In this document: positions 1-61,711 of the stretch, one piece after another | How the letters are laid out: every line of letters begins with the position of its first letter | Position numbering within the stretch: the stretch's first letter is position 1 | NCBI GenBank assembly: GCA_030428565.1 | Contig: JAUIDR010000016.1 | Coordinates: 1-61,711 of the forward strand | DNA length: 61,711 nucleotides | Direction of reading: 5' to 3' | From: Alphaproteobacteria bacterium | GTDB lineage: Bacteria > Pseudomonadota > Alphaproteobacteria > UBA7985 > JAUIBT01 | Program-made: the position numbers and the translations under genes | The notes under the pieces: generated by a model | What the model saw: only the letters and a program-made list of their open reading frames with translations | What the model was told of the DNA's origin: nothing | Databases searched by the model: none

Positions 1-7
1 CGCCTAA

Positions 8-859
8 TTGAGGCGAAACGCGGGGGAGGCATCTCTCCAGTCGGGCTACGCCCTCCCTGCAAGACACCACCCCCGCGTTCTCATCCTGATTGACGCTGGA
101 TTCTCATCTTGTTTGTCGCGCTGCATCGGAGCAATCAACCGTGACAAGGTTCAGGCCAGCCTTGAGCAAATACGACAAAGCGGTTTCAACAATGACATGC
201 TTCGAAGATTCGAAGGTCAGGTCGCGCTCTTTCAAAGATTTTGCCCACACTTCCAGGCCATTCCCATGCCCGCATCGATTGAAGAGGCCAACCAAATCGC
301 CCAGCTAGCAACTTATGAAAATCTTGATGCCCTGGAGGCCGTCTACCAGGAGTTCGTCCATGCCATTCGGGATAGCGTTGGGGTCGCGAGCCTCACAAAG
401 AACCCCAAAAAACTGCCGATGTGGGCCCACTATGCCAACAATGCAAAGGGATTCGTTCTCGAATTCGCACACCTGGTCGATGCATTCACAGGTGACAAAA
501 CACAGCTACTCAATGAACCGAGAGATTTGCGGTATTCCCAAGCATTCGAAGGCGTCACATTTGACCCTCACAGCACCCAAAATCTGTTCTTCTGGAAATT
601 GGCTGACTGGGCTTACGAAGAAGAAGTTCGCATCGTTCGCGCCCTGGGAGATTGCGAAAATGTTGGCAAAGACACCGATGACTTATGGATTGCTCGGATT
701 GACCCGCGACATGTGACCGGCATCATTGTCGGCTGGAATGCTGATGCAGGCGACAGGGATGCGCTTGTTGCGTTTTGCAAAGACGCCAAGCGCCCAATTA
801 GGCTCTCGCAAGCAACATTCAAAGGAGTCGATATTCAGTTCGACGACATCTCCTACTGA
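8..859 (+). CDS. DUF2971 family protein, 5'-truncated (possible pseudogene)
   Basis: The middle of the product carries the DUF2971 signature: a Met-Trp-Ala-His-Tyr-Ala block followed by Gly-Phe-Val-Leu-Glu-Phe, and later a Trp-x-Tyr-Glu-Glu-Glu-Val-Arg segment. The family has no settled function; members occur in accessory and defence-like regions. The N-terminal part usual for the family (a Tyr-Lys-Tyr start and an Asn-Asp-Pro-Phe motif) is absent. The frame is closed by a TAA at 5-7, so it cannot continue beyond the window edge. The only start near the top is a TTG at 8, and the first in-frame ATG is about 60 codons in. The first ~30 residues look unlike coding sequence and overlap an inverted repeat (17-26 with 70-79). 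I infer a gene that lost its 5' end; the coding call is moderate and the start is poor. Confidence 0.5.
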   Translation: MRRNAGEASLQSGYALPARHHPRVLILIDAGFSSCLSRCIGAINRDKVQASLEQIRQSGFNNDMLRRFEGQVALFQRFCPHFQAIPMPASIEEANQIAQLATYENLDALEAVYQEFVHAIRDSVGVASLTKNPKKLPMWAHYANNAKGFVLEFAHLVDAFTGDKTQLLNEPRDLRYSQAFEGVTFDPHSTQNLFFWKLADWAYEEEVRIVRALGDCENVGKDTDDLWIARIDPRHVTGIIVGWNADAGDRDALVAFCKDAKRPIRLSQATFKGVDIQFDDISY

Positions 860-913
860 AGATGCACCTTCTGAAAGACTCTATGTTTTCGCGCGAAGTA
901 ACCAGCAGGCTTT

Positions 914-1558
914 CTAAGCCGCCTGCGCCTCGCCGATACCGTTCTTCAGCTGAGCGTAGGCGTCGTTGACCGCCTTGAGCTGGCTTTCGGCATGCGGGTT
1001 GTCCGGATTAAGGTCAGGATGCAGTTTCTTGGCCAAGGTGCGATAGCGCTTTTTGACCTCGTCGGCGCTGACCGGGGCATCTAGACCTAAGACCGCCAAG
1101 GCTTCGCGCTGTTCGCGGCTCAAATGCAGGCTGACGCCGGTTGAAAACGGCCCCCGCTCCTCGTCTTGTTGATGGCCGAAGCGCTGATCCCAAAAACCAA
1201 AGCTATCGTTAAAGCGCGGTTCACCCGAAGCATAGGGGTTCTTGCGCTTGTTTTCCGCGCTGCCAAAGCGGTAGGTCTCACGCCCCCACAGGATATCAGC
1301 GCGGCGTTGTTCTTCCATTTGCGCGGGATTCATGCCCTCAAAATAATTCCAGCTCGAATTGTAGGCTTTGACGTGCTCCAAGCAAAAGCGCCAATACTGG
1401 CCAGGCACGGTACCGCGACCGCCGGGTCCGCGCTTGGGCGCCCTATAGTCCCCTTCGGCCTGACAGCCCGCGTGCTCGCAGGCCGTCGAGCGCGGCTGCT
1501 TGCGCTGCTGTTCGCGCTGGAAGGGCGCATTGATGGCATCGGCTGAGGCTTTACGCAT
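914..1558 (-). CDS. J-domain (DnaJ-like) protein
   Basis: The last ~60 residues form a J domain with the His-Pro-Asp triad in the context KKLHPDLN, the part that stimulates Hsp70 (DnaK) ATPase. The N-terminal part has a Cys-x4-Cys pair (CEHAGCQAEG) and a Phe-Cys-Leu-Glu-His segment that may bind metal. This C-terminal-J architecture of about 200 residues is common in alphaproteobacteria, where the gene faces bolA as it does here. ATG at 1556-1558 is preferred over a TTG seven codons upstream; it gives 214 residues. A client is not evident. Its divergent neighbour BolA lies about 270 bp away, so the two may share a control region. Confidence 0.85.
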   Translation of the reverse strand: MRKASADAINAPFQREQQRKQPRSTACEHAGCQAEGDYRAPKRGPGGRGTVPGQYWRFCLEHVKAYNSSWNYFEGMNPAQMEEQRRADILWGRETYRFGSAENKRKNPYASGEPRFNDSFGFWDQRFGHQQDEERGPFSTGVSLHLSREQREALAVLGLDAPVSADEVKKRYRTLAKKLHPDLNPDNPHAESQLKAVNDAYAQLKNGIGEAQAA

Positions 1559-1830
1559 AGATATTGGGGTCGGCTCCAAAAACGACAGAAGCGGGGCGCC
1601 TCATGGGCGATAGGCGCGCGAATTCTCAAAATAGCGCATGCGGCAGCGCGAATCCAGGGGCCAGGGTGCAAATTTGCGCGTGCTTGGCCTGCCAGGCGTG
1701 AACCGCGGTCCCAAGGCCTCAACCGGGCTTGCCGTGTCGCTCGCCCTAGATTATGCCAATAATTGCCTGCATCATCCCCCCAGCGTTCGAGTGACCCGGC
1801 GCTGGAACCGCAAACTCAAAGAGGCGCTGC

Positions 1831-2100
1831 ATGTCCGTTGCTCAGACCATCAAAGACAAACTGACTGCCGCTTTGGCGCCTAGCCTTATGGAGCTGGAGA
1901 ACGAATCTCAGCAACACGCAGGTCATTATCAAGGCGAGTTGACCGGCGAGACCCACTTCGCCCTTATGCTGGTCTCTGAGGCCTTCGCCGGCAAGACACG
2001 GGTTCAGCGTCACCAAATGGTAAACCAGGCGCTAAAAGAAGAACTGGCGGGACCGGTACACGCGCTGCGCATGCGCCTGCTTGCACCCGATGAAGCCTGA
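1831..2100 (+). CDS. bolA: BolA family protein
   Basis: An 89-residue protein with the BolA-like KH-type fold. The signature is a Thr-His-Phe block after the first strands, then Val-Ser-Glu-Ala-Phe-x-Gly-Lys and Arg-x-Gln-Arg-His-Gln-Met-Val, the helix/turn carrying the conserved histidine. BolA proteins work with monothiol glutaredoxins in iron-sulfur handling and iron sensing, and some act as transcriptional regulators. The length is normal. The GNAT gene overlaps its 3' end, so the two are probably cotranscribed. Divergence from a J-domain gene matches the usual alphaproteobacterial arrangement. Confidence 0.88.
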   Translation: MSVAQTIKDKLTAALAPSLMELENESQQHAGHYQGELTGETHFALMLVSEAFAGKTRVQRHQMVNQALKEELAGPVHALRMRLLAPDEA

Positions 2101-2677
2101 GGAAACGCTGGCCTTGGAGCGTGCAAAAACGGCCCCTATTACTTGGGAAATCTGCAAGGCCGAGCGCGAACAAAGCCTGGCATGCCGCTTGCTCGCCATC
2201 GAATACGCTTGCTCCCACCCCTTTTTATTTGTGGGCCTGGAGCGGGTGGCTTGGCGGCCGCTACCGAGCCTTACCAGCTATCGCCAAGCGCTAGTGGACG
2301 GCCGTGTTTGGATCGGTGGCCCGCCCGCTGATCGGGCTGGGCCGTCGCGACTTGGCCCGCTCGGGTTTTGCATGGCCACGACCAGCGGCAACGACCTGCA
2401 CATCGACGAGCTTGACGTGCTGCCGAGTTGGCAGAACAAGGGCTTGGCCAGCGCGCTCATCGCGCAACTGGCCAAAGATGCCAAAGCGCAAGGCCTGGCG
2501 CGCTTGACGCTGACCACCTTTGTTGCGGTGCCCTGGAACGCTCCCTTTTACGCAAGGCGCGGCTTTCGCAAGATTGCCCCAAAGGCCGGCGGCCCGTGCG
2601 TGACCCGCGAGTGGCAGCGCTTGATTGACAAAGGTATCGACCCAAGCAGTCGCTGCGTCATGGCGCTTGATTTGTAG
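2090..2677 (+). CDS. GNAT family N-acetyltransferase
   Basis: The core shows the acetyl-CoA-binding pattern of GNAT enzymes: a strand DELDVLPSWQNKGLASALI whose Gln-x-x-Gly-x-Ala loop is motif A, then a helix. A later segment, Pro-Trp-Asn-Ala-Pro-Phe-Tyr-x-Arg-x-Gly-Phe, is the typical motif B region. It presumably transfers an acetyl group to a small amine or an N-terminus; the substrate cannot be read. The start at ATG 2090 overlaps the bolA stop by 11 bases (a TTG sits nine bases earlier), which suggests translational coupling. The 104-bp repeats begin 23 bases after its stop. Confidence 0.8.
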   Translation: MKPEETLALERAKTAPITWEICKAEREQSLACRLLAIEYACSHPFLFVGLERVAWRPLPSLTSYRQALVDGRVWIGGPPADRAGPSRLGPLGFCMATTSGNDLHIDELDVLPSWQNKGLASALIAQLAKDAKAQGLARLTLTTFVAVPWNAPFYARRGFRKIAPKAGGPCVTREWQRLIDKGIDPSSRCVMALDL

Positions 2678-2699
2678 CGCGTTTGGCGGCTTTTCCGGC

Positions 2700-3114
2700 G
2701 CTAGAGCGTCGGGCGTCGGTGTAGCAACGGTCCATCCGCTCTAGCTGATTGTCTTCTGGCGCAAGTCCATGCTCACTCGCATTGCCACGCGTTCGCGGCT
2801 TGCGCTAGAGCGTCGGGCGTCGGTGTAGCAACGGTCCATCCGCTCTAGCTGATTGTCTTCTGGCGCAAGTCCATGCTCACTCGCATTGCCACTCGTTCGC
2901 GGCTTGCGCTAGAGCGTCGGGGCTGGTGTAGCAACAGCCCATCGGCTCTAGCTGACTGTCTTCTGGCGCAAGTCCATGCTCACTCGCATTGCCACGCGTT
3001 CGCGGCTTGCGCTAGAGCGTCGGGCGTCGGTGTAGCAACAGCCCATCGGCTCTAGCTGATTGTCTTCTGACGCAAGTCCATGCTCACTCGCATTGCCACT
3101 CGTTCGCGGCTTGC
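2700..3114. repeat. Four tandem copies of a 104-bp palindromic element
   Basis: Units start at 2700, 2804, 2908 and 3011 and are 104, 104, 103 and 104 bp long. Each holds two inverted repeats. The first, GCTAGAGCG ... CGCTCTAGC, spans about 45 bp (8 bp in units 3 and 4). The second, CGCAAG ... CTTGCG, is extended by a near-match and again spans about 45 bp. Units differ at few positions. The last unit runs into the stop codon of the minus-strand LysE-type gene at 3116. A fifth copy stands alone at 8368-8471. Short in-frame ORFs inside the units are artefacts. Size and paired hairpins resemble intergenic REP/BIME-type elements. Confidence 0.9.
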
Positions 3115-3115
3115 G

Positions 3116-3739
3116 CTAGACCAGCCGCGCCGTGAGGATCTTGAGGCTTGCAGCGGTAAAGGCCAAGGCCAAGACCCCTTCAATCCCGCGATGCATCTTC
3201 AAATAGACCCGCGTGACGGCCTTGGAGGAAAACAAAAACGCGTAGCAATGAAACAAAATGGCGCTTTGCAGCCCGACGGCTGCGACCACGAGGGCCAGAT
3301 TCGCACTGCTGGTTTCTGGCGGCAGACCGATCGAATAGAGCGATCCAAAGAACAAGATGGCCTTGGGATTGGTCAAGTGTAAGGCCAAGCCTTTGAGATA
3401 GAGCACCCGCCAATCGCCGGTAAAGGATTTGGTGGCGACCGCCTTGCCCAAAAGGGCCGAACGCGCCGCTTTTATGGCCAAATACATGAGGTAGGCCACA
3501 CCCAAGTAACGTAGGATTTCCAGCATCCAGACGTGCGTGGCCATCAAGGCCCCCAGCCCCAGCGCTGCGGTCATCGACCAAGCCAGCGATCCGGTGGTGA
3601 TACCAGAGGCCAAGGCCAGTCCCGCGCGACGCCCAAAGGCCATCGAGGTGCCCGCCAGCGCTAGCGTCGCTGGCCCCGGGCTGACCATAGCGATGAAAGC
3701 GGCGGCCAATAGGGGCAGCAGATTTATGTCCAAGACCAT
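3116..3739 (-). CDS. LysE family translocator
   Basis: A 207-residue, strongly hydrophobic protein with the LysE/RhtB hallmark near the N-terminus (MVSPGPATLALAGTSMAFG) and about six predicted membrane helices. A conserved Asn-Pro-Lys-Ala sits in the middle (HLTNPKAILFFGSLY). Such proteins export amino acids or related small metabolites from the cytoplasm; the substrate is unknown. ATG at 3737-3739 is chosen because AAAGG lies just upstream and the protein then has the family length; the frame is open for 50 more codons but those read as non-coding. The stop codon touches the tandem 104-bp repeats. The rpsA terminator lies upstream, so it is probably its own transcription unit. Confidence 0.85.
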   Translation of the reverse strand: MVLDINLLPLLAAAFIAMVSPGPATLALAGTSMAFGRRAGLALASGITTGSLAWSMTAALGLGALMATHVWMLEILRYLGVAYLMYLAIKAARSALLGKAVATKSFTGDWRVLYLKGLALHLTNPKAILFFGSLYSIGLPPETSSANLALVVAAVGLQSAILFHCYAFLFSSKAVTRVYLKMHRGIEGVLALAFTAASLKILTARLV

Positions 3740-3853
3740 AAGGGGCCTTTCTATACAAGGGCTAGAAGCAGGGGCTATAAGCAGGGGCCACAAACTGGAA
3801 CAACAAACAAGCACGCGCGTTCTAACCTGGAGCTTACGGCACGCGATAGTCAT

Positions 3854-3885
3854 AAAAAAGGGGCCCCCAAATGGGAGCCCCTTTT
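3854..3885 (-). terminator. Intrinsic terminator of rpsA
   Basis: Read on the minus strand, a GC-rich hairpin (AAAAGGGGC ... GCCCCTTTT) is followed by a run of T. It lies about 40 bases after the rpsA stop and before the LysE-type gene. Confidence 0.85.
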
Positions 3886-3926
3886 GCACGCAAACGGCAA
3901 TGCGCCGCCCGATTTTTTGACCAGCC

Positions 3927-5603
3927 TTACTTCTTCAGGCCAGACAGGGCTTCGCCCAGAATGTCGCCCAAAGACGCGCCAGAATCGGCTGAGCCGTACT
4001 CGGCCATAGCTGACTTTTCTTCGTCAACTTCGCGGGCCTTGATTGACAGGTTCACCTTGCGGGTACGCTTGTCGATCATGGTGATCTTAGCATCCAGCTT
4101 CTCGCCAGCGGCGAAACGGTCGGGACGCTGCTCATCACGGTCACGCGCCAATTCAGCGCGGCGGATGTAGCCGGTCAGGCCTTCAGCCAACTCAACTTCG
4201 ATACCGCCGTCCTGGACCTCTTTAACGGTCACAGTCACGATCTGGTTCTTAGAGAAGCCGTCGATGGCGCTCTCAAAGGGATCGTCAGCCAGCTGCTTGA
4301 TGCCCAGCGCGATACGCTCCTTGTCGATATCGACTTCCAAGACCTTGGCTTGAACAACCTGGCCCTTCTGGTAGTCCTGCACGGCTTCTTCGCCGGAGCG
4401 GTCCCAATCCAGGTCGGACAGGTGAACCATGCCGTCGATTTGACCGTCCAAGCCGACGAACAGGCCGAACTCGGTGATGTTGCGGATTTCGCCTTCGATG
4501 GCTGAACCAACAGGGTGAGCCGCCTGGAAAGCATCCCAGGGGTTTTCCATGCACTGTTTCAGGCCCAAAGAGATACGGCGCTTGTCCTGGTCCACATCCA
4601 AGACCATGACTTCGACTTCTTGAGACGTTGAAACGATCTTGCCGGGGTGAACGTTCTTCTTGACCCAAGACATCTCTGAGACGTGTACCAGGCCTTCGAT
4701 GCCGTCTTCCAGCTCGACGAAAGCACCGTAGTCGGTGATGTTGGTGACGCGACCAGCCAGCTTGGCACCTTTGGGGTACTTAGCGACGGCGCCTTCCCAA
4801 GGATCAGAGCCCAACTGCTTCATGCCCAACGAGATGCGCTGAGTTTCGGGGTTGAACTTGATGACCTGGACTTTGACTTGATCGCCAATGTTCAGAACTT
4901 CTGACGGGTTGTTGACGCGCTTCCAAGAGATATCGGTCACGTGCAACAGGCCATCGACGCCACCCAGGTCCACGAAGGCACCGTAGTTGGTGATGTTCTT
5001 GACCACACCATCCAGGATATCGCCTTCCTTCAGGTTCGATACCAACTCGGCACGCTGCTCGGCGCGGGTCTCTTCCAAAACGGCGCGACGAGAGACAACG
5101 ATGTTGCCGCGTGCGCGGTCCATCTTCAGGATTTGGAAGGGCTGGGTTTCACCCATCAGCGGGGTGATGTCGCGCACGGGGCGAATGTCAACCTGAGACC
5201 CAGGCAAGAAGGCCACTGCGCCACCCAGATCCACGGTAAAGCCACCTTTGACTTTGCCGAAGATAACGCCGTTAACGCGCTCGTTCTTGTCTGCTTTTGC
5301 TTCCAGCTCGATCCAAGCTTCTTCGCGGCGGGCTTTGTCGCGCGACAGCATGATCTCACCATTGCGGTCTTCGTAGCGTTCTACGAAAACGTCAACCTGG
5401 TCGCCGGTCTTGATCTCCAGCTCTTCACCAGGGGTTGTGAATTCCTTCAGAGCAACGCGGCCCTCTGATTTCAGGCCAACGTCGATCAAGACGAGGTCAT
5501 TCTCGATGCCCAGGATGGTGCCTTTAATCACCTTTCCTTCCAGGGTTTCTGAGAAAGTTTCGTTAAGGAGGTCTTCGAATGATTCCATTGTGGCAGATGC
5601 CAT
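3927..5603 (-). CDS. rpsA: 30S ribosomal protein S1
   Basis: A 558-residue protein made of six S1 (OB-fold) RNA-binding repeats at roughly 30-100, 120-185, 205-275, 290-360, 377-447 and 465-532. Recurring blocks are Gly-x-Val-x-x-(Ile/Val)-Thr-(Asp/Asn)-Tyr-Gly-Ala-Phe-Val and (Leu/Val)-His-Val-(Ser/Thr)-(Asp/Glu). S1 helps the 30S subunit bind and unfold mRNA leaders. The length is normal for a Gram-negative S1. ATG at 5601-5603 is chosen (MASATMESFEDLL), matching alphaproteobacterial S1 N-termini; the frame extends 13 codons further without family similarity. It lies downstream of cmk on the same strand with a 136-base gap, the usual cmk-rpsA order, and has a clear terminator. Confidence 0.96.
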   Translation of the reverse strand: MASATMESFEDLLNETFSETLEGKVIKGTILGIENDLVLIDVGLKSEGRVALKEFTTPGEELEIKTGDQVDVFVERYEDRNGEIMLSRDKARREEAWIELEAKADKNERVNGVIFGKVKGGFTVDLGGAVAFLPGSQVDIRPVRDITPLMGETQPFQILKMDRARGNIVVSRRAVLEETRAEQRAELVSNLKEGDILDGVVKNITNYGAFVDLGGVDGLLHVTDISWKRVNNPSEVLNIGDQVKVQVIKFNPETQRISLGMKQLGSDPWEGAVAKYPKGAKLAGRVTNITDYGAFVELEDGIEGLVHVSEMSWVKKNVHPGKIVSTSQEVEVMVLDVDQDKRRISLGLKQCMENPWDAFQAAHPVGSAIEGEIRNITEFGLFVGLDGQIDGMVHLSDLDWDRSGEEAVQDYQKGQVVQAKVLEVDIDKERIALGIKQLADDPFESAIDGFSKNQIVTVTVKEVQDGGIEVELAEGLTGYIRRAELARDRDEQRPDRFAAGEKLDAKITMIDKRTRKVNLSIKAREVDEEKSAMAEYGSADSGASLGDILGEALSGLKK

Positions 5604-5739
5604 GTGATGTGGGTCTTCTAGGTTAGAGGGACGGGTCAGCATTGCGCCGAACCAAATGCGCCCCAGGGGTTAAGGTTTAAGGGGTTCGTTCCGTTACGGG
5701 AAACCGCACGGGTGACCGATAGGAAGAACTGTCGAAGCT

Positions 5740-6453
5740 TCAAGCGCCAAATGTCTGGGAAGCCAAGTCAAAAGCGCGTTTAAAGGCCTGATCGGCGTCC
5801 ATTTCGCTGGTATCCAGCAAAATAGCGTCCTCTGCGGGCTTTAAGGGCGCGGTTGCCCGGGTCCGGTCCCGTTCATCACGGTCCTTTAGATCCGACAATA
5901 CTCGCGCGTATGTAGCCGAGTCGCCGCGGTTCTGCAACTCTTGAAACCGCCGCATGGCGCGCGCTTCTTCATTTGCGGTGACGAACAACTTCAGCGCTGC
6001 GTCCGGCAAGATGACGGTTCCGATGTCCCTGCCGTCCAGAACGACACCGCGGCATCCTTCGGGTGGCGCTTCGGCAAAGCGGCGCTGAAAAGCGACCAAG
6101 GCCTGGCGTGCCTGGGGCATAGCAGCAACAACCGATGCCGCTTCGCCCACCGCTTCTTTGCGCAAATCATCGCGCTGAAAGGCCTGTGCAGAGCAGCGGG
6201 CCGCCAAATCGGAAATTGCGTTTTCGTTTTTTAAATCAAGGCCTTGCTCCATTGCGATCGCACCCAATCCCCGGTAGAGCGAGCCGGTATCAAGGTAAGC
6301 AAACCCCAGGCTTTGAGCCAAACGGCGGCCAATAGTTCCCTTGCCCGAGGCCACCGGCCCGTCAATTGCAATCGCCCGTAACTTGTCGCCAATCGGCAGA
6401 CTGCCGGGGTCATATGTGCTGGCCGGGGCCGAAGATTGCGTCGCTTTAGACAT
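5740..6453 (-). CDS. cmk: Cytidylate kinase
   Basis: It phosphorylates CMP and dCMP with ATP in the cytoplasm. The P-loop is clear (IDGPVASGKGTIGRRLA, about residues 30-46). The (d)CMP-binding segments follow: Leu-Asp-Thr-Gly-Ser-Leu-Tyr-Arg after the P-loop, Leu-Asp-Gly-Arg-Asp-Ile-Gly-Thr-Val in the middle, and a lid-like Asp-x-x-Asp-Arg-x-Arg stretch. The length of 237 includes an N-terminal extension of about 25 residues. ATG 6453 has AAAGG upstream. In many alphaproteobacteria aroA precedes cmk; here about 500 bp without a gene separates it from the divergent TIGR02300 gene instead. Confidence 0.95.
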   Translation of the reverse strand: MSKATQSSAPASTYDPGSLPIGDKLRAIAIDGPVASGKGTIGRRLAQSLGFAYLDTGSLYRGLGAIAMEQGLDLKNENAISDLAARCSAQAFQRDDLRKEAVGEAASVVAAMPQARQALVAFQRRFAEAPPEGCRGVVLDGRDIGTVILPDAALKLFVTANEEARAMRRFQELQNRGDSATYARVLSDLKDRDERDRTRATAPLKPAEDAILLDTSEMDADQAFKRAFDLASQTFGA

Positions 6454-6948
6454 GGCTACCTTTATCTACTTTCCGTCGGATGGGTGGCTTGACGCGGGCC
6501 GTGCGGCTTTTGGTGCCACACGCAGACACCGCAACATTTTTGCTTGTCTTTAGTGCGACGGTGCCAATTACACCTAAATTTGCGTGAGAATCCAAGCTCA
6601 CAACCCAAGAGGCTGGCAACCTAAGCCATGACCTTCGATCTGTCCACGTTGCAAGCAAGCTGGCTAAGGCCGGACAGCGAGCATCTGGTGCCAAGACGCG
6701 CCCGCGCCACCAGCCTTGCGCATAAGTACAAATCCACCCATTGACAGCCCGATGCGGCTATGTCAGTTGCAAACGCCATTTTGTACTGGCATTTATGACG
6801 GCGCGTGCCTAACTCGGGAAACCTTGGGGCGGAGCGCTCACGCAGCTCCGCGTTGCCAAACCGTCGTCATTACGCCGTCCAGAGCCCTGCTCTGGCCCGT
6901 CAACCGTCTAGCCTTTTGCGCCTAGCTACTTGCAAGGAAAAACCTGTC
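6454..6948. other. Intergenic region between divergent cmk and TIGR02300 gene
   Basis: No convincing gene is seen in these 495 bases on either strand. They should hold the promoters of both divergent units. A TTGACA hexamer occurs at 6741-6746 on the plus strand, but no good -10 sits at the right spacing. I looked for remnants of aroA, usual upstream of cmk, and saw none. Confidence 0.5.
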
Positions 6949-7314
6949 ATGGTCCAAGCCGACTGGGGTTTGAAACGCCTATGCCAATCCTGCGGCATCA
7001 AGTTTTACGATTTCCATAAATCGCCGATCATCTGCCCCGACTGTGGCGACGAATTTGATCCCGATGCTCTGTTGGTCGGCCGCCGTCGCGTCGCTGCCAA
7101 GGAGACCGTCGAGGACGAAGCAGAAGAACCCATCAAGCCGCTGGCCACCACAGAAGAAAGCGACGTGGATACCGACGACATTGATTTGGAAGATGACGTT
7201 GATTTGGGTGACACCTCAAACGACGCGATTCTGGAAGACGATGAAGACGACATGGACAGCAATGACCTTGGCGTCGAGACCTATAGCGACAACGACGACG
7301 AAGACGATTCCTAG
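6949..7314 (+). CDS. TIGR02300 family zinc-ribbon protein with acidic tail
   Basis: The N-terminal ~45 residues match the TIGR02300 family: a Trp-Gly-x-Lys-Arg start, a Cys-x-x-Cys (CQSCGIKFYDF) and a second Cys-x-x-Cys (CPDCGDEFDPD), forming one likely zinc ribbon. The remaining ~75 residues are strongly acidic, almost only Asp, Glu, Ser, Thr and Asn. The function is unknown. The family is nearly confined to alphaproteobacteria and typically sits beside a tRNA-Ala gene, as here. ATG 6949 is supported by AAGGA at 6934; the frame is open further upstream without family similarity. Confidence 0.88.
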   Translation: MVQADWGLKRLCQSCGIKFYDFHKSPIICPDCGDEFDPDALLVGRRRVAAKETVEDEAEEPIKPLATTEESDVDTDDIDLEDDVDLGDTSNDAILEDDEDDMDSNDLGVETYSDNDDEDDS

Positions 7315-7710
7315 TCAGCGCCCTAGGTCGCGCCCCGTCAGCGCCCTGGTTTGCCGCGCCATGGTCCGCATTCGCAGAATTGTTTTTGGGCTCGTTTGCC
7401 GGGCCCAACTGCAATCTGAAAAAGCCCTTGCGTCGCCACGTCGCGAAGGCGATTCGGCGCTGTTTTATGACTAGTTTTCGGTCTGTTAAATTCAGCGCCA
7501 AGCCATGCTAGGCGGCCAAGATCGGGTAAGCGCGTTGATCTTTTCAGGCCGCGATCCGATCAAAGGGGCTGCCTTTTTGGTATTTGTGCCAAGGCGAGCG
7601 AACGTTTGACCAAGGCGCGCCTCCAGGTCGCAAAAATTTTTGCGCCAAACTGCAAAAAAGCATCTTGCAATGCCGGGCTAGCAGCGCTAGCTATCCCCTA
7701 CTCAGCGCGT
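7315..7710. other. Intergenic region with a 16-bp perfect palindrome
   Basis: No gene is seen in these 396 bases. An 11-base sequence that starts at the last base of the TIGR02300 stop codon (7314-7324) recurs at 7337-7347. A perfect 16-bp palindrome, CGCAAAAATTTTTGCG, lies at 7629-7644, and the probable tRNA promoter at 7665-7693. Confidence 0.6.
7665..7693 (+). promoter_or_regulatory. Probable promoter of tRNA-Ala
   Basis: TTGCAA (-35) and TAGCTA (-10) are separated by 17 bases. A start about 10 bases after the -10 would fall just before the tRNA at 7711. The hexamers match the consensus only partly, so this is a position-supported guess. Confidence 0.4.
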
Positions 7711-7786
7711 GGGGCTATAGCTCAGCTGGGAGAGCGCTTCAATGGCATTGAAGAGGTCAGCGGTTCGATCCCGCTTAGCTCCACCA
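7711..7786 (+). tRNA. tRNA-Ala (anticodon GGC)
   Basis: A 76-base cloverleaf with encoded CCA. The acceptor stem GGGGCTA / TAGCTCC contains the G3-U70 wobble pair that identifies alanine tRNA. The D arm is GCTC ... GAGC. The anticodon stem CTTCA / TGAAG encloses loop ATGGCAT with anticodon GGC. The T arm has TTCGATC between AGCGG and CCGCT. The gene stands alone, with the TIGR02300 gene upstream. Confidence 0.98.
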
Positions 7787-8076
7787 AATTCTCCGAAAAT
7801 CTGTAGTTTTTTGATCTTCAGGCTGTGCATTGAGCTATCCTGGGCCTGCGTGTGGCTGGGCTTTCCTGGGCCTGCGTCTTGCAAACCTTCGGTCAGCCCC
7901 TTAAAGGCCTGCGCACAGGCACCTTAAAGCAATGCCCGAGCTGTCGTTCTCGATTGAGCCAAGAGGTGCTTGACGGGCCCTTGCGGTCAAATCAAGCAGA
8001 TAGAGCGTGATGCGCGATCCCGTTCGAGCCAATAGGCGCTGAAGCAAACAAGCCAGCGCAGCCAGCGGCCGATGGG

Positions 8077-8334
8077 CTAAACTTGCGCCTGCCAATCCTC
8101 ATAGAGCGCATCCAGATAGGCCGCCAACTCCTCGTCCAGAGCCGTTATGCCGCCGGCGCTGTGGGTCGTCAGTTCAACGTGCAACCAGCGATAGACGTTT
8201 TGCCATTCTGGGTGATGGTTCATTTCCTCGATCTTGTTGGAGGCGGCAACCATGAAGGCCAGCGCATCGGTAAAACTCTTGAATTTGAACGATTTACGCA
8301 GGCGATCTGGCGCCCGTTCCCATTCCTGTGCCAT
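8077..8334 (-). CDS. phhB: 4a-hydroxytetrahydrobiopterin dehydratase (PCD/DCoH family)
   Basis: An 85-residue protein with the family active-site pattern Glu-x3-His-His-Pro-x-Trp followed by Tyr and a Leu-x-Thr-His block ending in an Asp (EEMNHHPEWQNVYRWLHV ... THSAGGITALD). PCD dehydrates 4a-hydroxytetrahydropterin, regenerating the cofactor for aromatic amino-acid hydroxylases; in bacteria without phenylalanine hydroxylase it may serve molybdopterin-related roles. ATG at 8332-8334 is preferred because GGAGGAGCG lies upstream and the frame before it is unlike the family. A single 104-bp repeat begins 34 bases upstream. No hydroxylase gene is nearby. Confidence 0.88.
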   Translation of the reverse strand: MAQEWERAPDRLRKSFKFKSFTDALAFMVAASNKIEEMNHHPEWQNVYRWLHVELTTHSAGGITALDEELAAYLDALYEDWQAQV

Positions 8335-8367
8335 CTTTTTACGCTCCTCCAATCCTGGGGTTGAAGC

Positions 8368-8471
8368 GCTAGAGCGTCGGGCCTGGGTGTAGCGCCCGCC
8401 CATCCGCTCTAGCTGATTGATTTCTAACGCAAGTCCATGCCCACTCGTGTTGCCATTCGTTCGCGGCTTGC
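8368..8471. repeat. Solo copy of the 104-bp palindromic element
   Basis: Same length and order as the four tandem copies at 2700-3114, in the same orientation, with the GCTAGAGCG / CGCTCTAGC stem intact and scattered substitutions elsewhere. It lies between the pterin dehydratase and DoxX genes, both on the minus strand. Confidence 0.88.
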
Positions 8472-8488
8472 GCTAGTATACACAAAAA

Positions 8489-8525
8489 CAAAGGCCCTGA
8501 CCGTCACCGATCAGAGCCTTTTTCC
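8489..8525. terminator. Intrinsic terminator, possibly bidirectional
   Basis: The hairpin arms AAGGCCCTGA and TCAGAGCCTT (one mismatch) are followed by T on the plus strand, and by a T-rich run on the minus strand as well. It lies about 100 bases past the minus-strand DoxX gene. Confidence 0.6.
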
Positions 8526-8621
8526 CTTGCCCCGCCTGCCCGCAGCTATCGAGCACGGGTGGAATGTGGCGCGCGTGTGGATTTTTGCGTGCGCGCGGGT
8601 TTTTGCGTGCGCGGTCTGGCG

Positions 8622-9089
8622 TCAGCGCGCGCGCAGAGCGCTATTGCCCTTGGCGAGGAAATACAAGGCCACCATCAACAGCATGAACTGGTAGGAAAAG
8701 CCGCCGATCGGCGTGCCGTCCCTCGGCATGAAGTGGAAGCCTTTTGACCAATGAATCATGAAGATGGCGCCCAGCATAACGGGAATGATCGCCAGCCCTG
8801 CCAAGCGCGTCACCAGATCGCCCAAGGCATGGCGACCCGCGATTGCCAGGATGAAGCCCAAGAAGATGCCAAGACCGCCGGACAACTCAGCCGCTGTGAC
8901 CAGTGATGCCAACAGCGTGTTGCCGCCCAGCATGTTGTTTGCAAACCCCGTCAAGCCGGTCAGTTTGAGCCATCCATAAAAGATGAAGGTCACGCCAAAG
9001 CCAAACCGCAAGACCAAGGGCCCCAGGCCTGCAAAGGGGCTCAGCATGTCGGCCAATGGATTTTGAATGGAAGATGTGTTCTGGGTCAT
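8622..9089 (-). CDS. DoxX family membrane protein
   Basis: A 155-residue protein with four predicted membrane helices. The DoxX pattern is visible: an early Leu-Arg-x-Gly-x-Gly-x-x-Phe-x-Tyr-Gly-x-x-Lys helix, then a Glu in the second helix (AAELSGGLGIFLGF), then a Pro-containing third helix (AGLAIIPVMLGAIFMIHW). DoxX-type proteins occur in oxidoreductase-related membrane complexes, but the role of this branch is not settled. ATG at 9087-9089 is chosen with AGAAGG upstream; the 13 codons before it do not fit the family. It is monocistronic as far as can be seen. Confidence 0.85.
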   Translation of the reverse strand: MTQNTSSIQNPLADMLSPFAGLGPLVLRFGFGVTFIFYGWLKLTGLTGFANNMLGGNTLLASLVTAAELSGGLGIFLGFILAIAGRHALGDLVTRLAGLAIIPVMLGAIFMIHWSKGFHFMPRDGTPIGGFSYQFMLLMVALYFLAKGNSALRAR

Positions 9090-9282
9090 GATCGAAAAGC
9101 CCTTCTGCTTTGCTTGAGAAACCAACAAGCTCCAGGCTTAACTTATGACGCGACAAAATCACCCAACATCGAATCACATGAGCGGAACCGGGCCGTGAGG
9201 CAAAGCATGGCTAACCTCGCCCAAGAACCCGGCACGCCTCATGAATGCGAGCCCAACGATCGCCGCCGCTCATAAATCGCAC

Positions 9283-9317
9283 AAAAAAAGCGCGCATGCC
9301 GGGGAGCACACGCGCTG
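9283..9317 (-). terminator. Intrinsic terminator of the Spy/CpxP-like gene
   Basis: On the minus strand an 11-base stem with two mismatches (AGCGCGTGTGC with GCATGCGCGCT) is followed by seven T. It lies about 50 bases after the stop of the gene ending at 9366. Confidence 0.8.
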
Positions 9318-9365
9318 CCTCTATACAAGAGGGCCAAGTTGGGTTGGCGGGTTAGGGAAAGTGAA

Positions 9366-10328
9366 TTAGGCCTTGGTGTCGCCAGCCTGCGGCAAGAATT
9401 GTTGGAAGCCCCCATTACGCAGGGTCTGCATTTGCTCCTTGGTCAAGGAGTGGCGCAATTCCATCATCAGACCACGGATCTCATGGCGTGCCTTTTGCTT
9501 TTCTTGCGCTGCGGTGCGCAGTTTTTCAGCAATGGCTTCCAGAGCTTGGCGGTCTTCGTCTGACAAGGCGGGATTGTTCAAGATGCGCTCCAAGCCGAGG
9601 CCACCAGCACGTTGTCCGCGTCGATCATCATCGTGGCGGCGCTTGCCGTGACGCCCCCAACGTTCTTGATCGCCTTTGTGACCATATTCATGGCCGCCGA
9701 ACTCATGGCCGCCGAACTCATGGCCGCCAAACTCATGGCCGCCAAACTCATGACCGCCGCGACGATGGTCGCGCATATGACCCCAGAAGCCGGGCTTCTG
9801 ACCTTGGCGGTATTCGCGCTCATCGTCGTCGTCGTCGTCATCCATGTCGCCGTCCATGTCGCCGTCCATGCCTTCATCCATACCATGGCCGCGCATCATG
9901 CCATGGCGCTCGCCCTTGTGACGACGACCCCAGCCGGGCTTGTCGTCGCCGCGCTCGGCCATACGCTCCATGCGCTCGCACATGCGGGCGATGTTATCGC
10001 TGTCGGCTGTGATTTTTTCGATGATGCTCGCCACCAATGCTTGCTGATCGGCGCTCAGATCAAGGCCGCTGGTCAGGTTGGCTTGAAAGGCCGCAATGTC
10101 AGCTTCAGCGTTCTCACCGCAAGCCAGTCGAGCCAGCGGCAGCATGCCGCGACCGCCAGGCCCACCGGGGCCGCGCATATGCACCATCTGTGCCTTGGCT
10201 TGTGCGAAGCCTGGCGCTTGTGACTGCGGTTGATCGGCAAAGCTGGGGCCAGCGAGTGCTAGCACGAGAAACGTTGTGCCAAACAGGGCTGTGCGGCCCA
10301 TAGTGCGAGACCTGGTTGAGTGAAACAT
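9366..10328 (-). CDS. Spy/CpxP-like periplasmic protein with His/Asp-rich insert
   Basis: ATG at 10326-10328, with AAAGGAGA upstream, gives 320 residues. A signal peptide ends near residue 31 (LALAGPSFA). LTxxQ-like motifs occur before and after a long insert: LSADQQAL, LSDEDRQAL and LTKEQMQTL; the motif marks Spy/CpxP-type periplasmic chaperones and metal-resistance sensors. The insert (~105 residues) is extreme: a Met/Gly/Asp stretch with seven Asp in a row, then four GGHEF pentapeptides plus GGHEY encoded by 15-bp DNA repeats at about 9685-9758, then a His/Arg/Asp-rich segment. Spy proteins are normally about 160 residues. The divergent two-component system makes a regulated envelope-stress or metal role likely. 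Metal binding is inferred from composition. Confidence 0.82.
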   Translation of the reverse strand: MFHSTRSRTMGRTALFGTTFLVLALAGPSFADQPQSQAPGFAQAKAQMVHMRGPGGPGGRGMLPLARLACGENAEADIAAFQANLTSGLDLSADQQALVASIIEKITADSDNIARMCERMERMAERGDDKPGWGRRHKGERHGMMRGHGMDEGMDGDMDGDMDDDDDDDEREYRQGQKPGFWGHMRDHRRGGHEFGGHEFGGHEFGGHEFGGHEYGHKGDQERWGRHGKRRHDDDRRGQRAGGLGLERILNNPALSDEDRQALEAIAEKLRTAAQEKQKARHEIRGLMMELRHSLTKEQMQTLRNGGFQQFLPQAGDTKA

Positions 10329-10402
10329 GGGGGAACTCTCCTTTGCTTGCAGCGGATTGTTGGGGAGCTGCGTTGTTGATGGAGATAAATTTGCCTGGCC
10401 TG

Positions 10403-10481
10403 TGTAACGCCAGCGTGTCATCGCATCCGGTTTTTTGTTTCGTTTGTAACGCAAATAAGGCGATTTGTTTCGCTTTGGTAA
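10403..10481. promoter_or_regulatory. Direct-repeat candidate operator between the Spy-like gene and the response regulator
   Basis: Within the 274-base divergent region, TGTAACGC occurs at 10403-10410 and 10445-10452, 42 bases apart (about four helical turns). TTTGTTTCG followed by a TTTG(G)TAA element occurs at 10434 and 10464, 30 bases apart (about three turns). Such phased direct repeats are typical for OmpR-family regulators, and the GTAA core resembles, without matching fully, CpxR-type GTAAA boxes. Confidence 0.45.
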
Positions 10482-10602
10482 AGCCGATTGCAGCGCGCGG
10501 GCCAGGCTTTACATTATAGGCACGGCCTGTTCACCGGCTTCGGTGGATCGCCCTGTTTCAACCGCTCGCCTGCCGGGCCAGCCCAGCCATACGTTGCCGC
10601 CC

Positions 10603-11358
10603 ATGTCCCTAGACACCGCCCATCAAGCCACCATCGTCGCGGTCGACGATGAGACCGAAATCGCCGAGCTGATCGCAGATTATCTTGGCCGCCAGGGTTT
10701 TGAGGTGCTGACCGCCAATTCTGGCGAGGCCATGTTCGACATCCTAAAATCCCGCAGCGTCGATCTGGTGCTGTTGGATTTGATGATGCCGGGCGAAGAT
10801 GGTCTTTCGGTCTGTCGCCGACTGCGCGCTGAACCCGCCTACGCAAACCTGCCGGTCATTATGGTGACCGCCATGGGCGAGGATATTGATCGCATCATCG
10901 GTTTGGAGTTAGGCGCTGACGACTACATCGCCAAGCCCTTCAATCCGCGCGAGCTTGCTGCGCGTACCAAGGCCGTGCTGCGCCGTTCGGCGCGCCCCGA
11001 ACCACAAGCCCAGCCCAACAGTCAAAGCGGCGCGCGCCTCTATGGCTTCGCCGATTGGCGGCTGGACCTGGACGCCGCCCGCCTGCACAACCCCGAAGGC
11101 GCAGAGGTCGAGCTAACCGCAGGCGAATTTAGCTTGCTAACCGCGCTGATCGAAGCCGCGCCGCGCGTGCTGTCGCGCGATTACTTACTGGATATCACCG
11201 CGGGCCGAGAGGCAACGCCGTTTGACCGTGCCATTGATATTCAAATCAGCCGCTTGCGCCAAAAGCTGGAACCCAACCCCAAAGCGCCGCTGTTTATTCG
11301 TACCGTGCGCGGCCAAGGCTATTCCTTCGCCGAGCCCGTCGCCAAACTCAGCGCCTAG
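10603..11358 (+). CDS. OmpR-family response regulator
   Basis: 251 residues: a receiver domain (about 9-122) and a C-terminal winged-helix DNA-binding domain (about 150-245). The phosphoacceptor is Asp59 in LVLLDLMMPGEDG. The acidic pair sits in VAVDDE, the Thr in MVTAMG and the Lys in ADDYIAKPF. The effector has the RAIDIQISRLRQKLE recognition-helix pattern and a final RTVRGQGYSF. ATG 10603 is chosen because the receiver starts directly after it; the frame continues upstream without family similarity. The kinase gene starts 17 bases after its stop, so both are surely one operon. The likely target is the divergent Spy-like gene and its own promoter. Confidence 0.93.
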   Translation: MSLDTAHQATIVAVDDETEIAELIADYLGRQGFEVLTANSGEAMFDILKSRSVDLVLLDLMMPGEDGLSVCRRLRAEPAYANLPVIMVTAMGEDIDRIIGLELGADDYIAKPFNPRELAARTKAVLRRSARPEPQAQPNSQSGARLYGFADWRLDLDAARLHNPEGAEVELTAGEFSLLTALIEAAPRVLSRDYLLDITAGREATPFDRAIDIQISRLRQKLEPNPKAPLFIRTVRGQGYSFAEPVAKLSA

Positions 11359-11375
11359 CTCGAGCAAGCTCTATC

Positions 11376-13070
11376 ATGGACCCCCGCCCCTCTTTCTTTT
11401 CCCGTTTTCGGCTCAGCCCCACTTTGGGTCTGGGCACGCGGGGCATTTTGGCCCTACTGGCTGTCTCGCTGGTGGTGCAGGCGGCGGCCGTGGCCATTTT
11501 CTTATGGGATCGCAGCCAACGCGTCACGCCTGCCTTTCAACGCTTGATCGCGGGACAAGTCAGCGTCGCGGTCGAACGCCTGGATGAAGCGACCCCGACC
11601 CAACGCTTGCGCTTGGCGCGCCGCTATGCCCAGCGCGGCTTGGTCCTTGTTCCCGCCGAACTGCTGCCGGTTGGTGCGGTGCAGCCGGTCGCGGGCGCGC
11701 TCAGTCACCACGATTTGATGGGCTTTAGCCCGCTCATCCAACAGCGATTGGCGGCCCAAGGGCTCGATAGCATCGCGCTTGATTCGGTCTTTTTGAATGC
11801 GCAGACACTGCCGCAACCCTATCTTGAAAATCTATTTGCCGCGCGCTTGCTGCCCCGCCCGCTGGGCGCCCCGCCACCACCACCGCAACCCCTACAAGGC
11901 GGTGATCGCGGCTTTGGACAGACCGGCGATCGCACGCATCCACCCGGACTTTTTGATCAGCGCCATCAACAGTTTCACCAAGACCGCAATCGACGCCACC
12001 GAGATCGAGAGCTTGCCTCCGACCACGATGATGAAGACCGGAGCGACGACCGGGAAGACAACTGGGACGACAACGAACGCCCTTACATCCCGGGCTGGGT
12101 ACGCGATCTGCGCGCGCGGCTCAGACCGACCCCGGCCTTGTCGCTGCAACTTAGCGACGGCAGCCAGGTCTACGCCTTGCTCCACTTTGAAAACAAGGCG
12201 CCCGGCTTGGCGCTGACGCCCTTGCTGCTCATTGGGCTGTTTGCCTTTCTGCCGCTGCTGTTGGCCTTTGTCGCGCTGCTCAAGCTACGCCAGTCGACCT
12301 TGGGCTTGGGTGAAGCGGCCCGCCGCTTTGGCGAGGATTTGGACGCACCCGCGCTCCGCTTAAAAGGCCCCAATGAAGTCACCCAGACCGTCGATGCGTT
12401 CAACGCCATGCAACAGCGCATTCGCGGTCTGGTGGGCGAGCGTACACGCATGCTCGCGGCCATCTCGCACGATTTGCGCACCCAGCTCACCAAGCTGAGG
12501 CTGCGTGCCGAATTCATCGAACCGGAGGGCCAACGCGAAAAAGCAGTCCGCGATATCGAACGGCTCGACCGCCTTTTGGGCCAAGTGGTGCAGTTTGCTC
12601 GTATGGATGCCGGCGTTGCCACGCCAGAGGCCGCCAGCCGTCTGGACGCCGCTAGTCTGCTGCGCGCGCTGTACGACGACATGGCTTGGCAAGATAAAGT
12701 CAGCCTGGAACTGCCACAAAGCCTGGTCTTGAACCAACAGCGCGGCAATCTAGAGCGCGTCTTGATCAATCTGATCGAAAACGCGTTGCGCTATGGCGAG
12801 CGCGCCAGCGTCCGCCTGGAGAGCGCCGCAGACGGGGTCAAGATCACGATAGACGACCAAGGACCGGGTATCCCGCAAGACGAGCTTGCACGGGTCTTTG
12901 AGCCTTTCTATCGCCTCGAATCCTCGCGCAATTTGGCGACCGGCGGCTCTGGCTTGGGCTTGTCCATCGTCAAGGGGCTGGTCGAGCTGATGGGCGGCAC
13001 GATCACGCTCAGCAACCGGCCAGAAGGCGGGCTACGGGTCGCGCTGGTGCTGCCCGACCTGGCGGCCTAA
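11376..13070 (+). CDS. Sensor histidine kinase with His/Asp-rich periplasmic region
   Basis: A 564-residue membrane kinase. TM1 is about 23-43 and TM2 about 279-302, so roughly 235 residues are periplasmic. HAMP follows, then the dimerisation domain with His365 (AAISHDLRTQLTKLRLRAEF), then the ATPase domain with N box (NLIENALRYG), DDQGPGIP, an F box and GGSGLGLSIV. The periplasmic part contains a proline run and, at about 188-235, a stretch made mainly of His, Asp, Arg and Glu. This is unusual for a kinase and mirrors the composition of the Spy-like protein encoded divergently. I infer metal or polycation sensing. It pairs with the regulator directly upstream. Confidence 0.92.
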   Translation: MDPRPSFFSRFRLSPTLGLGTRGILALLAVSLVVQAAAVAIFLWDRSQRVTPAFQRLIAGQVSVAVERLDEATPTQRLRLARRYAQRGLVLVPAELLPVGAVQPVAGALSHHDLMGFSPLIQQRLAAQGLDSIALDSVFLNAQTLPQPYLENLFAARLLPRPLGAPPPPPQPLQGGDRGFGQTGDRTHPPGLFDQRHQQFHQDRNRRHRDRELASDHDDEDRSDDREDNWDDNERPYIPGWVRDLRARLRPTPALSLQLSDGSQVYALLHFENKAPGLALTPLLLIGLFAFLPLLLAFVALLKLRQSTLGLGEAARRFGEDLDAPALRLKGPNEVTQTVDAFNAMQQRIRGLVGERTRMLAAISHDLRTQLTKLRLRAEFIEPEGQREKAVRDIERLDRLLGQVVQFARMDAGVATPEAASRLDAASLLRALYDDMAWQDKVSLELPQSLVLNQQRGNLERVLINLIENALRYGERASVRLESAADGVKITIDDQGPGIPQDELARVFEPFYRLESSRNLATGGSGLGLSIVKGLVELMGGTITLSNRPEGGLRVALVLPDLAA

Positions 13071-13115
13071 GCTAAAGAGGCGACCTAAGCCAAAGAGGCG
13101 GCCTAAGCCAAAGAG
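13062..13115. repeat. Three 18-bp tandem repeats spanning two convergent stop codons
   Basis: Units at 13062, 13080 and 13098 read GCGGCCTAAGCCAAAGAG with two substitutions in all. The first contains the TAA stop of the kinase and the third the stop of the convergent ubiA. The units appear to have been duplicated from the coding end of one gene. Confidence 0.85.
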
Positions 13116-14020
13116 GCAGAAAGAATCGCGATCCAGACCAAAAAGCCAAACTGTACGTTGGATTTGAACACCACAAGGCAGCGCGCTTGATCGTCGATAT
13201 TCGAAGTGCGCACCTGCCAAATCAGATGGCCGCCCGCCACCAACATGAGCAGCAAGAACACAGCTCCAGCGCCCGCGCTCAAGCCAGCTGCCACCAGCAA
13301 CAGCCAGCAGGCCGCATAGAACCCGCTGACCCAAATTAGGGTCTTGTCACCAAACAAAAGCGCGGTGGATTTCACACCAACAATAGCGTCATCGCTCTTA
13401 TCTTGGTGCGCATAGATGGTGTCATAGCCCAGCGTCCAAGCGATGCCCGCCAGATAGAGCAAAAATGGCGGCCAAGACAAGCTGCCATACCAGGCTGTCC
13501 AGCCGACCAGCGCGCCCCAATTGAAGGCCAAACCCAGCACCACTTGCGGCCAATAGGTCACGCGCTTGGCAAAGGGATAGACCGCGACGATGGCTAGCGA
13601 AGCAAAACTTAGCGCGATGGTCGTGGCATTGAATTGCAGTAGCACAGCCAGGCCGCCCAAGGCTTGCAGCCCCATAAAAACGGCGGCTTGCTTGCGCGTC
13701 ACCCGCCCCGAGGGCAAGGGGCGCCCCGCTGTGCGCTCGACCGCGCGATCAAACTCGACGTCGGCCATATCGTTGAGCGTGCAGCCCGCTCCGCGCATGA
13801 AGAAAGCGCCAAGCCAGAAGAGCGCAATGAAAGCCAGCGGTAGCGGTGCAAACTGGTGATCTTGCTGCTGAGAGGCCAAGCTCACGGACCAGGCGCAGGG
13901 CCAGAACAAGAGCCAGGTGCCGACCGGGCGATCCCATCGGCCCAACTGCGCATAGGGGTGGGTCCAACGCGGCAGAAAGCGCAGGAAAGACTGACGAGGA
14001 ATATCGGTATAGCCGGTCAT
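13103..14020 (-). CDS. ubiA: 4-hydroxybenzoate polyprenyltransferase
   Basis: A 305-residue membrane protein, the ubiquinone-pathway enzyme that joins the polyprenyl tail to 4-hydroxybenzoate. Both Asp-rich motifs that bind the prenyl diphosphate through Mg are visible: NDMADVEFD after the second helix, and the YAHQDKSDD segment in the middle. An early Arg-x-Asp-(Arg/Lys)-Pro-x-Gly (GRWDRPVGTWLLFWP) is also typical of UbiA. About eight membrane helices are evident. It is divergent from rsmE, and its 3' end lies in the 18-bp repeats shared with the convergent kinase gene. Confidence 0.94.
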   Translation of the reverse strand: MTGYTDIPRQSFLRFLPRWTHPYAQLGRWDRPVGTWLLFWPCAWSVSLASQQQDHQFAPLPLAFIALFWLGAFFMRGAGCTLNDMADVEFDRAVERTAGRPLPSGRVTRKQAAVFMGLQALGGLAVLLQFNATTIALSFASLAIVAVYPFAKRVTYWPQVVLGLAFNWGALVGWTAWYGSLSWPPFLLYLAGIAWTLGYDTIYAHQDKSDDAIVGVKSTALLFGDKTLIWVSGFYAACWLLLVAAGLSAGAGAVFLLLMLVAGGHLIWQVRTSNIDDQARCLVVFKSNVQFGFLVWIAILSASLA

Positions 14021-14111
14021 GGGGGCTCATTCGTGCTTGCAAGATGTCGTAAGGATAGGCCAGCTTGCTGTTAACTCAAGCATTTGACCCAACAAATAAG
14101 ACATATAGACC

Positions 14112-14897
14112 ATGGCTTCCCCAACATCTGCTTCGGCTGCGCGCCAGCAAAAGCCCCGCGCACGCCTGTTCGTAGACCAAGACTTGAGCGCCGATAGCCG
14201 CTTTGAACTGGATAAAGACCAGAGCCATTACCTGCGCTCGGTCATGCGCGCACAACCAGGGCAAACCGTGCTGGTCTTCAATGGGCGCGACGGTGAATGG
14301 CGGGCCAGCATCGAGGCCGTGGGCAAGCAGGCCGTCACCTTGTGCCTGCAAGAACAGACACGCGTTCAGACAGCAAGCCGCTCGATCTGGCTCTGCTTTG
14401 CGCCGCTAAAGAAAGACACAACCAACTTTGCGGTTGAAAAGGCCAGCGAAGCCGGGGCGAGTCGGATTTGGCCGGTGCTAACGCGTTATACCAATTCCGA
14501 TCGCGTCAAGCTGGAACGCCTGCAGGCCGTCGCCAAAGAAGCCGCCGAGCAATGCGAGCGGCTGAGCTTGCCCCAACTCGAACCCGCGCGCAGCTTGGAC
14601 GATCTGTTGGCGCAGTGGCCCCAAGATCGCCCCCTGATCGCTTGCGCTGAGACGGGCGCGACGCGCCGTCCTTTGTTAACGGCCCTTGAGCAGATCAGCG
14701 ATACGAGACCTGCCGACCAGGGCCTTGGCTTTTTGATCGGTCCCGAAGGCGGCTTTCACCCAGATGAACTAGAGCTGTTGCAACGCCAGCCCTTCGTTAT
14801 AACCGTCAGCCTCGGCGCGCATATCTTGCGGGCCGAGACCGCCGTCGCGGTCGCTTTGGGGGGATTGCAGCTTTTCTTGGAAAGCGCACAGCCCTAA
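14112..14897 (+). CDS. rsmE: 16S rRNA m3U1498 methyltransferase
   Basis: 261 residues. The N-terminal PUA-like domain contains the HYLRSVMR segment typical of RsmE. The C-terminal SPOUT (knotted) methyltransferase domain has the SAM-binding loops LIGPEGGFHPDE and LGAHILRAETA. RsmE methylates N3 of U1498 in 16S rRNA on the 30S subunit. Length is normal apart from an N-terminal extension of about 15 residues. The order ubiA / rsmE / gshA is common in Rhodospirillales-type genomes. Confidence 0.95.
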   Translation: MASPTSASAARQQKPRARLFVDQDLSADSRFELDKDQSHYLRSVMRAQPGQTVLVFNGRDGEWRASIEAVGKQAVTLCLQEQTRVQTASRSIWLCFAPLKKDTTNFAVEKASEAGASRIWPVLTRYTNSDRVKLERLQAVAKEAAEQCERLSLPQLEPARSLDDLLAQWPQDRPLIACAETGATRRPLLTALEQISDTRPADQGLGFLIGPEGGFHPDELELLQRQPFVITVSLGAHILRAETAVAVALGGLQLFLESAQP

Positions 14898-15079
14898 GCC
14901 GCCGACATCGAACCCACCCGACACCCCGAGATCGCGACATTGCGACATCGCAGCCCCTCTCCACCTTCTGGAAAATTGCTGAACCAGGCCTTGCCCTATA
15001 AGCCGCCAGTGTCTATTTGCAGCGTCAATGCCCATCGAGCCCTGCTCAAACGGCGCTGCCCCAGTTAAGGAAACGCCCT

Positions 15080-16450
15080 ATGTCCGGTCCTTCGGCCCCC
15101 GATCTGCGCCCTGTTGAGAGCAAAGATGACCTCATTTCCTATTTCCAAGGCGGCTGCAAGCCCAAGGAAGCCTGGCGCATCGGCACCGAGCACGAGAAAT
15201 TCAGCTTCAACACCAGCAGCTATGAAGCGGTTCCCTACGAGGGCCCGCGTGGGATTGAAGCGCTGCTGACCGGCCTGCAAGAGAGCTTTGATTGGCAACC
15301 TTTGACCGACAACGGCAAAGTTATCGGCCTTCAAAAGAGTGGCTATGGCTCCGTCAGCCTGGAGCCCGGTGGTCAGTTCGAACTGTCCGGCGCGCCACTG
15401 GAAGACCTGCACCAGACCTGCTCTGAGGTCCACACCCACCTTGATGAAGTGCGCAGCGTCGGCTCGCAGCTTGGCATCGGTATGCTGGGGCTGGGCTTTA
15501 CGCCGGTCGGCACGCGCGAGGCGACACCTTGGATGCCCAAGTCGCGCTATAAGATCATGCGCAACTACATGCCCAAGGTCGGCAAGCTGGGCTTGGATAT
15601 GATGCTGCGTTCTTGCACCATTCAGGTCAATCTGGACTTCGCCAGCGAGGCCGACTTCGTTGACAAATTGCGCGTGGGTTTGGCCTTGCAGCCGGTGTCT
15701 ACCGCCCTGTTTGCCTCGTCGCCTTTCGCCGAAGGCAAGCTGAACGGCTACAAATCCTATCGCGCGCGCCTTTGGCAAGATACCGATCCCGACCGCACCG
15801 GCAATCTGCCGTTTGCCTTCGAACAGGGCATGGGCTTTGAACGCTACGTGGACTACGCCCTGGACGTGCCCATGTATTTTGTCATGCGCGATGGCCAGTA
15901 CGTTGATGTCGCGGGCCAATCTTTCCGCGATTTCCTGAAAGGCGACCTGCCTGGCCTGCCGGGCGAAAAACCCAATATGGGTGATTGGGCCGACCACATC
16001 TCGACCTGTTTCCCTGAGGTCCGCGCCAAGACCTTCTTGGAGATGCGCGGCGCCGATGGCGGTCCCTGGTCGTCCATCTGCGGCCTGCCCGCGCTCTGGG
16101 TCGGACTGCTCTATGACGAGACCGCACTGAGCCAAGCCAAGGATCTGATCGCCGACTGGAGCGCTGAGGAGCGGCACGACATGATGATGCAAGTGCCCAA
16201 GTTGGGCCTGCAGACACCCTGGCGCGGCGGCCAGCTGCAAAGCTTGGCACAAGAGGTTGTAGCGATCGCAGAGGGCGGTCTGGAGCGCCGCGCCCGCCTG
16301 GATCGTAACGGCCAAGACGAACGCCGACTTCTGCGCACGGTCATGGAGCGCGCTGAGAGCGGCCGCAACCCTGCCGACGATCTCATTACCTTGTTCCAGG
16401 ATGATTGGCAGGGTGATATCCGGCGCGTGTTTACCGATTTTGCTTATTGA
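15080..16450 (+). CDS. gshA: Glutamate-cysteine ligase, class II (plant/alphaproteobacterial type)
   Basis: A 456-residue enzyme making gamma-glutamylcysteine, the first step of glutathione synthesis. Signature blocks are IGTEHEKFSF near residue 35, GQFELSGAPLEDLHQTCSEV in the nucleotide/glutamate-binding region, Trp-Met-Pro-Lys-Ser-Arg-Tyr, and RGADGGPWSSICGLPALW near residue 325. ATG 15080 has AAGGA ten bases upstream; the frame is open 21 codons further but without similarity. The long plant-type family differs from the enterobacterial GshA. No gshB is in the window; in related genomes gshB often follows yraN, but here it does not. Confidence 0.94.
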   Translation: MSGPSAPDLRPVESKDDLISYFQGGCKPKEAWRIGTEHEKFSFNTSSYEAVPYEGPRGIEALLTGLQESFDWQPLTDNGKVIGLQKSGYGSVSLEPGGQFELSGAPLEDLHQTCSEVHTHLDEVRSVGSQLGIGMLGLGFTPVGTREATPWMPKSRYKIMRNYMPKVGKLGLDMMLRSCTIQVNLDFASEADFVDKLRVGLALQPVSTALFASSPFAEGKLNGYKSYRARLWQDTDPDRTGNLPFAFEQGMGFERYVDYALDVPMYFVMRDGQYVDVAGQSFRDFLKGDLPGLPGEKPNMGDWADHISTCFPEVRAKTFLEMRGADGGPWSSICGLPALWVGLLYDETALSQAKDLIADWSAEERHDMMMQVPKLGLQTPWRGGQLQSLAQEVVAIAEGGLERRARLDRNGQDERRLLRTVMERAESGRNPADDLITLFQDDWQGDIRRVFTDFAY

Positions 16451-16811
16451 TCGCTGTTATCAGCCTGCCTTGCCAACGCGTCTTGCGGACCGGATTCGCC
16501 GGTCCTCGAACGGCACTTGGCGGACAACCTCGCCATCTTTCCATGAACACCGCGCTTTTCCCGGGACAATTCTCGGGACGAATCCCGCGCCAAAGCGCCG
16601 CGTGCGACAGCCAGAAAAGTCGCGAATCCGGCTCGTGCGACAGGCTGGCTGCCCGCTAGACCAATTCGGCCAGTCCTTGCGTCAAATTGGCGATAAACAG
16701 GCCACCGGCACGGCTTGACGGCCCCAAACCATGCGGGCATAAGGACGCTGCGTTTGCAGACCCGGCTCGCAACCCTAGAAGCTTGCCCGCAGACCTTATA
16801 CTGAGACACCG
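16451..16811. other. Intergenic region before the ATP synthase F0 operon
   Basis: These 361 bases hold no convincing gene. They must contain the promoter of the atpI operon, but no hexamer pair stands out. No clear terminator for gshA is seen. Confidence 0.5.
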
Positions 16812-17252
16812 ATGTCTGACCCTAAGTTTGACGATTTCAAACGGCGCCTGGACGCCGCGCAAGACGCGCAGCACCCCAAGGCAAAACCGCGGCCCAACAC
16901 AGCCAGCGGTATGGGCGCAGGTATGCGGATCGCCATCGACTTCGTCGTCGCTGTGGTGGTGGGTTTCGGGCTCGGTCTCTGGCTCGATCGGCTCCTTGGA
17001 ACCAAGCCGTGGTTGATGCTCGTCTTGTTCTTTCTTGGCATCGCCGCTGCGTTTCGCAACGCTGTGCGCACTGCCAACCGTTTGGACGCGGAGGCCAAAG
17101 CGCGCCGCGAGGCTGGCGCTGGAGAGCAGGCGCAGGACGCAATGAATTCAACTGGGCCGGAGACACGCTCCGCTCAGAAACAAGAACACCCAGGCTTGGC
17201 TTGGTCGGATGACGACGAGGACGAGCCTTGGATACACGACACGAAAGATTAG
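16812..17252 (+). CDS. atpI: ATP synthase operon protein AtpI
   Basis: 146 residues with two membrane helices (about 36-58 and 64-84) separated by a short loop (WLDRLLGTKPWL), the AtpI/AtpZ pattern. AtpI assists assembly of the c-ring and may handle Mg or Ca. The C-terminal ~60 residues form a charged, low-complexity tail ending in acidic residues, longer than usual. First gene of the F0 operon; atpB starts ten bases after its stop. Confidence 0.88.
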   Translation: MSDPKFDDFKRRLDAAQDAQHPKAKPRPNTASGMGAGMRIAIDFVVAVVVGFGLGLWLDRLLGTKPWLMLVLFFLGIAAAFRNAVRTANRLDAEAKARREAGAGEQAQDAMNSTGPETRSAQKQEHPGLAWSDDDEDEPWIHDTKD

Positions 17253-17262
17253 GAGCGCGTTG

Positions 17263-18018
17263 ATGGCCGATCCCATGCACCAGTTCCAGGTATCAAAAGT
17301 CTTTGATACCGCGAAACCAACAGAATTTGGTCCTTTCGACCTGAGCTTCACCAACTCGGCTTTGGCCATGGTTGTTGTCGTGGTGTTGGCCACTCTGGTC
17401 ATGGGCATGGCCGCGCTGCGGGGCTCTGTTGTGCCGGGCCGCATGCAAGCGGTCGGCGAAATGCTCTATGACATGGTCGCCAATATGGTTCGTGAGAACG
17501 TGGGCAAAGAAGGTCGGGCCTTCTTCCCCTTCTTCATGGCGCTGTTTTTGTTCATCTTGTTTGCCAACGTCTTGGGCATGTTCCCGGTCTTCTTTACCGT
17601 GACCAGCCACGTTGCGCTTAACTTCTTCATCGCAATTGTGATCTTCATCGCCGTGACCGTAATCGGTCTGGTGCGCCACGGAGCACACTTCTTCAGCCTG
17701 TTCCTGCCGCACGGCACGCCTTGGTACATGGCACCGATCATTATTCCGATCGAAGTAATCTCGTATCTGTCACGCCCCATGAGCCTTTCTGTACGTTTGT
17801 TCGCAAACATGCTGGTGGGTCACGTATTGCTGAAGGTCATCGCGGGCTTCGTCATCGCGTTGGTCGCGGGCCCCTTGGCTCTGCAAGCTTTGGGTGTTGT
17901 GACATTTGCAGCTCTGCTGCCCATCGTGGCACTGGAGTTCTTGGTGGCAGGCCTTCAGGCCTACATCTTCACGATTTTGGCGACTGTATATCTGCACGAC
18001 GCCATTCACTTGCACTAA
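17263..18018 (+). CDS. atpB: ATP synthase F0 subunit a
   Basis: 251 residues, the membrane subunit that forms the proton half-channels against the c-ring. The essential arginine sits in LSVRLFANMLVGH near residue 180. The C-terminal helices (LEFLVAGLQAYIFTILATVY) are well conserved. ATG 17263 is chosen because AGGAGCG lies just upstream, within the end of atpI; the frame is open upstream only as an overlap with atpI. Length is normal. Confidence 0.96.
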   Translation: MADPMHQFQVSKVFDTAKPTEFGPFDLSFTNSALAMVVVVVLATLVMGMAALRGSVVPGRMQAVGEMLYDMVANMVRENVGKEGRAFFPFFMALFLFILFANVLGMFPVFFTVTSHVALNFFIAIVIFIAVTVIGLVRHGAHFFSLFLPHGTPWYMAPIIIPIEVISYLSRPMSLSVRLFANMLVGHVLLKVIAGFVIALVAGPLALQALGVVTFAALLPIVALEFLVAGLQAYIFTILATVYLHDAIHLH

Positions 18019-18081
18019 GGGTCGGTCGGCTCTTCATTTGCACTTTTCTCACCTTCAAAACCCCTTCTTATGGAGATGACA

Positions 18082-18318
18082 ATGGACGGTTCTATTGCCG
18101 AAATGGGTAAGTACATCGGTGCTGGTCTGGCCGCTGCAGGCATGATCGGCGCAGGTATCGGTGTTGGTAACATCTGGGCTTCTTACTTCAACGCACTGTC
18201 TCGCAACCCTGCGTCTAAGGACGACATCGGCGCGAGCGTATTCATCGGCTTTGCGGTAACAGAGGCGATTGCTCTGTTCGCGCTGCTGGTTGCCCTGATC
18301 CTGTTGTTCGCAGTTTAA
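18082..18318 (+). CDS. atpE: ATP synthase F0 subunit c
   Basis: A 78-residue hairpin of two helices joined by the polar loop SRNPASKDD, with a glycine-rich first helix (GAGLAAAGMIGAGIGVG) and the proton-binding carboxylate in VTEAIALFALLVA. It forms the rotating c-ring. Three in-frame ATGs lie within 13 bases; the last, 18082, is preferred because GGAG (18072-18075) is six bases ahead, while for the first it would lie inside the gene. A 465-base gap follows before atpF', unusually long for this operon. Confidence 0.95.
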   Translation: MDGSIAEMGKYIGAGLAAAGMIGAGIGVGNIWASYFNALSRNPASKDDIGASVFIGFAVTEAIALFALLVALILLFAV

Positions 18319-18783
18319 TCTGCAAGCAACCGGTTCGACTTGTTGCGATGGGTCAGGGTTGAGCCTGGCTGCGAGACCGTTCGAAATGCTGTAAGGCATT
18401 GGGTCTTGGCAGGCGCGCTCAGCCCCCCACGCAATAGGTGGCCCCTATCGGGTCGTTTCTTCGGTGCCATTCCTTCGATGCCACCCTCGATACCGTCGCA
18501 CCATTAGCCAAACCCCGCAAAGAGTGGGTTGTTTCGCTTTTGAATTATCGCATCGCCACCATCAGCGTTGCGGTTTCAAAAGCCAAGCAAGCCGCGGGCT
18601 CTACCCTAGCGGCCTTGGTTGCAACGACGCTTGAGTGTTGAGCGATGATCCTCGTTTCTCAATGCGCCCTTTAAACAGGCCCAAACATGGCTGTGCAAGG
18701 CAACTCGAGCTGTCAGACCAACCCGACCTAGGCTCTGCCTAGACCGCCAACGCCGACGAGAGCTCTGTACGAAGGAGACAAAC
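18319..18783. other. Long gap inside the F0 operon
   Basis: These 465 bases separate atpE from atpF'. No frame in it looks coding by composition; a 67-codon frame at 18438-18641 lacks a ribosome-binding site and family features. No terminator-like hairpin with a T run is seen. It may hold a secondary promoter or an mRNA processing site. Confidence 0.5.
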
Positions 18784-19263
18784 ATGCCTCAGTTTCAACA
18801 GGTCGATACCTTCATCGGCCAAATCTTTTGGTTCATTCTGACCTTCGGTGCGCTCTACGTACTCTTGACCACCTACATTTTGCCCCGCATGGCAGCGACC
18901 TTCGAAGCGCGCACCAACAAGATCGACGGTGATCTGGCAGCGGCTGAAAAGATGCGTCAGGAAGCCGAAGAAGTGCGCGCCGACTACGAAGCCCAGTTGG
19001 CGCAAGCCAAAGCCGAGGCCCACGAACAAGCGCGCCAGGTGGCCGACGAAGTGGCGGCAGAAGCCGCGGCCCGTTCGAAAGAACTGAACGATCAACTGGC
19101 AGAGCAAGCGGCCAAGGCAGAAGCCAACATCCGCGCCGCGCGCGAACAGGCGCTGGCTGAATTGCCCGCGATCGCCGAAGAGACCACCGCCGCCATGGTG
19201 GACAAGCTGATTGGATCAGTTGATCGCAGCGCGATTTCCGGCGCCCTGTCGAACAACGCCTAA
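18784..19263 (+). CDS. atpF2: ATP synthase F0 subunit b'
   Basis: 159 residues: one N-terminal membrane helix (about 10-32) after a short polar start (MPQFQQVDTFIGQIFWFILT), then a long Ala/Glu/Lys-rich coiled coil typical of the peripheral stalk. Photosynthetic bacteria and alphaproteobacteria carry b' as well as b; gene order b' then b is usual. A strong GAAGGAGA lies upstream. It pairs with the b subunit encoded next. Confidence 0.94.
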   Translation: MPQFQQVDTFIGQIFWFILTFGALYVLLTTYILPRMAATFEARTNKIDGDLAAAEKMRQEAEEVRADYEAQLAQAKAEAHEQARQVADEVAAEAAARSKELNDQLAEQAAKAEANIRAAREQALAELPAIAEETTAAMVDKLIGSVDRSAISGALSNNA

Positions 19264-19281
19264 GATCAAGGATAGAGCAGA

Positions 19282-19983
19282 ATGAAGATTGCAATGACAT
19301 CTTTTTCGAAGCTGGTCATGGGCGCCGCGACCATGGCCCTAACCAATTACGCGCTTGCTGGCAGCGCTGCTGCAGATGAAACCGCTGAGGCGGGCCATGG
19401 CGAGGCAGCAGAAGCCACTGCCGATACAGCTCACGGCGCAGCCGCAGACACGGGCCATGGCGCTGCAGACGCTGCGCACGGTGCCGGCGGCCACGGTGAA
19501 GAAGGCTGGTTTGTAGCCGAAAACATCGTACTTGTTGCCGTTCTTCTGTTTGTCTTCTTTGTCATGTACAAAGCGGGAGGCAGCATCCTGGCTATGCTGG
19601 ACGAGCGCGGCAACAAAGTGCGCGCGCAACTGGCCGAAGCCCAAAAACTGCGCGAAGAAGCGCAAGCGATCTTGGCCGAAATGAAAGCCAAGCAAGAAGC
19701 CGCCAAGGAAGATTCCGTCAAAATCGTCGCTCAAGCCAAAAGCGATGCGCAAAACGCCCGCAACAAGGCCATGGCTGACCTGGAGGCGTCGATCGCCAAC
19801 CGCCAAGAAGCCGCGGCACAAAAGATTCGGCAAGCCGAGCTGTCAGCCATCGACGAAGTTAAACAAAGTGCGATCACGCTGGCCGGTCAAGCAGCCGCCA
19901 AAGTTCTGGCGAACCATATGGCCGCGGGCAATGCCTCAAGCTATATGGATGGCGCATTGAAGGAAGTCCAGTCGCGCCTCTAA
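19282..19983 (+). CDS. atpF: ATP synthase F0 subunit b with signal-like N-terminus and His-rich stretch
   Basis: 233 residues, against about 160-180 for most b subunits. The C-terminal two thirds are normal: a membrane helix (IVLVAVLLFVFFVMYKAGG, about 77-97) followed by the stalk coiled coil. Ahead lies a signal-peptide-like segment (about 1-32, with a possible AAA/DET cleavage) and then about 40 residues of Ala, Gly, His, Glu and Asp in which Gly-His-Gly and Ala-His-Gly recur. Signal-like N-termini are known for b in some alphaproteobacteria; the His-rich linker is unusual. AAGGA precedes the ATG. Last gene of the operon; a terminator follows. Confidence 0.92.
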   Translation: MKIAMTSFSKLVMGAATMALTNYALAGSAAADETAEAGHGEAAEATADTAHGAAADTGHGAADAAHGAGGHGEEGWFVAENIVLVAVLLFVFFVMYKAGGSILAMLDERGNKVRAQLAEAQKLREEAQAILAEMKAKQEAAKEDSVKIVAQAKSDAQNARNKAMADLEASIANRQEAAAQKIRQAELSAIDEVKQSAITLAGQAAAKVLANHMAAGNASSYMDGALKEVQSRL

Positions 19984-20040
19984 GTTTTATTGGATCGTCT
20001 ATACAACCTCGCAGGCGATCAAAAGGCACAAATCAAGCAA

Positions 20041-20066
20041 AGCCCTGCCCTGCGCAGGGCTTTTTT
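20041..20066 (+). terminator. Intrinsic terminator of the F0 operon
   Basis: Perfect 8-bp stem AGCCCTGC / GCAGGGCT with a 5-base loop, followed by T, 58 bases after the atpF stop. Confidence 0.92.
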
Positions 20067-20156
20067 GTATTCTAGCTTGGCCAAATCTCGTCTAGCATGG
20101 CTGCGTTTGAGCCATGGCGACCAAAACCGGCACGCTCAACGTTAACCTCATTTGCC

Positions 20157-20216
20157 CAGAACAGGTTGGACCAGAGCAGGTTGGCCCAGGTCTGGTTTTC
20201 CTAGGTCAGGTTTTCC
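20157..20216. repeat. Four degenerate 15-bp tandem repeats
   Basis: Units at 20157, 20172, 20187 and 20202 follow the pattern CAGNNCAGGTTNNCC. They lie in a 360-base stretch (20067-20426) between the F0 terminator and the next gene. No real gene is visible there. A frame at 20114-20380 reads through the repeats but turns into low-complexity sequence. Confidence 0.7.
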
Positions 20217-20375
20217 CGGGGCTGGTGATAGCGAGCGGTCGCGTAGCACCGCCTTGGCCACGACTGAACCATTGCTGCCAATCGGCAGGCAGGACCAGCG
20301 CGGCCAGAGCGGCCAGTGCCAGGGCGCTCCATCGAGCGTTTCGCTGTGGTGTGTATCCGTGTTCGCCGGTTCGGG

Positions 20376-20413
20376 CCTAACCCAGCCTGCCTAACCCAGC
20401 CTGCCTAACCCAG
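20376..20413. repeat. 14-bp tandem repeat, 2.7 copies
   Basis: CCTAACCCAGCCTG at 20376 and 20390, and its first ten bases again at 20404, directly before the esterase/phytase-like gene. Confidence 0.8.
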
Positions 20414-20426
20414 AAAGAGAGCGCAC

Positions 20427-21695
20427 TTGCCCCTATCCTTGCGCCCATCACAAGCCAACCATGTCGCGCGGCCCGACCGCGCGAAGGGCGGCGCTGTGGC
20501 AGGAAGCGATCACAAGCCTGGGGACAATCTCAAGACTGGGGACAATCTCAAGACTGGGGACAATCTCAAGACTGGGGACAATCGCAAGGCCGGGAACAAT
20601 CACAAGTGCCCAGCGCTTTGGAAGACCACGCGCAGAATATCCCTGTTCGCAGCCTTGCTCGCGGCTCTAGCCGGGGCGCTGTTTTGGGGCCTCAGCGCGA
20701 GCCAAGCCAGTCGGCCGCCTCAGCTACCGGGCCAGCTAGAGCTGCGCGGCTCGCCCGTGGCTTTCATGCCGCGCCTGCCCGGTCCCGCGCGTATCGGCGC
20801 TCTGACCTATCTAAGCGGTCTGCTGCTCAGTTCCAGCAATCCCCATTTTGGCGGCTTGTCGGGACTATTGGCGCAACAAGACGGCTCAGAGCTGACCCTG
20901 GTTACTGATCGCGGCTACCTGCTGACCATCCCCGCACGTTTCGACGCCCGGGGCGTGCTTGCGGGCGTCAAGCCGGGCAAGATCGGACGCCTTCCGCTTG
21001 AGCGTGGCCTCAATCCGCGCCGGCTCGCCAACAAGGACGCCGAATCGCTTGCCTTGACCCAAGACGGCCGCTTGACCATCGCCTTTGAGCGCAACGACCG
21101 TATCCGCCAGTATAACAGCGATATGAGCGCCCGAACGCTGCCCAAGCCCGTCGCGCTGCAACGTAGTCGTTGGAATGGTATCGAGGCTCTGACCGAGCTG
21201 CCCGATGGCCGCCTGTTCGCGCTATCTGAAGGCATCAAGCGCCAAGGCGGGCTGCGCGGTTGGATCTACCACAACGGCCACTGGTCTACGCTGGTCTATC
21301 GCTCAAAACCGGAGTTCTCGCCAACCGGCGCGAGCCTATCGCCCGACGGGCAAACCGTGTTCATCGTCGAGCGGCGTTTTATCTCCTATTTCCAAGGCTT
21401 TGAAGCCCGCGTCGTGCAAGTACCGGTCTCTGCGCTCAAGGCAAACGCTGTTTTACATCCGCGCCTGATTGCCGAATTCCCGGCGGGCTCGATCGCCCAG
21501 GCCAATTTAGAAGGCATCGCCGCGCGTCCCTTGGCTGATGGGCGCGTCGGGCTCTTGCTGGTCTCGGACAATAACTTCGTCCCCTACCTGCAAGCCAACT
21601 TGCTGCTGCACTTTGCCTACGACCCAGAAAACCTGCCGCTCGATCCCCTAGCGCCGCCAAAACCGGTTGCCAAGCCCGCGCGCCTAGCGCTATAG
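20427..21695 (+). CDS. Esterase-like activity of phytase family protein, membrane-anchored
   Basis: The product has the pattern of the 'esterase-like activity of phytase' beta-propeller family: Gly-Gly-Leu-Ser-Gly-Leu early, Lys-Asp-Ala-Glu-Ser-Leu-Ala in the middle, then Trp-Asn-Gly-Ile-Glu-Ala-Leu-x-x-Leu-Pro-Asp-Gly and Ser-Asp-Asn-Asn-Phe. The substrate is unknown. Before this domain lie about 60 cytoplasmic residues and one membrane helix (about 72-92). The N-terminal segment contains a Lys-Thr-Gly-Asp-Asn-Leu hexapeptide repeated about five times, encoded by 18-bp units at 20512-20601. The start is uncertain: TTG 20427 has a weak AAAGAGAG ahead; no ATG precedes the helix. The repeat tract could expand or contract. 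Confidence 0.75.
   Translation: MPLSLRPSQANHVARPDRAKGGAVAGSDHKPGDNLKTGDNLKTGDNLKTGDNRKAGNNHKCPALWKTTRRISLFAALLAALAGALFWGLSASQASRPPQLPGQLELRGSPVAFMPRLPGPARIGALTYLSGLLLSSSNPHFGGLSGLLAQQDGSELTLVTDRGYLLTIPARFDARGVLAGVKPGKIGRLPLERGLNPRRLANKDAESLALTQDGRLTIAFERNDRIRQYNSDMSARTLPKPVALQRSRWNGIEALTELPDGRLFALSEGIKRQGGLRGWIYHNGHWSTLVYRSKPEFSPTGASLSPDGQTVFIVERRFISYFQGFEARVVQVPVSALKANAVLHPRLIAEFPAGSIAQANLEGIAARPLADGRVGLLLVSDNNFVPYLQANLLLHFAYDPENLPLDPLAPPKPVAKPARLAL
20512..20601. repeat. Five 18-bp in-frame tandem repeats
   Basis: Units at 20512, 20530, 20548, 20566 and 20584; the middle three are identical (TCAAGACTGGGGACAATC) and the outer two diverged. They encode the hexapeptide repeat of the esterase/phytase-like protein. 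Confidence 0.92.
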
Positions 21696-21794
21696 CAAGC
21701 GCCTGATTGCAATCCTGCTATCGAGCGGGCTTCGGCTCCCTGAAGTCCCGCATCCAGCCGCCTATCTCGCGGCCTGACCTTTCTGGAGACTTCG

Positions 21795-22394
21795 ATGCGT
21801 CCTATTCTAATCATCCTGGCCTTGGCCATGGGCTTTGTCGTTTTGGCTTCTAACCTTTTGGTGAACCACAACATCGACATTCAAGCCGACTACATTTGGT
21901 TCGGCACCCCCGGTTCCGTCAATTTTGCCAACTGGCTCACCTTCGGCACCTTCAGCTTTCCTTTTGCCTTCCTGATTACCGACGTGACCAACCGCTTGTT
22001 CGGTCTGTCGTCAGCGCGAATCGTGGTGCTGGTCGGCTTTGCGGTCGGTGTCGTCATGTCGGTACTCGTCGGCGATGTGCGTATCGGCGTTGCGTCGGGC
22101 GCGGCTTTCTTGGTCGGCCAGATGCTGGACGTGGTGATCTTCGACCGCCTACGCGCCGGTCCGATCTGGCAAGCGCCGGTCATCTCTTCGTTGGTGGCCT
22201 CACTGGTTGATACCGTGCTGTTCTATGGCCTGGCCTTCGCCCCCTTGGGCGTCTTTGGCCTGGTGGGCGCCGAGTTCCCCTGGGTCCAAGTCGCCATGGG
22301 CGATTTCGGCGTCAAGATCGCCATGGCCTATGTGCTGCTGCCGATCTACTTGGTGCTGGTAACTCTGTTGTCCAACCTGCGCAACCAGGACTAG
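21795..22394 (+). CDS. yhhQ: Queuosine precursor transporter (VUT/YhhQ family)
   Basis: 199 residues with about six membrane helices. The VUT-family pattern is seen in FPFAFLITDVTNRLFG and in the later Val-Gly-Gln-x-Leu-Asp-Val and Ser-Ser-Leu-Val-Ala-Ser-Leu-Val-Asp-Thr segments. YhhQ imports preQ0/preQ1, the bases used for queuosine. Here it is followed at once by queA and tgt, which strongly supports that role and suggests salvage. GGAGA precedes the ATG. No preQ1 riboswitch is recognised upstream. Confidence 0.9.
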   Translation: MRPILIILALAMGFVVLASNLLVNHNIDIQADYIWFGTPGSVNFANWLTFGTFSFPFAFLITDVTNRLFGLSSARIVVLVGFAVGVVMSVLVGDVRIGVASGAAFLVGQMLDVVIFDRLRAGPIWQAPVISSLVASLVDTVLFYGLAFAPLGVFGLVGAEFPWVQVAMGDFGVKIAMAYVLLPIYLVLVTLLSNLRNQD

Positions 22395-22400
22395 CCCATC

Positions 22401-23441
22401 ATGAAGGTCGATGCCTTCGACTTCCAACTGCCACCCGAGCGCATTGCGCAAGTCCCGGTCGAACCGCGCGACAGCGCACGGCTGTTATCGTGCCTGGGGG
22501 GCAGCTTGGCAGATCGCAGCGTGCTGGACCTTCCCGGGCTATTGCGTGCGGGTGATCTGCTGGTGGTCAACAATACGCGGGTGCTGCCGGCCCGCTTGAC
22601 CGCCATGCGGGGACAAGCCCGCATATCCCTGACGCTGCACCAAGACCTTTCCTTGCTGGCAAGCGAGCAGGGCGGGGCCCCCGACCGCTGGCGCGCCTTC
22701 GCCAAGCCCGCCAAGAAATGCCGCCCCGGCGATGTACTGGTCATTGGCCCGCGCCTCAGCGCTACGGTGCTGGAGCGTAACGAGGGCGAGGTCACGCTCG
22801 GCTTTCAACACGACTTCGACCATCTGACCCAAGCGTTTGAGCTCTATGGTGCGATGCCGCTGCCACCCTATATCAAGCGGGACGGCAAGGATGCGGCAGA
22901 CGATCAGCGCTACCAGACCCTGTTCGCTGACCGGCCTGGGGCGGTCGCGGCACCCACCGCGGGCCTGCACTTTACCCCGCGCCTGATGGCGGCCCTTGAC
23001 CAGCGCGGCGTCCAGCGCTGCGACGTGACCTTGCACGTTGGCGCAGGCACCTTCTTGCCGGTCAAGGTCGACGAGGTCGCTGACCACCGCATGCACTCCG
23101 AATGGTGCGAGGTCAGCGAGGCGAGCGCGGAGGCCATCGCGCGGACTCGACAAGCAGGCGGGCGCGTCGTGGCGGTCGGTACTACCAGCCTGCGCACGCT
23201 TGAAGCTAGCAACGGTCAGCCCGGTTGGATGGATACCGATATCTTCATCACGCCCGGCTATGACTTCAAGCAGGTGGATTTGCTTGTGACCAATTTCCAC
23301 CTGCCCAAATCGACGCTGTTCATGCTGGTCTCGGCCTTCACTTCGTTGGACTTCATGCAGCGCGCCTACGCCCATGCCATCGCGCAGGAGTACCGCTTTT
23401 TCTCCTATGGCGATGCCTGTCTTTTGGAACGATTTTCATGA
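22401..23441 (+). CDS. queA: tRNA preQ1-34 S-adenosylmethionine ribosyltransferase-isomerase
   Basis: 346 residues with QueA blocks: [12 protein letters not shown] at the start, [14 protein letters not shown] near residue 55, PLPPYIKR in the middle, and PTAGLHFT ... [12 protein letters not shown] and [17 protein letters not shown] in the C-terminal half. It transfers and rearranges the ribosyl unit of SAM onto preQ1 in the tRNA wobble position, giving epoxyqueuosine. It starts six bases after the transporter gene and overlaps tgt by four bases (ATGA), so the three form one operon. Confidence 0.97.
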
Positions 23442-24562
23442 GCCTTTCTTTTCAGCTTCTCGGCCAAGACGGCAAGGCCCGGCGGGGCCGCGTTGATACC
23501 GCCCACGGCAGCATCGAGACCCCCTGCTTTATGCCCGTCGGCACGGCTGGCACGGTCAAAGCCATGCTGTCCGAGAACGTCGCGGGCACCGGCGCGCAAA
23601 TCATTTTGGGCAACACCTATCACCTGATGCTACGGCCGACGGCTGAACGGGTCGCGCGCCTTGGCGGTTTGCACGAATTTATGAATTGGCCCGGCCCGAT
23701 CCTAACCGACTCTGGCGGCTTTCAAGTCATGTCCCTGGCGGAACTGCGCAAGCTGACCGAAGAGGGCGTGACCTTCCGCAGCCATATTGACGGTTCGCGC
23801 CACACCTTGACGCCCGAACGTTCGATGGAGATCCAGAACCTTTTGGACGCCACCATCACCATGGCCTTTGACGAATGCACCCCCTACCCTTGCAGCAAAG
23901 AGCAAGCGGCTAGCTCTATGGAGCTGTCGATGCGCTGGGCCGGGCGTTCGCGCGCAGCCTTTGAGCAGCGTCCGGGCTACGGGCTATTCGGTATTCAGCA
24001 AGGCTCGGTGCATGCCGACCTTCGCCAGCAGAGCGCCGAAGCGCTGACAGAAATCGGCTTTGAAGGCTATGCCATCGGCGGCCTGGCCGTCGGTGAGGGC
24101 CAAGACATGATGTTCCAAACGCTCGATTTTTGCGTCGACATGCTGCCCACCGATAAGCCCCACTACCTCATGGGCGTTGGCAAGCCCGACGACCTCGTTG
24201 GCGCCGTGGCGCGCGGCGTGGATATGTTTGACTGCGTTTTGCCCACCCGCTGCGGGCGCACCGGTCAGGCCTTTACCCGGCGCGGCGCGGTCAATATCAA
24301 GAACGCACGGCACAAAGACGATCCGCGCCCGCTTGACGAGGCTTGCCGCTGCCCGGCCTGCAGCCAGTATTCACGTGCCTATCTGCACCACTTGATCCGC
24401 GCCGATGAAATCTTGGGCCTCATGCTCATGACCTGGCACAATTTGCAGTACTATCAAGACCTGATGGCCGACATGCGCCGCGCGATTGAGACCGAGACCT
24501 TTGGCGCCTTTTACGAGGCCTTCCATCAGGTCTATACCGGCGGTGACATCGAACCGCTCTAG
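23438..24562 (+). CDS. tgt: tRNA-guanine transglycosylase (bacterial type)
   Basis: 374 residues. It exchanges guanine-34 for preQ1 in tRNAs with GUN anticodons. Visible motifs are [11 protein letters not shown] with the catalytic-side Asp, the FDECTPYP segment, GGLAVGEG, the catalytic Asp region FDCVLPTR, and the zinc site [17 protein letters not shown] with Cys-x-Cys-x-x-Cys and His. Length is normal. Coupled to queA by a 4-base overlap. Confidence 0.97.
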
Positions 24563-24580
24563 CACATCGTGGAAAGCCCT

Positions 24581-24931
24581 ATGACTGATGAACAGACCTT
24601 GCCCCCCTGCCCTGCGTGTGGCTCCATTTACGCCTATGAGGATGGCGCGCTGTTGGTCTGTCCCGAGTGCGCGCACGAGTGGGACCCCAAGGCCGCCGAT
24701 CAAAGCGACGATGACGCCCTGATCATCAAGGACGCCAACGGAGCCCAGCTTCAAGATGGCGATACCGTCACCGTCATCAAAGACCTGAAGGTCAAGGGCT
24801 CGTCGCTTGTGATTAAGGTCGGCACCAAGGCCAAGAACTTGCGCCTGTTGGGCGGCGACCATGACATCGAGGGCAAGGTTGACGGCCACGGCACCATGGG
24901 TCTGAAATCGCAGTTCGTGAAGAAAGTCTAA
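24581..24931 (+). CDS. yjdM: YjdM (PhnA-like) zinc-ribbon protein
   Basis: 116 residues with an N-terminal Cys4 zinc ribbon (CPACGS ... CPECAHEW) and the C-terminal YjdM domain ([47 protein letters not shown]). Long called alkylphosphonate utilisation protein PhnA, but that role is not supported for this family; the function is unclear. ATG 24581 is chosen with GGAAAG just upstream; a GTG 12 bases earlier is less likely. It follows tgt by 18 bases and may be the last gene of the queuosine operon. Confidence 0.9.
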
Positions 24932-24935
24932 AATA

Positions 24936-24980
24936 AAAGCCCCAGCAGGCGCCAATCGCTGGCCGTCTGCCGGGGCTTTG
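24936..24980. terminator. Bidirectional intrinsic terminator between yjdM and grpE
   Basis: AAAGCCCCAGCAG pairs with CTGCCGGGGCTTT (12 of 13). T runs follow on both strands, better on the minus strand. It serves two convergent units. Confidence 0.88.
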
Positions 24981-25037
24981 AGTGCGCTGAATGCAGCATT
25001 ATTTTGCAGGGCTATTCTGCAGCCCCACTTTGCGGCC

Positions 25038-25676
25038 CTATTCTGGCGCACGCGCCAGTTGCACCATGGCCGGTCGCAGCAAACGATCACGCAGCTTATA
25101 GCCGCGGGCAAAGCAGATCGCGACCTTGCCGGGTTCGACATCGGCGGTGATCATCTCCCCCATGGCCTGATGCGCGTTGGGATCGAAGGCCTCACCCACC
25201 GGATCGATGATTTCGATTTGATGCTTGGCAAAAGCGTTTTCAAAGTCGCGCTGGACCATAGCAACGCCTTCCAAGACCTGTTGCAGCGCCGCGCTGGCCT
25301 CAACGTCTTCTGGTGCCACCGACGCCAGACTGCGCTTGAGGTTTTCAGCCACTTCCAGCAGGTCTTTGGCCAGGGGCTCGGCGGCGTACTTGGCGGCGTT
25401 CTCTCGGTCGCGCTGGGCGATACGGCGCGTATTTTCCGCTTCCGCCACGGCCCGAAGAGCGCGATCCCGGTGGCCGCCCATCTCAGACTTCAGAGCTTCG
25501 ATCTCATCCAAGGCGTTGGCTAGCTGGTCTTCGAGGCTCAATTCCGCCTCTTCCTCGCCAGCGGCGCCTTCTTGAGCTGCGTCACCGGCCTGTCCGTCGT
25601 CAGCCAGGATTTCGGTCTCGTCTTCGTTAGCCTGTTGAGCGTCGGCGTATTGATCTTGCGTGTTGGTGTTGGACAT
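25038..25676 (-). CDS. grpE: Nucleotide exchange factor GrpE
   Basis: 212 residues: an acidic, disordered N-terminus of about 45, a long helix (LEDQLANALDEIEALKSEM ... RDRALRAVAEAENTRRIAQRD), then the C-terminal beta domain with NPNAHQAM-like (FDPNAHQAMGE) and YKLRDRLLRPAMV blocks. GrpE drives ADP release from DnaK. It lies downstream of hrcA on the same strand (81 bases apart), the usual heat-shock pair; dnaK and dnaJ are not in the window. Confidence 0.95.
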   Translation of the reverse strand: MSNTNTQDQYADAQQANEDETEILADDGQAGDAAQEGAAGEEEAELSLEDQLANALDEIEALKSEMGGHRDRALRAVAEAENTRRIAQRDRENAAKYAAEPLAKDLLEVAENLKRSLASVAPEDVEASAALQQVLEGVAMVQRDFENAFAKHQIEIIDPVGEAFDPNAHQAMGEMITADVEPGKVAICFARGYKLRDRLLRPAMVQLARAPE

Positions 25677-25757
25677 AGATTTGCTGGGTTCCGAATAATT
25701 GGAATGTAAGAATTTGCTGGCTTGTTCTGACCGCGCAAATGCAGGCGCGGGCTGCCA

Positions 25758-26849
25758 TCAGGACAAGAGCCGCCCCATGACATCAGCCGTGTAATCCACC
25801 ATGGGTATGATGCGCCCGTAATTCAAGCGCAAGGGACCAATTACCCCAACCGCGCCGATGATTTGCTGATCGGCATTGCGATAGGGTTTGATCACCACCG
25901 AGCAATCCGACAGGCCGAAAAGTTCGGTCTGCGAGCCGATGAAAATGCGCACACCCTCGGCTTGATCGGCGGCCTCCATGAGCTTTAGGTAGGTCTGGCT
26001 CGACTCCAGCGAGCGCATGAGCGCGCGAACCGAAGCCAAATCGCCCACCGCCTCAACGCTATCCAATAGATTGAGCTGGCCCTTGACGATCAGAACGCCG
26101 TCGTCGTGGCCGTCATTCGAAGGCGTCACTACCCCCAGTTCGACCAACTTTTGAATATGATCATCCAGCGCAGCACGATCGCGCGCCATGTCGGTGACGA
26201 TCTTGGCCCGCGCTTCGGCCAGGGTCAGTCCCGCCAGCCGCTGGGTCAGGTAGTTGCCCGCTGTCACCAGGGCCGAGCTGGGCGTGCCCGCGGGTAGGCG
26301 CAACAGCCGGTTTTCCACCGTGCCATCGGCCAGTACCAGGATGGCCAGCGCGGAATCATCGCTCAACATGGTGAACTGAATTTGCTTCAATGGGGCATTG
26401 TTGGTCTTGGGCGAGGCGACCAGCCCAGCAAACCCCGACAGGCCCGACAGCGCGGTTGAGGCGCTTTCGATCACGTCGCTGGCGCGACTGCCCCGCTCAG
26501 CGCACTGCTGTTCGATGCGCGCGCGATCCTGGCGGCTGACCGTGCCCACCTGCATCAGCCCCTCAACGAACAGACGAAGGCCGCTTTCTGTCGGCAAGCG
26601 CCCTGCCGAAGTGTGCGGCGAATACAAGAGCCCCAAATCCTCCAAATCCGCCATGACATTGCGGATGGTGGCGGGCGACGCATCCAGATGCTGCAATTTG
26701 GAAAGGGTCCTGGAGCCGACCGGCTCACCGCGCTCAACATAGGCCATGGCGATTTCCCGCATCACCTCTTGGGCGCGCGGTGAAATACTGGTCAAAATAT
26801 CGCTGACGGTCCGATCTTGGGACACCTGATTATCACTCTTGTGGAACAT
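25758..26849 (-). CDS. hrcA: Heat-inducible transcription repressor HrcA
   Basis: 363 residues. The N-terminal winged helix shows VGSRTLSK and SPATIRNVMADLEDLGLL, followed by SPHTSAGRLPTESGLRLFV, all diagnostic of HrcA. The C-terminal part holds the dimerisation and GroEL-sensitive domain. HrcA represses chaperone genes through the CIRCE inverted repeat. I see no CIRCE element before hrcA or grpE here, so its targets (usually groESL) are elsewhere. Divergent from rph with 107 bases between. Confidence 0.95.
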   Translation of the reverse strand: MFHKSDNQVSQDRTVSDILTSISPRAQEVMREIAMAYVERGEPVGSRTLSKLQHLDASPATIRNVMADLEDLGLLYSPHTSAGRLPTESGLRLFVEGLMQVGTVSRQDRARIEQQCAERGSRASDVIESASTALSGLSGFAGLVASPKTNNAPLKQIQFTMLSDDSALAILVLADGTVENRLLRLPAGTPSSALVTAGNYLTQRLAGLTLAEARAKIVTDMARDRAALDDHIQKLVELGVVTPSNDGHDDGVLIVKGQLNLLDSVEAVGDLASVRALMRSLESSQTYLKLMEAADQAEGVRIFIGSQTELFGLSDCSVVIKPYRNADQQIIGAVGVIGPLRLNYGRIIPMVDYTADVMGRLLS

Positions 26850-26956
26850 TAGGACGCGCCGCCGGGCCTCTGCCCAGCCTTGGGGCTTTCCCTAGCGCTC
26901 TATCCCATGTAAGCAAGCCCCAATTTAACGTCAATTCTTGAAGTGAAAGCCAGCCT

Positions 26957-27682
26957 ATGTCTCGCCCCTCTGGCCGCAAATTCGATGCCCTGCGATCTGT
27001 TATCATTGAGCCCCACGTCAACAAGTACGCCGAGGGCTCTTGTTTGATCAAAATGGGTGATACCCACGTTCTGTGCACGGCCAGCGTCGATGAGCGTATT
27101 CCGCCATGGCTGCGTGGCAGCGGCAAGGGCTGGGTGACCGCTGAATACGGCATGCTGCCCCGCTCAACCGATAGCCGCATGGATCGCGAGGCCGCGCGCG
27201 GCAAGCAATCGGGCCGCACGCAAGAAATCCAGCGCTTGATTGGCCGCTCGCTGCGCGCTGTGACCGACCTGGTGGCTCTGGGCGAGCGCCAAATCAAGGT
27301 CGATTGCGATGTCATCCAAGCCGACGGCGGTACGCGTTGCGCTTCGATCACCGGTGCTTATGTCGCCTTGCATCTGGCCTGTAGCCACCTGCAGTCGCTC
27401 AAAGCGCTGAAGAGCTTGCCGCTGACCGATCAAGTCGCGGCGGTGTCTTGTGGTCTTTACGAGGGCCAGGCTGTCCTGGACTTAGACTATGCTGAGGACA
27501 GCAGCGCCCAAGCCGACGCCAATTTCGTTTTGACCGGCCGAGGCGGCCTGGTAGAAATCCAGGGTACCGCCGAGGACGAGCCCTTCCAGCGCGATCAGTT
27601 CAACGCGCTGATGGACTTGGCTGAAAAGGGTGTCGGCGAATTGGTCCGCGCCCAACATCAAGCCCTGTTCCAATTGGGCTAA
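26957..27682 (+). CDS. rph: Ribonuclease PH
   Basis: 241 residues of a single RNase PH domain. Typical blocks are [24 protein letters not shown], the Arg-rich [36 protein letters not shown] and [17 protein letters not shown]. It trims tRNA 3' ends phosphorolytically. The C-terminal end is normal, with no sign of truncation. First gene of a plus-strand run rph-rdgB-hemW-rsmI-yraN with short gaps. Confidence 0.97.
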
Positions 27683-27693
27683 GGGACAAGGCT

Positions 27694-28293
27694 ATGCGTC
27701 GCGTCACAGAAAACAAGCTGGTCATCGCCAGCCACAACGCTGGTAAGGTGCGCGAGATCGGCGCCTTGCTCGCCCCCTATGGCCTTGAGGTGGTGTCGGC
27801 GGGCGATCTGGACCTGCCCGAACCCGAAGAGACCGAAGACAGCTTTATTGGCAATGCCGAGCTGAAAGCGCGCGCTGCCGCCAAGGCCTCCGGCCTGCTG
27901 GCCCTGGCCGACGACAGCGGCTTTGCGGTCAATGCTTTGGACGGCGCGCCCGGCATCTACTCGGCGCGCTGGGCGGGCCCGAGCAAGGACTTTGGCATCG
28001 CCATGCAACGCGTCTTGGAAGAGATGAGCGCCAGCGGTCGCAAAGATCGGGGCGCGGCCTTTATCTGCGCCCTAACCCTGGCTTGGCCCGATGGCCATGT
28101 CGAGAGCTTCGAAGGTCGGGTATCTGGCCAGGTTGCAGAGGCACCGCGCGGGACCAACGGTTTTGGCTATGATCCCTTGTTCATTCCGGACGGCTACGAG
28201 CAGACCTTTGGCGAGCTGGAACCGGCCACCAAACACGCCATGAGCCACCGCGCCCGCGCTTTCGAGCAGCTCATCGCCACCTGTTTGGCCTAG
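27694..28293 (+). CDS. rdgB: dITP/XTP pyrophosphatase
   Basis: 199 residues of the HAM1/RdgB fold: [11 protein letters not shown] at the N-terminus, [36 protein letters not shown], and the C-terminal [13 protein letters not shown] ... TFGEL and SHRARAF. It removes non-canonical purine nucleotides from the pool. AAGGGACAAGG precedes ATG 27694, 11 bases after rph; hemW starts eight bases after its stop. Confidence 0.96.
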
Positions 28294-28301
28294 ACCTGGC
28301 T

Positions 28302-29516
28302 ATGACGCCGCTCGCCCCGCCTGAGACGGCCTTTGCGATCTATCTGCACTGGCCTTTTTGCAAGGCCAAGTGCCCCTACTGCGACTTCAACTCCTTCGTT
28401 GCCGAGGCTGAGCCGCAGCCCGAGGTTTGGCTGCAAGCCTACCGCCGCGAGTTGGCGCACTTCGCTGCCTATACGCCTAATCGCCGGGTTACGTCGGTGT
28501 TCTTCGGCGGCGGCACGCCCTCCTTGATGCCCGAAGGGCTGGTTGGCGGCCTGCTGGAGCACATCGACGCGCTGTGGGGCTTTGCTGATCAGCCCGAGAT
28601 TACGCTGGAAGCCAACCCCACTTCAGCGGAAGCTGCGCGCTTTCGGGGCTATCGCGCGGCCGGGGTCAACCGGGTGTCGGTCGGTTTGCAAGCACTAGAC
28701 GACACAGCCTTGCGCTTTTTGGGTCGCCAGCACAGCGCTCAAGAAGGCTTGGCGGCCTGGGATCTGGCGCGCGGACTGTTTGATCGCGCCTCGCTGGATC
28801 TCATTTATGCGCGCCCGCAACAGCCCTTGGCGGCTTGGCTGACCGAGCTAGATCAAGCGCTGGCCCTAGCGCCCGATCACATCTCACTCTACCAATTGAC
28901 CATCGAGCCCAACACCGTTTTTGCCTCCCAAGTGCGCCGCGGGCTGTGGCAACCACTGGACGACGAACCCGCCGCCGATCAGTTCTTGGCGACCCGCCAG
29001 CGCCTGGCCGCCGCCGGGCTGCCTGCCTACGAGGTCTCGAACCACGCCAAGCCTGGCCAAGAATCGTGGCACAACCTTTGCTATTGGCGCTATCAGGACT
29101 ATGTCGGTGTCGGCCCGGGTGCCCATGGCCGCCTGACCCTCAACGGCCAACGCTGGGCAAGCCGTCAGCACAAGGCCCCCGCCGCATGGCTGCAGCGCTG
29201 CCAAGACCAGGGTCACGCCACCCGCCAATGGCAAGACCTAGCGGCCGAGGACGCCTGGCAGGAAGCGTTGATCATGGGATTGCGCTTGGCCGAAGGGCTA
29301 CCGCTGGCCCGCTTGGAGGCCTTGGCGGGCAGGCCTATCACCGAGCTGCTGGATTGGCCCATTCTCGAGCGCTTGTGCCGCTCGGGGGATTTGCAGCTCG
29401 ATGGCAAGGACCAAGGCAAAGTTCAAGACAAGGCCGATGCGCCGGCTCGCCTAACCGCCAGCGATGCCGGCATTGAGCGGCTGGACGCCATCCTAGGCGC
29501 GCTGGTAAAGGTTTAA
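28302..29516 (+). CDS. hemW: Heme chaperone HemW (radical SAM)
   Basis: 404 residues. The radical-SAM cluster motif Cys-x3-Cys-x2-Cys is seen in CKAKCPYCDFN near residue 23. GGGTPSLM follows, and the HemW-type C-terminal domain contains YEVSNHAKPG and the NLCYWRYQDYVGVGPGAHG block. Formerly called coproporphyrinogen III oxidase-like; HemW proteins carry heme. The C-terminal part includes a low-complexity Asp/Lys/Gln stretch (about 364-378). Confidence 0.95.
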   Translation: MTPLAPPETAFAIYLHWPFCKAKCPYCDFNSFVAEAEPQPEVWLQAYRRELAHFAAYTPNRRVTSVFFGGGTPSLMPEGLVGGLLEHIDALWGFADQPEITLEANPTSAEAARFRGYRAAGVNRVSVGLQALDDTALRFLGRQHSAQEGLAAWDLARGLFDRASLDLIYARPQQPLAAWLTELDQALALAPDHISLYQLTIEPNTVFASQVRRGLWQPLDDEPAADQFLATRQRLAAAGLPAYEVSNHAKPGQESWHNLCYWRYQDYVGVGPGAHGRLTLNGQRWASRQHKAPAAWLQRCQDQGHATRQWQDLAAEDAWQEALIMGLRLAEGLPLARLEALAGRPITELLDWPILERLCRSGDLQLDGKDQGKVQDKADAPARLTASDAGIERLDAILGALVKV

Positions 29517-29547
29517 GCTCCGCACTGGTCGCAGAAAGGCCCCCAAA

Positions 29548-30414
29548 ATGAGCAGCACGCGCGTAACCGGCGGCCCAGCATCTGGCCGCTTTACCATCGT
29601 TGGCACGCCAATCGGCAACTTGAGCGATCTAAGCCCACGCGGCCAAGCCGCCCTAATGGACGCCGATGTCATTTATTGCGAGGATACGCGCGTGACCGGC
29701 AAGCTTTGCGCGCATTTTGGCATCAAGACTCCCTGCCGCGCCTACCACGAACACAACGCCGAGGCTCTGCGCCCGCGAATCTTGGAGGCGCTTGCCCAAG
29801 GCCAAGCCGTGACGCTGGTCAGCGATGCGGGCATGCCCTTGATCTCTGACCCTGGCTACAAGCTGGTGCAGGCGGTGATCGGAACGGGCATAGAGCCGCA
29901 AGTCGTGCCGGGACCAACAGCGGCCACGACAGCGCTGGTACTGGCAGGCCTGCCGAGCGATCGTTTCTTTTTCGCAGGATTTTTACCACCCAAAAGCGGC
30001 GCGCGTCGCAAGGCCCTGGGCGAGCTGGCACAAATCCCCGCCAGCTTGATCTTCTATGAAGGCCCCTCACGCCTGGCGGCCATGCTAAACGATGCGGCCG
30101 AAGCCTTGGGCGACCGCTCAGCCGCGGTCTCACGCGAACTGACCAAACTCTATGAGGAGACCCGCCGCGGCCGCTTATCAGAGCTGGCCGAACACTACCA
30201 GACCCAGGGCGCACCCAAGGGTGAAATCGTGGTGGTTGTCGGGCCACCCGCGCCCGCTGAAGCACCCAGCGAAGGCGACTTGGATGCTATGCTTGAGGAT
30301 GCTATGCGGGAAAACAGCTTGAAAGACGCCGTGGCCTATGTCACAAACATAAGTGGAACAAAGAAAAAACTAGTCTATGAACGCGCGCTCAAACTCAAAG
30401 AACAGAGCCAATGA
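29548..30414 (+). CDS. rsmI: 16S rRNA 2'-O-ribose C1402 methyltransferase
   Basis: 288 residues of the tetrapyrrole-methylase fold: VGTPIGNLSDLSPRG at the start, IYCEDTRVTGKLC, the LVSDAGMPLISDPGYKLV block, VPGPTAATTALVLAGLPSDRF, and FYEGPSRLAAML. It methylates the ribose of C1402 with SAM. AAAGG precedes the ATG. Its 3' end overlaps yraN by 38 bases in another frame, so the pair is translationally linked. Confidence 0.96.
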   Translation: MSSTRVTGGPASGRFTIVGTPIGNLSDLSPRGQAALMDADVIYCEDTRVTGKLCAHFGIKTPCRAYHEHNAEALRPRILEALAQGQAVTLVSDAGMPLISDPGYKLVQAVIGTGIEPQVVPGPTAATTALVLAGLPSDRFFFAGFLPPKSGARRKALGELAQIPASLIFYEGPSRLAAMLNDAAEALGDRSAAVSRELTKLYEETRRGRLSELAEHYQTQGAPKGEIVVVVGPPAPAEAPSEGDLDAMLEDAMRENSLKDAVAYVTNISGTKKKLVYERALKLKEQSQ

Positions 30415-30802
30415 ACCACAGCCCTGCGACGCCCCGCATGCACTAACAAGCTATCAGCGTGGCTTGGCGGGTGAGGCCCGCGCTTGTGTCGCCTATGAGG
30501 CACGCGGCGCGGAGGTTCTGGGCCAGCGCTGCCGTATGTCAGGCGGCGAAATCGACTTGGTGTTGCGCCAGCCGCATGCGCTTTACGGCGATATGATTGT
30601 CTTTGCTGAAGTCAAACGCCGCAAGACCTTACAACAGGCCGCTGAATCCTTGCAGCCACGCCAGCAAGCCCGCATTGCCCGAGCCGCAGAAATTTGGTTG
30701 GCAGACCATCCTAAGTATCAATCGATGACCTGCCGCTTTGATGCGGTATTGCTGGATGACCAAGGTCGTATTGAGGTTATCGAAAATGCTTGGATGGCCT
30801 AA
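30377..30802 (+). CDS. yraN: YraN/UPF0102 family protein
   Basis: 141 residues with an endonuclease-like fold: RGLAGEARA near residue 28, the GGEIDLVL strand with its conserved Glu and Asp, FAEVKRRK (the Glu-x-Lys of the nuclease core), and RFDAVLLDD. The function is unproven. The ATG at 30377 lies within rsmI; no later in-frame start is available before the conserved core. rsmI-yraN adjacency is standard in proteobacteria; gshB, often next, is missing. Confidence 0.9.
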   Translation: MNARSNSKNRANEPQPCDAPHALTSYQRGLAGEARACVAYEARGAEVLGQRCRMSGGEIDLVLRQPHALYGDMIVFAEVKRRKTLQQAAESLQPRQQARIARAAEIWLADHPKYQSMTCRFDAVLLDDQGRIEVIENAWMA

Positions 30803-30840
30803 GGGCGTGCTGACTCGTCCCGCTCATTGAACGGGTTGAC

Positions 30841-30861
30841 AGGGCCAACCGAAGGCCTTTT
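30841..30861 (+). terminator. Weak terminator after yraN
   Basis: A 6-bp stem AGGGCC / GGCCTT followed by three to four T, about 40 bases after the yraN stop. Short, so tentative. Confidence 0.4.
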
Positions 30862-30955
30862 GCTGTTAGGCCCCCTGGAACATGGCGATGGTCGCGCTAA
30901 CGCCCGTGATAAGCGAAATGACAACAGCAGCAGCTATTAGCAATACCGCCCAGTA

Positions 30956-31219
30956 CTAGATCTTGATCCAAAAAAAGTCGTGACGGGTCTTGAGCCGCAG
31001 CATTTCGCCTGTCTCAACATCCTGCACCAACTTGTCATTGTTGGCATTGTTCACTTTGCGCCCAAGCCACCAGAGAAAAGCGCCCGGAATTAAGCCATTC
31101 AGAACGAAGATCAAGCTAGAAGGCAGACCGAGCGGCTCGTTCGCCAACACCAGTGCAAAAAAGGCGACAACCACAGAGATCGGGACCAGGATCCCGTATC
31201 CGCGCCAAACAATAAACAC
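30956..31219 (-). CDS. Small integral membrane protein, function unknown
   Basis: An 87-residue protein starting at GTG 31217-31219, with AAGGGAG about nine bases upstream. Two hydrophobic segments (about 6-26 and 34-53) are separated by a short loop, followed by a polar tail of about 35 residues rich in Asn, Asp and Lys. No family is recognised. It lies just before the SH3-type gene on the same strand order (that gene is upstream of it by about 115 bases), so they could be cotranscribed. Confidence 0.65.
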   Translation of the reverse strand: MFIVWRGYGILVPISVVVAFFALVLANEPLGLPSSLIFVLNGLIPGAFLWWLGRKVNNANNDKLVQDVETGEMLRLKTRHDFFWIKI

Positions 31220-31335
31220 GACTGTAATCTCCCTTATAGGGGTGAAACGCGCAGCACCGAGGGCGCGATATGTCTTTGCTATGAGCGGCAAGCTGCAAAG
31301 GGACTGGCGCTAGGCCAGCGCCCCTGCTTGGACTT

Positions 31336-31911
31336 CTAGCAGCCGATGTAAGAGCCAGCGCGCTGGTCGTCGGCGCTCAGAATACCGCCCCATTGGTAGC
31401 CATTGCGGCCATCAAAGGCGATACGGAACCACTCGTAACCGTTCATCCAAACGCCACTTGATGTCAAAATCTCAATCCGCTTTCCTTGTCGTAGCGACGT
31501 GACGCGGCGCGAGTCCATGGACGGGCGCGCACGCACGATGCCGCCGCAAGACGTGGCGTTGTCATAGCCAGCGGGCGGTTGGGGAACATTGTTGCCCGGA
31601 TCTCCTACGACGCCGATGAAGCTCAGATAGTCTGTCGGAATCCAGCCGGTCTGGCCGTTGAAATGGACCTGGATCCACTCATGGTACATGGTCTGATGGG
31701 TAGGACCGTTGCCAACCACCGTCTCGCCACGCGGGACTTTGGCCAAACGATGCGCCTTGGTCGAGGGCGTCGCGCGCAAGCTGGCCCAATGCTGCACATT
31801 GACGATTTCATACTGGTTTAGGCCGCAAAACGCGCAGGCCTGCGCCGAGCCCGCCGCCCCTAAGCTGACCAACATCACAGCAGGGATAAGGAAAAGTCGC
31901 AAGAATCGCAT
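31336..31911 (-). CDS. Secreted protein with two SH3-type (SH3b) domains
   Basis: 191 residues. A signal peptide ends near residue 25 (LGAAGSAQA). Two SH3b-like units follow: the first with NVQHWASLRATPS ... VHFNGQTGWIPTDYL, the second with GGIVRARPSMDSRRV ... YEWFRIAFDGRNGYQWG. Cysteines (CAFC, CGG and the terminal Cys) may form disulfides. Such proteins bind cell-wall or other periplasmic ligands; the target is not evident. Confidence 0.8.
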   Translation of the reverse strand: MRFLRLFLIPAVMLVSLGAAGSAQACAFCGLNQYEIVNVQHWASLRATPSTKAHRLAKVPRGETVVGNGPTHQTMYHEWIQVHFNGQTGWIPTDYLSFIGVVGDPGNNVPQPPAGYDNATSCGGIVRARPSMDSRRVTSLRQGKRIEILTSSGVWMNGYEWFRIAFDGRNGYQWGGILSADDQRAGSYIGC

Positions 31912-32158
31912 AGTGGTGTCCCTTTTATAGAAGCCATTATTGGGGACCGATCATCGCGGTGCTTGTCCTCTGCGCTCTTCTGCCTTGGGGCGCTGCTAGT
32001 TCTGTCCTTAAATCAACTAATGGAGCGGTCAGGCTAGGAAATGCGCCCATAGCTCGCTCCACAAAGCGCTGCGCCGCGACCTATGGCAAATCCCAACAGG
32101 ACTTTTGCTCGACGCTATAGCAAGCGCCGAGGCTATGGCCACAGGGCTTCATCTAGCA

Positions 32159-33787
32159 CTAGGTGATGACGTCAGGCTCCAGGCGTCCCAACAGTTTCTC
32201 GAAACGACCCAACTGGCGAACGGCGTCACGTAGAGCTGCCAGCGCCGCCTGAGGCTCTTGGCTGTGATCACCATCTGCGGGCTCGAATATCTCCAAATAG
32301 ACCCGCAACGTCGCGCCTTGTGTCCCGGTGCCCGATAAGCGCAGCACCGCCCGCGCGCCTTCAAAATAGAGCCGCAGACCCTGATTGCGACTGATGGAGC
32401 CATCGATCGGGTCTTCATAGGCGAATTCATCGGCATGGCTGAGCGTCAGGCCGCAGAACTGTTTGCCGCCCAGATCGCCCAACTGGCCCCGAATTTCCTC
32501 CATGACCGCTTGGGCCTTGCCCACTTCCAAGGCTTCGTAGTCGTGGCGCGAATAGTAGTCACGACCAAAGCGCTGCCAGTGAGCAGCCAGAACTTCTGCC
32601 ACCGACTTGCGCTGCACGGCTAGAATATTGAGCCACAACAGCACCGCCCAAAGGCCGTCCTTTTCCCGCACATGATCCGAGCCCGTACCCGCGCTCTCCT
32701 CGCCGCAGATAGTGACCCGCCCGGCATCCAGCAAATTGCCAAAAAACTTCCAGCCGGTCGGCGTCTCAAAAGCCTCGATACCCAAGGCATCGGCGACACG
32801 ATCAGCGGCCGCGCTGGTGGGCATAGAGCGCGCAATGCCCGCCAGCCCCTTAGCATACGCGGGCGCGGCGGTAGCATTGGCGGCCAGCACCGCTAGGCTA
32901 TCCGAGGGCGAGACGTAGACCCCGCGTCCGGTAATCATATTGCGATCGCCGTCTCCGTCCGAGGCCGCGCCAAAGTCGGGCGCATCAGGGCCCATAATGG
33001 CGGCCATCAAGTCCTTGGCCCAAATGGGGTTGGGGTCGGGATGCCCGCCGCCGAAGTCCTCCAAAGGCACCGCATTGCGCACGCTGCCGGGCGCCGCCCC
33101 CAAGTCGCCCTCGATGATCGCCTTGGCATAAGGGCCGGTCACGGCATGCATGGCGTCGAACACCATGGTAAAGCCGCTGGCGAACAAGGCGCGGATGGCA
33201 TCGAAGTCGAACAGCTCGCGCATCAGGGCGTGATAGTCAGCCACCGGATCGATGATATCGACCTGCATGCCTTCGAGTGCCGTGGTGTGACAGATCGACA
33301 AATCCACGTCGTCCGCATCGCTTATGGCATAGCTTTGGATCGTTTGGCTGACCGCATACATAGCCTCGGTCATGGCTTCGGGCGCGGGGCCGCCATTAGC
33401 GGCATTGAACTTGAGCCCGAAATCCTCGTCCAGGCCGCCTGGATTGTGGCTGGCTGACAGGATAAAGCCGCCATCGGTCTGATTGAGGCGAATAAGGTGC
33501 GAAGAAGCCGGGGTTGAAAGCAGCCCGTTTTGCCCGACGATGACCCGCTTGGCGCCGTTGGCCGCCGCCATTTTCAAAATGGTCTGGATGGCTTGCTTAT
33601 TAAAATAGCGTCCGTCGCCGCCCAGCGTATAGGTCTTGCCTTCTGCCCCGCCAGTCGCAACAAAGATGGATTGCACGAAGGCCTCAAGAAAGCCGGGCTC
33701 CATGAAAACGCGCGTCTTCTTACGCAGGCCAGAGGTTCCTGGCTTTTGACCGTCAAACGGCTGTATCGCAATGTTTTGGATTGCCAT
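32159..33787 (-). CDS. pgm: Phosphoglucomutase (alpha-D-glucose specific)
   Basis: 542 residues. It interconverts glucose-1-phosphate and glucose-6-phosphate. The phosphoserine loop is FILSASHNPGG near residue 132, the Mg site DGDGDRNM near 283, and a sugar-binding GEESAGTGSDHVREKDG near 370. The N-terminus QPFDGQKPGTSGLRKK and the C-terminal LRLSGTGTQGATLR phosphate-binding loop are intact. AGGAGG precedes the ATG. Last gene of the glycogen cluster, 19 bases after glgX. Confidence 0.97.
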   Translation of the reverse strand: MAIQNIAIQPFDGQKPGTSGLRKKTRVFMEPGFLEAFVQSIFVATGGAEGKTYTLGGDGRYFNKQAIQTILKMAAANGAKRVIVGQNGLLSTPASSHLIRLNQTDGGFILSASHNPGGLDEDFGLKFNAANGGPAPEAMTEAMYAVSQTIQSYAISDADDVDLSICHTTALEGMQVDIIDPVADYHALMRELFDFDAIRALFASGFTMVFDAMHAVTGPYAKAIIEGDLGAAPGSVRNAVPLEDFGGGHPDPNPIWAKDLMAAIMGPDAPDFGAASDGDGDRNMITGRGVYVSPSDSLAVLAANATAAPAYAKGLAGIARSMPTSAAADRVADALGIEAFETPTGWKFFGNLLDAGRVTICGEESAGTGSDHVREKDGLWAVLLWLNILAVQRKSVAEVLAAHWQRFGRDYYSRHDYEALEVGKAQAVMEEIRGQLGDLGGKQFCGLTLSHADEFAYEDPIDGSISRNQGLRLYFEGARAVLRLSGTGTQGATLRVYLEIFEPADGDHSQEPQAALAALRDAVRQLGRFEKLLGRLEPDVIT

Positions 33788-33806
33788 CAGGGCCTCCTAT
33801 CTTTCG

Positions 33807-35933
33807 TTAAGCCGACGCTCCAGCACGGGGCGTGGTGGTATGGCGTGGGGTATCTTGCGGGGCCAGGGTCAGAACAACCAAGCTATCGCCGGCAAGCTCT
33901 AAATAGGGCTGGCTCAGCCGCTGTTCACGGGCAGCCGCGGCCCCCTCGTGACGCGTGTCCAACACCAGCAACCAGTTGCGCCCCGTCGGGCAGGCGGGCA
34001 GTGTAAAGCGGAGCGGCTCCTTGCGTCGGTGGAAACAACACAAGAGCCAGTCTTCGTTATCCGCTGGGCGCAGCAACAAGCCAAGGCTCGACAAATGGTC
34101 GTCGTCCCAGTCGGGAGCTTCGCCATCGGGGGCCAGCCATTCGACGTTGGCAAGCCCCGAGCCGGTCAGCGGTTGGCCGTGCAAATAGGCGCTTTCGTGT
34201 AGGGCTGGCAGGGCCTGCCGCAGCGCCAAGAGGTCAGTGACATAGTCAAGCTGGCTCTGATCGCTCGCCTGCCAATTCAGCCAGGTCGTTTCATTGTCTT
34301 GGCAATAGGCGTTGTTATTGCCGCCCTGGCTATGGCTCAATTCATCGCCCGCAAGCAGCATGGGCCAGCCTTGCGCTAGGAACAAGCTGGCGAGCAAATT
34401 ACGTTGCCGTCGGGCCCGCGAGGCCTGCACTGCCGGATCATCGCTCGGCCCTTCGATACCAAAATTGTCGCTGTGGTTCATGGGGTGGCCGTCGCGGTTG
34501 TCCTCGCCATTAGCCCAGTTGTGGCGTTGCAGGTAGCGCGTGGTATCGGCCAGGGTAAAGCCATCGTGGGCAGTGACGAAATTGAGGCTCGCCCAAGGCC
34601 TGCGTCCGCTGTGATCGAAGCGATCGGCGCTGCCCAATAGCCCGGTTGCTAAGGCCTGGGCGCTGTTCTCATCACCGCGCCAAAAGCGCAGCGTGGAATC
34701 GCGAAACTGATCGTTCCATTCGCTGAAAGCAGCCGGAAAGCCGCCCAGTTGATAGCCGCCCGGTCCAACGTCCCAGGGTTCGGCAATCAGGCTCACGCGC
34801 CGCAAAACGGGGTCTTGGCTGATGGCGGTCAGCAGGCGGCTGTGGGTCTCAAAGCCATGCGGCTCGCGCCCCATGCAGACCGCCAGGTCGAAACGAAAGC
34901 CGTCTACGCCCATAATTTCCACCCAAAACCGCAGGCTATCCATGACCAGGCGCAGCACTTGGGGATGGTTGAGGTTCAGCGTGTTACCGCAGCCGGTATC
35001 GTTGATGTAGTGGCGTGCATCGCCAGGCATCAGCCGGTAATAAGAGGCGTTGTCGATCCCGCGAAAGCTGAATGTTGGCCCCAGCGCGTCGGCTTCGGCG
35101 GTGTGGTTATAGACCACATCCAAAAAGACACGCAGGCCCGCGTTTTGCAGGTCGCGTACCGCCGCGCGAAATCCCGCTAGACCCTTCGGCCCCATGTAGC
35201 TCGGCTCAAGCGCAAAAAAGCTGAGCGTGTTATAACCCCAATAGTTGGACAGCCCTCGGTTGAGCAGCGCGCGTTCATCGGCAAAGGCCTGCACCGGCAG
35301 CAGCTCGATCGCGCCCAGGCTCAGCGCATTGTAGTGCGCCAGCATGGCCGGGTGCGCCAGTGCCTCATAGCTGCCGCACAGGGGTTCGGGAATATCTGGG
35401 TGGCGCTGGGTCAGGCCTCGAACATGTACCTCATAGACGGGCCCGCGCCGATCGGTCGGCTGCAGCGGTGGCAACCGGCTGGGCTGGGGGCGAAAATCGG
35501 CGGGATCCCATACCTGTGCCTTGGGCATAAAGCCCGCGCTGTCACGGGTGCAAAAGCTAAGATCATCGCTGCCGCCCGCGCTGTCGTAGCCTGTCAGCGC
35601 CGGATCATCGCCGACCTGCCCCTGCCAGAGCCGTGCGTAGGGGTCCAGCAACAGCTTGTTTGGATTGAAACGATGGCCTTGCTCGGGCGCATACGCCCCC
35701 TCGACGCGATAGCCATAGCACTGCCCTGGACGGATGCCGGGCAAGTAGCCGTGCCAGATATCGCCGCTGCGCTGGGGAAGGGCGTGGCGCGCCAGCTCTT
35801 GGCCACCGTCTTCGTCATAGAGGCAGAGTAAGACCCGTTCGGCGTTGGCGGAAAACAGCGCGAAATTGCAGCCCTGCCCGTCATAGAAGCTGCCCAGGGG
35901 ATCTGGACGCCCGGCCTGCATACCTACGCTCAT
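33807..35933 (-). CDS. glgX: Glycogen debranching enzyme
   Basis: 708 residues: an N-terminal CBM48 domain (GSFYDGQGCNFALFSANAERV) and a GH13 catalytic barrel. Conserved blocks are LDVVYNHTAE, GFRFDLAVCMG with the nucleophile Asp, LIAEPWD with the acid Glu, and FVTAHDGF. GlgX hydrolyses alpha-1,6 links of phosphorylase-limit glycogen. It starts five bases after glgA. Confidence 0.95.
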   Translation of the reverse strand: MSVGMQAGRPDPLGSFYDGQGCNFALFSANAERVLLCLYDEDGGQELARHALPQRSGDIWHGYLPGIRPGQCYGYRVEGAYAPEQGHRFNPNKLLLDPYARLWQGQVGDDPALTGYDSAGGSDDLSFCTRDSAGFMPKAQVWDPADFRPQPSRLPPLQPTDRRGPVYEVHVRGLTQRHPDIPEPLCGSYEALAHPAMLAHYNALSLGAIELLPVQAFADERALLNRGLSNYWGYNTLSFFALEPSYMGPKGLAGFRAAVRDLQNAGLRVFLDVVYNHTAEADALGPTFSFRGIDNASYYRLMPGDARHYINDTGCGNTLNLNHPQVLRLVMDSLRFWVEIMGVDGFRFDLAVCMGREPHGFETHSRLLTAISQDPVLRRVSLIAEPWDVGPGGYQLGGFPAAFSEWNDQFRDSTLRFWRGDENSAQALATGLLGSADRFDHSGRRPWASLNFVTAHDGFTLADTTRYLQRHNWANGEDNRDGHPMNHSDNFGIEGPSDDPAVQASRARRQRNLLASLFLAQGWPMLLAGDELSHSQGGNNNAYCQDNETTWLNWQASDQSQLDYVTDLLALRQALPALHESAYLHGQPLTGSGLANVEWLAPDGEAPDWDDDHLSSLGLLLRPADNEDWLLCCFHRRKEPLRFTLPACPTGRNWLLVLDTRHEGAAAAREQRLSQPYLELAGDSLVVLTLAPQDTPRHTTTPRAGASA

Positions 35934-35938
35934 TCTTG

Positions 35939-37723
35939 CTAGCCCTTTGACCTATCACCGCTCTGGCCGGGCACCGGCCTAGGGGCGGCGGCTCGATCGG
36001 CGGACGCTTTGGTCTGTGCTTCGGTCTTTCCATTTGCTTTGCCCGGGGCCTTAGCGGTTGCTTTTTCGCCGAGCTTTCCCGCCGCCTTGGTCGCAATCCT
36101 GGGGCCCTTCAATTTGGGCCCATCTGCTTTGAGCCGGGACTTGGGCAAGGGAGGAGCGGCAGGAGCCCCCGCATCATTGGCCCCCGCGTCATTAGCCCGC
36201 ACGATGTCAGCCGGGGCCTCATCAGCCTCAGCGCGAGCGGCATCGTCTTTGGCGGCCGGTTTTGCCGGGGTCGCGGCCAATCCCGCCGCTGACAGCACCC
36301 GCTGATAGAGCTGCAAATAAGCTTGCGCGGAATCTTGCCAGCCGACCGGGTGCTCCATGGCGGCTGCCCGCATTGATGCCCAGCGCTCTTGATCCTGGAA
36401 CAGATCGCAGACCCGGTGAATTGTCTGCTCTAACGCCTCAAGATGGGCGGAGTCGTGCAAGAAACCGGTCGCGCAGCCCCGCATCAGCGCGGCTTCATTG
36501 GCGTCGATCACGGTGTCAGCCAGGCCGCCCGTGCGCGCCACGACCGGCACCGTGCCATAGCGCAGGCCATAGAGCTGGGTCAGACCGCAGGGCTCAAATC
36601 TAGAAGGGATCAAAATGGCATCGCTGCCGCCTTGCAGCAGGTGTGCCAGGCCTTCGTCATAGCCGATAACGCAACCGACTGACTGCGGAAACCGGCGGTT
36701 CGCGGCCCTAAATCCAGCCTCAAGATCGCTGTCGCCGGTGCCTAGTACGACCAACTTAGCACCCCGCGCGACCAAGCTCGGCACCGCCTCCAGCAGCAGG
36801 TCCAAGCCCTTTTGGCGAGTCAAACGACTAATGACGCAAAACAGCGGCGCGCTTGGGTCGTGCTCTACGCCAAACCGCTCGGCTAGCTTTTGCTTGTTGA
36901 TCGCCTTGCCAGCCAGGTCCGCAGGCCCATAATTAGCGGCGAGCTGGGCATCGCTCTGCGGATCCCAAGCTTCCAGGTCGATCCCATTGAGAATACCGAC
37001 GAAATCACGGTGACGGGCATGCAACAGCCCCTCCAGGCCCATGCCAAATTCCGGCGTCATCAGCTCTTTGGCGTAGGTGGGGCTAACGGTGGTCACCGCA
37101 TGGCTGAAGGCCAGCCCCGCCTTCAAGAAGCCCAGCCTACCGTAGAATTCCAGACCGTCGGCGTGGAACAGATCGGGTGACAGCCCCAATGGCCCCATCA
37201 ATTCCGGCTCAAACAAGCCCTGGAAGGCAATGTTGTGGATGGTGGTGATGCAAGGCGGCGTGGGTTCTGGCATCTGTTTCAGATAGGCCGCGACAAGGCT
37301 GGCTTGCCAATCGTGCGCATGCACCAGGTCCGGCCGCCATCCGTCGATCCCCTGGACCGCGACTTGCGCAGCGACCCAAGCCAGAGCGGCAAAGCGCTGG
37401 GCATTATCCGCGTAGTCTTGGCCCTGCGCATCCAGGTAGAGCCCGCCGGGCCGCTGAAAGAAGTGCGGCGCTTCCAGCAACAACAGCTCTAGGCCCTCAG
37501 CCTCGACCGCCAGCAGCTGGGCAGACCCGCCGAACAGATCGTCGCTCTGCCATACGCTCTTGCCCTTGGCCGCCCACTTTGCGAGCGCCGGATAGGCGGG
37601 CAACAAAATGCGACTGCGCAGCCCCAAAGCGCTCAGCGCCTTGGGTACCGAACCGATGACATCGGCGAGCCCGCCGGTCTTAACGAAGGGCGCGCATTCT
37701 GAAGCCAAGTAGAGCAGTTGCAT
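35939..37723 (-). CDS. glgA: Glycogen synthase with basic low-complexity C-terminal tail
   Basis: The first ~480 residues are a GT5 glycogen synthase: the N-terminal Lys-x-Gly-Gly-Leu-Ala-Asp-Val motif (KTGGLADVIGSVPKAL), HAHDWQASLV, and the C-terminal catalytic PSRFEPCGLTQLYGLRYG and TGGLADTV. It elongates glycogen from ADP-glucose. About 110 extra residues follow, made of Ala, Lys, Pro, Gly and Asp (for instance NDAGANDAGA, encoded by a 15-bp repeat near 36164-36195), strongly basic near the end. Other GlgA proteins are about 480 residues. The tail might tether the enzyme to glycogen or nucleic acid, or be a neutral read-through of repetitive DNA. It lies four bases after glgC. Confidence 0.94.
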   Translation of the reverse strand: MQLLYLASECAPFVKTGGLADVIGSVPKALSALGLRSRILLPAYPALAKWAAKGKSVWQSDDLFGGSAQLLAVEAEGLELLLLEAPHFFQRPGGLYLDAQGQDYADNAQRFAALAWVAAQVAVQGIDGWRPDLVHAHDWQASLVAAYLKQMPEPTPPCITTIHNIAFQGLFEPELMGPLGLSPDLFHADGLEFYGRLGFLKAGLAFSHAVTTVSPTYAKELMTPEFGMGLEGLLHARHRDFVGILNGIDLEAWDPQSDAQLAANYGPADLAGKAINKQKLAERFGVEHDPSAPLFCVISRLTRQKGLDLLLEAVPSLVARGAKLVVLGTGDSDLEAGFRAANRRFPQSVGCVIGYDEGLAHLLQGGSDAILIPSRFEPCGLTQLYGLRYGTVPVVARTGGLADTVIDANEAALMRGCATGFLHDSAHLEALEQTIHRVCDLFQDQERWASMRAAAMEHPVGWQDSAQAYLQLYQRVLSAAGLAATPAKPAAKDDAARAEADEAPADIVRANDAGANDAGAPAAPPLPKSRLKADGPKLKGPRIATKAAGKLGEKATAKAPGKANGKTEAQTKASADRAAAPRPVPGQSGDRSKG

Positions 37724-37727
37724 GCGC

Positions 37728-38987
37728 TTAGAGTTCCAAACGATCGATCATGGGTTTTGTGATAAGACAGATGCCACTATCGCTGCGCCGAAAGCGCTTG
37801 GCGTCCAAGTCTGGATCTTCGCCGACGACCAGACCCTCGGGAATTACCACGTCCTTATCAATCACAACGTTTGTCAGCCGTGCATTGCGATTGATGGTGA
37901 CGTGCGGCATGGCAATGACGCCCTCCAACTGCGAATAGGAGTGCGTGCGCACCCCGGTAAACAGCAGGCACCGGTGCAGCTGTGAGCCAGAAATGATGCA
38001 GCCGCCCGATACCATCGACGACAGCGCATGCCCGCGCCGCCCCTCCTCGTTATGGATAAACTTGGCCGGTGGGGTCAGCTCTGAATAGGTCCAGATCGGC
38101 CAATCATTGTCATAGAGATCCAGCTCGGGCGTGAAATCGGTCAGGTCGATATTGGCCTGCCAGAACGCATCGATGGTCCCCACGTCGCGCCAATAGGGCT
38201 CGGGCTCGGCCCCGCTGCGCACGCAAGAGCGGCTAAACGGATGCGCAACCGCGCCGTTTTGGGCCACGATCTGCGGGATGATATCTTTGCCGAAGTCATG
38301 GCTGGAATTGGGATCAGCCGCATCGGCCATCAACAAGTCATAGAGATAGTCGGCCTCAAAGACATAGATGCCCATACTGGCCAGAGCCAAATCGGGATGA
38401 CCCGGCATGGCAGGCGGATCGGCGGGCTTTTCGACGAAATCCAAGATGCGGTCGCTCTCATCGACCTTCATGACGCCAAACCCGGTCGCCTCCATACGGG
38501 GCACCTCGATGCAGCCGACCGTGACTTGCGCGCCGGTCTCGACGTGCTGCTTGAGCATCAAAGCGTAGTCTTGCTTATAGATGTGATCGCCCGCCAAGAT
38601 CAGGATGTACTTGGGCCCATAAGCGCGCAGAATGTCGATGTTCTGCGTCACAGCATCGGCGGTGCCTTTGTACCAGTTTTCCTCGTCAAGCTGTTGCGAG
38701 GCCGGCAAAATATCCAAGAATTCGTTGCGTTCTGCGCGGAAGAAAGACCAGCCGCGTTGCAGGTGGCGGATCAAGCTGTGCGCCTTGTACTGCGTCGCAA
38801 CGCCGATACGCCGAATGCCCGAATTGACCGCATTGGAAAGAGCAAAGTCGATGATACGGCTCTTGCCGCCAAAATAGACCGCGGGCTTGGCGCGCCGGTC
38901 GGTCAGCTCCTTAAGGCGGCTGCCGCGCCCCCCGGCCAAGACAAAGGCCATGGTTTGTTGGGAAAGCCGTTGATATTCGCGTTCCAT
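37728..38987 (-). CDS. glgC: Glucose-1-phosphate adenylyltransferase
   Basis: 419 residues. The nucleotide loop is [21 protein letters not shown] near residue 17 and the sugar-binding DFVEKP segment is near 190. The C-terminal left-handed helix domain holds the regulatory region. It makes ADP-glucose, the committed step of glycogen synthesis. A strong AGGAGG precedes the ATG. 122 bases separate it from glgB upstream. Confidence 0.97.
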
Positions 38988-39109
38988 GTTGCCTCCTGTT
39001 GATTGCGCCTATCTGGCACTTGATTGACGGCCTCTTGCTGGGCCTTGTTTTTTGTTTGCCCGCCTCTTGATCGCGACAAGGGCCGGGCGGTTCGCGAGAC
39101 CTTTGGGCC

Positions 39110-41314
39110 CTAGGTGCCCTGAAACTCGAAGATGAGCGTCGAGAGCGGTGGAATAGTAAGCGTCAATGAATAGGGCCGCCCAGATGCCGCTACGGCCTGG
39201 CTCTGTACCCCGCCCATGTTGCCGCGTCCGCCGCCGCCGTAATGGTGAGAATCGGTGTTGATACGCTCGGCCCAATAGCCCGAACAAGGCACGCCGATAC
39301 GCCGATCCCGGCGCTCGACCGGGGTGAAATTGCTGACCACCAACACCGGCCGCTGGCGCGCCACATCATAACGCAGCCAAGCAAAAATGGATTCTTCGTG
39401 CGCGCCCTCCTCGACCCACTCAAAGCCCTGCGGCTTGCTGTCGAGCTGGTGCAGGGCAGGCAGATCGCGATAGAGCTGGTTTAGATCGCGCACCAAGCTC
39501 TGCACGCCTTGATGCCAGGCATGGGCCAACAGGTGCCAATCCAGGCTTTGGTTGTGGTTCCATTCGCCCCCTTGCGCGAACTCGCTGCCCATAAACAACA
39601 GCTTCTTGCCCGGGTGGCCCCACATGAAGCCGAAATAGGCGCGCAAGTTGGCGAACTTTTCCTCACCGCCGCCGGGCATACGATCCAATAAAGAGCCCTT
39701 GCCATGCACCACCTCATCGTGGCTGAGCGGCAAGATGAAGTTTTCTGAAAAGGCGTAGTGCAGCCCGAAGGTCATCTTGTGGTGATGATATTTGCGATGG
39801 ATGGGATCTTTGCTCATGTAGGACAGGCTGTCGTTCATCCAGCCCATATTCCACTTATAGCCGAACCCCAGACCGCCCGCGTTGGTGGGCGAGGAGACAC
39901 CGGGAAAGGCCGTCGATTCTTCGGCCACCGTCATGATACCCGGCACCTCGCCGTAAACCACCTCGTTCAGGCGGCGCAAGAAGTCGATGGCTTCCAGGTT
40001 TTCGCGACCGCCAAAGACGTTGGGCACCCACTCACCGGGTGCGCGCGAATAATCGCGGTAGAGCATCGAGGCCACCGCATCCACGCGCAGGCCGTCAATG
40101 TGGTGTTCTTTTAGCCAATAGAGCGCGTTGGCGATGAGGAAGTTGGACACCTCGCGCCGCCCATAGTTGAAAATCAGCGTGTTCCAATCGGGGTGGAAGC
40201 CCTCGCGGCGGTCGGCGTGCTCATAGAGCGGGGTGCCGTCAAACTGGGCCAGCCCGTGCGCATCTTCTGGGAAGTGGCCGGGCACCCAATCGATGATCAA
40301 GCCCAGGTCGCTGGCATGGCAGGCTTCGACCAGTGCGCGGAATTCCTCTAACACGCCGTGGCGGATGGTCGGTGCGAACAGCCCCACCGGCTGATAGCCC
40401 CAAGAGCCATCAAAGGGGTATTCGCTGATCGGCATCAGTTCGATGTGGGTAAAACCCAGATCTTGCACATAGGCCACCAGATCTTGTGCCAACTCGATGT
40501 AGGACAGGGGGCGGTCGCCCTCTTCTGGCACTTTCTTCCAAGAGCCCAGATGCACCTCATAGATCGAGATCGGGCGGTCGATCTTGTTGCGCTTTTCACG
40601 CGCGGCCATCCAGTCGCTGTCGTGCCACGTATGGTCGTCCAGACGGCGCACAACCGAGCCCGTTTTGGGCGGGTGCTCGCTGCCAAAGCCATAGGGATCC
40701 GCCTTGAGCGGCAAGACCTGCCCGTCGGCACCGATCAGCTCATACTTATAGATTTCACCGGCACTCAGGCCGGGCATGAAAATCTCCCAAACGCCGGTAT
40801 GACCGCGGCTGCGCATGGGATTGCGCCGTCCATCCCAGGCGTTGAAATCGCCCACGACAGAGACCCGCTTCGCATTGGGCGCCCAGAGCGCAAAATGCAC
40901 GCCTTCGACGCCTTGATGGGTCATGGGATGTGCGCCTAAAACCCGCCACAGCTGGCGGTGCGCGCCCTCGCTAATTAGGTGTTCATCCAGCTCGCCCAGC
41001 ACGGGGCCAAAACGGTAGGGATCATCGAAGACCCAAGTCCCAAAGTCACTCTCGGCTTTCAGACGATAGTCGCGGCTCTTAGCCAGCGAAGCCGGTACGG
41101 GGCCGACAAACAGTCCGGGGCTGCCTTCGATCAGCGGCAGATCGCAGACGGCGCTTTGCCCATCGCTCGCTAAAACTGTCATGCGGTGAGCGGCTGGGAT
41201 CAAGACCCGCAATTCGGCGGCATCGGGCGCGCCGTGCAACCCCAAGATCGAAAAGGGGTCATGGTGCCGGCCTTCGATTAGCTGCTGGCGCTGCTCGTCT
41301 TGGATGCCTGACAT
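39110..41314 (-). CDS. glgB: 1,4-alpha-glucan branching enzyme
   Basis: 734 residues: an N1 domain, a CBM48 (EGVHFALWAPNAKRVSVVGDFN) and a GH13 barrel with DWVPGHFP, the nucleophile region GLRVDAVASMLYRDYSR, TVAEESTAFPGVS and LPLSHDEVVHGKGS. The branching-enzyme hallmark GHFPEDAHGL is present. ATG at 41312-41314 is chosen over a GTG 12 bases upstream because GGGAG then has workable spacing; either is possible. It makes alpha-1,6 branches. Confidence 0.96.
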   Translation of the reverse strand: MSGIQDEQRQQLIEGRHHDPFSILGLHGAPDAAELRVLIPAAHRMTVLASDGQSAVCDLPLIEGSPGLFVGPVPASLAKSRDYRLKAESDFGTWVFDDPYRFGPVLGELDEHLISEGAHRQLWRVLGAHPMTHQGVEGVHFALWAPNAKRVSVVGDFNAWDGRRNPMRSRGHTGVWEIFMPGLSAGEIYKYELIGADGQVLPLKADPYGFGSEHPPKTGSVVRRLDDHTWHDSDWMAAREKRNKIDRPISIYEVHLGSWKKVPEEGDRPLSYIELAQDLVAYVQDLGFTHIELMPISEYPFDGSWGYQPVGLFAPTIRHGVLEEFRALVEACHASDLGLIIDWVPGHFPEDAHGLAQFDGTPLYEHADRREGFHPDWNTLIFNYGRREVSNFLIANALYWLKEHHIDGLRVDAVASMLYRDYSRAPGEWVPNVFGGRENLEAIDFLRRLNEVVYGEVPGIMTVAEESTAFPGVSSPTNAGGLGFGYKWNMGWMNDSLSYMSKDPIHRKYHHHKMTFGLHYAFSENFILPLSHDEVVHGKGSLLDRMPGGGEEKFANLRAYFGFMWGHPGKKLLFMGSEFAQGGEWNHNQSLDWHLLAHAWHQGVQSLVRDLNQLYRDLPALHQLDSKPQGFEWVEEGAHEESIFAWLRYDVARQRPVLVVSNFTPVERRDRRIGVPCSGYWAERINTDSHHYGGGGRGNMGGVQSQAVAASGRPYSLTLTIPPLSTLIFEFQGT

Positions 41315-41398
41315 GGCTCCAGTCACTCCCGTTATTCGGCCAAGCCATGATGGCCAGGTCCGCGCGCTTTCGCGCGATTATCGTTTCGCCGCAGCGGT

Positions 41399-41477
41399 CC
41401 TAGGCCGCCAGTCCTAGGCCAATTGCCTGGGCCACTTGCCTGGGCCAATTGCTTGGGCCCCTTGCTTAGGCCGCTTG
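41399..41477. repeat. 13-bp tandem repeats between glgP and glgB
   Basis: Units CCTAGGCCAATTG, CCTGGGCCACTTG, CCTGGGCCAATTG and CTTGGGCCCCTTG at 41413, 41426, 41439 and 41452, with partial units on both sides. The rightmost unit contains the glgP stop codon, as if the repeat had grown from it. Confidence 0.85.
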
Positions 41478-43907
41478 GCTTGTCGGCGCCTTTACGGGCT
41501 CGATGCCCCAAACCGCCTCGGCGTAGCCTTTGATGGTGCGGTCCGAGGAGAACCAGCCCATGTGCGCGATGTTGCGAATAGCCATCTCAGCCCAAGCGCC
41601 GCCCTGCAAATAGGCGCGATCAACCCGGCGCTGGCTGGCGTAGTATTCGTCGAAGTCACAGCTTACGAGAAAATAATCATGTTCGTAAAGCCGGTGGACA
41701 ATACCCGCGTGGCGATGCGGATCGCCAGGCGAGAAGGCCCCGTTGGCGATCTGATCCAAGACCCGCACCAGACGCGGACTGGCTTGGATAGCCTGGCGCG
41801 AAAAATCGGGTTGCTGGCGGCGTTCGACAACCTCTTCAGCGGTGAGGCCAAACAAGAAGAAATTGTCAGCCCCGACATGTTCGCGGATTTCCACGTTGGC
41901 ACCGTCCAGCGTGCCGATGGTCAGCGCGCCATTGAGCGCAAATTTCATGTTGCCGGTGCCCGAGGCTTCTTTGCCAGCGGTCGAGATTTGCTCGGACAAA
42001 TCGGCGGCTGGAATAACATGCTCGGCCATGGTGACGTTGTAGTTCGGCGGGAACGCCACTTGCAGACGCTCGCGGGTCGGCTGGTGCGCGTTCAGCGTCT
42101 TGGCCACATCGTTGATCAAGTGAATGATCTCCTTGGCCACGTAGTAGCCGGGCGCAGCCTTGCCGCCAAATATCTTCACCCGTGCGGGCGCTTCAAAGTT
42201 GGGGTTATCTTTCAGCTCGTTCCAAAAGGCGATGGTCTCCAGAATGTTCAAAAGCTGGCGCTTATATTCGTGGATACGCTTGACCTGCACGTCGAATAGG
42301 GCGTTCGGATTGAGCGCGATTCCGTCGCGGCTCTTGATCCAATCGACCAAGCGGGCCTTGTTCTGAGCTTTGGCCGCCATCACGGCTTGCTGCAACCCAG
42401 CCTCGCCCGCCCGTGCGTCCAAGCCGATCAAGCGCTCCAGATCGCCTTGCCAACCTTGCCCTAAAGCCTCGTTGATGACCGCGCGCAGCGGCGGGTTGCA
42501 AGCATTGAGCCAACGCCGCGGTGTGACCCCGTTTGTCTGATTGATAATGCGATCGGGGTAGACCTTATGCAGGTTCGAAAAGACTGTTTTCTTGACCAAA
42601 TCGCTGTGCAGCGCCGACACGCCATTGACCTTGTGGGCCATGATAAAGGCCAGCTCACCCATTTTGACCGAGCCGTGCTCGATAATGCACTCAAAGCTGC
42701 CCGTGGTCTGGAAGTGCAGGTTTTGAATACCCTGAATGATCTCCAGATGGCGCGGCAGAATGCGGCCAAACAGATCGACCGGCCAGCGCTCGAGCGCTTC
42801 GGGCAACAGCGTGTGGTTGGTATAGCCCAGGCAGCGGCGCGCCAGCTCAACGGCGGCTTCAAACTCCAGGCCGTGTTCATCGACCAACAGGCGCACCAGC
42901 TCGGGGCCTGCCACGGCCGGGTGAGTGTCGTTAAGCTGAAGCGCGGCATAGCGGTCAAGTTCCTCGATGCGATGGCCTTCGCGCAAGAAGCGGCGGATCA
43001 CGTCTTGGATTGATGCGGCGGTAAAGAAATACTCTTGTCGCAAGCGCAGTTCCTTGCCCGCATCGGTGCTGTCGTCGGGGTAGAGGACGCGCGAAATAGC
43101 CCGCGCCAGCGCTTCGGAATGGCTCGCGCCCAAATAGTCGCCGCGGTTGAAAGTGTGCAGGTCGAACAGGGTCTCAGGCTTGGCCGACCAGAGCCGCAAG
43201 GTATTGGCCCAACGGCCTTGCCAGCCCACAATCGGCGTATCATAGGCGACGGCTATTACGCGCTCGCTCGGCTGCCAGACCCGACCTTGATCGCTCTGGC
43301 TGACGTGGCCACCGAACCCAATAGCGTAGGAAATGGCGGGGCGCTCAAATTCCCAAGCATGGCGCTGATTGAGCCAGTCTTCGGCGCTCTCAACCTGGCG
43401 GCCGTTCTCAAAGCGCTGTTTAAACAGGCCATGTTCATAGCGAATGCCATAGCCCATGGCGGGCATGTCCAGCGTCGCCAAGGATTCCATAAAACAAGCC
43501 GCCAAACGCCCCAGACCTCCGTTGCCCAGCGCTGCGTCGGGCTCGTTGGCAACCAAGGTATCATAGTCTTGGCCCAGCTCAGCAATGGCCGCGCGCGCTT
43601 CGTCCTCGATCTCAAGGTTAATGGCCACATCTTCGATCAAACGGCCGATCAAGAATTCCATGGACAGGTAGTAGACCCGCTTGGCTTTGGCAGCCCGCGC
43701 GCCTTCGATGCTCTTGGACCAAACATCTACCGCGTCATCGCGCAGCGCCAGTGACAGCGCCATGCGCCAATCGAACAAGCTGGCCTCTGACGCCGTGGTG
43801 CCCAGCGAATAGGTGAGTTTATTCATAATCCGCGCACTGAGCGGTTCACGCGCTCCGTTAGGGGCACGATCAGCGCGGCCAGAGGACGGCAAAAGGCGGT
43901 TCAGCAT
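41466..43907 (-). CDS. glgP: Glycogen/starch/alpha-glucan phosphorylase
   Basis: 813 residues of the GT35 family: SMEFLIGRL near residue 80, NEPDAALGNGGLGRLAACFMES, YGIRYEHGLF, and the PLP site EASGTGNMKFALNGALTIGTLDGANVEI with its Lys. Also present are QLNDTHPA and NGVTPRRWL. It releases glucose-1-phosphate from glycogen. The start is uncertain: ATG 43907 gives 27 residues before a second in-frame ATG at 43826, from which the family-like MNKLTYSLG begins. First gene of the glycogen cluster. Confidence 0.96.
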   Translation of the reverse strand: MLNRLLPSSGRADRAPNGAREPLSARIMNKLTYSLGTTASEASLFDWRMALSLALRDDAVDVWSKSIEGARAAKAKRVYYLSMEFLIGRLIEDVAINLEIEDEARAAIAELGQDYDTLVANEPDAALGNGGLGRLAACFMESLATLDMPAMGYGIRYEHGLFKQRFENGRQVESAEDWLNQRHAWEFERPAISYAIGFGGHVSQSDQGRVWQPSERVIAVAYDTPIVGWQGRWANTLRLWSAKPETLFDLHTFNRGDYLGASHSEALARAISRVLYPDDSTDAGKELRLRQEYFFTAASIQDVIRRFLREGHRIEELDRYAALQLNDTHPAVAGPELVRLLVDEHGLEFEAAVELARRCLGYTNHTLLPEALERWPVDLFGRILPRHLEIIQGIQNLHFQTTGSFECIIEHGSVKMGELAFIMAHKVNGVSALHSDLVKKTVFSNLHKVYPDRIINQTNGVTPRRWLNACNPPLRAVINEALGQGWQGDLERLIGLDARAGEAGLQQAVMAAKAQNKARLVDWIKSRDGIALNPNALFDVQVKRIHEYKRQLLNILETIAFWNELKDNPNFEAPARVKIFGGKAAPGYYVAKEIIHLINDVAKTLNAHQPTRERLQVAFPPNYNVTMAEHVIPAADLSEQISTAGKEASGTGNMKFALNGALTIGTLDGANVEIREHVGADNFFLFGLTAEEVVERRQQPDFSRQAIQASPRLVRVLDQIANGAFSPGDPHRHAGIVHRLYEHDYFLVSCDFDEYYASQRRVDRAYLQGGAWAEMAIRNIAHMGWFSSDRTIKGYAEAVWGIEPVKAPTSQAA

Positions 43908-44342
43908 GGGGCAAGTTAGCTCTAATCGGGGTGGCAGGAAGAAGGCTGGTTCGACGTTTATTTTGCCCTCGGCCAGGCAACTACGTGAGCGGCAACCTTG
44001 ACCAAATGCGCGCTTAGTCTAAAGAATGCGACCGATAGGTCCAGCACAAAAGCACGCTTCGTTTTCATTTTCTAACATTTCTTGTTCGATTTCGCTAATT
44101 TTGGCCGTCGGCAATCCCCTGTCGAAGCCCTAACGAGCCCATGAAGGCTTTTCTTGGCCACCGCGGCTTGCATCCAGCCGACCAAAGGCGCAGACAGGTT
44201 GATGTTGCCAGCACCACGCCGCCATGACCGTGCTGCGGATACATAGACCGTCGACGATCGTGGCAACCTCTATACGTGCGTATCTGGGTGCGGCGGCGCT
44301 TTTGGCACAACCATCCTACCAGGCCTAGGTCCCCCCTATTCT
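43908..44342. other. Intergenic region between divergent glgP and SulP gene
   Basis: No gene is seen in these 435 bases. Promoters of the glycogen cluster and of the transporter must lie here. An A/T-rich stretch at about 44066-44100 is the best place to look; no clear hexamer pair was found. Confidence 0.5.
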
Positions 44343-45608
44343 ATGCGACAACCCATCTTGTTTTCCCTGCTAAAAGGGTATGACTTGGCGACTATGCGCG
44401 CCGATATTTTGTCCGGCATCACCGTCGCCCTCGTTGCCTTGCCGTTGAGCTTGGCCATCGCTATTGCCTCAGGTGCACCGCCGGAAACGGGCCTCGTCAC
44501 GGCCATCGTCGCGGGCTTTTTCATTTCGCTATTGGGTGGCAGCCGGGTGCAAATCGGCGGTCCGACCGGCGCCTTCATTGTGGTGGTCTATGGCGTGATC
44601 GCCGAACACGGCTATGACGGGCTGGTGTTGGCGACTTTCATGGCCGGGATCGTGCTGCTGATCGCGGGCTTTTTCCGCGCGGGCCGGTTGATCGCCTTTA
44701 TCCCGGACGCGGTGGTGCAAGGCTTTACCATTGGCATCGCGCTGATTATTGCCACTTCGCAGCTTGCCAACGTCTTGGGTCTAACCATCCAAGACCTGCC
44801 CGCAGACTTCCTTCACAAATTGCCCGTCTTGTGGAGCGCGCGCGCCGATACCAACCTCTATGCCTTGGCAGTGGCGGTGGCGACCATGGTACTGATTGTG
44901 GTGCTGCGCAGAACCGCGCCGCGCTGGCCCGGTCTAATCGCAGCAATCGCGGTGACCTCAGGGCTGGTAGCACTGGCAAACCTGCCGGTCGAGACCCTGG
45001 TTTCGCGCTTTGGCGCGCTGCCTTCAACGCCCTTACCCTGGCCCAAACTGCCCGAGCTCAACCTAGCGCATGTGCTTGAGCTGGTGCCCTCGGCGCTCAT
45101 CATTGCTTTCTTGGCAGGCGTCGAATCGCTGTTGTCTGCCATGGTGGCCGACCGCATGACCGATAGCCAGCATCGTCCCAACGCGGAATTGAACGCACAG
45201 GGCGTGGCCAACCTAGCCTCGGCTCTGTTCGGCGGCTTGCCCGCCACGGGTGCTATCGCGCGCACCGCAACCAACATCAAGGCGGGAGGACGAACCCCTG
45301 TTGCTGGCATTGTACACGCGCTTACCATCTTACTGGTCATGTTGATTGCGGCGCCCATGGCGGGCTATATGGCCATGCCCGCATTGGCGGGCCTGCTGCT
45401 CATAACCGCGTGGAACATGAGCGAGCCGCACAAATGGCGCGACTACGCCAAGGCCCGCGCCGGTGATCGGGGCTTGTTGGTCTTGACTTTGGTGCTAACG
45501 GTTGCGGTTGACCTCACGGTCGCGATTGGCGTCGGGGTCGCGCTCGGCTTGGCGCTGCGCCTACGCCGCCGTTCGGTTAGCAGCGATTGGCACACGCCAG
45601 AGCGCTGA
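44343..45608 (+). CDS. SulP family anion transporter lacking STAS domain
   Basis: 421 residues with 10 or more helices. The SulP signature appears early (DILSGITVALVALPLSLAIAIASG), with the GGSRVQIGGPTGAF and FIPDAVVQGFTIGIAL blocks after it and FLAGVESLLSAMVADRMT later. Family members move sulfate, bicarbonate or other anions. The usual cytoplasmic STAS domain is missing: the protein ends about 20 residues after the last helix. No ribosome-binding site is clear. It is convergent with the glycosyltransferase gene. Confidence 0.9.
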   Translation: MRQPILFSLLKGYDLATMRADILSGITVALVALPLSLAIAIASGAPPETGLVTAIVAGFFISLLGGSRVQIGGPTGAFIVVVYGVIAEHGYDGLVLATFMAGIVLLIAGFFRAGRLIAFIPDAVVQGFTIGIALIIATSQLANVLGLTIQDLPADFLHKLPVLWSARADTNLYALAVAVATMVLIVVLRRTAPRWPGLIAAIAVTSGLVALANLPVETLVSRFGALPSTPLPWPKLPELNLAHVLELVPSALIIAFLAGVESLLSAMVADRMTDSQHRPNAELNAQGVANLASALFGGLPATGAIARTATNIKAGGRTPVAGIVHALTILLVMLIAAPMAGYMAMPALAGLLLITAWNMSEPHKWRDYAKARAGDRGLLVLTLVLTVAVDLTVAIGVGVALGLALRLRRRSVSSDWHTPER

Positions 45609-45660
45609 TATCTGGCGCGCCCGCCCGGCAGGCCCCGTTCCCCGTTCCCCGTCCCTGGGG

Positions 45661-46422
45661 CTAACGCTTTTTCGCCAGAGCCTGCATCTCGGCGCGCTTG
45701 GCATCGCGCAGCCAGCGCCCGAAGGCCAAGACCACCGCAAAGTAATAGCCCTCGACACCGGCGGTGTAGTAGCCGCGGATGATATAGTGCTTGAAGAAAT
45801 AGAACGGGAAGATGAAGAAAATGCGCGCCAAGACCCCGGCGCGGCCTGGCAGTTTTGTGCCTTTGGCCACCATCGAGCTGTTGCCATTTTGCTTGATGAC
45901 ACAGTGGCCTAGATCATCGAATGCATAGTGGTCGAGCGATCCGTCTAGCGCTTTGATTTTGCGCCTATCTTTCAGCTTGAACTGGTCCCAGGCGACGTGC
46001 GCGGGCATGCGGTAGACGGTCTTGTTATAAAGCTTCTTGCGCGGCACCCGAAAGCGGCGCGCTAAGCGTCGGCCCGTTGGCAAAATGAAATCCAAGGCCA
46101 GCGCAAAGCACAGGTCTGCGGGCGGCTGATTTGCAAGAGCCTGCTGGATGTCCTGAGCCAGCTCAGGCGTAACGATCTCGTCGGCGTCGAGGTCGAGCAG
46201 CCAATCGTTTTGACACTGATCTTCGGCAAAGCGCTTTTGGTGACCAAAGCCCGGCCAGTCGTTGTGTACGACCCGCGCACCCGCCGCCTTGGCCAGCGCT
46301 ATCGTGTCGTCTGTCGAGCCCGAGTCAACGACCACCACTTCATCGGCCACCACCAACGCGGCCTTGACGCAGCGTTCAATGTTAGCGGCTTCATTCTTGG
46401 TGCGGATATAGGCGGAGAGCAT
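45661..46422 (-). CDS. Glycosyltransferase family 2 (LPS core type)
   Basis: 253 residues starting at ATG 46420-46422 (MLSAYIRTKNEA); the frame is open much further upstream but only as antisense to the divergent galE. The GT-A nucleotide-binding pattern is clear: RTKNEAANIERCV, VVVDSGSTDDT, and the DLDADE metal motif. The C-terminal half, with FRVPRKKLYN and a membrane-associated FFKHYIIRGYYTAGVEGYYFA, resembles WaaE/KdtX-type LPS core transferases. The acceptor is unknown. Confidence 0.87.
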   Translation of the reverse strand: MLSAYIRTKNEAANIERCVKAALVVADEVVVVDSGSTDDTIALAKAAGARVVHNDWPGFGHQKRFAEDQCQNDWLLDLDADEIVTPELAQDIQQALANQPPADLCFALALDFILPTGRRLARRFRVPRKKLYNKTVYRMPAHVAWDQFKLKDRRKIKALDGSLDHYAFDDLGHCVIKQNGNSSMVAKGTKLPGRAGVLARIFFIFPFYFFKHYIIRGYYTAGVEGYYFAVVLAFGRWLRDAKRAEMQALAKKR

Positions 46423-46629
46423 AGCAAGGGTCCGTTGGTCAGCAGATGTCCGGCCCCGCCGCGCGCGGCCAGCGCGCCGAAACTGCGCAATGGGACTAGC
46501 GAAAGCAAGCAGAATATGGTGAGTAGGCCAGGCACGACCCAGGTGCAAGCCTGAGCACAACCCGGGCGCACACCCTGAGCAAACCGGGCCAGCGCCCCGA
46601 CCAAGAGACTCCACCATGGTCCGTTCAAT

Positions 46630-47658
46630 ATGACCACCCCTTCCCGACCTACAATCCTTGTGACCGGTGGCGCAGGCTTTATCGGATCCCACACAGCCCA
46701 CCAGCTGCGCGCACGCGGCTATCCGGTGGTGGTCTTTGACCGCCTCAGCAACGCCAGCTGCCCAGCGGGCCTGGTCGAGCCCTTTGTTCGGGCTGATCTG
46801 AGCGACGCCAACGCTCTGGACGCCGCGATCACGGACCACCAGGTACAAGCGGTCATTCACTTTGCCGCCTCGATCGAAGTCGGTGAATCGGTACGCGACC
46901 CGCTGAGCTACTATCAAAACAACGTCGCGGGCAGTTTGGCGCTGCTCGCCGCCATGCAGCGCCATGGCCTTTGCCACCTGGTATTTTCCTCAACGGCGGC
47001 GGTCTATGGCAACACCAGCGTGCCTTTGATCCCCGAGAATGCGCCCTTGGCGCCCACCAGTCCCTACGGCCAATCCAAGGCCACGGTCGAGCGAATCCTT
47101 GCCGATCAAACCGCCGCGGCTGGCCTCAATGCCACCGCTCTGCGCTATTTCAACGCCGCCGGGGCTGCACCCGAGTGGGCCTTGGGCGAACGCCACCAAC
47201 CCGAGACCCACTTGATCCCGCTGGTAATCCAGGCCGCGCGGGGCCAGCGCGATCATATCGCTGTCTTTGGCCAAGATTATCCCACACCTGACGGCACCTG
47301 CATCCGCGACTACATCCATGTCAAAGACCTAGCTGAGGCCCACATTCTGGCGCTAGAGGCCCTGCTGGAGGGGCGCCACGACGGCTATCGCGCGCTTAAT
47401 CTGGGCACGGGCCAAGGCGCGAGCGTGCGCCAAGTCATCGACGCCGTGCGCAGCGAGGCCTTGCACCGAGGCGATCGTGATTTTCCAGTCAAAGACGAAG
47501 CCAGGCGGCCGGGCGATCCGGCGCGCTTGGTGGCCGATGCTAGCGCGGCTCTTGTCGAACTCGGTTGGCGGCCGCGTTATAGTGACCTTGCCAGCATTGT
47601 CAGCGATGCCTACCGCTTCTTTGCTGAAGCCCCAGATAAAGCCCCGAATAAGGCTTAG
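46630..47658 (+). CDS. galE: UDP-glucose 4-epimerase
   Basis: 342 residues of an extended short-chain dehydrogenase fold: NAD loop TGGAGFIGSH at residues 12-21, HFAASIEVGESV, the catalytic STAAVYG ... YGQSK with Ser and Tyr-x3-Lys, ALRYFNAAGA, and GTCIRDYIHVKDLA. It interconverts UDP-glucose and UDP-galactose and so supplies surface sugars. Its 3' end overlaps the convergent O-antigen-ligase-like gene by four bases. Confidence 0.94.
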   Translation: MTTPSRPTILVTGGAGFIGSHTAHQLRARGYPVVVFDRLSNASCPAGLVEPFVRADLSDANALDAAITDHQVQAVIHFAASIEVGESVRDPLSYYQNNVAGSLALLAAMQRHGLCHLVFSSTAAVYGNTSVPLIPENAPLAPTSPYGQSKATVERILADQTAAAGLNATALRYFNAAGAAPEWALGERHQPETHLIPLVIQAARGQRDHIAVFGQDYPTPDGTCIRDYIHVKDLAEAHILALEALLEGRHDGYRALNLGTGQGASVRQVIDAVRSEALHRGDRDFPVKDEARRPGDPARLVADASAALVELGWRPRYSDLASIVSDAYRFFAEAPDKAPNKA

Positions 47659-49043
47659 GTTCGCACCCCGGCCTTGACCAATTTTTCCATGGCGAGGGTC
47701 AAGGCCAGCCCCGTCCAGAGCAGGTTTTCTGAAAAATTGACAAAGATGCCCTCTGAACTCAGCGGCGAGATCAACAGCGGCGCAAAGACCCAGAGCGGTA
47801 AAAAGGCCAGCACCAAGAGTTTGGGCTCTTGGCGCGCGCACCACAGCGCCCGCCCCCGGTCGATAAGGAAAGTGGCCGCCAAGACCAGCGCCAGTGCCAA
47901 TGCGGGCAGCCCGCCCGCGACCGCAATATTCAGCCAGGACTGGTGCGGATGCGTGATGCAACCCACGCGGCGAGAATGCGCATCGCCTTCCAGCCCCAAC
48001 ACGTCACGGCAGTAAAAGCGAAAACCGCGCATGCCCAAACCGGTTAGCGGGTCGTGCTCGATGGCCTGCATACTGCGCAGGTGAATGTTGGCATATGAGC
48101 CGTCGGTGTCGGGGGGAATTTCGCCCGCTTCATAGATGGCGATCATCTCAGCGATATCGCCCAGGCTGCGCTCGATCAGGATGCCGCGCAATTTGGGCTG
48201 GACGGCCACAAAAAGGCAGCCTGCAAGCACCAGCCCCACCAAGCCTAACGCGCCCAAATCGACCCAGCGCTGCTGCTGAGCGATGCGGCTCTTGGGTCGG
48301 CTGACCAATAGCAAGGCCACCAGTCCCACCAGCCCCAGCAAGAACCAGAGCGCGAACAGCCGCTCGCCTGAAATCAAGATCGCGCCAGCTGTCGCCAAAA
48401 TGCTGCCCCCTGCCACAGCATAGGCCAGGGCGCTGCCAATGCGCTTTTGCAGCCAGGGCCAGGGCCCAAATCCAGCCAGCGCGCTGGCCAAAATCACGGG
48501 GCTTAGATGCAGTAAAAAGAAGCCGAGCGTCGCTTCATCAAGTGGTCCAGTCAGGCGATATTTGCCCGCAAGTGGCTTGCCAAAGATATCAAAGCCAAAC
48601 AGCCACTGAAACCAGCCGTCTAGCGCGACGAACAGCGCGGCGAGGGTAAAGCTCCAGGCGAGCGGTTGCCATACCGCAGCTTTGGGCTCGCGGTCCTGAT
48701 GCACCAACCAAGCCAGCACCGCCGCCAGCAATAGAGGGTGACGCAGCCACAAGACCGCCAACGGCAAGGCGTCGGCGGGCCGCAAGGCATCGACAGCGCC
48801 GACGAGGAATAGAAGCCAAAGCCCAGCCATCCCGCCCAGCCAGAACCAGGAACGCGGACGGCGGGCTTGGCCTTGAAAAAAAGCTATCACGTATAAGACG
48901 CCCGCCAAAGTCGTTGGCAGATCAATGACAAAATCGGCGATCCAGAACCAAGGCGCGGCCGCCAGCGCCCAAGCCGCCCAGCCGAGCCCCCCTAAGGACG
49001 CGACACGTGCCAGGATGCGGGAAGCGATAGGTGGTAAGATCAT
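47655..49043 (-). CDS. O-antigen ligase / polymerase family membrane protein
   Basis: 462 residues with about 11 membrane helices. The large periplasmic loop near the C-terminus holds the Wzy_C/WaaL-type pattern GLGMRGFRFYCRD ... THPHQSWLNIAVAGG, whose His-Pro-His-x-x-Trp-Leu corresponds to the conserved ligase segment. It would join O-antigen to lipid A-core or polymerise units; these two roles cannot be separated by sequence alone. The start overlaps the upstream glycosyltransferase stop (ATGA). Confidence 0.87.
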   Translation of the reverse strand: MILPPIASRILARVASLGGLGWAAWALAAAPWFWIADFVIDLPTTLAGVLYVIAFFQGQARRPRSWFWLGGMAGLWLLFLVGAVDALRPADALPLAVLWLRHPLLLAAVLAWLVHQDREPKAAVWQPLAWSFTLAALFVALDGWFQWLFGFDIFGKPLAGKYRLTGPLDEATLGFFLLHLSPVILASALAGFGPWPWLQKRIGSALAYAVAGGSILATAGAILISGERLFALWFLLGLVGLVALLLVSRPKSRIAQQQRWVDLGALGLVGLVLAGCLFVAVQPKLRGILIERSLGDIAEMIAIYEAGEIPPDTDGSYANIHLRSMQAIEHDPLTGLGMRGFRFYCRDVLGLEGDAHSRRVGCITHPHQSWLNIAVAGGLPALALALVLAATFLIDRGRALWCARQEPKLLVLAFLPLWVFAPLLISPLSSEGIFVNFSENLLWTGLALTLAMEKLVKAGVRT

Positions 49044-50431
49044 GCCGTCGTGCCCTTTGCAGATCGCAGGTTCGTTTGACTCGTTTGGTCGGGTTGCTCC
49101 GCTTCGCTCGCGCTGGCCGACCCGGACATTGTGGCGCCTGCGGGCGCTTTGGGGCCTTTGGGCGCTGTTGGGCCCGCAGACACTGTGGTGCCGAGAATCA
49201 GGGCCTCATAACGTGGCAGCAAGGCCTCAAAGCTATAGCACCGCTCGGCCAGTTCCTTGGCAGCCGCTCCCATGGCTCGCCGCTGATCGGCAGGGGTATC
49301 GGCCAAGACGCGAAGGGCCTCTGCCAGGGCCGCGGAGTCTTCTGCTGGCACGCTGAGACCAAGGTTGTAGTCCGCGACCGGATCGCAGGCCCCCGAATAG
49401 GCGTGGATGATGGGACGCCCGGCCATCATGTATTCGGCCAGCTTGTTCGCCGATATGCCAAAGCGGTAGAGCGGCTGATCGTTCCAGCACAAAATACAGG
49501 CTTGGCTTGCGGCCAGCAGTGCGGGCACCAGCGCTGGAGACACCGGCTCCAAAAAGTGCAGCGCGCTTAGGCCTTGTGCCTGAGCCCTAGCCTGCAATTT
49601 CGCCTTCAGCGCCCCCTGGCCAACCAAAGCCACCGCCAGGCCCTGGTCGCGGGCTTGCCGTTTAAGGATAGCCAGCGCTTCCAGCAGGCCCTCCAAGGCG
49701 TTGGCTTGGCCCAAGGTGCCGGTATAGGTGATGACAAAATGATCGCGCGCTAGAGCCTCAATCGCCCGCAAGCTGGGGTGCTTGCGCTCCTCAGCGCTGA
49801 GCGCCATCTCGCTCCCTCGCACACCGTTGGGCACCCAGGCAAAGCGCGCGGCTTCTAGGCCGTGTTTCAGCATGTGATTTTTGGCGGCGGGCAAGGTGGC
49901 GATGGTCTGATCGGCTCGCTGGTAGGCTCGGTTTTCGATCCATTGCAAGAAGCGCACGAAAGGATGCTTGGGCGAAACGCCATCCAACAGCGTCAAAGAT
50001 AAGGGCCAAAGATCGCGCACTTCGAAAATCAAGCGCGCCTTATACCAACGCGCCAATATCTCCGCCGGAAGATAGGCGACCAAAGATAAAGAAGAAATCA
50101 AGATCGCGTCGGGGCGTGGGCCCAAGCGCCAGGCATTCGCCAGCAGGGCGAAGCAAAAGCAAAACCAGGCGAGAACCCGCCGCTTGTCATGAGCGCCCGC
50201 ATAGCGCGGCACCGTCAAGCGCACAAAGCGGTAGCCATCGATTTCTTCTTTAAAGGGCGCCGCCGTGCTGGCGTCAGCATCGCGCAAAATATGATGTCGG
50301 CGAGCCGCGATGACCGTGACCTGATGCCCCCGCTGTGCCAGCAGCCGGGCAAAGTTATGGTGCCGCCCGCCGATGCCAGTCGCGGGCGTCGAAGCATAAT
50401 GATTGATGATCCAAATTCGACGTTGGGTCAT
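49040..50431 (-). CDS. Glycosyltransferase family 4 (WbuB-like)
   Basis: 463 residues of a GT-B fold. The N-terminus WIINHYASTPATGIGGRHHN and the FEVRDLWPLSL segment match WbuB-type amino-sugar transferases. The C-terminal half has TGTLGQANALEGLLEA, LVGQGALKAKL and the GISANKLAEYMMAGRPII donor-binding region. About 50 low-complexity residues (Ala, Pro, Gly, Ser, Thr) end the protein. It probably acts in O-antigen assembly with the ligase-like gene directly downstream. Confidence 0.87.
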   Translation of the reverse strand: MTQRRIWIINHYASTPATGIGGRHHNFARLLAQRGHQVTVIAARRHHILRDADASTAAPFKEEIDGYRFVRLTVPRYAGAHDKRRVLAWFCFCFALLANAWRLGPRPDAILISSLSLVAYLPAEILARWYKARLIFEVRDLWPLSLTLLDGVSPKHPFVRFLQWIENRAYQRADQTIATLPAAKNHMLKHGLEAARFAWVPNGVRGSEMALSAEERKHPSLRAIEALARDHFVITYTGTLGQANALEGLLEALAILKRQARDQGLAVALVGQGALKAKLQARAQAQGLSALHFLEPVSPALVPALLAASQACILCWNDQPLYRFGISANKLAEYMMAGRPIIHAYSGACDPVADYNLGLSVPAEDSAALAEALRVLADTPADQRRAMGAAAKELAERCYSFEALLPRYEALILGTTVSAGPTAPKGPKAPAGATMSGSASASEAEQPDQTSQTNLRSAKGTTA

Positions 50432-50597
50432 GGGGGCTCATAAGACGACCGCGCAAAACGCGGCGCTGAAAGGGGGTTTGGCGCCTTCGCCAAGATAGGA
50501 CGCGCTTGGGCCAGGTTTAAGCGAGCCCCCCGAGCCTGGCCAGAGGAAATACGGATACCAAAGCACGCTTCTGCTTATCGCCCCACGCAGGCACAAA

Positions 50598-50630
50598 AAA
50601 ACCCTGAGAGCCCTAGGCCCTCAGGGTTTT
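50598..50630 (-). terminator. Intrinsic terminator of cspA
   Basis: Near-perfect stem AAAACCCTGAG / CTCAGGGTTTT on the minus strand with a T run, 25 bases after the cspA stop. Confidence 0.93.
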
Positions 50631-50655
50631 GTTTTTATTCACCAAAACTGGCGAA

Positions 50656-50862
50656 TTAGTCTTCCAGTTGCAGGTTCGCAGCCGAAGTCTTGCCTTTGCT
50701 TGTAGCCAGCTCGAAAGACAGCTTTTGACCGTCGTTGAGGCCGTTAAGGCCTGCTTTTTCAACCGCTGAGATGTGTACGAAGACATCTTTGCCACCGTCT
50801 TCAGGCTGAATGAAGCCGTAGCCTTTGGTTGCGTTGAACCACTTTACTGTACCAGTCGCCAT
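50656..50862 (-). CDS. cspA: Cold-shock family protein
   Basis: 68 residues, a single [23 protein letters not shown] carries RNP1 (KGYGFI) and is followed by DVFVHISAV (RNP2). It binds single-stranded RNA and DNA as an RNA chaperone. ATG at 50860-50862 has AAAGGA upstream; the frame is open 30 codons further without similarity. It interrupts the polysaccharide genes but has its own terminator. Confidence 0.96.
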
Positions 50863-51393
50863 GATCGTTCCTTTAGCGTTTCGGGTTTTGGGTTGGCGCG
50901 CAAAATGCCCGAGGGCCACACCAACCCGAGTTGGAAGGTCACTCTTATTCAAACGCTTAGGATCGTCGTTTCGGGAAGATCTTCAGTAGTCCCACATGGG
51001 CTGAGCCGGACGCCCTTACGGTTGGCAAAGGCGCCGCTGTCATGTGGTGGTGTTGCACCAAGAGGACTTGGGCAACGTCATTCTAGCAAGAGGTTTGACA
51101 CTCAAGAGCGGTGGTATGGCAAGCCCCGGTGAATAGCAAGCCTTTGTTTGCCCCGCGCTGCTATCTGGCCACCTTGGCCACAAGAAACCCGCGGCGACGC
51201 CCCAAACAGCGCAAAATTCGCCACGTTTCAGCCCCAATTGGTCTGGGCCCAACCATTCAAGCCCCAGCGTGCCAAGGCGCGGTAGCATCAGTATCCAACA
51301 GGCCAGCCCCCACCAAGGTTCGTTCAAGAATCTTGACCTTGCCGACAACTGCCGCTCTGGTGCTCCCCGGCCCTTCCTATTTGAGATTTCCTG
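50863..51393. other. Intergenic region between divergent cspA and cyclotransferase gene
   Basis: These 531 bases hold no supported gene. The cspA leader and promoter must lie here; long leaders are usual for cold-shock genes. A 10-bp palindrome CCCACATGGG lies at 50992-51001. A frame running across this region on the minus strand at 51040-51894 is antisense to the cyclotransferase gene and not coding. Confidence 0.5.
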
Positions 51394-51975
51394 ATGTGCG
51401 ACCCTTTTTTCTTCGGCTACGGTTCCCTCGTTAACCGCCAGACCCACAGCTACCCAAAGGCCCAGCGCGCAAAGGTGCGCGGATGGCAAAGGGCCTGGCG
51501 GCGTGCTTGCGAACGCGGCTGGTGCTATTTGACGGCTGTGCCCGCCCCTGACGCGGTGCTTTGGGGGCTGATGGCCGCGGTGCCCGGTGGCGACTGGGCG
51601 GCCCTTGATCGCCGCGAATCCGCTTATGAGCGCCTCCCTACGCACCTTCACCCTGAGGGAAGCAACCCGCCAGCCGACGACAGGCCGCTCGATCTGGCCA
51701 TCTATGCTATCGCTGCCGAGCGCCAGCGCCATCCCGACGAGGAAGCCCCGGTGCTGCTCAGCTATCTCGATGTGGTGGTTCAAGGCTACTTGCGCGAATT
51801 TGGCGAAGCGGGCGTGGCGCATTTTTTTGAGACCACGCAAGGCTGGGATGCCCCCGTCTTGGACGACCGCGCGGCGCCGGTCTACCCTCGTCACCAGGTC
51901 TTGAGCCCCGAGGAACGCGCCCTCGTCGATAGCCAGCTAGAACGCCTGTCCGTGCGCCTGATTCGTCGCGACTAA
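51394..51975 (+). CDS. Gamma-glutamylcyclotransferase-like protein
   Basis: 193 residues. The substrate-binding loop [10 protein letters not shown] lies at the N-terminus, and the general-base Glu in a [10 protein letters not shown] context matches the cyclotransferase pattern. Such enzymes release 5-oxoproline from gamma-glutamyl amino acids or glutathione. Followed by a 14-bp duplication at 51976-52004. Confidence 0.8.
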
Positions 51976-52107
51976 GCACGGGTTCATGGGCGCGGGTTCA
52001 TCGGCTACACATCCGGCTCAGCACAAGGGCGACACCAGGCCTTGCATGCGACAGTAGCACGCAAAAAATCAATTCAAATCGACCGCCTTTCGTCGTAGGA
52101 CTTGGCG

Positions 52108-52133
52108 CAAAGGCCCCTGTCAAAGGCCCCTGT
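52108..52133. repeat. Perfect 13-bp tandem duplication
   Basis: CAAAGGCCCCTGT occurs twice in a row, 120 bases before the wbpA start. Confidence 0.9.
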
Positions 52134-52253
52134 CGAATGGGCGAGATCAAACGGCCAGGGCCAAACAAACTGAGCCAAACGGGCAGGCTTGGCCGTCGCG
52201 AAATCGGTTCGGAGCCCAGTAACATTCGAACCACGGATCACGAGGTAGCTTTG

Positions 52254-53591
52254 GTGTCTATCGAAGCATTTCTGGCAAAGGTCAGAGACAAAAGCGCAAA
52301 AATCGGCATCTTCGGACTTGGCTACGTCGGCATTCCCCTGGCGCACACCATCCACGAGGCTGGCTTTCAAGTTTTGGGGGTGGACATCGACGCCGAGCGC
52401 GTTGAGGGCCTGAACGCCGGGCGCTCGCCCATCAAGCATATCCCGTCATCGACAATTCAAGCGATGGTGTCAGAGCGCTTCGAGGCTACGCAAGACTTCT
52501 CGCGAACCTCTGAGTGTGACGCTCTATTGATCTGCGTACCCACACCGCTGAACAAGTACCGCGAGCCCGACTTGGGCGCGGTTGAATCCACCATGCAGGC
52601 CATGAGCCCCTATTTTCGCGCGGGCCAATTGCTGGCGTTAGAAAGTACGACCTGGCCCGGCACCACCGCCGAGGTCTTACTGCCTTATGTCGAAGAGCGC
52701 GGCCTGGTGATCGGCGAGACTTTCTTCCTTTGCTATTCGCCCGAGCGCGAAGACCCCGGCAATCCCAACTTCAACACCCAGACCATCCCTAAGGTCATCG
52801 GCGGCGACACAGCCGCTTGCCGCGCAGCGGGCGAAGCGGTCTATGGCAGCTTTATTGATCGTATTGTGGCGGTCTCCTCGACCCGCGCGGCGGAGATGGT
52901 CAAGCTGGTTGAGAACATTCACCGCTCGGTCAATATCGGCCTGGTCAACGAGCTGAAGAAAGTCGCTCACGCCATGGACCTTGATATCTTTGAGGTCATC
53001 GACGCCGCTGCTACCAAGCCCTTTGGTTTTACCGCTTACTACCCCGGTCCTGGTATCGGTGGACACTGTATCCCCATCGACCCCTTCTATCTGACTTGGA
53101 AGGCGCGCGAATTCGGTCTGCACACCCGCTTTATTGAGCTGGCCGGCGAAATCAACGCATCGATGCCGCAGTATGTCGTGGATCGCACCGTCGCAGCACT
53201 CAACCAGCGCGGCAAAGCGCTGTCAGAAGCCAAGGTCTTGTGCCTGGGCATCGCCTACAAGCGCGATGTTGACGATATGCGCGAGAGCCCGTCGGTCTTT
53301 GTGATGGAGATCTTGCGCGATTGGGGTGCCGATGTGGCCTACCACGACACCAACGTGCCGGTATTCCCGAAGATGCGTGAACACCATTTCGACCTTAGCT
53401 CGGTTCCGCTTAAGCCCGAGAGCCTGGCAGGATTCGACGCCGTATTATTGCTGACCGACCACACCGACATAGACTATGACATGGTGCGCCAACACGCGCC
53501 GCTGGTCATCGACAGCCGCGGGCGTTTTCGTGCCGCACAACAAGCCAAAGAAGCGCAAGATCATGCAGGCGACAACGTCGTCGTTGCCTAG
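52254..53591 (+). CDS. wbpA: UDP-N-acetylglucosamine 6-dehydrogenase (WbpA type)
   Basis: 445 residues. The NAD loop is [14 protein letters not shown], the catalytic lysine region is [18 protein letters not shown], and the active-site Cys is in [15 protein letters not shown]. The [10 protein letters not shown] block is typical of the family. It oxidises UDP-GlcNAc to UDP-GlcNAcA, the first step of the wbp pathway. GTG 52254 is chosen with GAGG eight bases upstream; the reading frame upstream is unlike the family. Next: wbpB, wbpD, wbpE. Confidence 0.93.
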
Positions 53592-53677
53592 CGCCCTCGC
53601 GACCTAGCGTCCGCACGATCTGGCACCCGTAAGGCCTGGCTGCCGGTCAAGCCCGCTCAAATTTTCAGGAAAAGTAC

Positions 53678-54670
53678 ATGACTAAGATTGCACACGTGGG
53701 CTGCGGATACTGGGGGAAAAACCTGGTTCGCAATTTCGCCCAACTGGGCGCGCTGGCCGCTATCGTCGAACCCAACGAGGCTCAGGCGGCCAAACTGTCG
53801 GCCGAACACGGCGTGCCGGTTCGCAGTCTAGAGGCGGTTCTGGCCGATCCTGAGATTGACGGCTTATCCTTTGCAACTCCCGCTGTGACCCACGCCAGTT
53901 TGGCCATCCAAGCCATGCAAGCGGGAAAGCACGTCTTCATGGAAAAGCCCCTGGCCCTGTCCGTCGATCAAGGTAAGGAAGTGCTGGCGGTCGGCGAACA
54001 GACCGGCAAATTGGTCATGGTTGGCCACTTGCTGCAATACCACGGCGTTTTCGCCAAGCTGCGCGATCTTGTCAAAGCGGGTGAGCTGGGACGCATCCAG
54101 CACGTCTATTCCAACCGCATGAGCTTGGGCAAATTTCGCTTGGAAGAAAACGTTTGGTGGTCTTTTGCCCCGCACGATATCTCGATGGTGCTGGCTTTGG
54201 TCGGCGAAGAACCGACCAGCGTGACGGCTCAAGGAAACGCTCAAGTGACGCCTGGCATCGCCGATTGGTGTACCGCGCAGTGCCGCTTTGCTTCGGGCGC
54301 TCGCGCGCACTTTAATATCTCTTGGTACCACCCCTTCAAGGAACAACGCCTGGTGGTTATCGGCGATAAGGGCATGGCGGTGTTCGAGGATTCCAAGCCT
54401 GACTGGTCGCAAAAGCTCGCCATTTATCGCCACGGTCTGGAACACGCAGCGGGCCTAGCGCCGGTGCCGGTCAAGGCGGAGCCCGACTATATCGAGGTCG
54501 CCAAGAACGAGCCGCTGAAAGCCGAATGCCAGCATTTTATCGACTGTATTACCAGCGGACAGCAGCCCTTGACCAATGCTCAAGAAGGCTTGGCGGTGCT
54601 GCGCGTCCTGCAATTGGGCGAAGCTGCTCTGCAAGCCAGCTTGGCCGAGGCTGACAAAGGAGACGCTTGA
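53678..54670 (+). CDS. wbpB: UDP-GlcNAcA 3-dehydrogenase (Gfo/Idh/MocA, WbpB/WlbA type)
   Basis: 330 residues. The Rossmann start HVGCGYWGKNLVRNF and the catalytic Glu-Lys-Pro (HVFMEKPLALS) are those of the Gfo/Idh/MocA family. The WbpB/WlbA branch oxidises the 3-OH of UDP-GlcNAcA. The next two genes match the following steps, which supports the call. AGGAAA precedes the ATG, and wbpD starts at the base after its stop. Confidence 0.92.
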   Translation: MTKIAHVGCGYWGKNLVRNFAQLGALAAIVEPNEAQAAKLSAEHGVPVRSLEAVLADPEIDGLSFATPAVTHASLAIQAMQAGKHVFMEKPLALSVDQGKEVLAVGEQTGKLVMVGHLLQYHGVFAKLRDLVKAGELGRIQHVYSNRMSLGKFRLEENVWWSFAPHDISMVLALVGEEPTSVTAQGNAQVTPGIADWCTAQCRFASGARAHFNISWYHPFKEQRLVVIGDKGMAVFEDSKPDWSQKLAIYRHGLEHAAGLAPVPVKAEPDYIEVAKNEPLKAECQHFIDCITSGQQPLTNAQEGLAVLRVLQLGEAALQASLAEADKGDA

Positions 54671-55297
54671 ATGTCGATTGATCCCGCCGCGCAAGTCCAC
54701 CGCGATGCCTTCGTCCACGAGAGCGCCTATGTCGATGGTCAGACCCAAATCGGCGCGGGCAGCAAGCTTTGGCACTTCGTCCACATCCTGCCGCGCACCC
54801 AGATTGGCGAAAATTGCTCGCTGGGGCAAAACGTTATGGCCGGACCCGATGTCCGCGTTGGCGACGATTGCAAGATCCAAAACAACGTGGCGCTCTATAA
54901 AGGCGTCGTGCTGGAGGACAAGGTTTTCTGCGGCCCCTCTTGCGTCTTTACCAACGTCTTGACCCCGCGCGCCCATGTCGAGCGCAAGGATGAATTCGCC
55001 CCTACCTTGGTCAAACAAGGCGCGACCATCGGAGCCAATGCCACCATCGTTTGCGGCAATACCCTGGGCGCCTACTGCATGATCGCCGCTGGCGCGGTTG
55101 TCACCAAAGACGTGCCCGACTTTGCGCTGATGGCGGGCGTTCCCGCACGGCGCATCGGTTGGGTCTCGCGCAGTGGCGAGCGCCTGATTGAGCGCCAGGG
55201 TGACAATTTGGGCGAGGATTTGGTTTGCCCGCGCACGGGTGAGCGCTATCAAGAGAGCGCCGATAAGACCACGCTGGTCTTGCTCGACGCAAACTAA
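54671..55297 (+). CDS. wbpD: N-acetyltransferase WbpD (left-handed beta helix)
   Basis: 208 residues with hexapeptide repeats over about residues 10-160 (for example [42 protein letters not shown]). A C-terminal segment, [10 protein letters not shown], contains a Cys typical of WlbB/WbpD. It acetylates the 3-amino group to give UDP-GlcNAc(3NAc)A. Starts immediately after wbpB; AAGGAGA lies inside that gene's end. 90 bases separate it from wbpE. Confidence 0.92.
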
Positions 55298-55387
55298 GCA
55301 CCAACAAAATCCGGCGGCCAGCAACCCGCCTTCGCCCCTTTTCAAGCGGCAAGCAACGCCGCCGCTGACGTTCTAAGGACCGACACC

Positions 55388-56512
55388 ATGAGCATTGCCT
55401 TCATCGACCTGGCCGCCCAACAAGCGCGCATCAAGGATAAGATCGACGCCCGCATTCAAGCCGTGCTGGCCCACGGCAAGTACATCATGGGGCCTGAGGT
55501 CAAAGAGCTGGAGGCTCAACTGGCTGACTTCTGCGGCGCAAAACACTGCATTTCATGCGCCAACGGCACCGATGCGTTGATGCTGGCGGTCATGGCGCTG
55601 GGAGCGGGCCGTGGAGATGCTGTCTTCTGCCCCAGCTTTACTTTCGCCGCCACCGCCGAAGCGGTCTATGTCATGGGCGCGCAACCGGTCTTCGTCGATA
55701 TCGACGCCGCCACCTATAACATGGACCCGGCCAGCCTTGAACGCGCCATTGCCCACGCCAAAGCACAAGGCCTGACGCCAAAGGGCATCATTCCCGTCGA
55801 TTTGTTTGGCCTGCCCGCCGACTACGACGCAATTCAAGACATCGCCAAGCGCGAGGGCCTGTGGGTCTTGGGCGACAGTGCTCAGGGCTTTGGCGGCGTC
55901 TATAAGGGCAAGACCACCGGCGCCATCGCTGATATCACCACCACCTCGTTTTTCCCGGCCAAGCCTTTGGGCTGCTACGGCGACGGTGGCGCGATCTTCA
56001 CCGACAACGAGGACATGGCCAAGTTGATGGACAGCTTGCGCGTCCACGGCAAGGGCAGCCACAAGTACGATAACGAGCGAATCGGCACCAACTCGCGCTT
56101 GGATACGCTGCAAGCGGCGATCTTGCTAGAAAAGCTGGCGATCTACGAAGATGAAATCGCCGCCCGGCAGCTGGTCGCCCAACGCTATACCAACGCGCTC
56201 TCCAACAGTTTCATCACCCCGCACGTGCCCGCTGGGCTCAGCTCAGTCTGGGCGCAGTACACCTTGCGGGTCCAAGAAGGACAGGATCGCGAAGCCATCC
56301 AAGCCAAGGCCAAAGAACAGGGCGTACCCACCGTGGTCTACTACCCCCGGCCCTTGCATCAGCAGACCGCCTATAAGGACGCACTGACCGACCCTGAAGG
56401 TTTGCTTGTGTCAGAGGCCGCGGCCCAAAGCGTGTTTAGCCTGCCCTTCCATCCCTACTTGGAGGAGGCCACCAGCGAACAGGTTATCTCGGCGCTGAAA
56501 GCCGCGCTGTAA
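55388..56512 (+). CDS. wbpE: PLP-dependent 3-aminotransferase WbpE (DegT/DnrJ/EryC1)
   Basis: 374 residues. The PLP Lys lies in TTSFFPAKPLGCYGDGG, and the cofactor-binding Asp/Gln region is VLGDSAQGFGG. CANGTDALMLAV and NSRLDTLQAAIL are family blocks. It adds the amino group to the 3-keto sugar made by WbpB, using glutamate. Gene order wbpA-B-D-E matches the UDP-diacetamido-glucuronate pathway known from Pseudomonas and Bordetella O-antigens. A terminator follows. Confidence 0.94.
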   Translation: MSIAFIDLAAQQARIKDKIDARIQAVLAHGKYIMGPEVKELEAQLADFCGAKHCISCANGTDALMLAVMALGAGRGDAVFCPSFTFAATAEAVYVMGAQPVFVDIDAATYNMDPASLERAIAHAKAQGLTPKGIIPVDLFGLPADYDAIQDIAKREGLWVLGDSAQGFGGVYKGKTTGAIADITTTSFFPAKPLGCYGDGGAIFTDNEDMAKLMDSLRVHGKGSHKYDNERIGTNSRLDTLQAAILLEKLAIYEDEIAARQLVAQRYTNALSNSFITPHVPAGLSSVWAQYTLRVQEGQDREAIQAKAKEQGVPTVVYYPRPLHQQTAYKDALTDPEGLLVSEAAAQSVFSLPFHPYLEEATSEQVISALKAAL

Positions 56513-56624
56513 GGGCGGCGCATATGTCGGCACGCCTGGGCGACCGAGTCGGGTACATTGTGGGCGGCAGCGGCGAAGAGCGCGCCTGAGCGCAGCCGAA
56601 TGTGCCGATAAATGCTATTACTTG

Positions 56625-56656
56625 AAAGGCCGAGGGTGCTGCTCTCGGCTTTTTCT
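56625..56656 (+). terminator. Intrinsic terminator after wbpE
   Basis: GCCGAG ... CTCGGC with a run of five T on the plus strand, about 113 bases after the wbpE stop. Confidence 0.85.
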
Positions 56657-56703
56657 ATGGCCGAATGAGCGCAATCGCCAGAGACCGGCGCAATGGCGAA
56701 GCG

Positions 56704-56731
56704 CCCAGCTCGACTTGCCCAGCTCGACTTG
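56704..56731. repeat. Perfect 14-bp tandem duplication
   Basis: CCCAGCTCGACTTG twice in a row, in the gap between wbpE and the DUF6502 gene. Confidence 0.92.
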
Positions 56732-56771
56732 CCCCCCTGCTATCAAAACCATGCGTCGCCCGTCACAACGC

Positions 56772-56802
56772 AAAAAAAAAGCCGTCGCACGAGGCGACGG
56801 CT
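56772..56802 (-). terminator. Strong orphan minus-strand terminator
   Basis: Perfect 9-bp stem AGCCGTCGC / GCGACGGCT with a 5-base loop, followed on the minus strand by nine T. Both flanking genes are on the plus strand, so no annotated gene explains it. A second weaker hairpin with eight T on the minus strand is at about 56921-56945. Confidence 0.88.
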
Positions 56803-56931
56803 GAAAGTTCCGTTTCATAGAGTAAGCGATCGGGGTGCTTCGGGGCTGTCTCCAGCTCCAAAGCTATACGTAAGAGACACGAACTATGCCTTAAGGTCAA
56901 GCATTAATCCGCATGAAAGCAAAAAAAAGGG

Positions 56932-57136
56932 ATAAATTCCCATTTACCTAAGTTACACCCCACGCCACAATCAGTCGAACCGTTTGGTTTCTTTGCGTCG
57001 CGCGTCTATCCGCATTTTGCAGTGAAATGACAGGGGTATGTGATCGACAACTAGCGTTTTGCACACAAGGACTCGGAGAGTTTTCCCGTCAAGCCTCTCG
57101 TTTTACGGGCTCGACAAAAAGTAAATGGGAATTTAT
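56932..57136. repeat. Perfect 16-bp inverted repeat (56932-56947 and 57121-57136)
   Basis: ATAAATTCCCATTTAC on the left is the exact reverse complement of GTAAATGGGAATTTAT on the right, 173 bases apart. Each arm is itself a near-symmetric TAAAT-4-ATTTA site. The right arm overlaps the probable DUF6502 promoter. No gene is seen between the arms; the whole 56513-57212 stretch lacks any supported gene. Confidence 0.88.
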
Positions 57137-57139
57137 AAC
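57111..57139 (+). promoter_or_regulatory. Probable promoter of the DUF6502 gene with overlapping dyads
   Basis: TCGACA (-35) and TATAAC (-10) match the consensus in five of six positions each, with a 17-base spacer (57117-57133). The -10 overlaps the right 16-bp repeat arm. Two more dyads follow: ATAACA-5-TGTTAT at 57135-57151 and ATCGA-8-TCGAT at 57150-57167. Transcription would start near 57146. Confidence 0.65.
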
Positions 57140-57212
57140 ATTTCGTGTTATCGACTGATAAATCGATTGTAGCAGTTTGCAATTTTTCAACCGCGACCGC
57201 CGAGAGCCCACC

Positions 57213-58094
57213 TTGACCAACCCCGCCCTTCCTTCACCCGCATTGCAGATGGCCTTCCAGCGCATTCTTGTGCCCCTGCTGCGCGGCATGATTCGCATGG
57301 GCCTGACGCTGCCGCTGTTCTTGCCGATCTTGAAGGCGGCCTATGTCGAAGCGGCCGGACAAATCTTGGCGGCTGACAAACGCAAGCTGACCTTGAGTCA
57401 ACTCTATTTGCTAACCGGCGTGCATCGCCGAGACTTGCGGGTCTTGATGGCCCAACCCAACCTGCCGCCGAGCGATAAGGTGCCTCTGATCGCCGCGGTG
57501 CTCAGCGAGTGGCGCCAAAACCCTGCCTTTTTAGACGACAAAGGCAAGCCACGCGGATTGCCGCGTGAGAGCGACGATCCCGACACACTGACCTTCTATC
57601 GTCTGGTCTCTATGCTCAGCCGCGATGTTCATCCAAGCGCTGTCTTGACCGAACTTGAAGCCCGCGACCTGCTCATTCGCCTGCCCGATCACGAGACCGC
57701 AAGCGACAGCGGACAAGAACGCATCTATTTGAAGGATGAAGATGAGATGGCCAAGCAGAGCCAAATCAACAGCCTTCAAGCCATGTCCCATATCGTTGGT
57801 GGCCACTTGGAGACCGCAATTGGCAACACCTTTAAAGAACGCGACCCACACTTTGAGCGCGCTATCGTCTATGATCGCATGTCGTTGAATTCGGTCCAGG
57901 AATTGAAGCAGCTGGCGGAGCAACAATCTGAGGATATGCTCAATACCTTGAACCGTCGCGCTAACGAGCTGGCACTGCAAGACCGGGATCAAGTCGACAA
58001 ATCAGGCTACTTGCTGTTCGGCGCCTTCGTACACAGCGAAGAGAAGCAAGATGCTACAGAGGTTGCAAAGCCTTCAAAAAGCGCCAAAAAATAG
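57213..58094 (+). CDS. DUF6502 family protein
   Basis: About 293 residues, basic and mostly helical, with no signal peptide. A hydrophobic helix near the N-terminus is followed by the DUF6502-like region: Ser-x-x-Tyr-Leu-Leu-Thr-Gly-Val-His-Arg-Arg-Asp (a helix-turn-helix-like block near residue 70), SRDVHPSAVLTELEARDLL, and FERAIVYDRMSLNSVQEL. The family has no known function. TTG 57213 is preferred, with GAGAG ahead; a TTG at 57177 is upstream, and an ATG at 57249 lacks a site. The DUF5666 gene follows on the same strand. Confidence 0.78.
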   Translation: MTNPALPSPALQMAFQRILVPLLRGMIRMGLTLPLFLPILKAAYVEAAGQILAADKRKLTLSQLYLLTGVHRRDLRVLMAQPNLPPSDKVPLIAAVLSEWRQNPAFLDDKGKPRGLPRESDDPDTLTFYRLVSMLSRDVHPSAVLTELEARDLLIRLPDHETASDSGQERIYLKDEDEMAKQSQINSLQAMSHIVGGHLETAIGNTFKERDPHFERAIVYDRMSLNSVQELKQLAEQQSEDMLNTLNRRANELALQDRDQVDKSGYLLFGAFVHSEEKQDATEVAKPSKSAKK

Positions 58095-58165
58095 GAACGC
58101 ACCTGGCGCCCAACAAAGCCAGCGCGCTAACAAGCCTAACGCGCCGCCCGACAATACAAGAAATC

Positions 58166-59311
58166 ATGTTGCCGAACACTCGCCCTGCCTCCGATTGCCC
58201 AACGTCGAACACCCGACCCGGAATCGATACCCGCCCCGGAATCGCTACCCGAGGCAGCGCGCGCTGGCGGCACCTGGCTTTGGCGTCTTGGCTGTGCCTT
58301 GGACTGGCGGCGAGCCTTGTCACCCTCGTCGGCAATCCTGCCCAGGGCCAATCGGGCGGCATCATCGGCACCGGCACTCCTTTGTCAGCGCCGAGCCTTG
58401 GCGTGGTTGGTACCGTGACCGATTTCGGTTCGGTCATCGTCAATAAGCTGCGCATCGAGGTGCGCCCCGAGCAAATGCGAGTCGGCCCAGATGCCCGTCC
58501 CCTTAAGCGCGGCGAGCGGGTCTTGATCAAAGCCACCCGCAATGAGCAGGGCTTGCAGGCGGTTGAATTGAGCCCCTTGCCCAAGGTCCAAGGACAACTC
58601 AAGCGCCAAGGTCAGGATTTGACCCTGTTGGGCAAACGCCTGGCCGGGGCGCTCGAAGGCCCCAGCAAGCCCCAGATTGAAGCCCAATTGGCGCGGTTAC
58701 AGCCGGGCCAGTGGGTCGCGGTGGACGCGATTCAAGTCGGCGACCAAGACTTGCTGATTGGTTCGATCGCGGTCATTCCAGCACCGCCGGTCATCGCCAC
58801 CACCGGCGTGCTGGCCTTGGCCCCTGACAGCCATCGCTTTCAAGTTGGCGGCCAGCCGATTGTGCTGAGCAAAAAGGCAACTAGAGGCATGCCCTTTATC
58901 CGCACCGACTTGTTAGGTCGTGTGGTTCGCATCGAGGGCAAAATGCGCTTGGACGGCTTGCTAGAGGTCATTACCTTCACTCCCGATCCGGTAGCCAACG
59001 CGCTGAAGCAAGAAAAACCGCTGACGGTCGAGCTTGAAGGTTCCTATGAACGCAAAGGCGCAACCCTGGTCGTCAGCAGTGATATCGCGCGCATGCAGGT
59101 CGCTGCAGCCGCTTATCCCAAAGTTACCGCGAATGCGGGACCAGCGCTGATTTCCGCCCAGCTCTTGCCGACGGGCTTCTTGCAAATCACCGATGTCCGC
59201 CCCTGGCAGCCTGCGGTTAAACCCAGCCCACCGCCACCACCACCGCCGATGGGCTATTGGTATTTCGACGGCTACTATTGGCATTTCATGCCCGTGGTTA
59301 ACCCGCGATAA
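58166..59311 (+). CDS. DUF5666 domain-containing secreted protein
   Basis: 381 residues. The N-terminus has NTRPGIDTRPGIATRG repeats (18-bp DNA units) before a membrane-targeting helix (about 36-56) ending near AQGQSGG. The body contains several beta-rich OB-like repeats with VGTVTDFGSVIVNKLRIEV and RVVRIEGKM, as in DUF5666. The C-terminus is a proline run and an aromatic tail (GYWYFDGYYWHF). It is probably periplasmic or surface-exposed. DUF5666 and DUF6502 genes appear together here; their role is unknown. Confidence 0.8.
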   Translation: MLPNTRPASDCPTSNTRPGIDTRPGIATRGSARWRHLALASWLCLGLAASLVTLVGNPAQGQSGGIIGTGTPLSAPSLGVVGTVTDFGSVIVNKLRIEVRPEQMRVGPDARPLKRGERVLIKATRNEQGLQAVELSPLPKVQGQLKRQGQDLTLLGKRLAGALEGPSKPQIEAQLARLQPGQWVAVDAIQVGDQDLLIGSIAVIPAPPVIATTGVLALAPDSHRFQVGGQPIVLSKKATRGMPFIRTDLLGRVVRIEGKMRLDGLLEVITFTPDPVANALKQEKPLTVELEGSYERKGATLVVSSDIARMQVAAAAYPKVTANAGPALISAQLLPTGFLQITDVRPWQPAVKPSPPPPPPPMGYWYFDGYYWHFMPVVNPR

Positions 59312-59616
59312 CGCCTTGCCGTCAAATCGACTCCAGCCGCCGCTTGCAAGTCTGGCGAAAAAAGATGGCTCCGCGCCGCTGCGCCAATCGACCGGCTTGC
59401 ACCGGCCTCGATCATGCCCGACACTAGGGCCACCCTAGCCAGCTATCGGCCCAGTGCCGACCGCATATGCCGACCGCATGGCTAGGCACGAGCCTCCTGC
59501 GCAGACCTCGCCCTTTGCGTTAGGGGCCAAGCAACAAAGCTGCACGCCTGCCCATTTGCGGGTTATGATGGCAACCGCACAAGAAAACGGCACCGCGAGC
59601 CGAAAGGACGAGCCCC
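59312..59616. other. Intergenic region before the SLC13-type transporter
   Basis: 305 bases with no convincing gene. The promoter of the transporter must lie here. A short duplication (CCGACCGCATA- and CCGACCGCATG-) is seen at about 59458-59480. Confidence 0.5.
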
Positions 59617-61416
59617 ATGAATTGGTTCCCTGGAACTTGGCCCCAGTTGGATTGGCAACTGGATCAACTGACCGCGCTTGGCTTATTGGCTGGGGTGCTG
59701 GTGCTCTTCATTTGGGGCAAACTGCGTTATGATCTTGTGGCCATGACCGCCCTGATGATGGCGGTTGTGCTGGGCGTTGTGGCCCCCGAAAAGGCCTTCA
59801 GCGGCTTTGGCCACCCGGCGGTCATTACCGTGGCCTTGGTGCTGGTGCTCAGCCAAGCCATCCAGCAATCGGGCGTCATCGACATCATGGCCCGTCCCTT
59901 GTCCCGATTGTCCGACCGTCCCATTTTGTTTTTGGTGGCCTTGTGTGTCTTTGCTGCCCTGCTTTCCGGCTTTATGAACAATGTCGGCGCGCTGGCCTTG
60001 TTGATGCCGCTGGCGCTCTCCTTGACGGACCGCCCCTGGCTGGTGCTGATGCCGCTGTCGTTTGCAACCATCCTGGGCGGCATGACAACCCTAATCGGCA
60101 CCCCGCCCAATATCATCGTGTCCTCCTTTCGCAGCCAAATCGTCGGCGAGGGATATGGCTTGTTCGACTTCAGCGCGGTCGGCTTCAGCTTGGCCGTTTT
60201 GGGTGTCCTGTTCGTGGTCTTTATCGGCTGGCGTTTGCTGCCGCAGCGCAAAGACACACAGCGTCATACAGACGTCTACTCTGACCATGATTTTTTGACC
60301 GAAATCGAGGTGCCCGAAGATTCCGAGCTGCTCAACACCCGCATCGGTGATCTTGAGCACAACCACGCGGGCGAAGTCACCATCATCGGCCTAATCCGCC
60401 GCTCGACCCGCATCTATGCCAATCTGCGTGTCGCTCTGATTCGCCCCGGCGATATTCTGATCGTGCGCGCCTCGCCCGAAGAGCTAGAAGCTTTTCTGGA
60501 CGATACCGACCTTCGCGTTTGGGGCGCGGATCGCTTCGAAGAGGAGCACTTGACCGATGCGGAAGTCGGCCTGCTGGAGGTCGTCGTTTCTTCCGGTTCC
60601 GTGCTGGTCGGGCGCACTCCGAAGGATATGCGCTTTCGCCGCCGCCACGGCGTCAACCTGCTGGCCATCTCTCGCGAAGGCGAGGCGATCCACAACCGCC
60701 TGGCGCACGTGGTGTTGCGGGCCGGCGACGTTCTGTTGATGCAAGGCAGCCAAGAACACCTGCGCGATACTATGGTGGGCTTGGGTTGCCTACCGATCGC
60801 GTCCAAGCAAATCTCCATCTCCCGCGGTGAGCTGCGCTTGCTGCCCGTGGCCTTTTTCATGGCCGCGATTGCCGCGACCGCATTCGGTCTGCTGCCGATC
60901 TACATCAGCTTTGCCTTGGCGTTGGGCGCAACCGTGCTGACGCGCCAGTATTCGGTCGAGGGGCTGTATAGCGCCATTGACTGGCCCATCATTGTGCTGC
61001 TGGCGGGCATGATTCCTTTGGGCGAAGCGCTGCTGTCGACCGGGGCCACGACCCAGATTTCGACCCTATTGGTCCAGCTCACCCAAGGCCTGCCGGTCTG
61101 GGTCATCATAACCGCCATCATGCTTGTCACTATGACGCTGTCGGACCTGATGAATAACGCTGCGACCGCGGTGGTCATGGCGCCCCTCGCCGCCGAGGTC
61201 GCCAATAAGCTGGGCTACTCGCCGGACCCTTTCTTGATGGCGGTAGCGCTGGGGGCTTCCTGCGCCTTCTTGACCCCAATCGGGCACCAAAACAACCTGC
61301 TCGTCATGGGCCCGGGCGGCTATCGCTTCGGCGATTATTGGCGCATGGGACTGCCAGTACAGCTCATCATTGTTGGCGTGGGAATTCCGCTCCTACTGCT
61401 GGTTTGGCCGCTCTAG
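59617..61416 (+). CDS. SLC13 family permease with two TrkA-C domains
   Basis: 599 residues with a DASS/SLC13 arrangement. The two helical halves each carry a hairpin with the family pattern: FMNNVGALALLMPLALS ... GTPPNIIV in the first half and DLMNNAATAVVMAPLA ... TPIGHQNNLLVMGPGG in the second. Between them lie two RCK_C/TrkA-C modules (about 225-390), with LNTRIGDLE and RRRHGVNLLAISREG. Such proteins move dicarboxylates, sulfate or other anions; the ion is not evident. AAAGGA precedes the ATG. Confidence 0.93.
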   Translation: MNWFPGTWPQLDWQLDQLTALGLLAGVLVLFIWGKLRYDLVAMTALMMAVVLGVVAPEKAFSGFGHPAVITVALVLVLSQAIQQSGVIDIMARPLSRLSDRPILFLVALCVFAALLSGFMNNVGALALLMPLALSLTDRPWLVLMPLSFATILGGMTTLIGTPPNIIVSSFRSQIVGEGYGLFDFSAVGFSLAVLGVLFVVFIGWRLLPQRKDTQRHTDVYSDHDFLTEIEVPEDSELLNTRIGDLEHNHAGEVTIIGLIRRSTRIYANLRVALIRPGDILIVRASPEELEAFLDDTDLRVWGADRFEEEHLTDAEVGLLEVVVSSGSVLVGRTPKDMRFRRRHGVNLLAISREGEAIHNRLAHVVLRAGDVLLMQGSQEHLRDTMVGLGCLPIASKQISISRGELRLLPVAFFMAAIAATAFGLLPIYISFALALGATVLTRQYSVEGLYSAIDWPIIVLLAGMIPLGEALLSTGATTQISTLLVQLTQGLPVWVIITAIMLVTMTLSDLMNNAATAVVMAPLAAEVANKLGYSPDPFLMAVALGASCAFLTPIGHQNNLLVMGPGGYRFGDYWRMGLPVQLIIVGVGIPLLLLVWPL

Positions 61417-61437
61417 CAGGCCGAGCGACCGCCAGAA

Positions 61438-61487
61438 AAGACAAAAGGGCGCGCCCCAATGCCTAGCACGGGACCGCCCTTTGTCTT
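61438..61487. terminator. Terminator after the SLC13-type gene
   Basis: AAGACAAAAGGGCG pairs with CGCCCTTTGTCTT (one bulge) around a 23-base loop. T enrichment after the stem is weak, so it could act mainly as a hairpin. Confidence 0.6.
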
Positions 61488-61552
61488 GCAACCAGCATAG
61501 CACTGGTCTTCCGTCGTCAAGACCATCGGTGAGGCCGAAATCACGCTGCCCG

Positions 61553-61711
61553 CAAAGCCACCGTCACGGCCGCAAGCGCCCGCTCGGGTTTTGGCACTGG
61601 TATTACCTCAAAGCCACCGTCACGGCCGCAAGCGCCCGCTCGGGTTTTGGCACTGGTATTACCGCAAAGCCACCGTCACGGCCGCAAGCGCCCGCTCGGG
61701 TTTTGGCACTG
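61553..61711. repeat. 56-bp tandem repeat at the window edge (three copies, last cut)
   Basis: Copies start at 61553, 61609 and 61665, nearly identical. The third is cut at 47 bases by the window end, so the array may continue. In one minus-strand frame the first two copies read as coding up to a TGA at 61541-61543; the third copy breaks that frame, since 56 is not a multiple of three. Confidence 0.9.

Follow-up and report, generated by a model that had tools for sequence, protein, structure and literature searches.

Autoregulated helix-turn-helix (HTH) repressors, of which TetR/tetA is an example, have paired operators in divergent control regions. The locus described here lies within positions 1 to 61,711 of contig JAUIDR010000016.1 (assembly GCA_030428565.1, Alphaproteobacteria bacterium), and this whole 61.7-kb stretch of analysed DNA is called the window below. 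The locus resembles the TetR/tetA type in that palindromic operators lie over both predicted divergent promoters, the regulator gene belongs to one of the two units, and an operator sits inside a promoter core; it differs in that DUF6502, the putative regulator, has neither a described DNA-binding role nor a detectable HTH family match, and in that the divergent unit is a predicted small RNA (sRNA). The layout is therefore of a known kind, an autoregulated repressor with divergent operators, and it is DUF6502 as the regulator and the sRNA that appear to be new. The protein at the locus is a clear member of DUF6502 (PF20112), which occurs with DUF5666 (PF18914); no function is known for either family. 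In the literature searched, DUF6502 was not mentioned, none of six operator variants was printed, and DUF5666 was mentioned in passing in four papers. We assign a probability of roughly 0.77 to the reading that the operators are bound by DUF6502 as an HTH-type protein, which most likely represses the sRNA and DUF6502-DUF5666.

The starting point was a perfect 16-bp inverted repeat reported in the initial annotation, and the letters at both arms confirm that it is exact: ATAAATTCCCATTTAC at 56932-56947 and its reverse complement GTAAATGGGAATTTAT at 57121-57136 (both given on the plus strand). No other short-spaced 16-bp inverted pair was found in the window, and none appeared in 3,000 simulated 700-bp regions of the same first-order base composition. 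Two exact copies of TAAATNNNNATTTA are present in the 3.5 Mb genome, both at the DUF6502 locus. G001 and G002, the other two genomes of the genus, carry the left arm unchanged; the right arm is likewise unchanged in G001 and differs at one position in G002. The arms are spaced 189, 189, and 188 bp apart in the three genomes, and the DNA between them is only about 48% identical across the three genus members. The initial annotation had proposed looking for the arms upstream of DUF6502 orthologues, and they are present there throughout the genus, with an equivalent operator in other genera. Both arms are the genus version of a wider DUF6502-linked motif.

The wider motif was derived solely from DUF6502 loci of other genera, whose DUF6502 genes carry upstream palindromes. 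Within 260 bp upstream of the gene, 45 sites matching TGGG-N7-CCCA (≤1 mismatch) were found in 23 loci, a density 30 times that of the rest of the same loci, and the reversed control pattern gave 2 sites against these 45. A position weight matrix (PWM) trained on the 45 sites, which lie upstream of 23 DUF6502 genes from 14 families of Pseudomonadota with the genus left out, describes a 21-bp motif with the consensus AnGTGGGAAAnTTTCCCACnT. When the window was scanned with this PWM, positions 56925-56945 ranked first at about 20 bits (19.97; 19.08 in a second scoring) and positions 57123-57143 second at about 17 bits (17.13; 15.98 in the second scoring), and the third-best position reached about 9 bits (8.64). 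In 8 Mb of simulated sequence, the left-site score was reached about twice, and the right-site score was reached about once per Mb. A strong site was also present in all 12 held-out plasmid-borne DUF6502 loci, at 14.6 to 31.4 bits (the Azospirillum palindrome had been seen beforehand, so that locus was not blind); these loci come from Azospirillum, Rhizobium, Methylocystis, Microvirga, Pseudoroseomonas, and Mesorhizobium, and none is in the PWM.

The two sites define a register different from the one first described. Operator 1, on the sRNA side (56925-56945, centre 56935), is AAAAGGGATAAATTCCCATTT, a near-perfect 21-bp palindrome matching at 7 of 8 arm positions and kept in G001 and G002, and operator 2, on the DUF6502 side (57123-57143, centre 57133), is AAATGGGAATTTATAACATTT, matching at 6 of 8 arm positions, with its CATTT half kept in the sibling genomes. 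The dyad reads AAATGGGA-N5-TCCCTTTT on the left and AAATGGGA-N5-TAACATTT on the right; it is centred on ATTTA, not on GGGA, and matches the family-wide TGGGA-N5-TCCCA. Each arm had instead been described as a TAAAT-4-ATTTA dyad, and the DNA could on that account be a site of 5-4-5 geometry like those of the CRP/FNR type, unrelated to the DUF6502 motif. Both arms match TAAAT-N4-ATTTA perfectly, the pattern occurs nowhere else in the genome, and its left flank, GTAAA, is kept in both arms. We nevertheless consider this reading very improbable: the PWM picks out both sites although no sequence of the genus went into it, ATTTG in the right arm of G002 breaks TAAAT-4-ATTTA, and the TGGGA-N5-TCCC register, unlike TAAAT-4-ATTTA, accounts for the conservation of CCC at the left site and of CATTT at the right. 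The arms, moreover, do not have the CRP/FNR-type sequence TTGAT-N4-ATCAA. TAAAT-4-ATTTA appears to be a by-product.

The DUF6502 gene (57213-58094, plus strand) encodes a 293-amino-acid protein that matches PF20112 with an E value of 2e-18 (66.7 bits versus a cut-off of 27); the TTG start was chosen on the grounds that all three genus members have a start codon at this aligned position. Its best promoter match is TCGACA-17-TATAAC at 57111-57139 (plus strand), and operator 2 overlaps the putative -10 hexamer TATAAC. This near-consensus promoter is present as the initial annotation had it, but the siblings do not share its -35 hexamer and have ACCACA and GATCAA instead. Two additional dyads noted downstream both exist; ATAACATTTCGTGTTAT is partly kept in the siblings, whereas ATCGA..TCGAT is not. 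The operator centres lie 198, 198, and 197 bp apart in the three genus genomes, a near-constant spacing that is compatible with looping. The proposal that two operators serve one dimeric regulator gains from the comparative motif evidence and needs amending in three respects: the dyad has another register, the left arm is not merely auxiliary, as it sits at the promoter end of the predicted divergent sRNA gene, and neither the proposed -35 hexamer nor one of the two additional dyads is conserved.

In a three-genome alignment, the strongly conserved part is found leftward of the left arm, beyond the region that had been annotated initially. A 194-bp block there is 83, 75, and 79% identical in the three genus pairs, above the DUF6502 coding sequence (77, 70, and 70%), and its surroundings are 38 to 49% identical (38% upstream of the terminator, with the DNA between the arms near the top of this range). 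Read on the minus strand, the block begins at the operator and folds into three hairpins in all three species. The predicted sRNA gene is about 155 nt long (56771-56926, minus strand), with an uncertain 5' end between about 56930 and 56916, and ends in an intrinsic terminator hairpin at 56780-56802 (minus strand) followed by a T run at 56772-56779. It contains an invariant 30-mer, AGCACCCCGATCGCTTACTCTATGAAACGG, and its predicted fold is more stable than those of shuffled sequences (z-score, -3.26). Across the three species, 100% of the pair cells of the terminator are standard; compensatory changes are seen at two of its pairs and at two pairs of the middle hairpin. With three sequences, covariation exceeds that of shuffles only weakly (57 of 500 shuffles equal it). 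The block could instead be some other conserved element in the DNA, or a short coding sequence that has gone unrecognised. The sRNA is, after all, a prediction, covariation is limited with three sequences, and no Rfam family matches at the gathering threshold; on the other hand, the block has no reading frame that stays open in each of the three species, the minus-strand terminator hairpin with its T run keeps its pairing through compensatory changes, and each of the three hairpins folds in every species, which leaves a small chance for these alternatives. We therefore describe the conserved block as a predicted sRNA gene, new and genus-restricted, that is divergent from DUF6502-DUF5666.

The predicted sRNA is like the Rfam sRNA families, 6S included, in its size and its intrinsic terminator and unlike them in having no gathering-threshold match; the sole Rfam match in the window is a tRNA. 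Below-threshold matches to known Rfam sRNAs rest mostly on the terminator hairpin, and 6S RNA (RF00013) was rejected as a candidate, with no match in the window and the 6S gene of this genome on another contig. A covariance model of the sRNA matched in 3 of 11 genomes of the order, all in the genus, and among 385 genomes of the class it gave nothing convincing outside the genus. Matches of 26 to 30 bits in three members of the class were not accepted as sRNAs of other genera, as they span 45 to 74 nt, far shorter than the model. Predicted pairing of the sRNA with the leaders of neighbouring mRNAs was weaker than random. In several other genera, the gene divergent from DUF6502 codes for a small protein that has no Pfam match and begins like a signal peptide, where the genus has the sRNA (L020:7514-7873, L022:567-947, L094:1568-2119, and L099:842-1525). 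Convergent to the sRNA terminator, window positions 52137-56512 carry a WbpA/B/D/E-like set of sugar-nucleotide genes (dehydrogenase-like, GFO/IDH/MocA oxidoreductase, hexapeptide acyltransferase, and DegT aminotransferase).

Several observations bear on which protein binds the operators. An HTH-like block in DUF6502, KLTLSQLYLLTGVHRRDLRVLMA (residues 58 to 80; 57384-57452, plus strand), is a putative recognition element identified in an alignment of 32 family members, in which S..xxTG.HRK(D/E)(V/I) is conserved and S62, G69, and R72 are invariant. The operator is present in 23 of the 26 members with His71 and in none of the 6 with Thr, Asn, or Pro (Fisher P = 9e-5, uncorrected for relatedness), two Thr members carry TTGGGA-N6-TCCCAA, and genomes of the same order whose DUF6502 members read HRREI (group f2) have the variant palindrome GTGAGC-N5-GCGCAC only. 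Operator and recognition element would be expected to covary in this way if DUF6502 were the cognate regulator. Loci L047 and L048 have GLTRK instead of G-HRK, with TTGGGA-N6-TCCCAA about 46 to 49 bp before the DUF6502 match and the half-sites one base further apart. Structure models of DUF6502 have HTH secondary structure at low confidence (pLDDT, 44 and 55). Searches of DUF6502 against HTH families gave nothing above threshold and one weak match, and those against solved structures gave no match.

The exact form GTGGGAN5TCCCAC was found in 16 of the 24 genomes that have DUF6502 and in 2 of the 24 that lack it, and most of these sites are at the DUF6502 gene. It is conceivable that another, unrelated transcription factor binds the operators and controls DUF6502 modules everywhere, given that binding by DUF6502 is something we infer and that no HTH Pfam family scores above threshold. 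Such a factor would have to account for three things: genomes that lack DUF6502, members of the same genera (G291 and G368) among them, hardly ever have the sites; the sites accompany DUF6502 on plasmids of several genera; and their type goes with a residue in the HTH-like block of DUF6502 itself. We hold it to be improbable. DUF6502 is very probably the DNA-binding protein at these operators, and the same comparisons suggest that DUF6502 proteins are gene regulators. The family is present in about 4 to 5% of the genomes sampled from the class and the phylum. A viral origin was considered and rejected, viral contigs having neither a DUF6502 relative nor the sRNA core, as was a defence system, with no PADLOC match.

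The partner gene, at 58166-59311 (plus strand), adjoins DUF6502 and encodes a DUF5666-like protein (PF18914; E value, 2.3e-5; 25 bits, just under the cut-off of 27), an assignment that its place beside DUF6502 supports. DUF6502-DUF5666 pairs are found in many Alphaproteobacteria, and pairs with overlapping ends are annotated in Azospirillum, Rhizobium, Methylocystis, and Pseudoroseomonas. After DUF5666, the window carries a CitMHS-type transporter with two TrkA_C domains (59617-61416), in the same order as in G001. In the seven Rhizobium loci of the held-out set, the operator is absent upstream of DUF6502 and stands instead between DUF5666 and the gene that follows, where it fills the spacer of TTGACA-N17-TTTATT (L036:4885 and six other loci); where annotated, the following gene encodes a small protein of about 80 amino acids with a conserved ATWENRAQII motif. 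The position of the Rhizobium site indicates that the site follows the presence of DUF6502 and not only DUF6502's own promoter, and this layout also implies that autoregulation is not universal.

No further exact operator was found elsewhere in the organism's own genome, and a one-mismatch site common to G001 and G002 was discarded as an additional genus operator because it falls inside a coding repeat. In other genomes, operators were seen near further genes. An exact copy at L091:1938 (G334:C5:5436) lies about 75 bp upstream of the gene for an RTX-repeat protein (HemolysinCabind, Peptidase_M10_C), which is a possible further target of DUF6502. Two operators at L090:2231-2290 (G255:C38:82770) are upstream of a secreted protein resembling an ABC-transporter solute-binding protein, and two at L087:2168-2220 (G024:C1:263701) are upstream of an SbmA/BacA-like transporter on the minus strand, about 2 kb from DUF6502.

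In the mechanism we propose, DUF6502, presumably as a dimer, would bind TGGGA-N5-TCCCA palindromes at two places, one at the start of the predicted minus-strand sRNA gene (56925-56945) and one over the predicted promoter of the DUF6502-DUF5666 operon (57123-57143). It would most likely repress both units, so that its own level would be held constant and coupled to that of the sRNA. From the sequences we infer that DUF6502 is the binder, that binding means repression, and that the block is transcribed. The genus has retained the two operators and the sRNA block while the DNA between them diverges, and in more than 12 loci a TTGACA/G promoter, mostly that of the divergent unit, has its 17-bp spacer taken up exactly by the operator, where a bound protein would obstruct RNA polymerase. 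Autoregulation of DUF6502, thought plausible in the initial annotation, is well supported by the comparative sequence evidence, which points to it indirectly. Because the sRNA-side operator, the stronger of the two, is not accompanied by convincing sigma-70 -35/-10 hexamers, DUF6502 might activate the sRNA while repressing itself. This seems unlikely to us, though less so than binding by an unrelated factor, since in other genera the divergent-unit operator takes up the -35/-10 spacer in the manner of a repressor site, and since the first sRNA hairpin begins no more than about 10 nt from the operator edge, leaving no room for a promoter downstream.

Beyond repression of both units at this locus, we can entertain a broader picture, tentatively and with the odds against it as a whole. 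DUF6502 might be a widespread, undescribed family of dimeric repressors in Pseudomonadota whose specificity can be read from the recognition helix, with HRK specifying TGGGA-N5-TCCCA, HRREI specifying GTGAGC-N5-GCGCAC, and T-RK specifying TTGGGA-N6-TCCCAA; in this genus it might have captured an sRNA, and the 198-bp spacing might serve a repression loop.

The analysis reveals a predicted sRNA gene that family-based annotation had missed, and the operator motif could be used to find genes controlled by DUF6502. It would also give a family without a role a testable function, that of a transcription regulator, together with a specific DNA target.
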